Origin: a virus
Length of the DNA: 24,568 bases
Strand: one strand, 5' to 3'
Virus record (IMG/VR): IMGVR_UViG_3300024528_000149
Location: 1-24,568 of that record
A program made the position numbers and the translations under genes. A model generated the notes under the pieces. It saw nothing but the letters and a program-made list of their open reading frames with translations. It searched no databases and was not told the DNA's origin. Every line of letters begins with the position of its first letter. Position 1 is the first letter of the stretch. Shown here in pieces: positions 1-24,568 of this stretch.

Positions 1-335
1 ATACATATAACAGACTGCAGGCGCAGCACACAGACCAGAGCCAGGTCACAGACTAGCAGGATCCCGGAAGAAGTCTGGATATCTACCAGGAACAGGCCCA
101 TGATCTCGGAACCTGTGCAAATGATCCTGTAAACTTCGTGGGCTGGGCGAAAAGAAACGGCTTTTTGTATTAGTGCGGGTAGGTAGAAATAGTAGTGCAA
201 CCCATAACCCCTATATATCTAATAATAATGTGACATTAGGTAGTTATAATTAATAGTAGCAGGCAATTGTCGCACTATATACACGTAAAAACGGTAAAAA
301 CTACGTAAATATGTCTAATATAGAAAATATTTAGT
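1..335. other. Disturbed left edge without an intact gene
   Basis: No frame stays open across this stretch. By hand count the first 180 bases are about 50% G+C, while bases 181-240 are about 33%. On the + strand, frame 3 is open from 57 to the TAG at 171-173, with an in-frame TAG at 54-56 just before. Frame 2 then reads from about 125 to the TAA at 251-253, and frame 3 could resume from 252 to the TAA at 306-308. The peptide at the end of the frame-2 part (VTLGSYN) resembles VSLGDYN near the end of the fibre encoded at 621-2642. The region may therefore be a frame-disrupted C-terminus of a related fibre gene, or low-quality sequence at an assembly edge. I see no tRNA, convincing promoter or terminator here. 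Confidence 0.4.
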
Positions 336-614
336 ATGGCTAAGCAAAAATTAAGCAAATCAGCTGCTGCTGCTAAAGCTAAACGGGACCTCCGTTATGC
401 AAATTCAGCAGACCGCAAGAAAAAAAGAGCCGATAGCCAAAAAAAACGCCGCGCTGCGGCAAAGAAGCATGGTTCCAATTGGTTATCAGGTAAAGACTAT
501 GATCATAACACCGGCAAATTTGTTTCTTCCTCACACAACAGAGGTGGAACGCAATCAAGAAAGAAAAAAGACGGCACCAAAGCCGAAAAAAGACAATCTA
601 AAAAAAGAAAATAA
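336..614 (+). CDS. Small, highly basic conserved phage protein
   Basis: This 92-residue protein is very rich in Lys and Arg throughout. It has an Ala-rich, probably helical N-terminal third and a central WLSGKDYDHNTGKF segment, followed by a disordered, basic tail ending KKRK. I recognise the pattern (a basic start, then a GKDYDH motif) from uncultured marine phages, where no function is assigned. The charge suggests nucleic-acid binding or DNA condensation in the virion, but this is inference. The start has an A/T-rich leader without a Shine-Dalgarno site. The gene lies directly before the first fibre gene, six bases away. A second open frame across 397-630 is a low-complexity shadow of this gene. 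Confidence 0.8.
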   Translation: MAKQKLSKSAAAAKAKRDLRYANSADRKKKRADSQKKRRAAAKKHGSNWLSGKDYDHNTGKFVSSSHNRGGTQSRKKKDGTKAEKRQSKKRK

Positions 615-620
615 CAAACT

Positions 621-2642
621 ATGGCTATAATCTATACCTACCCACAAATAAGTGAGTTAGCTAAGGGTGATACTTTGGTTATATCTGATATCAGCAAAGG
701 TAATAAAACAAGATCTGTAACTGTTGGGGAGTTACTAGGAGGTTTGGCTACAACAGTACAGGTAAACGACAAAGTAGTAACGGATGCATCGTTTAATACT
801 AACAACGGTACATTAACGCTTACGCGTAACTCAGGTGTCATACCAAGCGTAACAGTTGATTTAGATGGTAGATATGCGTTGCCAAGTTCTTTGTACACAG
901 ATGCAGATGTAGACGCACACCTTAACAAAACTAACCAAATACCGGACGGCTATGTCCTAACTTTATCAAGTAACGATTACGCCTGGGTAGCTCAATCTGG
1001 CAGCGGCGGTGATGGTTCTGTACAAAATATAGCTACAACAGCTCCTATAACGGGTGGTCCAATAACTACAACAGGTACAATAGGTATATCACAAGCGTCC
1101 ACAAGTACGAGTGGTTATATTTCTTCTACGGATTGGAATACGTTTAACAACAAGCAAAGCACATCGGAAAAGGGTGTAGCTGATGGCTACGCTCCATTAG
1201 ATGGCAACAATAAAGTTCCGACTGTTCATTTACCAGATAGCTTAGTTGGCGCGGTTGTTTATCAAGGCACGTGGGATGCAACTAACAATAATCCTGCACT
1301 TCCAGATCCAGCTGCTGACAATAATGGACATTACTATATAGTAAGCGACGCTGGCACATATTTAGGAATAACATACGCGGTAGGCGATTGGGTTATATCT
1401 AATGGCATTGGCTGGGAAAAAGTAGATAACACGCAGGATGTTAATAGCGTGTTTGGCCGTCAAGGCAATATAACGGCGCTTGAGACTGACTACGCTGAAT
1501 TTTACGATGCCAACGTACAGAGCAATTGGAGCGAGACTGATACTAATAGTGACGCGTTTATATTAAATAAGCCAACTACTATAACGCAAGGACAAGCAGA
1601 CGAAATAGCAGCTAATACAATAAAAACATCATTTCCAGGCTTTGGAACCACAGCGGGCACAGCGCTGGAAGGAAATACAGTCATACCGGCTGCGTATACG
1701 GATGCTGATGTTGATGTGCATTTAAACACTAGTGCAGCTGGTGACGATGAAGTATTATCATGGACAGGTAGCGATTATGAGTGGGTATCTCCATCTAGCG
1801 GCAGTATTGGAGGAAGCGGTGTACCTACTCAAATGGCTATATTTGACTCTACATCAGCAATAACTTCTACACAGGCTGTAGTTGTGAATGGTTCTAGCCA
1901 AATAATAATGGATGTGTTGCGAGGCAGTGATTCTTACGCAGATGACACAGCCGCTTTGGCTGGGGGTGTTCCATATGGTGGGTTATACAGAACAGGTAGC
2001 ATTGTAAAAATAAACTTACTTGGCAATCCTCCTGCTCCAGATCCAGGACAAGTAGAGATATGTGGTCTAATTTGGACAAACACAAACTCCAGTGAAACAG
2101 AGTTAATTGCAGGTGGTAATATACCTATTTTAACTAACCAAGCTGATTGGTACAGTGCTTGGCAAGCTCAAACCCCAGCAGCTTGCTATTGGGATTTTGA
2201 TCCTAATAATGCTAGTTACGGATTAATTTATAATTATTTTACTAGCAAACTAGTAAAACCACCAGCGGGCTTTAGATTACCAACAGCTAGTGATTGGACT
2301 ACTCTAGTACAACCTCCCTGCTACACAAATACTGGAGGAAGGTTTAATAGATACGGCGCAAACCCTGGCAATTGGGATTTAACTAAGCTAACAAACACAA
2401 CTGAATTGGGGGATAGTGGTTTAAATATTCAAGGTTATGGGGACGCAATCTTAAACACAAGTACAAATTTACTTACTTTTCAAAACTTTAGAGAGTACGG
2501 AGCATTTTTCGTTGATAACCAACCTAGTTATGGAGTGGGATACGGCTTTTTTATAAATTTGTCTTCAAACAGCTTATCATCAGTCAGTCTTGGTGACTAT
2601 AATGCCCGCGCTCTATTCATAAGATTCGTTAAAGACGCATAA
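621..2642 (+). CDS. Tail fibre with C-terminal FISUMP-type domain
   Basis: This 673-residue fibre is modular. Residues 1-40 form an anchor starting MAIIYTYP that is shared with the next gene. The segment YTDADVDAHLN (about residue 92) recurs as YTDADVDVHLN (about residue 359), each time followed by a hydrophobic DYxWV strand, which indicates an internal duplication. Between them are segments common in marine phage fibres, such as STDWNTFNNKQ and GDWVISNGIGWEKVDN. Near residue 433 a DDTAALAGGVPYGGLYRTG linker introduces the tip. The tip, about residues 465-673, matches the Fibrobacter succinogenes major paralogous domain (Fib_succ_major, C-type-lectin-like): YGLIYNYF, then PPAGFRLPTASDWTTL, then a terminal LFIRFVKD. 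It is most likely the receptor-binding fibre. No cleavage or transmembrane signal is seen. Confidence 0.85.
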   Translation: MAIIYTYPQISELAKGDTLVISDISKGNKTRSVTVGELLGGLATTVQVNDKVVTDASFNTNNGTLTLTRNSGVIPSVTVDLDGRYALPSSLYTDADVDAHLNKTNQIPDGYVLTLSSNDYAWVAQSGSGGDGSVQNIATTAPITGGPITTTGTIGISQASTSTSGYISSTDWNTFNNKQSTSEKGVADGYAPLDGNNKVPTVHLPDSLVGAVVYQGTWDATNNNPALPDPAADNNGHYYIVSDAGTYLGITYAVGDWVISNGIGWEKVDNTQDVNSVFGRQGNITALETDYAEFYDANVQSNWSETDTNSDAFILNKPTTITQGQADEIAANTIKTSFPGFGTTAGTALEGNTVIPAAYTDADVDVHLNTSAAGDDEVLSWTGSDYEWVSPSSGSIGGSGVPTQMAIFDSTSAITSTQAVVVNGSSQIIMDVLRGSDSYADDTAALAGGVPYGGLYRTGSIVKINLLGNPPAPDPGQVEICGLIWTNTNSSETELIAGGNIPILTNQADWYSAWQAQTPAACYWDFDPNNASYGLIYNYFTSKLVKPPAGFRLPTASDWTTLVQPPCYTNTGGRFNRYGANPGNWDLTKLTNTTELGDSGLNIQGYGDAILNTSTNLLTFQNFREYGAFFVDNQPSYGVGYGFFINLSSNSLSSVSLGDYNARALFIRFVKDA

Positions 2643-2657
2643 ATAAAATAAAAATAT

Positions 2658-5213
2658 ATGGCAATAATTTATACATACCCCAATATAGGCACTCCTGAGG
2701 ATACAGATATAATGCTAATAAGCGATGTAAGCTTGGATAGTAACGCAACTAGAAATATTACGTTGTCAAACCTTGCACAGTTTATAAACAGCAAGGTTGA
2801 CTTGATTATTACAGGGGATGTAGGTGCAGGCTCTATAAACCTATCTACACAAGCGCTATCAGTGATAGGTACCGCAAACCAAATACAAACAGCAGCGACA
2901 AATCAAACTATACAGATTGGATTGCCAAATAATGTATCAATAACAAACAACCTAACTGTTGGGAACGTAGTACAAATAGACTCGCTTACTGGTGGGTTTT
3001 TACCTTATAATAATCAACAAGGAATACTGGCTGATTCTATAATTACTCAAGCAGCTTCAGGTCAAGGTGTGACGGTAACTGGGCAGTTAAATGTCACAGA
3101 GGATTTTTATGTAACAGGATCAACTCAGCTTGACAGCACTCTAACAGTCGAAGAAGTAGCTACATTCAACGATGAAGTAGAATGTAATAATAACGTCACA
3201 GTTCAGGGTATTTTCTCAGCGGATGGTAATTCCGTGTTTAGTGGTGAAGTAACTATTAATGAGCAATTAATTGATGGAGATGGCAGCACTGGAACAGCGG
3301 GTCAAGTACTAAGCTCAACCGGCACGCAAACTGAGTGGATCGATGTTAGCGGTGGCGGCAGTAGCGGAACTGGTACAACTAATACTTTGCCAATATGGAC
3401 AGATGGGCCAGGGGGTGTATTGGGTGATTCTCAAATAATACAAACCAAAATAGACGGGGGCACTATATTTGATTTAAATGCAGTAACGACCACTACTTAT
3501 ACTCCGGCTATTAATACAAAGCTATTAGATTTAAACTCTGGCGGCAATCAAAAGTTTTCTATAACCCAAGACGGCGGAGGTGGAGTCGTGTTGCCTTCAG
3601 GTGATATATTAAACAGTGGCCCATCATTTAATATGGGTGGCAATGCTTTTGCTAATGGTGAAAATGCACTGTCGGTAGGAGCGTCTACCACAGCTTTCGG
3701 TAATGGATCGCTTGCGGCTAACTTTTTAACACTAGCATCAGGTGGGGGTGCATCGGCGTTTGGCTTATTAACTGAAGCATCAGCATTGGCATCCGCAGCG
3801 TTTGGCAACAAGTCAATTGCTTCTGGTAATTACAGTGTTGCATCCGGGCAAGATTCAATTGCATCAGGACAATCATCAGTGGCTATTGGTGAAAAAGGTG
3901 ACGCTCGAGGTAAAAATACTTTTGTTTCTGGGTTTGGCGGCAAAGCGGTAGGAAACAACGCGGTTAAGTTTGGATATGATGGAAGTGCTGACGGAAACAA
4001 CTCAGCTGCATTTGGTTTTGAATCTATAGCTTCTGGTAACAATTCATTTGCATCCGGCTGGCAAACGGTTGCCTCTGGTTTATATTCATTTACAGCAGGT
4101 GATGGCAACATAGCTTCTGGAGAAAGAACAGCTGCTTTCGGTGTTGACAATAATGTTTCAGGTAAAGGAAGTTTTGCTATTGGTGCTAGAAACATAGTGC
4201 CTTCTCTGAATTGCCTCGTAGGAGGTACAGATAATACGTTAGTTGGCGGCAGCGTGGGTGTGGACGGGGCTCTAACTTCTTTTGTTTTTGGATATCAAAA
4301 TACAGTAGAAGGACAATACAGCACTGTATTAGGAACTAATAATGATACAGGCGAATCAACCAGCATTAATCGTAGTGACCGTATTACCCTAATAGGGCAT
4401 TCTAACCTTGTCGCGAATGGTGATTCGTCTACGTTAATTGGTAGTGGGAACCAGAACTACGGCGGGAGTGCTACCTATATTGTTGGGAAGGACAACGTAA
4501 CCACTTTGGCCGGTGGTAATTCTATTTTTGGTCGTAGTAATGATATGAGTAATTGTACAAGCTCTGCAATAATTGGAGCCAACAATGAAATGCGGGGGAG
4601 TACAGCCACGCCTAATATTACTTTAGTTGGTGTTGGGCTAAAGTTTGACGCAACCGGGCCGAATAACGAATACGGAAGAGCTACATATGTTGGTTACTAT
4701 AATGATGAACTAGATACTTTTGCTCAGTTTCAAATAGGTAATGGAACTAGCACAAGTAGAAAAAATGCTTTAAGTATAAATAAAGAAAGTGAGATTAAAA
4801 TATCTCAATACGGATCTGGCGCAGTAACCGGAACTGCAACTTGGAATTTAGCTGTTGCAGCTGATGGTAAAATAATTGAAACGGCAGACACAACACCCCC
4901 TTACTTAAGTTTTGTATGCTTACTTAGTCAAGCAGGCGGGGCAAATCCACAACCTAATATAGTATTAGAAAACTCTTTAGGTGTTGCAACTCCGTTTAGC
5001 GCTTTTACAAGGGTAGCTGGTGGAGAATATAACTTAAACGCTCCAGGTAAATTTAAACTATTAAAAACAATTGTATTTTTAAATGGCGGATCGGCTGAGA
5101 ATAATCATGATGTTGCATGGGAAGTTGTTGACACTGACAACTTAAAAATACTTACACACAACAGCGATGGCAAGCTTACAAAAGCCTCATTAGAAATAAG
5201 AACTTATAATTAA
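2658..5213 (+). CDS. Tail fibre/adhesin with YadA-like head repeats
   Basis: This 851-residue fibre begins with the same anchor as its upstream neighbour (MAIIYTYP, then an ISDVS-type strand and a TRNIT motif). Residues about 40-330 are beta-rich, with phage-fibre phrases such as GTAGQVLSSTGTQTEW. From about residue 335 to 650 there are many short repeats of the type SxAxGxxSxASGxx (for example NNSFASGW, GSFAIGAR, SSVAIGE). These are the hallmark of the YadA/Hep_Hag left-handed beta-roll of trimeric autotransporter adhesins, and they imply a trimeric stalk or head. The last 100 residues or so form a distinct beta-rich cap. No YadA membrane anchor is present, as expected for a virion fibre. 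The two fibre genes are 15 bases apart and are probably co-translated. Confidence 0.85.
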   Translation: MAIIYTYPNIGTPEDTDIMLISDVSLDSNATRNITLSNLAQFINSKVDLIITGDVGAGSINLSTQALSVIGTANQIQTAATNQTIQIGLPNNVSITNNLTVGNVVQIDSLTGGFLPYNNQQGILADSIITQAASGQGVTVTGQLNVTEDFYVTGSTQLDSTLTVEEVATFNDEVECNNNVTVQGIFSADGNSVFSGEVTINEQLIDGDGSTGTAGQVLSSTGTQTEWIDVSGGGSSGTGTTNTLPIWTDGPGGVLGDSQIIQTKIDGGTIFDLNAVTTTTYTPAINTKLLDLNSGGNQKFSITQDGGGGVVLPSGDILNSGPSFNMGGNAFANGENALSVGASTTAFGNGSLAANFLTLASGGGASAFGLLTEASALASAAFGNKSIASGNYSVASGQDSIASGQSSVAIGEKGDARGKNTFVSGFGGKAVGNNAVKFGYDGSADGNNSAAFGFESIASGNNSFASGWQTVASGLYSFTAGDGNIASGERTAAFGVDNNVSGKGSFAIGARNIVPSLNCLVGGTDNTLVGGSVGVDGALTSFVFGYQNTVEGQYSTVLGTNNDTGESTSINRSDRITLIGHSNLVANGDSSTLIGSGNQNYGGSATYIVGKDNVTTLAGGNSIFGRSNDMSNCTSSAIIGANNEMRGSTATPNITLVGVGLKFDATGPNNEYGRATYVGYYNDELDTFAQFQIGNGTSTSRKNALSINKESEIKISQYGSGAVTGTATWNLAVAADGKIIETADTTPPYLSFVCLLSQAGGANPQPNIVLENSLGVATPFSAFTRVAGGEYNLNAPGKFKLLKTIVFLNGGSAENNHDVAWEVVDTDNLKILTHNSDGKLTKASLEIRTYN

Positions 5214-5221
5214 AAACAAAT

Positions 5222-5542
5222 ATGGCTACTTGGACAATTTTATCAATGGAATATGAAAACAACGCTAGCGAGGACAAGCTAGTGGTAATATCTGCAGCGC
5301 AAGGGCAAGACGGTGTTGGCTATTCTAGAAAAGTATTTACTAATAATTTATCTGGTGTGGTGGGGCCTGCTCCACTTACACCTTATGATCAACTAACAGA
5401 ATCTCAAGTTATAGGCCTAGTTCAAGCTGACTTAGGCTCCACTGTAGTAACAGACGCAGAAACTTATGTAGATGCGCAAGCTACTATTAAAAAAGAACAG
5501 ATAGAAGATGTGCCAACAAACGCAGGACTTCCTTGGAGTTAA
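5222..5542 (+). CDS. Small conserved phage protein next to fibre genes
   Basis: This 106-residue protein opens with a beta strand (MATWTILSMEY) and ends with GLPWS. The central segment LTPYDQLTESQVIGLVQADLG is followed by an Ala/Gln-rich helix. This plan (an MxWTI start, a PYxxLTExQVxGWV-type helix and a PW terminus) matches a family of small phage proteins usually coded near tail fibres (DUF7936-like, from memory). Its role is unknown; a fibre or baseplate accessory protein is the best guess. It starts eight bases after the fibre stop, in an A-rich leader. Confidence 0.75.
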   Translation: MATWTILSMEYENNASEDKLVVISAAQGQDGVGYSRKVFTNNLSGVVGPAPLTPYDQLTESQVIGLVQADLGSTVVTDAETYVDAQATIKKEQIEDVPTNAGLPWS

Positions 5543-5628
5543 GTAAAAACCGCTAAAACCAGGTAATAGATATAATATACCCTGCTCGGGTTAGAGCAAC
5601 CAAATAAACTAATATAAAACCAAAACCA

Positions 5629-5910
5629 ATGACACTATTTTATTCGACTAGTACGTGGAGTAGTCAACCACAAGTATCCGATGAGACTGAGGCTTTATGG
5701 AAAGAAGCAACTCAAAAAACTAATTGGCGTATCGTACAATTGCCAAATGGTTATTATCAAACCGAGTTTAACAAAAATAACGAATGGATTGATGTAACAA
5801 GGCGCGAAACAATTGAAGGAGCAGAACAGGCAATTGATGCTTCTATTGAGCATTACAACAAAAAGCTAGGATTTTTAAAAGGCCCAAAAGTAGTAAAAAC
5901 TTTTGAATAG
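5629..5910 (+). CDS. Conserved marine phage protein, function unknown
   Basis: This 93-residue soluble protein has a central beta hairpin (WRIVQLPNGYYQTEF), then an EWIDVTRRETIEGAEQAID segment, a helix, and a C-terminal KGPKVVKTFE. I recognise this layout from many uncultured marine phage genomes, where it is unannotated. It has no signal peptide, membrane segment or catalytic motif. It follows an 86-base gap containing only a weak 5-bp hairpin (5583-5598), and it precedes groEL. Translation of the gene is well supported; a function is not. Confidence 0.75.
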   Translation: MTLFYSTSTWSSQPQVSDETEALWKEATQKTNWRIVQLPNGYYQTEFNKNNEWIDVTRRETIEGAEQAIDASIEHYNKKLGFLKGPKVVKTFE

Positions 5911-5941
5911 CACTTATAATCAAATTAAATTAAATTAAATT

Positions 5942-7498
5942 ATGACTGACAAAATTGTCAAAAATCTTAACTTTGGCGACGAAGCTAAAAATAAGGTATT
6001 TAAAGGAATAGAAAAACTCACAAAAGCTGTTAGCTCCACTCTAGGGGCTAGCGGCAAATGTGTGATACTTGAAGATAATACAGGAAGACCCGTTATAACA
6101 AAAGACGGAGTAACTGTAGCGAATACAATAACACTGTTAGATCCGGTTGAAAACATAGGTGCTACACTTATAAAACAAGCGGCTCAAAGAACGGTCAGCG
6201 AGGCAGGCGACGGAACCACCACAGCAACGGTGTTGGCGCATGCAATTTTAAAAGAGGCATATAAAGCGCTAAAGTCGCATGGAACTCGCGAAATTAAAGA
6301 AGGTATAACCCTAGCGGTTGAAAAGGTATGTGCGGCATTAGAAAAAACAGCCATACCTGTAACCGGCGAAATGTTAAACCAAGTTGCAACAATCTCAGCA
6401 AACAACGATGCTGAGCTAGGCAACCTAATTGCTGATGCTTTTAAAGCTGTCGATAACACGGGTGTTGTTATAATGGAAACTTCAAATGAAACCGTAACAA
6501 GCACAGAAGTAGTTGACGGAGTTCAATACGAAAAAGGATTAAAGAATTTTCATTTTGTAACAAATAAAGAAACTGGCGTTTCTGAGCTAGACAACCCTTT
6601 AGTTTTAATCGTTGAATCAGAAGTTCCTAATATAAGGAAAATTCAAAGCGTATTAGAATACGTTATTAAAAATAAAAGAAGTCTTCTTATAATTGCAGAT
6701 GTTGGGCTTGAGGTACTAAACGCTCTTGCCATGAATCACGTTAAAGGTAATATAAAAGTAAATGTTATTGACGCTCCTACTTACGGGGTAACCAAAAAAG
6801 AAGTGATGCAGGATATAGCGCTGTTAACAGGCGCAACTGTGATAAATGAAAACTTGGGGGATGACATGGATTTAATACAGCCTGAACATTTGGGAGAATG
6901 CTTAAAATCCGTAACAAACAATGAAGAAACGATTTTGCAAATTAGTGAACCCAGTGAAGAAGTTGAAAAACTGGTGGAGCAGGTTAAAAAACAACTTAGC
7001 GAAGCTACGCTCGCGGGTTATAAAATTCAATTTGAAAAAAGACTTGCTCGTCTCTCCGCTAAAGTGGCTATTGTCAAAGTTGGAGCAAACTCAGAAGTAG
7101 AGTTAAAGGAAAAAACAGATAGAGTAGAAGATGCTATTTGTGCTACAAAAGCCGCAATAAAAGAGGGCATAGTTTCAGGCGGAGGCATAGCTTTGCTGAA
7201 TGCGTCGGTTCTTACAAAAGCTAAAAGCGAAGGTGAGAAAGTATTGTTAAAGGCAATTAAAGCGCCCTATGAAACAATTCTTGCAAACGCAGGTCTTGAG
7301 ATAGTTTACCCCCAAACAAAAAACAAAGGGTTAAACGTGGTTACAGGAAAAGAAGTAAATATGGTACGAGCAGGGATTATCGATCCGCTACTAGTAACTA
7401 AAAGCGCTCTTAAAAATGCGGCTTCAGTAGCTACAACAATAATTTCAACTGATTGTGTAATCAATAACTTAAGAGTAGGAGATGAAAGCAATAGGTAG
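5942..7498 (+). CDS. groEL: Phage-encoded chaperonin GroEL (Cpn60)
   Basis: This 518-residue protein matches GroEL from end to end. It folds proteins in an ATP-driven double-ring chamber together with GroES. The ATPase motifs are intact: TKDG with Asp55, GDGTTTATVLA with Asp90, and RVEDA with Asp397, equivalent to the three key Asp of the E. coli protein. The SGGG motif (412-415) and the Asn465 and Asp481 positions that contact nucleotide are also kept. Differences include TLGASG at 33-38 in place of the usual TLGPKG, a diverged apical domain, and no Gly-Gly-Met tail, so it is about 30 residues shorter than the E. coli protein. It overlaps groES by 17 bases. The likely clients are capsid or fibre proteins of this phage, which is inference. 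The leader is a tandem AAATT-type A/T run without a Shine-Dalgarno site. Confidence 0.97.
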   Translation: MTDKIVKNLNFGDEAKNKVFKGIEKLTKAVSSTLGASGKCVILEDNTGRPVITKDGVTVANTITLLDPVENIGATLIKQAAQRTVSEAGDGTTTATVLAHAILKEAYKALKSHGTREIKEGITLAVEKVCAALEKTAIPVTGEMLNQVATISANNDAELGNLIADAFKAVDNTGVVIMETSNETVTSTEVVDGVQYEKGLKNFHFVTNKETGVSELDNPLVLIVESEVPNIRKIQSVLEYVIKNKRSLLIIADVGLEVLNALAMNHVKGNIKVNVIDAPTYGVTKKEVMQDIALLTGATVINENLGDDMDLIQPEHLGECLKSVTNNEETILQISEPSEEVEKLVEQVKKQLSEATLAGYKIQFEKRLARLSAKVAIVKVGANSEVELKEKTDRVEDAICATKAAIKEGIVSGGGIALLNASVLTKAKSEGEKVLLKAIKAPYETILANAGLEIVYPQTKNKGLNVVTGKEVNMVRAGIIDPLLVTKSALKNAASVATTIISTDCVINNLRVGDESNR

Positions 7499-7742
7499 AA
7501 ATTTAATAGTATTAAAAGAAAAGCAAGGTGCAAAAGAAACAAAAGGCGGCTTACTTTTAGCGGAAAAGCAAAGAGAAGATATTAGGTACGCGAAAGCAAA
7601 AGTAATATCAGCTGGTGAAGATGTACAAGCTATAAAAAATAATGATATTATATATTACGACCGCCACGCGGGCCACAAAATAGAATTTGAAGGTAATATG
7701 TATAATGTTATAAAATCGCAGGATGTAGTAATAGTTGTATGA
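7482..7742 (+). CDS. groES: Phage-encoded co-chaperonin GroES (Cpn10)
   Basis: This 86-residue protein is close to the short end of the Cpn10 size range. It starts MKAIGRNLIVL (first strand) and has a mobile loop at about residues 15-31 with the hydrophobic tripeptide LLL at 24-26, the position of IVL in E. coli GroES, which docks on the GroEL apical domain. It then shows the Cpn10 pattern of AKVISAGED, a NNDIIYYDRHAG turn, IEFEGNMYNVIKSQDVVIV and a hydrophobic terminus. It is read from within the end of groEL (17-base overlap) and overlaps the next gene by four bases (ATGA). Coupled synthesis with groEL is therefore likely. The gene order is the reverse of the usual bacterial groES-groEL. 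Confidence 0.95.
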   Translation: MKAIGRNLIVLKEKQGAKETKGGLLLAEKQREDIRYAKAKVISAGEDVQAIKNNDIIYYDRHAGHKIEFEGNMYNVIKSQDVVIVV

Positions 7743-8161
7743 GGCATTTAGAGGCATCTGATTTGCGTTCTTTAAATATTCTAAAGCATTACCGCGTAAT
7801 TAGAAAATGGACCGCTAAAACACACGGTTTGCAAGAAGCGGATCTAGAGCTTTTAATATATTTTGACTGCTTAGACCATTTTACTAAAAACGATTATAAA
7901 ACCGGAGTGCTTGCATACAGTTGGGATAATAAAAGATGGAATAGGCTTTTGAAAGAAGACTGGATAAGTGTATGGCGCAAAAGAAATCATACAACACAAA
8001 AGTATCATATATATAAAACTTCATTTAAATGTAGGCAGATGATTACGCGTATGTATAAAATGCTTTTAAACGAAGAAGAAGTACCATTAATAAAAAATCC
8101 TAAAACGTATTCAGATCGAGCTTTGGGATTAGCTATAAAAAAAATAAACTATGGCAAATGA
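7739..8161 (+). CDS. Putative winged-helix DNA-binding phage protein
   Basis: This 140-residue basic protein has a helical N-terminus (DLRSLNILKHYRVIRKWTAK), a helix ADLELLIYFDCLDHF, a recognition-like stretch around WDNKRWNRLLKEDWISVWRKR, and a YHIYKTSFKCRQMI beta/helix element. The order resembles a MarR-type winged helix. I infer DNA binding, perhaps as a late-gene regulator or packaging factor, from this pattern only. It overlaps groES by four bases and the next gene by eleven bases, so it sits in one translational chain. The weaker alternative is a structural protein of unknown fold. Confidence 0.6.
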   Translation: MRHLEASDLRSLNILKHYRVIRKWTAKTHGLQEADLELLIYFDCLDHFTKNDYKTGVLAYSWDNKRWNRLLKEDWISVWRKRNHTTQKYHIYKTSFKCRQMITRMYKMLLNEEEVPLIKNPKTYSDRALGLAIKKINYGK

Positions 8162-8405
8162 CATGTTTAATATCCCTAGCATAAAAGCTAAGTCTATAAA
8201 TGTACCAATGGTAGATGTTTCCAGAATTGGGCAAACCGGTGACTGGGCAGGCGTCAATCAAAGAATAGAATTAGGCCTTACTTCCCTTGCTAAGGCCAAA
8301 GATCAAATAAAAGTTGGAGAAGGGCAAGATGATACTAATCTTCAAAGGCGTATAAACAAAGCTAAAGCGCAAGGTAATGAAGCTAAGAAAGCTAGACTAG
8401 AATGA
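8151..8405 (+). CDS. N-terminal part of an ORF interrupted by TGA
   Basis: This 84-residue product begins MANDMFNIPSIKAKSINVPM and turns into a basic, helical stretch (LQRRINKAKAQGNEAKKARLE). It stops at TGA 8403-8405, but the same frame stays open for another 91 codons to the TAA at 8679-8681. The continuation has the same Lys/Gln/Ala-rich helical character. The full product would be about 176 residues, probably a virion protein given its neighbours. Possible causes are a nonsense mutation, a sequencing error, or programmed TGA readthrough. TGA is a normal stop elsewhere in this window (groES and the GroES-fold-like gene), so a general code change is excluded. Confidence 0.6.
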   Translation: MANDMFNIPSIKAKSINVPMVDVSRIGQTGDWAGVNQRIELGLTSLAKAKDQIKVGEGQDDTNLQRRINKAKAQGNEAKKARLE

Positions 8406-8681
8406 AAGCAAGAGCGGATTGATATTCGACAAAAAGCAAGGGCTGAACGCATTAAAACTCGTAATGTAGAACAGGCAGCGCAAACACAAGCAAGGCAAGA
8501 TAAAAAAGATGAAAAGTTTGCCAAAAGAAGGGAAGATAGTAATGTTCCGGTTAGCAGCGCAGGACAATTAATTCAAAAAGGAGTTGACTTATTTAAAAAA
8601 GATACGCCAGCTACACTAAAGATGTCTGCTAAGCAATATAAAGACGAGCAAAAATTTTCTAAAATAGCAAAAGATATATAA
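8406..8681 (+). pseudogene. In-frame continuation after the TGA
   Basis: This is ninety-one open codons in the same frame as the preceding ORF, with no good start of their own; the first in-frame ATG lies near 8621. The reading is charged and coiled-coil-like (KQERIDIRQKARAERIK, then RQDKKDEKFAKRRED) and ends KYKDEQKFSK-like before the TAA. The stop lies two bases before the ATG of the next gene, the spacing typical of intact neighbours here. This suggests that the real gene ends at 8681, and that the TGA is either recent or bypassed. Confidence 0.55.
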
Positions 8682-8682
8682 T

Positions 8683-9225
8683 ATGGCAATGGGAGTAGCA
8701 GCCGCAGCAGCAGGGGGCAAAGCAATAGGAAAAATGTCTGATGAAGACTTAAGGGGTAAATTAGACAGTTCGCCAGGAGGATTTTTTGGAAAAATATACC
8801 AAAAAGAATTCGAGCGCAGAAAAAATTTAGGTAATTTTGGATTAGCCTCAGCAACAACCGCAGGGGGTACTTCTGATGCGGGTGGAAAAATAGAGGGTCT
8901 AGAATCTAGAATTACAGCATTAGAATCTCGTTCTGGGTCAGCTACGCCTGTTGCTGGGATAGACAGCACAGAAGAAGCAGCCGCAACAGCCCAGGCAATG
9001 GGTGGAGGCGCAACAAGCAGTATGGGCGGAGTAATGGCTGATAAAAATGAAAGCGCTTTAATACCCACGGGTAGATTTTCTGAACAAACTCAAAATACAG
9101 CAAACCAAATTTTTGGAACAGAGGAAGCAAGACAAGCAAGTATTAGTCAGATACCAGCAGGGGTTGCAGGAGCTAGCCAAGAAACGGTTGGAGCTATAGC
9201 GGATTTAATGAATGAAAACGTATAA
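8683..9225 (+). CDS. Putative structural protein, Ala/Gly-rich
   Basis: This 180-residue protein has an Ala/Gly-rich start (MAMGVAAAAAGGKAIG). A short segment, MSDEDLRGKLDSSPGGFFGKIYQKEFERR, follows, and then a heptad-like GGKIEGLESRITALESRSG segment around residues 66-85 that could form a short coiled coil. The rest is low in complexity, rich in Ala, Thr, Gln and Gly. It has no signal peptide, and I recognise no enzyme motif. Its position between the interrupted ORF and the small-gene cluster, together with its composition, suits a minor virion or internal protein. The function is unknown. Confidence 0.65.
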   Translation: MAMGVAAAAAGGKAIGKMSDEDLRGKLDSSPGGFFGKIYQKEFERRKNLGNFGLASATTAGGTSDAGGKIEGLESRITALESRSGSATPVAGIDSTEEAAATAQAMGGGATSSMGGVMADKNESALIPTGRFSEQTQNTANQIFGTEEARQASISQIPAGVAGASQETVGAIADLMNENV

Positions 9226-9235
9226 ATAAATAATT

Positions 9236-9433
9236 ATGGATCATAGAATAAAAAGCCCATTACAGGGCACAGTAGGAGAAAGTCACGTATGGGATGGGCC
9301 TTTAGACACTAGCGATTTTCCAATGGGAAAAGGAAGTAGCTCAGGAAAAGCAGGAATGCAAGTAAAAAAATACCCTTGCAAGACGTATGAATTACAGGGC
9401 CCAATTACTCAGCGAGCTAAAAGTAAAATGTAA
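9236..9433 (+). CDS. Small hypothetical protein
   Basis: This 65-residue protein has few hydrophobic residues and is rich in Gly, Ser and Lys (for example MGKGSSSGKAGMQVKKYPC), with one Cys. I do not recognise a family. Its start is preceded by the same A/T-rich leader seen at other genes (AAATAAATAATT before the ATG). Its TAA shares a base with the ATG of the next gene (TAATG), so the two are probably coupled in translation. Confidence 0.55.
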   Translation: MDHRIKSPLQGTVGESHVWDGPLDTSDFPMGKGSSSGKAGMQVKKYPCKTYELQGPITQRAKSKM

Positions 9434-9588
9434 TGAGCCCCCAGGATATTAAACTTTACGCCATAAACTCCTTAACGTTAGGTGTAACTACATTTACTAA
9501 AATAGAAATGGGTTTAAAACTTTTATTATTAGTAGTGACAATCGGATATACGATCCATAAATGGATGGAACTTAAAAAGAAAAAATAA
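9433..9588 (+). CDS. Small one-helix membrane protein
   Basis: This 51-residue protein starts MSPQDIKLYAINSLTLGV, has one hydrophobic helix (about residues 27-40, GLKLLLLVVTIGYTI) and ends in a basic KWMELKKKK tail, which predicts an N-out/C-in or anchored topology. I recognise this short form (an xPQDIKLYxINS start, a single helix and a Lys tail) from many marine phage genomes, where it is unannotated. A role in lysis or membrane interaction is possible but not shown. Both ends are in TAATG overlaps with the neighbours, which strongly supports translation. Confidence 0.75.
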   Translation: MSPQDIKLYAINSLTLGVTTFTKIEMGLKLLLLVVTIGYTIHKWMELKKKK

Positions 9589-9908
9589 TGCCTTACGAAC
9601 AATCTGCTTCTCCTTTTTTGAAAAAGAAAAAGCCACCGGCTCCTTCTAAGAAGAAGTCAAAGGGCTATTACAATGAAGCCAACAAAACCGGCACAGGTGC
9701 AGCGGCAGGGGGTGGCATGTCTGAAAAAGGTGTAAAAAAATACAAAAGAGACAACCCAGGGAGTAAGCTACAGACTGCTGTAACGAAAGATCCTAAAAAA
9801 TTAAAAAAAGGTAGTAAAGCCTGGAAGCGAAGAAAATCTTTTTGTGCAAGATCAAAAGGCTGGAAATCCGAAAGAGGTAGAGCGGCTAGAAGAAGATGGA
9901 ATTGCTAA
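9588..9908 (+). CDS. Basic DUF6321-type phage protein
   Basis: This 106-residue protein is very Lys/Arg-rich. After a disordered, Pro/Lys-rich N-terminus it shows the pattern GGMSEKGVKKYKRDNPGSKLQ, then RRKSFCARSKGWKSE and a final RRWNC. That succession (GGLSxKGxxxY, KSFCAR, terminal WNC) is the signature of DUF6321, a family found in phages. Two Cys, one in FCAR and one at the very end, are the notable conserved residues. Its role is unknown; the charge suggests DNA or RNA contact. The start ATG overlaps the upstream stop and the stop overlaps the next ATG (TAATG at both). Confidence 0.8.
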   Translation: MPYEQSASPFLKKKKPPAPSKKKSKGYYNEANKTGTGAAAGGGMSEKGVKKYKRDNPGSKLQTAVTKDPKKLKKGSKAWKRRKSFCARSKGWKSERGRAARRRWNC

Positions 9909-10054
9909 TGAAAGATAGAGGCGTAGGAGATACTATAGCTAGATTTACAAAGGCTACAGGTATAAAAAAACTAGCGGACAAGATTCCAGGAGGTTGTGGT
10001 TGCCAGGCAAGGCAATCTGCTTTGAACAAAATACTACCATATAAAAACAAATAG
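9908..10054 (+). CDS. Cys-motif phage miniprotein
   Basis: This 48-residue protein starts MKDRGVGDTIARFTKATGIKKL and carries a GGCGCQARQ motif, then ALNKILPYKNK. I recognise the plan (a GxGDTIxxFTxATGI helix, a CGCxxR motif and a short basic end) from phages and prophages of Bacteroidota and other bacteria, where it is a conserved protein of unknown function. The two Cys could bind a metal or form a disulfide; two alone make a full zinc site unlikely without dimerisation. It begins in a TAATG overlap and ends immediately before the next ATG. Confidence 0.75.
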   Translation: MKDRGVGDTIARFTKATGIKKLADKIPGGCGCQARQSALNKILPYKNK

Positions 10055-10363
10055 ATGGCTTTTAAAATGAACAGTGCGCCTTACGAGGTGGATAATACCC
10101 CTATATATAATGTAAGTATGGAGGATGGGGTTCTTGGAAAAGCAAATAATAATGGTACAATAATAATTGATGAGAACTTAAGCGCTGCACAAATGCAAGG
10201 CGTGGTTGATCATGAAAAAGTTCACATTGATCAAATGAAAAGAGGTGATCTAAATTACGACGATAAATACGTTTACTGGAAAGGTAAAAAATATTTAAGA
10301 TCGGAAATGCAGGAAGGAAATAAAAAATTGCCTTGGGAGGCAGAAGCATATAGAAACGCATAA
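10055..10363 (+). CDS. Small HExxH metallopeptidase-like protein
   Basis: This 102-residue protein has a metal-site motif, HEKVH, at residues 53-57, and a downstream PWEAEAYRN in which Glu97 could be the third zinc ligand. This gives the minimal gluzincin-like arrangement. The N-terminal half is beta-rich (MAFKMNSAPYEVDNTPIYNV, then GTIIIDENL). I recognise this size and pattern from marine phages. No signal peptide is present, so it would act in the infected cell or in the virion. Activity is not proven by the motif; a structural remnant of a peptidase fold is possible. It starts one base after the TAG of the miniprotein gene. Confidence 0.75.
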   Translation: MAFKMNSAPYEVDNTPIYNVSMEDGVLGKANNNGTIIIDENLSAAQMQGVVDHEKVHIDQMKRGDLNYDDKYVYWKGKKYLRSEMQEGNKKLPWEAEAYRNA

Positions 10364-10373
10364 AATAAAAAAA

Positions 10374-11426
10374 ATGGCATATACACAAGAACCGGGGCGC
10401 GGTAATGGAAATCCTATTATGAAGCTGTCCGACAAATTAAAAGAAGGCAGCAGCTTAAAGCTACTAGGAGATTTAGATAAAGACGGGAGCAATAGCCCAG
10501 CTACAATGTATGGCGCTCCTATAGAAATGAAGGCAAACGATGGCCCAATATTTCAATCTGGCTTAAATTACGGTGCGCCTATACATAATACAGGTGAACC
10601 ATCAAATCCCACCCACAATGCTAGCGGCGATCTTAACGCAGCAATATATGATGGCAAAAAATTTGCAGAAGAAGTTAAGGCTGACCCGCTTGGTGCAAAT
10701 CAAGAAAACTCAATAGAATTTCCTACATTTAGATATAGGGGGAAAGATGCGTTTGCTAATTCACTAAAAGACGATAAAGTTATAGAGGCTTCTTTTACCA
10801 ACAAGGGTGATGACTCCAGATATAAACATTTAAGCTCAAGGTTTAATATAAATCCAACAATCAATGATCCAATGCAGCGAGATAATTTGAGGAATTACGG
10901 AGCACCTATGGGTTCTAATATAAGCAAAAATACTGTAGCTCAAGATTTAAAAAATAAGCAGGATAATGACGCTAAGTTTGGATACAGTGGTGTTAGAGAA
11001 ACATTAAAAGAAGCTGATCAAGGAGCTAAGGTCTCTGCGAATATATCGCAAAATTTACAATCCGCAAAAGCGACGGGCAGCGAATCTAATTTAAAATCTT
11101 CAATTGAAACAGCTAGAACAGACATGCAGAACGATAAATTCCTAAGATCTACACGCCCTGTCAGAACAAACCCTAGAACTGGCAAAACAGAAGTAAGTAA
11201 CCAAGCTGCTTATCTTAACGCGCGTATGGTACAAAATTATATTGATCAAAGTCAGACAGCTACTAAAAGACAAAACTCAGCAGACAACTTAAGGTTTATG
11301 AAAGATGATTTTAATAGGGATGTTAAAAGCGGTAAATATAATTTAAATACAAATACAAACTTAAAAAGCACTGTTAAAAAACTAATGTCATCGCCTAAAA
11401 AGAAAGACGAAAGATCTGGTAATTAA
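10374..11426 (+). CDS. Putative virion protein, function unknown
   Basis: This 350-residue hydrophilic protein has three NYGAP/MYGAP-type segments (MYGAPIEMK near residue 44, LNYGAPIHN near 65, NYGAPMGSN near 175). A Lys/Asp/Asn-rich, largely helical and probably disordered C-terminal half follows (for example NRDVKSGKYNLNTNTN). I see no enzyme motif, signal peptide or membrane segment. I do not recognise a named family. The place between small virion-type genes and the lysis module suggests an internal head or tail component, which is inference. Confidence 0.6.
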   Translation: MAYTQEPGRGNGNPIMKLSDKLKEGSSLKLLGDLDKDGSNSPATMYGAPIEMKANDGPIFQSGLNYGAPIHNTGEPSNPTHNASGDLNAAIYDGKKFAEEVKADPLGANQENSIEFPTFRYRGKDAFANSLKDDKVIEASFTNKGDDSRYKHLSSRFNINPTINDPMQRDNLRNYGAPMGSNISKNTVAQDLKNKQDNDAKFGYSGVRETLKEADQGAKVSANISQNLQSAKATGSESNLKSSIETARTDMQNDKFLRSTRPVRTNPRTGKTEVSNQAAYLNARMVQNYIDQSQTATKRQNSADNLRFMKDDFNRDVKSGKYNLNTNTNLKSTVKKLMSSPKKKDERSGN

Positions 11427-11475
11427 AAAGTTAATAATTTGTGTAATAATATAGATATAAATTAAATCTAATATT

Positions 11476-11814
11476 ATGAAAAAATTATTAATTACATTAT
11501 TGTTTATTTTTGCTTTAACCACATCAAATGCTCAACAGCAATTTGAAGGCGAATGGAAAAGTGAAACCTCTTCTTTTACAACAACTATAATTGCAAGTAA
11601 ATATGCAATTTTAAAAGTATTCAACTTTAGTTTTAAAGAGGATCTATATATAGAAGAAACTATATTAAAACAAACAGATTATGAATTTACAACTAGATTA
11701 TACAATCCTAGAAATGGATACGATGTTGTAATAAAATATAAATTAATTGCTGGTAATTTAATATGCGAATTTAGCGGCGATTTGCACGCGGCAATCAAAC
11801 TTACTAAAAAATAA
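11476..11814 (+). CDS. Small secreted beta-rich protein
   Basis: This 112-residue protein starts with a clear Sec signal peptide (MKKLLITLLFIFALTTSNA, cleavage before QQ at about residue 19). The mature part alternates strands (FEGEWKSETSSFTTTIIASKYAILKVFNF and onwards), which suggests a small beta-barrel or lipocalin-like fold, by pattern only. Secretion during infection and its place just before the Cys-His protein and the holin suggest a periplasmic or envelope role. The flavobacterial style of the signal peptide supports a Bacteroidota host. The function is unknown. Confidence 0.65.
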   Translation: MKKLLITLLFIFALTTSNAQQQFEGEWKSETSSFTTTIIASKYAILKVFNFSFKEDLYIEETILKQTDYEFTTRLYNPRNGYDVVIKYKLIAGNLICEFSGDLHAAIKLTKK

Positions 11815-11816
11815 AT

Positions 11817-12725
11817 ATGGCCTTTAAACTTGGTAACCCAACAGATCCGCCTTCTGGCAGTAATAATGCTACCGCTGAGGAGTTGCGTCAAAAACGTATG
11901 GACGCAAGTAAAGCATTAGAAGCTGAGCGCAAAAGAGTTACTGATATCCGACTTAGAATAGATCAAGTAGCGGAAAGTGCGGCCGGCGGAAGCTACACTG
12001 TAGACTATGGTATGAATGACGGGAGAGCTGGAGTAAAAGGAGCCGGGGTTGTTCCACAAAAAACATTTGAGTGGCTACAAGGCATGGGTGGAGCAGGTTG
12101 CTCAACTTACGCTTGCGGCATAATGCGAGAAGCAGGCGTCACAGTACCTAATTCAGTTGGAGAAGAAGGGGTTACTATAAATGATGTTACATATAAGCCC
12201 GGTGATAAAATGCCAATTATACCAGGAAATGAGCAATTTGACGCAGTGGCACCTCAGCTTGGCTTTGAACTAAGAGCTCCCGGCAGTTTACCTGAAGAAG
12301 GCGACGTTACGAGAGTGGGTTATGGCTACGGTTACACCTCCCATTCCACAATACAAACAGGGGAAGGGCGAAATGTTTATAACCCAGGAACGCCATCATT
12401 AGGTTTAAAAGAATCAGACCATTATGCTGAGCCCTCAGAATTTGAAGGTCTGTCCGTAGAGGAAACGGAAGCATTTGTAAACGACTCAGACTTCAGCTTG
12501 AGTGGCGGGCCAGTAGTCAGTGAAGATAAAAAATTATACCCTACCAGATTAATGCAATACGTCGGGGATTTACCAGCGCTGCGAAAAAAATATAGAGAGG
12601 CTGCGCAAGCCGCAGGACCGGAAAAAGCAATTGAGCTAAAAGCAAAACCTGCTACGTTAGGTTCCATGACACCAACAGCACAGTTACCAACTAATATGTT
12701 AAAGTTTTTTAATAGAAATAAATAA
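11817..12725 (+). CDS. NlpC/P60- or CHAP-like Cys-His protein, putative lysin
   Basis: This 302-residue protein has a helical, charged N-terminus (about residues 20-50). A Cys-His core follows: GCSTYACGIMREAGV with Cys95 as the likely nucleophile (Cys100 follows), then PEEGDVTRVGYGYGYTSHSTI with His176. The order matches papain-fold peptidoglycan hydrolases of the NlpC/P60 or CHAP type (Cys at a helix start, GD strand, then His). It has no signal peptide, so it would be released by the downstream holin or carried in the virion. The C-terminal 70 residues are helical. The family assignment rests on motif order, and the third catalytic residue is not identified. Confidence 0.6.
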   Translation: MAFKLGNPTDPPSGSNNATAEELRQKRMDASKALEAERKRVTDIRLRIDQVAESAAGGSYTVDYGMNDGRAGVKGAGVVPQKTFEWLQGMGGAGCSTYACGIMREAGVTVPNSVGEEGVTINDVTYKPGDKMPIIPGNEQFDAVAPQLGFELRAPGSLPEEGDVTRVGYGYGYTSHSTIQTGEGRNVYNPGTPSLGLKESDHYAEPSEFEGLSVEETEAFVNDSDFSLSGGPVVSEDKKLYPTRLMQYVGDLPALRKKYREAAQAAGPEKAIELKAKPATLGSMTPTAQLPTNMLKFFNRNK

Positions 12726-12739
12726 TTTAATTTAATAAA

Positions 12740-13471
12740 ATGAAAAAGCTAATTTTTATTTTAGCTTTTCTTTTTTTGGGCGTTACTAATGCTCAAGACA
12801 AACTTTCTATATCTAATTATTTTAAAATACCAGAAAGTTATAAAAGAATAGCTATAACAGATTACCACAAGTGGTTAATAAATAAGCAAATAAAAATTGA
12901 AGAAGTAAAAACTTACGACGGATATACTATATACGGATTAGGAGATTATTACGCGGCAAAGTTTGATTATAAAATTGGAAAAAGAGATTTACATCAATGC
13001 GCTGACGCCGCAATGTATTTTAGAGCGTGGTATCATTTTGACAAAGGTAATATAAGTAAAATAATATTTACGTTTACAGATGGTACGCGGTATAGCTACA
13101 GCAATTTTTTAAAGCAAAAACAGCTTAGCAATACGTTTAATAGCTTCAATAAATATATGGCCATTATATGGTCTTACGCGGGTACGTGGTCAATAAACAA
13201 ATATGATACAAATGAAGTAAGCGTCAGCAACATATCCGCGGGTGATATATTTGTTGTAGGAGGATTTCCAGGCCATGCAATAACCATCGTAGATGTAGTT
13301 GAAAATGAATGTGGTGATAAAAAAATAATGTTGTCACAAAGTTTTATGCCAGCACAAGATCATCATATATTATTAAACCCAAAAAGTAATACTGTTTGGT
13401 TTGATATAAACGAGGTGCACAATACGGGATTTGGCTTCACTGAAGACAATTTAAAAAGATTTAAAATATAA
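12740..13471 (+). CDS. Secreted DUF4846-family protein
   Basis: This 243-residue protein has a signal peptide (residues 1-18, MKKLIFILAFLFLGVTNA) and then the DUF4846 pattern: HQCADAAMYFRAWY with Cys87, WSYAGTWSI, GDIFVVGGFPGHAITIVDVV with His179, and LSQSFMPAQDHHILLNP. The Cys followed by GD...PGHA resembles NlpC/P60-like and CHAP peptidases, so an envelope or peptidoglycan-related cysteine hydrolase is plausible, but the Pfam name only says unknown function. It sits between the Cys-His protein and the holin, and its stop overlaps the holin start (TAATG). It is most likely part of the lysis set. Confidence 0.85.
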   Translation: MKKLIFILAFLFLGVTNAQDKLSISNYFKIPESYKRIAITDYHKWLINKQIKIEEVKTYDGYTIYGLGDYYAAKFDYKIGKRDLHQCADAAMYFRAWYHFDKGNISKIIFTFTDGTRYSYSNFLKQKQLSNTFNSFNKYMAIIWSYAGTWSINKYDTNEVSVSNISAGDIFVVGGFPGHAITIVDVVENECGDKKIMLSQSFMPAQDHHILLNPKSNTVWFDINEVHNTGFGFTEDNLKRFKI

Positions 13472-13875
13472 TGAAAAAGATTTGGCAATGGCTTACCGGC
13501 TCCGTTATAAAAGAGGTAGGGGTTGTTTTAGATAACCTTACAACTACTAAAGAAGAAAAGCTAGAAGCTCAAAGGTTAATAACTGAAATATTAGAAAAAG
13601 CTGACAAGGAAGCTCAAGAGCAAGTTACAGCTAGGTGGGAAGCAGACATGACATCTGATTCTTTTTTATCAAAGAACATTCGTCCACTTGTTTTAATATA
13701 TTTAACATTTATATTTTCAATATTAGCGTTTTTTGACGGTAACATTGGCGAATTTAAAATAGCAGAAGAGTACATTCCTATATTCCAAACTCTTCTTGTT
13801 ACAGTGTATGGAGCTTACTTTGTAGGTAGGTCTTGGGAAAAAGCTAAAAGTATGAGTAATAATAAAGATCAATAA
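13471..13875 (+). CDS. Holin, 3TM-type family
   Basis: This 134-residue protein has a helical, charged first half (a KLEAQRLITEILEKADKEAQEQ helix and an ARWEADMTSD segment), then NIRPLVLIYLTFIFSILAF (membrane segment, about residues 71-89) and IPIFQTLLVTVYGAYFVGR (about 102-120), with a short basic tail. The ARWEADxxSDSxLxxNIRPLVLxxL pattern and the GxxFxGRSxEK end match the phage holin family often called 3TM holins (GTA-type holin). It would form the inner-membrane lesion that lets cytoplasmic lysins out. It is translationally coupled to the DUF4846 gene. Confidence 0.85.
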   Translation: MKKIWQWLTGSVIKEVGVVLDNLTTTKEEKLEAQRLITEILEKADKEAQEQVTARWEADMTSDSFLSKNIRPLVLIYLTFIFSILAFFDGNIGEFKIAEEYIPIFQTLLVTVYGAYFVGRSWEKAKSMSNNKDQ

Positions 13876-13895
13876 ATTAACTTAAATTAAATAAA

Positions 13896-14129
13896 ATGGC
13901 AAAGATTACAGAAGAGCAATTAAAAACAATACGTGAATCACAAACTAAGCTTAGTGATTTACTAAATAAAGTAGGCTACGCAGAAGCAACAAAACACGGG
14001 CTGCTCCACGAGTTTGCAAAAGTAAACAAAGAAGTAGAAGACTTCAAAGCGGTGCTAGAGGAGCAATACGGTGCAATAAATATTGACGTAGAAACCGGAG
14101 AATATACAGAGCTAAAAGAAAATGAATAA
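13896..14129 (+). CDS. Small coiled-coil phage protein
   Basis: This 77-residue protein is almost entirely helical: ITEEQLKTIRESQTKLSDLLNKVG, then ATKHGLLHEFAKVNKEVEDFKAVLEEQYG, then a short beta end (NIDVETGEYTEL). Heptad-like hydrophobics suggest a helical hairpin or coiled coil. I recognise this organisation from many marine phage genomes, where it lies between the lysis and packaging genes and has no function assigned. Its stop overlaps the next start by eight bases, which supports translation. Confidence 0.7.
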   Translation: MAKITEEQLKTIRESQTKLSDLLNKVGYAEATKHGLLHEFAKVNKEVEDFKAVLEEQYGAINIDVETGEYTELKENE

Positions 14130-14349
14130 TAACGTAAGAAAAATCAGTATAGGCTCTGACTACAAAAACGATGCGATGCACTATTCCGTAGGGCAACAGG
14201 TTTATGGGGGCCATGAAATATCAAATATATTATTTGACGAAACTGATCATTCTTACAATATATTCATTAAAAAAAACAACGAGGTGTTGCCATGGAAAAA
14301 GTTTAATAAAAACATGGCAATATCTGTTGAGTATGACTTAGAGTATTAA
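14122..14349 (+). CDS. Small conserved phage protein
   Basis: This 75-residue protein looks beta-rich: RKISIGSDYKNDAMHYSVGQ, then GGHEISNILFDETDHSYNIFI and PWKKFNKNMAISVEYDLEY. It ends in an acidic, aromatic tail. I recall the same start and end pattern in marine phage genomes next to packaging genes, without a known function. It overlaps the upstream stop by eight bases and the next start by one base (TAATG), so it is probably expressed in a chain with its neighbours. Confidence 0.7.
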   Translation: MNNNVRKISIGSDYKNDAMHYSVGQQVYGGHEISNILFDETDHSYNIFIKKNNEVLPWKKFNKNMAISVEYDLEY

Positions 14350-14954
14350 TGAAAAGCCTGCACCAATTTATTGTTAAACCCGCTAATAAGCGCTATAATA
14401 ATGAAAAGAAAATAGGCGACAGTAGCCTCTTACTAAATAATAATATAGAAAGCTTTCGTCACGTTAGCAAAGAAGCAATTGTAGTTGAGATACCAAAAGC
14501 TTTTAAAACAAATATAAAACCCGGCGATAAAGTTATAATTCATCATAACATATTTAGAAGATTTTATGATATAAGAGGAAAAGAAAAAAATAGTGGCACC
14601 TACTTTAAAGATGATTTATATTTTGTTAATATAGATCAAATTTACATGTATAATCAAAATAATAAATGGCTACCTCATTTAGATTATTGTTTTGTTAGCC
14701 CTATTAAAGAAGATGCTATGTTTTCAATTAATTTTGAGAAGCCCCTAGTTGGTATATTAAAATATGGAAACAACGCGTTAGAAGCGCTTAAAATAAACCC
14801 AGGAGACTTAGTTGGCTTTACGCCGTACAGTGAGTTTGAGTTTATAATAGAAAACAAGCGTTTATATTGTATGAAATCAAATGACATTGTAATTAAGTAT
14901 GAGTGTAAAGGAAACGAAGAAGAATATAATCCAAGCTGGGCGAAAAGCAGTTGA
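14349..14954 (+). CDS. Two-domain GroES-fold-like protein
   Basis: This 201-residue protein contains two Cpn10-like elements. The first, about residues 43-100, has IKPGDKVIIHHNIFRRFYDIRG and then YFKDDLYFVNIDQIYMY. The second, about 132-188, has GILKYGNNALEALKINPGDLVGF and then FEFIIENKRLYCMKSNDIVIKYE, which closely resembles the GroES C-terminal pattern of PGD, strand, IDNEEVLIMSESDILAI. Both PGD turns (58-60 and 151-153) fit the fold. No hydrophobic mobile loop is obvious. It may act as an alternative or phage T4 gp31-like co-chaperonin, or only share the fold. It precedes the terminase genes, and its end overlaps the next gene by 56 bases. Confidence 0.6.
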   Translation: MKSLHQFIVKPANKRYNNEKKIGDSSLLLNNNIESFRHVSKEAIVVEIPKAFKTNIKPGDKVIIHHNIFRRFYDIRGKEKNSGTYFKDDLYFVNIDQIYMYNQNNKWLPHLDYCFVSPIKEDAMFSINFEKPLVGILKYGNNALEALKINPGDLVGFTPYSEFEFIIENKRLYCMKSNDIVIKYECKGNEEEYNPSWAKSS

Positions 14955-15171
14955 GGAACTAATTAAAGTAGCTAAAGAAGCTATTGTTGATTCAGACGAT
15001 GATATATCAGCTGACAGGCTTAAGAACGCAGCTGCTACAAAAAAGCTAGCTATATTTGATGCCTTTGAAATACTTAATAGAATTGAAGAGGAACAAGCAT
15101 TGCTTGATGGCGCTAATAAAGAAACGCGAGCAAAATCTTTTAAGGGTTTTGCGGAAGGTAGATCTAAGTAA
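14899..15171 (+). CDS. Putative small terminase subunit
   Basis: This 90-residue helical protein starts MSVKETKKNIIQAGRKAVEELI. It continues with DSDDDISADRLKNAAATKKLAIFDAFEILNRI and ends KSFKGFAEGRSK. Its position directly before the large terminase (TAATG overlap), its size and its helix-rich sequence suit a small terminase subunit that recognises DNA. I also recall the DISADRLKNAAATKxxAIFD pattern from marine phages at this place. No helix-turn-helix is certain, so the role rests mainly on position. Its first 56 bases lie inside the upstream gene in another frame. The ATG at 14899 is the earliest I can support. Confidence 0.6.
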   Translation: MSVKETKKNIIQAGRKAVEELIKVAKEAIVDSDDDISADRLKNAAATKKLAIFDAFEILNRIEEEQALLDGANKETRAKSFKGFAEGRSK

Positions 15172-17381
15172 TGTACGAGCAAAGTTTATATAAAATTTTA
15201 CCGGACTATATTAAGCCGAGCGTAATTAAAAAAAATAACCGTTATAAAAAATGGCAGTATGGCTATAACAAGGAATATGATGTTGTAGTTATAAGTAAGA
15301 CTGGGCAAATAGGGGAAGTATACGAAATACAAAATTTAAAGATTGCTTTACCAAAAGAAGATAACGTTTACGCTTCTAAAAAAGATAAATGGGAAAAGCT
15401 TGAGTACCCAAAAGAGCTCAGCAAAATAAAAAGCGTATTCGAGTGGAACACTAAGCCCGAGTATTTTAAAGACAAATACTATGATTACATCGATCAAGAA
15501 TTTAATCGCAGATCGCAGGGGTTTTGGTTCTATAATAAGAGTGTGGCTACTTACGTTACTGGTACTCACTATATGTACTTGCAGCACTCCAAAATTGATG
15601 TTGGGGCAGCAGAGTTTAGGGAGTCAAACAGATTATTCTTTATATTCTGGGAAGCTTGCAAAGCCGACCCACGATCTTATGGAATGTGTTATCTTAAAAA
15701 CCGTCGTTCAGGATTCTCGTTTATGTCTTCAGCAGAAACCGTTAACCTGGCAACAATTACATCGGATGCACGGTACGGTATCTTGTCAAAGTCTGGTGCG
15801 GATGCTAAAAAAATGTTCACAGACAAAGTTGTACCAATATCAGTCCACTACCCGTTCTTTTTCAAACCAATCCAGGACGGGATGGACAGACCAAAAACAG
15901 AGCTCGCCTACAGAATACCAGCATCAAAACTTACTAGACGTAAACTTGATAGTGGCGAAAACCCCGAAGAGCTTGAAGGATTAGATACTACTATAGATTG
16001 GAAAAATACAGGAGATAACAGTTATGATGGAGAAAAATTAAAACTGTTAGTGCATGATGAATCAGGTAAATGGGAAAGGCCAGATAATATACTAAACAAC
16101 TGGAGGGTTACTAAAACCTGTTTAAGGCTAGGAGCTAGAATAGTAGGCAAGTGTATGATGGGGTCAACAAGCAACTCACTAGATAAAGGTGGTGCGAATT
16201 TTAAAAAATTATACAATGCCTCAGACGTCACAAAAAGAAACCGCAACGGACAGACTAGCTCGGGATTATATAGTTTGTTCATACCTATGGAATGGAACTA
16301 CGAAGGATTCATTGATTCTTATGGCCTACCTGTATTCGATACGCCCGAAAAAGAGATTGAAGGACCTCATGGGGATATAATAGATCAAGGAGTAATACAA
16401 CATTGGCAAAATGAAGTTGATGGCTTAAAAGACGACCAAGACGGTTTAAATGAATACTATAGGCAATTTCCTAGAACGGAGCAACACGCTTTTCGAGATG
16501 AAGCCAAAGAGTCTTTGTTTAATTTAACTAAAATATATCAACAAGTAGATTATAACGAAGATTTAAGAAATACAAGCATAGTAACACAAGGAAGCTTTTA
16601 TTGGGAAAACGGTGTTAAAGATACGAAAGTAATGTTTGCACCAAATAAAGATGGTAGGTTTTTAATATCTTGGATACCAAATAAAAACCAACAAAACCGT
16701 GTAATATTAAAGAACGGTATTAAATACCCAGGCAATGAGCACATGGGGGCGTTTGGTTGTGATAGCTATGATATATCGGGAACAACTGACGGTAAAGGAT
16801 CGAAAGGTGCGCTTCACGGTTTAACAAAGTTTAGTATGGAAGATGCTCCGGCTAATTCTTTTTTCTTAGAATATATATCAAGACCCCAGACGGCGGATAT
16901 ATTTTTTGAGGACGTATTGATGGCTTGCATATTTTATGGCATGCCTATATTAGCAGAAAACAATAAGCCTAGATTGCTTTACTATTTTAAAAGAAGAGGA
17001 TACAGGGGTTTTTCAATGAATCGTCCTGATAAGCTTTTAAATAAACTTTCAGTTACAGAAAGAGAAATAGGTGGTATGCCTAACTCGAGTGAAGATATTA
17101 AACAAGCGCACGCGGCTGCTATCGAATCCTATATAGAAGATTACGTTGGTTTAATGAAAGATGGATCTTACGGAACAATGTATTTTCAAAAAACCCTGGA
17201 AGATTGGGGTAAATTTAATATAAACAATAGGACTAAGTTTGATGCTTCTATTAGCTCAGGCTTAGCTATAATGGCTTGTAACAAAAACAAATATAGCCCA
17301 AGGGCTGAAAGAATATTAACATCACATACTTTAAGTTTTAAAAAGTACAATAATAAAGGACATAGTTCAAAAATAATATAA
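15171..17381 (+). CDS. terL: Large terminase subunit (TerL)
   Basis: This 736-residue packaging motor subunit has an N-terminal ATPase. Its modified Walker A is LKNRRSGFSFMSSAE (about residues 175-188), its Walker B is LKLLVHDESGKW with Asp296-Glu297, and its coupling motif is CMMGSTSN (about 328-335). A linker with RQFPRTEQHAFRDEA (about 431-445) is followed by an RNase-H-like nuclease with FGCDSYD (Asp531 and Asp534) and a later EDVLMACIFYGMPILAENNKP element (580-600). The protein moves DNA into the prohead and cuts it at the end of packaging. It follows the putative small subunit and is directly followed by the portal, as in most tailed phages. All key motifs are intact. Confidence 0.95.
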   Translation: MYEQSLYKILPDYIKPSVIKKNNRYKKWQYGYNKEYDVVVISKTGQIGEVYEIQNLKIALPKEDNVYASKKDKWEKLEYPKELSKIKSVFEWNTKPEYFKDKYYDYIDQEFNRRSQGFWFYNKSVATYVTGTHYMYLQHSKIDVGAAEFRESNRLFFIFWEACKADPRSYGMCYLKNRRSGFSFMSSAETVNLATITSDARYGILSKSGADAKKMFTDKVVPISVHYPFFFKPIQDGMDRPKTELAYRIPASKLTRRKLDSGENPEELEGLDTTIDWKNTGDNSYDGEKLKLLVHDESGKWERPDNILNNWRVTKTCLRLGARIVGKCMMGSTSNSLDKGGANFKKLYNASDVTKRNRNGQTSSGLYSLFIPMEWNYEGFIDSYGLPVFDTPEKEIEGPHGDIIDQGVIQHWQNEVDGLKDDQDGLNEYYRQFPRTEQHAFRDEAKESLFNLTKIYQQVDYNEDLRNTSIVTQGSFYWENGVKDTKVMFAPNKDGRFLISWIPNKNQQNRVILKNGIKYPGNEHMGAFGCDSYDISGTTDGKGSKGALHGLTKFSMEDAPANSFFLEYISRPQTADIFFEDVLMACIFYGMPILAENNKPRLLYYFKRRGYRGFSMNRPDKLLNKLSVTEREIGGMPNSSEDIKQAHAAAIESYIEDYVGLMKDGSYGTMYFQKTLEDWGKFNINNRTKFDASISSGLAIMACNKNKYSPRAERILTSHTLSFKKYNNKGHSSKII

Positions 17382-19790
17382 ATGGTATATACTAACTACA
17401 ATAGTTCATTTCCTGACCAGGTGGTACCTGCTGCAGAAAAGCTAAGCTTAGAGTATGGAGAAGCCGTAGGTAGAGCTATCGAAAACGAATGGTTTAGAAA
17501 TACACGTTCGGGTGGAGATAGATTTATGGCTAACTACCAAAATTTTCATAGGTTAAAGCTTTACGCTAGAGGTGAACAGTCTATACAAAAGTATAAAGAT
17601 GAGCTAGCAATCAATGGAGACTTGTCTTATTTAAACTTAGATTGGAAACCAATTCCGGTAATATCTAAATTTGTAGATATTGTTGTTAATGGAATGTCCC
17701 AAAGATCTTACGAGATAAAAGCATTTGCGCAAGATCCTGAGTCTTTAAAGAAAAGAACAAATTACGCTGAAAGAATAATGCGTGATATGATGGCTAAGGA
17801 TTTTTTGGACAACGTACAAAGCACACTAGGCGTTAATATGTATTCCACCGACCCTGAATCTTTACCTAATGATGTTAAAGAGTTGGGTCTTAAAATGCAA
17901 TTAGAATTTAAAGAGTCTGTTGAAATAGCTGAAGAGCAAGCAATAGATACTATATTAGATAAAAATAAATACGACCAATCTAGAAAAAGAGTTTTATATG
18001 ATTTGGTTGTATTAGGAATCGGCGCGACAAAAACAAATTTTAATCCAACAGAAGGCATTACAATTGACTATGTTGATCCCGCTAGTTTGGTATATTCTTA
18101 TACTGAGGATCCAAATTTTGAAGATTTGTATTATGTTGGCGAAGTTAAAACTTTGTCATTGTCAGAAGTTAAAAAGCAATTCCCTTATTTAAGCGATCAA
18201 GACTTACAAGAAATACAAAAGTTTGGTAATTCACCCGGCAACTATCTAAGAAATTACGCAGGGGATAACACGGATGATCAAGTTAATATATTATATTTTG
18301 AATACAAAACTTACAACGATCAAGTTTTTAAAATAAAAAGAACTGACACGGGCTTAGAAAAAGCTTTAGAAAAACCAGATACTTTTGCTCCGCCACCAAA
18401 CGATAATTTTGAAAGAGTAGGTAGAACTATAGAGGTTTTATTTAGTGGCGCTAAAATTCTTGGTCAAAACAAGATGTTAAAATGGGAGTTAGCTGAAAAT
18501 ATGACTAGGCCATTTGCAGACACCACTAAGGTTAAAATGAATTATTCTATTTGTGCACCTAGAATGTACAAGGGAAGAATAGATTCTTTAGTAAATAGAG
18601 TTACTGGGTTTGCTGATATGATACAGCTAACACATTTAAAGATGCAGCAAGTAATGTCTCGTATGGTTCCCGATGGAGTTTATGTAGACGTTGATGGTCT
18701 AGCTGAAGTAGATCTTGGCAATGGTACAAACTACAATCCAGCGGAGGCATTAAATATGTATTTCCAAACAGGTAGTATTGTAGGTAGGTCCTTAACGCAA
18801 GACGGGGATATTAACAGAGGAAAGGTGCCTATACAAGAACTGCAATCTTCTAATGGTATGGCAAAGTTGTCTGCATTGATACAAACATATCAGTATTATT
18901 TGCAAATGATTAGAGACGTAACCGGCCTTAACGAAGCTAGAGATGGAAGTACTCCGGATAAATTTGCTTTAGTAGGGTTACAAAAAATGGCAGCTGCAAA
19001 TTCAAACACAGCTACACGTCATATTCTACAGGCTCAGATGTATATAACATTATCTACTTGTGAAAATATTGCGTTAAGATTAGCAGATGCGTTAGCTTAC
19101 CCATTAACAGCTCAATCATTAAAGCAATCAATTAGCACTTATAATGTAGGCACGTTGGAGGAACTGGCTACGCTGCAGATACATGACTTCGGTATATTTT
19201 TGGACTTGATGCCGGACGAAGAAGAAAGAGCAAAATTAGAAAACAATATACAGACCGCATTATCCGCGGGTTTAATTGGCTTAGACGACGCTATTGATAT
19301 TAGAAATATATCAAACATCAAAACAGCTAATGAATTTTTAAAGGTCAGGCAAGCTGAAAAAGCAAAGCGTGATCAAGAGGTGCAACAAGCAAATATTGCT
19401 GCTCAAGCACAGGCGAATGCGCAATTAGCAGAGCAAACAGCATTAGCAGAAACTCAAAAACAACAAGTTCTTACAGAACAAAAAATACAGTTAGAGCAAG
19501 CTAAAATGCAATTTAGCATACAAAAGCTGCAGCAAGAAGCTAATATTAAAAAGCAACTAATGGGTGAGGAGTTCAGTTATAACATGCAACTAGCAGAAAT
19601 GAACACAAGATCTCAAATGGGCAAAGAAAATAATAAAGAAGATCGTAAAGACGACAGAGCTAAGTTGGTCGCCACGCAGCAAAGCGAGTTGATTAACCAG
19701 CGCCAAAATAACGCACCGCCTAAAAACTTTGAATCATCTGGAATGGATGTTCTTGGCGGGTTTGGTTTAGAACAATTTGAGCCAAAGTAA
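17382..19790 (+). CDS. Portal protein
   Basis: This 802-residue protein lies immediately after TerL, starting at the next base after its stop. The first 650 residues have the portal plan: a wing/stem region with WKPIPVISKFVDIVVNGM (about 87-104), then PTEGITIDYVDPASLVYSYTEDP and YYVGEVKTLSLSE. A helical region follows (VNRVTGFADMIQLTHLKMQQVM and RDVTGLNEARDGSTPDKFALVGLQ). The C-terminus, about 660-750, is a long Gln/Ala-rich coiled coil (for example AQAQANAQLAEQTALAETQKQQ), then a disordered tail. It forms the dodecameric DNA channel at one capsid vertex. The length and the coiled coil agree with podovirus-type and crAss-like portals. Confidence 0.92.
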   Translation: MVYTNYNSSFPDQVVPAAEKLSLEYGEAVGRAIENEWFRNTRSGGDRFMANYQNFHRLKLYARGEQSIQKYKDELAINGDLSYLNLDWKPIPVISKFVDIVVNGMSQRSYEIKAFAQDPESLKKRTNYAERIMRDMMAKDFLDNVQSTLGVNMYSTDPESLPNDVKELGLKMQLEFKESVEIAEEQAIDTILDKNKYDQSRKRVLYDLVVLGIGATKTNFNPTEGITIDYVDPASLVYSYTEDPNFEDLYYVGEVKTLSLSEVKKQFPYLSDQDLQEIQKFGNSPGNYLRNYAGDNTDDQVNILYFEYKTYNDQVFKIKRTDTGLEKALEKPDTFAPPPNDNFERVGRTIEVLFSGAKILGQNKMLKWELAENMTRPFADTTKVKMNYSICAPRMYKGRIDSLVNRVTGFADMIQLTHLKMQQVMSRMVPDGVYVDVDGLAEVDLGNGTNYNPAEALNMYFQTGSIVGRSLTQDGDINRGKVPIQELQSSNGMAKLSALIQTYQYYLQMIRDVTGLNEARDGSTPDKFALVGLQKMAAANSNTATRHILQAQMYITLSTCENIALRLADALAYPLTAQSLKQSISTYNVGTLEELATLQIHDFGIFLDLMPDEEERAKLENNIQTALSAGLIGLDDAIDIRNISNIKTANEFLKVRQAEKAKRDQEVQQANIAAQAQANAQLAEQTALAETQKQQVLTEQKIQLEQAKMQFSIQKLQQEANIKKQLMGEEFSYNMQLAEMNTRSQMGKENNKEDRKDDRAKLVATQQSELINQRQNNAPPKNFESSGMDVLGGFGLEQFEPK

Positions 19791-19823
19791 AGTAAATTTT
19801 TAATTATTTAATTATATTATATT

Positions 19824-21020
19824 ATGTCAGAAGTAAAGCAAGAAGGGGAATTCAAAATTAAAAAAAGAAAAACCCCTAAAAAGTTGGTTAAAAAAGACGA
19901 AGTAGTTAAAGTTGATTTATCCAAACCAAAAGAAGAGGAAGTTACTAAAGTAGTAATTGACGAGCAACCAAAAGAAGAAAAAGATGCCGTTCAAGAGCAA
20001 AGCGCAGATGCAGGCAATGATATTGTCGGACAATCCGAAAACAGTAGCGACAGCAAAGAAGTGGTTGAACAAGTACAAGACACCGCTACAGAAGCGAATG
20101 AAGGGGTGCTGCAAGAAATAACAGACGAAGAGGTAAAAGAAGTAGTTGAAAATCCGCAAGAATTAGTTAAAGAAACCGTAGCGGAAACTAAGCAAGAACA
20201 TAACTTACCTGAAAACATTCAAAAGGTTGTAGAATTTATGAATGAAACAGGCGGAACATTGCAAGATTATGTACGCCTAAACGCTGATTACTCCAATGTA
20301 GATAACGTTACATTATTAAGAGAGTATTATAGAAAAACAAAGCCTTATTTAGAAGGCGAAGATATTAACCTTTTACTTGAAGACTTTTCATATGATGAAG
20401 AGCTTGATGAAGAAAGGGATGTGCGTAAAAAGAAAATTGCGTACAAGGAAGAAATTGCAAAAGCCAAAAACTATTTGGAAAGTTTAAAGGGTAAATATTA
20501 CGAGGAAATCAAGTTGAGGCCCGGCGTAACCCAAGACCAACAAAAAGCTATGGATTTTTTCAATAGATACAACGAAGAGCAACAAGCAAACCAGCAAGTA
20601 CGCGATGCGTTTTTAAAAAGTACCGAAAATTACTTTAACAACGATTTCAAAGGTTTTGATTTTAACGTGGGTGAAAAAAAATACAGGTACTCAGTAAAAG
20701 ACGCTAGCTCGGTTATGAATGAACAAAGTGATTTAACAGGTGTTGTCGGAAAGTTTCTAGACAAAAACGGCCAAGTTAAAAATTACTCTCAATATCATAA
20801 AGCTATATTTGCAGCCAGAAATGCCGATACAATTGCCCAGCATTTTTATGAGCAAGGCAAAGCCGACGCAGTGCGTGATATAACAGCTAAATCTAATAAT
20901 GTTACAGCTGATGTAAGACAATCTGTTCCAGGTAATGTTTTTGTTAATGGGATAAAAGTAAAAGCTGTTAATGGTGTTGATTCTTCAAGATTAAAAATTA
21001 AAACACGAACTAAAAACTAA
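19824..21020 (+). CDS. Capsid scaffold-like acidic protein
   Basis: This 398-residue protein lies between portal and capsid genes, the usual place of a scaffold. It starts with a basic patch (FKIKKRKTPKKLVKKDE) and continues with a long, very Glu-rich disordered region to about residue 130. A helical domain follows (NLPENIQKVVEFMNETGGTLQDYVRLNADYS, then a charged DEERDVRKKKIAYKEEIAKAKNYLESL). The last part has strands and a basic C-terminus (GVDSSRLKIKTRTKN) that could contact the capsid protein. It has no protease motif. It would guide head assembly and be lost or cut later. The leader is an A/T run (ATTATATTATATT) with no Shine-Dalgarno site. Confidence 0.8.
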   Translation: MSEVKQEGEFKIKKRKTPKKLVKKDEVVKVDLSKPKEEEVTKVVIDEQPKEEKDAVQEQSADAGNDIVGQSENSSDSKEVVEQVQDTATEANEGVLQEITDEEVKEVVENPQELVKETVAETKQEHNLPENIQKVVEFMNETGGTLQDYVRLNADYSNVDNVTLLREYYRKTKPYLEGEDINLLLEDFSYDEELDEERDVRKKKIAYKEEIAKAKNYLESLKGKYYEEIKLRPGVTQDQQKAMDFFNRYNEEQQANQQVRDAFLKSTENYFNNDFKGFDFNVGEKKYRYSVKDASSVMNEQSDLTGVVGKFLDKNGQVKNYSQYHKAIFAARNADTIAQHFYEQGKADAVRDITAKSNNVTADVRQSVPGNVFVNGIKVKAVNGVDSSRLKIKTRTKN

Positions 21021-21037
21021 TTTTAAAACATTTTATT

Positions 21038-22483
21038 ATGGCAGGAAATTTTGTAACTGGTGGTGCTTTTCCAGCGTCTACGTTGCCTTCACAAAAGCAA
21101 CAAGCGCTTAGCACTAACTACTTAAACTTTACTGACGGATCAGGGAATGATTTTGCACAACAATATCTACCCGAAATCTACGAAGCAGAAATAGAAAGAT
21201 ATGGAAATCGTACTATCTCTGGCTTCTTACGAATGGTAGGAGCAGAAATGCCTCTACAATCTGACCAAGTTGTTTGGTCTGAACAAAACAGATTACACGT
21301 CTCTTATCAAGGGGTAACTAGCGACCAGGCTACTACATTAACTTTACCATCTGGCCACGTTATTGTACCAAACATGACTTTGGTAGTTGGTGACAATACC
21401 ACTGTAGGTGGATCGCCAAAAACTGAAAAAGTTATTGTAGGTGCTGTAACTGATACAACTGCAGTTGTATATCCTTATCAAGCTGCTGATTTGAGCGGTT
21501 TAGGGACTACTGTTAATGTATTTGTATATGGTTCTGAATTTGCTAAAGGTACAGTAGGATCTACAGCAAATATCACCCCATCTTTTACGCAGTTTTCTAA
21601 CTCACCAATCATTATCAAAGATAAATATTCTATCTCTGGTTCTGACACAGCTCAAATTGGTTGGGTAGAAGTTGCTACTGAAGCTGGAACTTCTGGATTT
21701 TTATGGTACTTAAAAGCTGAAGGCGAAACTCGCTTACGTTTTGAAGATTACTTAGAAATGTCTGTAGTTGAAGGTGAACTTGCTGCTGCTGCTGGAGGTT
21801 TTGCTACTAACCAAGCTTTAGTGCCTGGATTTAGTGCAACAATCAACGGCAAAGGTACTGAAGGTTTATTTGCAGCTATCGAAGATCGCGGTAACGTATA
21901 TACTAATGCTGATTTTGCTGGAACTGGAGCTACCTCTGGTATTGCAGAATTTGACGTTATTCTTAAGCAATTAGATACTCAAGGAGCTATCGAAGAGAAC
22001 ATGCTTTTCTTAGATAGAGACACGAATCTAGCTTTTGATGATATGCTAGCTAACATCTCTTCTGGAAGTAATGGAGGTACTGCTTATGGATTGTTTGAAA
22101 ACTCAGAAGAAATGGCATTGAACTTAGGGTTCAGCGGTTTCCGAAGAGGTTCTTACGATTTTTATAAGACTGACTGGAAATACTTAAATGACATCTCCAC
22201 TCGTGGTGGTATGGATGACATTGATGGTGTACTTATTCCAGCTGGAACTTCAACTGTATACGATCAAATCCTTGGATCAAACATTCGCCGACCATTCTTG
22301 CATGTACGTTACCGTGCTTCGCAAGCTGATGACAGACGTATGAAGTCTTGGATTACTGGTTCTGTAGGTGGAGCTGCTACATCTGATCTTGACGCTATGG
22401 AAGTACACTTCCTATCTGAAAGATGCTTATGTGTGCAAGCTGCAAATAACTTTGTGTTATTTACATCTTCTCCAGTAGTATAA
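21038..22483 (+). CDS. Major capsid protein
   Basis: This 481-residue protein follows the scaffold gene. It starts MAGNFVTGGAFPASTLPSQ and has LPEIYEAEIERYGNRTISGF, then MVGAEMPLQSDQVVWSEQNRLHV, a beta-rich insertion (about 88-165), FSNSPIIIKDKYSISGSD, GFLWYLKAEGETRLRFEDYLE and the late IRRPFLHVRYRASQADDRRM. This pattern is well known to me from capsid proteins of uncultured marine phages of the podovirus and crAss-like groups. An HK97 fold is expected. Codon choice shifts towards GCT, TCT, GAA and CGT compared with its neighbours, as expected for the most abundant protein. A strong terminator follows. No N-terminal delta domain is evident. Confidence 0.92.
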   Translation: MAGNFVTGGAFPASTLPSQKQQALSTNYLNFTDGSGNDFAQQYLPEIYEAEIERYGNRTISGFLRMVGAEMPLQSDQVVWSEQNRLHVSYQGVTSDQATTLTLPSGHVIVPNMTLVVGDNTTVGGSPKTEKVIVGAVTDTTAVVYPYQAADLSGLGTTVNVFVYGSEFAKGTVGSTANITPSFTQFSNSPIIIKDKYSISGSDTAQIGWVEVATEAGTSGFLWYLKAEGETRLRFEDYLEMSVVEGELAAAAGGFATNQALVPGFSATINGKGTEGLFAAIEDRGNVYTNADFAGTGATSGIAEFDVILKQLDTQGAIEENMLFLDRDTNLAFDDMLANISSGSNGGTAYGLFENSEEMALNLGFSGFRRGSYDFYKTDWKYLNDISTRGGMDDIDGVLIPAGTSTVYDQILGSNIRRPFLHVRYRASQADDRRMKSWITGSVGGAATSDLDAMEVHFLSERCLCVQAANNFVLFTSSPVV

Positions 22484-22490
22484 TTATTCT

Positions 22491-22538
22491 GTAGTAATTA
22501 CCCTCGTTGAACTGACGAGGGTAGTTATTACTTTTATT
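22491..22538 (+). terminator. Strong intrinsic terminator after the capsid gene
   Basis: A nine-base-pair stem (TACCCTCGT at 22499-22507 with ACGAGGGTA at 22515-22523) closes a seven-base loop, TGAACTG. Partly paired A/T flanks extend it, and a CTTTTATT run follows. It begins eight bases after the capsid stop. Its strength and position suggest that it lowers transcription of the genes downstream, leaving the capsid transcript in excess. Confidence 0.85.
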
Positions 22539-22560
22539 AACATTTTTATTTTATTATATT

Positions 22561-23391
22561 ATGGCTAAAGAAGCTAAAGCAGTAGAAAAAACTGAGGTTG
22601 CACCTCAACCAACTGTAGAAAAAAAACAAGCAGTTAAACCAAAACAAACAGAACCAGAGTGGGAAATTAAAGATAGAACTTATTATTTAATAGGAAAACG
22701 CAGTCCATTAACTCATATAATCCCGTCGAAGCATAGTAGGAGATATCCTTTATTATGGTTTGATGAAAAAGCAGGTAAGCAAAGAGAATTGCGATATGCA
22801 ACTAATCAAAGCTCTCCTTTGGTAGACGAACAAAAAGGCGAATCAACAATGGCCCACATTATATTTAAAGAGGGTACTTTGTTTGTTCCAAAACAAAAAC
22901 AAAATCTCCAAAAACTCTTGTCTTTATATCACCCAATGAAGGGGCGAATATATAGTGAGTTTGATAAAGTTAGCGATGCTAAAAATGAAATTGTAGAAAT
23001 TGAAATGCAAATTGAGGCATTAAACGCGGCTAGAGAAATGAATGTTGATCAAGGCGAAGCAATTTTAAGAGTAGAGCTTGGATCTAAGGTAACAGAAATG
23101 TCATCTAAAGAAATAAAAAGAGATTTATTAATATTTGCAAAAAATAATCCAAATTTATTTATTGAGCTTGCTACAGATGAAAATGTTCAACTTAGGAACA
23201 TAGCAATTGTTGCAACAGAAACAAATATAATTAAACTATCGGGTGATAACAGAACATTTACTTGGGCTTCTAATAACAGAAAGCTTATGACGGTTCCGTT
23301 TGATGAAAACCCATATTCTGCTATGGCTGCATTCTTTAAAACCGACGAAGGTATTGAAGTTTTAAGGTCAATAGAGAAAAAGTTACAATAA
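22561..23391 (+). CDS. Conserved post-capsid structural-type protein
   Basis: This 276-residue protein starts with a disordered Lys/Glu/Pro-rich stretch (1-32). A conserved segment follows: WEIKDRTYYLIGKRSPLTHIIP, then PLLWFDEKAGKQRELRYATNQ and PLVDEQKGESTMAHIIFKEGTLFVP, and then QNLQKLLSLYHPMKGRIYSEFD. A helical region (DAKNEIVEIEMQIEALNAARE) and a C-terminal TFTWASNNRKLMTVPFDENPYS complete it. I recognise this layout as conserved directly after the capsid gene in marine phages; its function is not known. It has no signal peptide or catalytic motif. The leader ATTTTATTATATT before the ATG resembles that of the scaffold gene. Confidence 0.75.
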   Translation: MAKEAKAVEKTEVAPQPTVEKKQAVKPKQTEPEWEIKDRTYYLIGKRSPLTHIIPSKHSRRYPLLWFDEKAGKQRELRYATNQSSPLVDEQKGESTMAHIIFKEGTLFVPKQKQNLQKLLSLYHPMKGRIYSEFDKVSDAKNEIVEIEMQIEALNAAREMNVDQGEAILRVELGSKVTEMSSKEIKRDLLIFAKNNPNLFIELATDENVQLRNIAIVATETNIIKLSGDNRTFTWASNNRKLMTVPFDENPYSAMAAFFKTDEGIEVLRSIEKKLQ

Positions 23392-23406
23392 CGTGTAATA
23401 CTATAT

Positions 23407-23441
23407 AGTAGATAGGCCGCTTTAAAGGTGGCCTAACTGCT
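23407..23441 (+). other. Hairpin between structural genes
   Basis: A six-base-pair stem (TAGGCC with GGCCTA, 23413-23418 and 23430-23435) is extended inwards by pairs including G-U, and outwards by a further five pairs (AGTAG with CTGCT) after one A-A mismatch. It lies in the 70-base gap before the connector gene. No U tract follows directly, so it is a weak terminator at best and could instead be an RNA processing or stability element. Confidence 0.5.
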
Positions 23442-23461
23442 ATAATTAATAAATAAAACAA

Positions 23462-24382
23462 ATGGCGGTAAGCGTAGACACAGTATATAGAACTGTTTTG
23501 TTGATATTAAACAAAGAAAGTCGTGGGTACTTAACCCCTGACGAATACAATAAAATAGGTGCACAGGTACAGCTTGAAATGTTCAACGAATATTTTGAAG
23601 ACTTAAATCAACAGCTACGTATTCCTGAAAATGACAGCGAGTACTCTAATAGGGTAAAAAATATAGAGGAAAAGCTAGCTCCATTTAAAACAATTCCCGC
23701 CACGGCAAACTACAATCCTGGCGGATATTTTAATTTGCCCACACCATCTTCTCAAGTGGCGCAAGAAACAATAACTGCCGTAATAGGACAATCCGCATAT
23801 GCTTTTCAAGTATTGCAAGCAGCTCAAGTTGCAGAGGGAACGCTACAAGTATTTTTTGATGGTGTTTTGCAAACAGAAAATATTGGATATACTTTATCTG
23901 CAAGCAATGGATTTATAACAGTGAGCCCAACTCCAACAACAGCCTTTACTATTAATGTAGTACTTTATCAAAATGATTTTTACAAAATAGGCACAGTCAT
24001 ATATGACGACGAGCTTGAGGTTGAAAGAATAAACCGGAATGACTTTTTGTATGTGAATATGTCGCCTTTGACTAAGCCTACGACAGAATATCCTGTATAT
24101 ATTTTTGAAGAAAATAAATTATATGTATACCCAAAAAGCATACAAAGCGGTATAACCGCTAATTACTTAAAAAAGCCTATTCCACCTGTTTGGTCATTCA
24201 CAACATCTGGCGGATATATATATGATCCAGCAAATAGCGTGGACTTTGAATTGCAACCAACAGAGCAGACCTCATTGATAATAAGAATATTATCATACGC
24301 TGGGGTAGTTATAAGAGACCCCCAAATAATTCAGGCTGCCGCTGGAAAAATACAAGAAGAAAAAGTAAACGAAAAAAGCTAA
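23462..24382 (+). CDS. Head-tail connector-type protein with inserted domain
   Basis: This 306-residue protein has the N-terminal plan MAVSVDTVYRTVLLILNKES, RGYLTPDEYNKIGAQ and MFNEYFEDLNQ, and the C-terminal plan SPLTKPTTEYPVYIF, LYVYPKSIQSGITANYLKKPIPP and QTSLIIRILSYAGVVI. I recognise both from marine phage proteins that follow the capsid cluster, probably connector or head-completion proteins. Between them, about residues 100-171, lies a strand-rich module (AYAFQVLQAAQVAEGTLQVFFDGVLQ, then GYTLSASNGFITVSPTP) that looks like an inserted fibre-type beta domain. The insertion is inferred from memory of shorter relatives. Its stop is three bases before the next start (TAA, TAG, ATG). Confidence 0.75.
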   Translation: MAVSVDTVYRTVLLILNKESRGYLTPDEYNKIGAQVQLEMFNEYFEDLNQQLRIPENDSEYSNRVKNIEEKLAPFKTIPATANYNPGGYFNLPTPSSQVAQETITAVIGQSAYAFQVLQAAQVAEGTLQVFFDGVLQTENIGYTLSASNGFITVSPTPTTAFTINVVLYQNDFYKIGTVIYDDELEVERINRNDFLYVNMSPLTKPTTEYPVYIFEENKLYVYPKSIQSGITANYLKKPIPPVWSFTTSGGYIYDPANSVDFELQPTEQTSLIIRILSYAGVVIRDPQIIQAAAGKIQEEKVNEKS

Positions 24383-24385
24383 TAG

Positions 24386-24568
24386 ATGGGATTAATAAAC
24401 GAAACAAATCAACAATATTACGCGGCTTCGCAGATTATACATCAAACCTTATTAGGCGCAACTTCATTACAATATACGTTTGACGAAAAAATGAAATTGT
24501 ACAACAGCGGTTCATGGAATCCCTCCGATGTAGACTACTGGAAAAATAATTTTGTATTAGAGTATAGC
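24386..24568 (+). CDS. Structural-type protein, cut by the window end
   Basis: Sixty-one codons are visible from the ATG at 24386 to the last base, all open. The reading starts MGLINETNQQYYAASQIIHQTL and has a beta-rich part around YTFDEKMKLYNSGSWNPSDVDYW. The INETNxQYYA start is familiar from phage structural genes placed after the connector. The C-terminus lies outside the window, so the full size is unknown. The function is not assigned. Confidence 0.7.
   Translation, partial: MGLINETNQQYYAASQIIHQTLLGATSLQYTFDEKMKLYNSGSWNPSDVDYWKNNFVLEYS

Follow-up and report, generated by a model that had tools for sequence, protein, structure and literature searches.

The 24,568-base viral record analyzed here, referred to throughout as the window, carries three chaperonin genes on its plus strand: a divergent groEL, an overlapping groES, and, near the terminase gene, a gene for a second co-chaperonin that is predicted to consist of two GroES domains and is named dGroES here. 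On balance, we favor a reading in which the three products make up a three-part group I chaperonin, with a lid supplied wholly or partly by the tandem protein, that folds late phage proteins. A phage groEL–groES pair alone is already known, whereas for a tandem phage GroES, its constant partnership with a single-domain GroES, and the loss of ring contacts in GroEL, no description was found in the literature that we searched.

A Divergent GroEL with Shortened Ring-Contact Segments

The groEL gene (positions 5942–7498; the other chaperonin features, orf140, and the terminase gene described below are likewise on the plus strand) encodes a protein of 518 residues that matches Pfam PF00118 (Cpn60_TCP1; E = 1.7e-54, above the gathering score) and the groEL family PHROG 5725 (E = 1.7e-131). 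Its AF2 model (pLDDT 80.6) has the Cpn60 fold, and Foldseek matched this model to GroEL structures with E values reaching 7e-44. The protein passes two broader NCBIfam GroEL subfamily cut-offs and misses that of the equivalog TIGR02348 (457.7 vs 582.1 bits), and judged from its sequence it is a divergent member of the group I chaperonins. An earlier note, made from the DNA letters alone, had described this GroEL as complete with all three catalytic Asp residues, and the open reading frame call and our alignment bear this out. Specifically, D55 (6104–6106), D90 (6209–6211), and D397 (7130–7132) correspond to E. coli D52, D87, and D398, ATPase residues that are kept in all 73 GroELs of the lineage. 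The same note had pointed to TLGASG in place of the bacterial TLGPKG at the nucleotide site (residues 33–38; 6038–6055) and to the missing Gly-Gly-Met tail; both are correct, and both are traits of the lineage rather than peculiarities of the window contig. In the alignment, P33 is replaced by Ala in 72 of 73 lineage members and is Pro in 79 of 79 bacterial GroELs, and TLGASG is also found in the GroELs of phages Panino and phi40:1.

With respect to ring assembly, part of the equatorial domain (approximately 7195–7353) contains two shortened segments. The segment corresponding to E. coli residues 425–440 comprises 9–11 residues in every one of the 73 lineage GroELs, as compared with 15–17 in the 79 bacterial proteins. 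The segment corresponding to residues 455–475 comprises 15–16 residues in 69 of 73, as compared with 21–22 in the bacteria, the exact placement of this second deletion being ambiguous in the alignment. Ring–ring contacts of E. coli GroEL (E434 and E461–V464) lie in these two segments, and the single-ring mutant SR1 is changed at R452, E461, S463, and V464; R452 is present in just two of the 73 lineage GroELs when these are aligned with the 79 bacterial sequences. Because the segments holding the E. coli ring–ring contacts are shortened, the phage GroEL is predicted to be a single or weakly paired ring. Changes are also seen in the apical domain, where His replaces Y203 in 72 of 73 lineage GroELs and Gln replaces L234 in all 73. 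In E. coli GroEL, these residues belong to the surface contacted by substrate and by the GroES loop, and their replacement in the lineage leads us to predict that the lid site of the phage protein has been re-tuned.

An Overlapping groES Gene

The groES gene (7482–7742) encodes an 86-residue, single-domain co-chaperonin, which is supported by Pfam PF00166 (Cpn10; E = 2.9e-11, 43.7 bits against a gathering score of 21.1), by placement in the PHROG GroES family, and by an hhalign match to bacterial GroES (98%, E = 9e-13). As first described, the protein is complete and has a hydrophobic tripeptide in its mobile loop (LLL, residues 24–26, within KGGLLLAE; 7551–7559), and the gene order groEL–groES is the reverse of the bacterial order, with 17 bases shared by the two genes (7482–7498). 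These shared bases encode the GroEL tail DESNR. The length of the overlap varies among relatives, being 17 bp in 39 of them, 20 bp in six, 4 bp in one (L012), and 1 bp (TAATG) in three (L045–L047) as well as in Flavobacterium phage elemo, while in Podoviridae sp. ctfjg026 (hereafter the Manatee Spring phage) the two genes do not overlap and lie 4 bp apart. From this variation, we infer that groEL likely lost its stop codon and was thereby extended by the overprinted tail GDESNR, read at the start of groES; this tail replaces the GGM tail in position only. The overlap also makes translational coupling of groEL and groES likely. Relative to E. coli GroEL–GroES, the phage pair thus shares the fold and the ATPase residues, and differs in its gene order, its lack of a GGM tail, its shortened ring-contact segments, and its changed apical residues.

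The gene that follows, orf140 (7739–8161; PHROG 17028), is joined to groES by an ATGA coupling and neighbors it throughout the lineage. In the Manatee Spring phage and in elemo, groES has a related gene as its opposite-strand neighbor, which in the former bears the label 'repressor protein'; inspection by eye suggests that orf140 is possibly a winged-helix regulator. Immediately upstream of groEL in most relatives is orf93 (5629–5910 in the window), a small protein with no Pfam match.

A Tandem Co-chaperonin Near the Terminase Gene

The gene for dGroES (14349–14954), which the earlier note had overlooked, encodes a Cpn20-like protein of 201 residues, twice the length of GroES. PHROG 13932, named 'co-chaperonin GroES', matches it across nearly its full length (E = 5.1e-25). 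By sequence, the C-terminal half (14667–14909) is a GroES domain, with an hhalign match to bacterial GroES of 95.6% (E = 1.3e-8) and a Pfam Cpn10 match (5.5e-4) slightly below the gathering score. The N-terminal half (14349–14666) gives a weak hhalign match to GroES (27%), and it is the predicted structure that points to its GroES nature. The AF2 model, built from 18 lineage sequences, has a pLDDT of 78.7 and is of low confidence at residues 21–40, which correspond to a flexible loop with an LLL-type hydrophobic tripeptide (LLL in the window; 14427–14435) followed by an invariant Asn. When this model was compared with the PDB using Foldseek, the sole match below 1e-3 was chain R of 7ekq (E = 6.9e-5, full length, TM 0.54/0.55), which is named as a Cpn20 co-chaperonin subunit in an entry that also contains Chaperonin 11 and Chaperonin 23. 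Single GroES chains ranked next, with query TM values of only ~0.3. Among named viral predicted structures, the best match was 'Chaperonin cpn10' of Cellulophaga phage phi18:3 (a BFVD model), again over the full length. At the level of the predicted fold, dGroES therefore appears to be two GroES domains arranged head to tail. Searches of solved structures with dGroES profiles returned no significant GroES match, and comparison of the N and C halves by hhalign, shuffled local alignments, and a column-profile test gave no repeat signal indicative of internal duplication. A 304-residue viral protein, BFVD entry A0A516L046, has a model that aligns with that of dGroES at a TM of 0.77 (query length) and may be a longer co-chaperonin fusion.

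The closest likeness is to the Cpn20 of chloroplasts and apicoplasts, which also has two head-to-tail GroES domains and a separate single-domain partner. The phage protein differs in that a close sequence relation to Cpn20 is absent and in the loop of its C-terminal domain, which is short and has no hydrophobic tripeptide, whereas Cpn20 has a mobile loop in both domains; for this reason we liken dGroES to Cpn20 without classing it as such. The duplication in this phage gene is probably independent of that in Cpn20, or else very old.

At its 3′ end, the dGroES gene overlaps orf90 by 56 bases (14899–14954). This small gene, perhaps encoding the small terminase subunit, is the only one between dGroES and the terminase large subunit (15171–17381; PHROG 6681, E = 2.2e-159). 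The dGroES tail EEEYNPSWA is conserved but not shared by elemo, phi38:1, or the Manatee Spring phage, and in view of this absence its conservation may stem from the overlapping gene.

Conservation, Gene Order, and Selection

Viral contigs were scanned both with the GroEL protein, which gave 51 loci at 61–97% identity, and with an alignment of the tandem co-chaperonin, which gave at least ~600 stretches, 80 of which were kept. In these loci, which were picked by the same genes so that counts of presence are biased and counts of position are not, groES directly follows groEL wherever both occur (75/75), the dGroES gene precedes the terminase gene in 123 of 123, and a single fixed order is seen in all 69 loci of the window lineage that contain groEL, groES, and the tandem gene. 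Comparison of the window with four relatives gave dN/dS values of 0.05–0.07 for groEL, 0.02–0.10 for groES (outside the overlap, with one comparison saturated), and 0.07–0.15 for the tandem gene (overlaps excluded), and all three genes are under purifying selection. More than 100 independent viral contigs link the chaperonin genes to those for terminase, portal, and virion components, and this linkage and the selection together support their being real phage genes. The suggestion in the earlier note that phages with both partners are uncommon does not hold in this niche, where an abundant lineage of marine flavophages carries the pair as a fixed trait.

Origin of the Chaperonin Genes and Probable Host

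A search of the genomes of 84,980 bacterial and archaeal species found no GroEL more than 43% identical to that of the window, with the exception of one match at 55%. The latter lies on L137 (DQLC01000067.1, positions 1–8332), a phage contig of the window lineage inside an alphaproteobacterial genome assembly, where its neighbors run orf93-groEL-groES-orf140-orf102 as in the window; its placement there is likely a binning error. A tree built from 60 GroELs unites the window lineage and L137 in one clade (SH-aLRT 100) outside every host genus, and no near-identical host sequence was found. This clade joins other flavophage GroELs outside all sampled bacteria, a deep branching that is poorly supported (SH-aLRT 84, long branches) and calls for caution. 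With the pair adjacent in every locus that has both genes, dN/dS at 0.02–0.10, and bacterial identities no higher than 43%, host contamination is excluded, as is a chimera by these identities, the phage nature of L137, and the GroEL tree. Among solved structures, the window GroEL is matched best in sequence by an ancestral Bacteroidetes-group chaperonin obtained by reconstruction, which fits a derivation from the host phylum long ago. A recent arrival of the genes from a host, by whatever route, is exceedingly improbable given the distance to bacterial GroELs, the single clade, and synteny on over 100 viral contigs. The terminase has its relatives in phages of Flavobacterium, Cellulophaga, Tenacibaculum, and Maribacter, and the host is therefore probably a member of the Flavobacteriia.

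Related Flavophages

Four divergent flavophage groups, with terminases 37–63% identical to that of the window, also have a GroEL, a single GroES, and a tandem GroES. These are represented by elemo, the Manatee Spring phage, Panino, and Callevirus, the last of these trios being pieced together from phi40:1 (GroEL and Cpn10) and phi38:1 (tandem protein). The surroundings of groEL vary among the groups and the tandem gene stays beside the terminase gene; the single GroES is kept in every examined related group that has the tandem gene. Callevirus (Pervagoviridae; phi38:1 and phi40:1) resembles the window in its GroEL with TLGASG, its single Cpn10, and its GroES of ~190 residues before the terminase. 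In contrast to the window, its Cpn10 gene precedes groEL with a gene between them, and its GroEL is ~38% identical with just one of the two ring-contact segments shortened. In elemo (Elemovirus) and the Manatee Spring phage, groEL is followed by groES and the tandem gene lies by the terminase gene as in the window, but groEL is 36–38% identical and the 17-base overlap is reduced or absent. The elemo pair is furthermore on the strand opposite the terminase gene. The Manatee Spring phage retains both ring-contact segments at their usual length, whereas elemo retains one of the two. Work by Marine et al. in 2017 on virioplankton chaperonins is said to have found that gene order follows GroEL phylogeny.

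The earlier note had taken the location of the pair right behind the fibre genes as a sign that it folds virion proteins. This location is not conserved in phi40:1, where groEL lies among exonuclease genes, or in elemo, and comparison of elemo, Panino, and phi40:1 led us to drop it as a clue to clients; the folding of virion proteins is still plausible. Earlier studies have reported that 36 marine genomes belonging to the phi38:1 group of Bacteroidetes phages encode GroEL homologues (PMC5332604, 2017), have noted GroEL and GroES of the Maribacter phage Panino (PMC11590407, 2024), and have detected the phi38:1 GroEL protein in infected cells and free virions (PMC13288928). A 'chaperonin cpn10' is also listed among shared Pervagoviridae genes, and the listing makes no comment on two domains (PMC8776804). 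Phage proteins labelled 'cpn10' can conceal a different architecture.

A Proposed Three-Part Chaperonin

Building from these genes, we infer the oligomeric state, assembly, lid composition, and clients of the system as follows. GroEL, with its intact ATPase residues, would bind unfolded late phage proteins, probably as one ring or as two weakly associated ones. Single-domain GroES would be produced through translational coupling from its overlapping gene, and the tandem protein would be produced along with the terminase and head genes. Hydrophobic mobile loops would then let a lid close the GroEL chamber, with the tandem protein forming all or part of this lid. Perhaps three tandem subunits and one single-domain GroES would combine to give seven domains, as with Cpn20/23 and Cpn11 in chloroplasts. 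Chloroplast Cpn20/23 and Cpn10 have indeed been described as forming hetero-oligomers of seven GroES domains (PMC5780408), and a review calls the tandem co-chaperonin unique to chloroplasts, with mixing with single-domain subunits as an answer to the problem of seven-fold symmetry. Head proteins are our first guess for the clients, since the tandem gene is linked to terminase, portal, and capsid genes. The full version of this proposal, in which a lid of three tandem proteins and one GroES evolved separately from that of chloroplasts and closes a naturally single-ring GroEL to fold head proteins, is put forward only tentatively, and we would sooner expect some part of it to differ. No more than four of the seven domains in such a mixed lid would bear loops, since the C-terminal domain of dGroES is without a normal mobile loop. 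Moreover, groES and dGroES are separated by ~6.6 kb and may differ in the timing of their expression, and dGroES could instead work with the GroEL of the host.

In terms of alternative roles for dGroES, the GroEL–GroES pair may be self-sufficient, with dGroES acting late as a lid similar to T4 gp31 that forms a dome of its own on phage or host GroEL and gives the major capsid protein a larger chamber. The constant company of terminase, portal, and capsid genes is consistent with this idea, as is the role of gp31, another phage-coded co-chaperonin, as a known replacement for GroES in capsid folding. A loop confined to the N-terminal domain would also be expected if the N-terminal domains alone touched GroEL and the C-terminal domains made up an upper tier. 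However, gp31 is a single-domain protein that uses the host GroEL, whereas the window encodes a tandem protein and a GroEL of its own, and gp31 is a poor Foldseek match to dGroES (E = 0.9). The best fold match, Cpn20, aligns with both domains together at a TM of 0.54, which favors a side-by-side arrangement in one ring, and the retention of a single GroES in every examined related group with the tandem gene also counts against a separate dome. We consider this reading possible but unlikely. Less likely still is that dGroES is a GroES-fold protein recruited to DNA packaging or head assembly with no co-chaperonin function. Its fixed place just upstream of the terminase gene and the weak sequence relation of its N-terminal half to GroES would be accounted for in this way, but the C-terminal half is a clear GroES domain, the N-terminal half keeps a conserved hydrophobic flexible loop, and in five phage groups dGroES is found together with both GroEL and a single GroES. 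The identity of 7ekq, a chloroplast ClpP complex with Cpn11, Cpn20, and Cpn23, raises the further idea that dGroES caps the host ClpP protease and modulates proteolysis as the chloroplast Cpn11/20/23 cap does. The presence of GroEL and GroES in every examined related group speaks instead for chaperonin work, and we regard a ClpP cap as very improbable.

The three-part chaperonin that we favor also differs from the chaperonins of phages EL, OBP, and AR9. These are phage-coded GroEL homologues as well, and some are single-ring (OBP and AR9), but they function without a co-chaperonin, whereas the window has two GroES-type genes; those of EL and AR9 are only ~26–27% identical to the window GroEL over part of the protein. 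If an abundant group of marine phages has a set of one single-domain and one two-domain lid protein, it would add an independent example beside chloroplasts, in a genetically simple system suited to asking what a chaperonin gains from two lids. The proposal is testable in relatives that have been isolated on laboratory hosts, such as phi38:1 on Cellulophaga baltica and elemo on Flavobacterium.

Other Features of the Window

No tRNA genes were found in the window. Near its start, a fibre-like protein (621–2642) ends in a Bacteroidetes-type Fib_succ_major domain (E = 7.2e-10), and its neighbor (2658–5213) contains YadA head repeats. Downstream of the chaperonin pair, orf102 (10055–10363), which is present in most relatives, has the sequence HEKVH (HExxH) and a weak match to a putative metallopeptidase family. 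A probable lysis group (11817–13875) consists of orf302, a DUF4846 protein (E = 4.5e-49), and a holin, and the Cys motif CSTYACG of orf302 could be that of an NlpC/P60-like enzyme.
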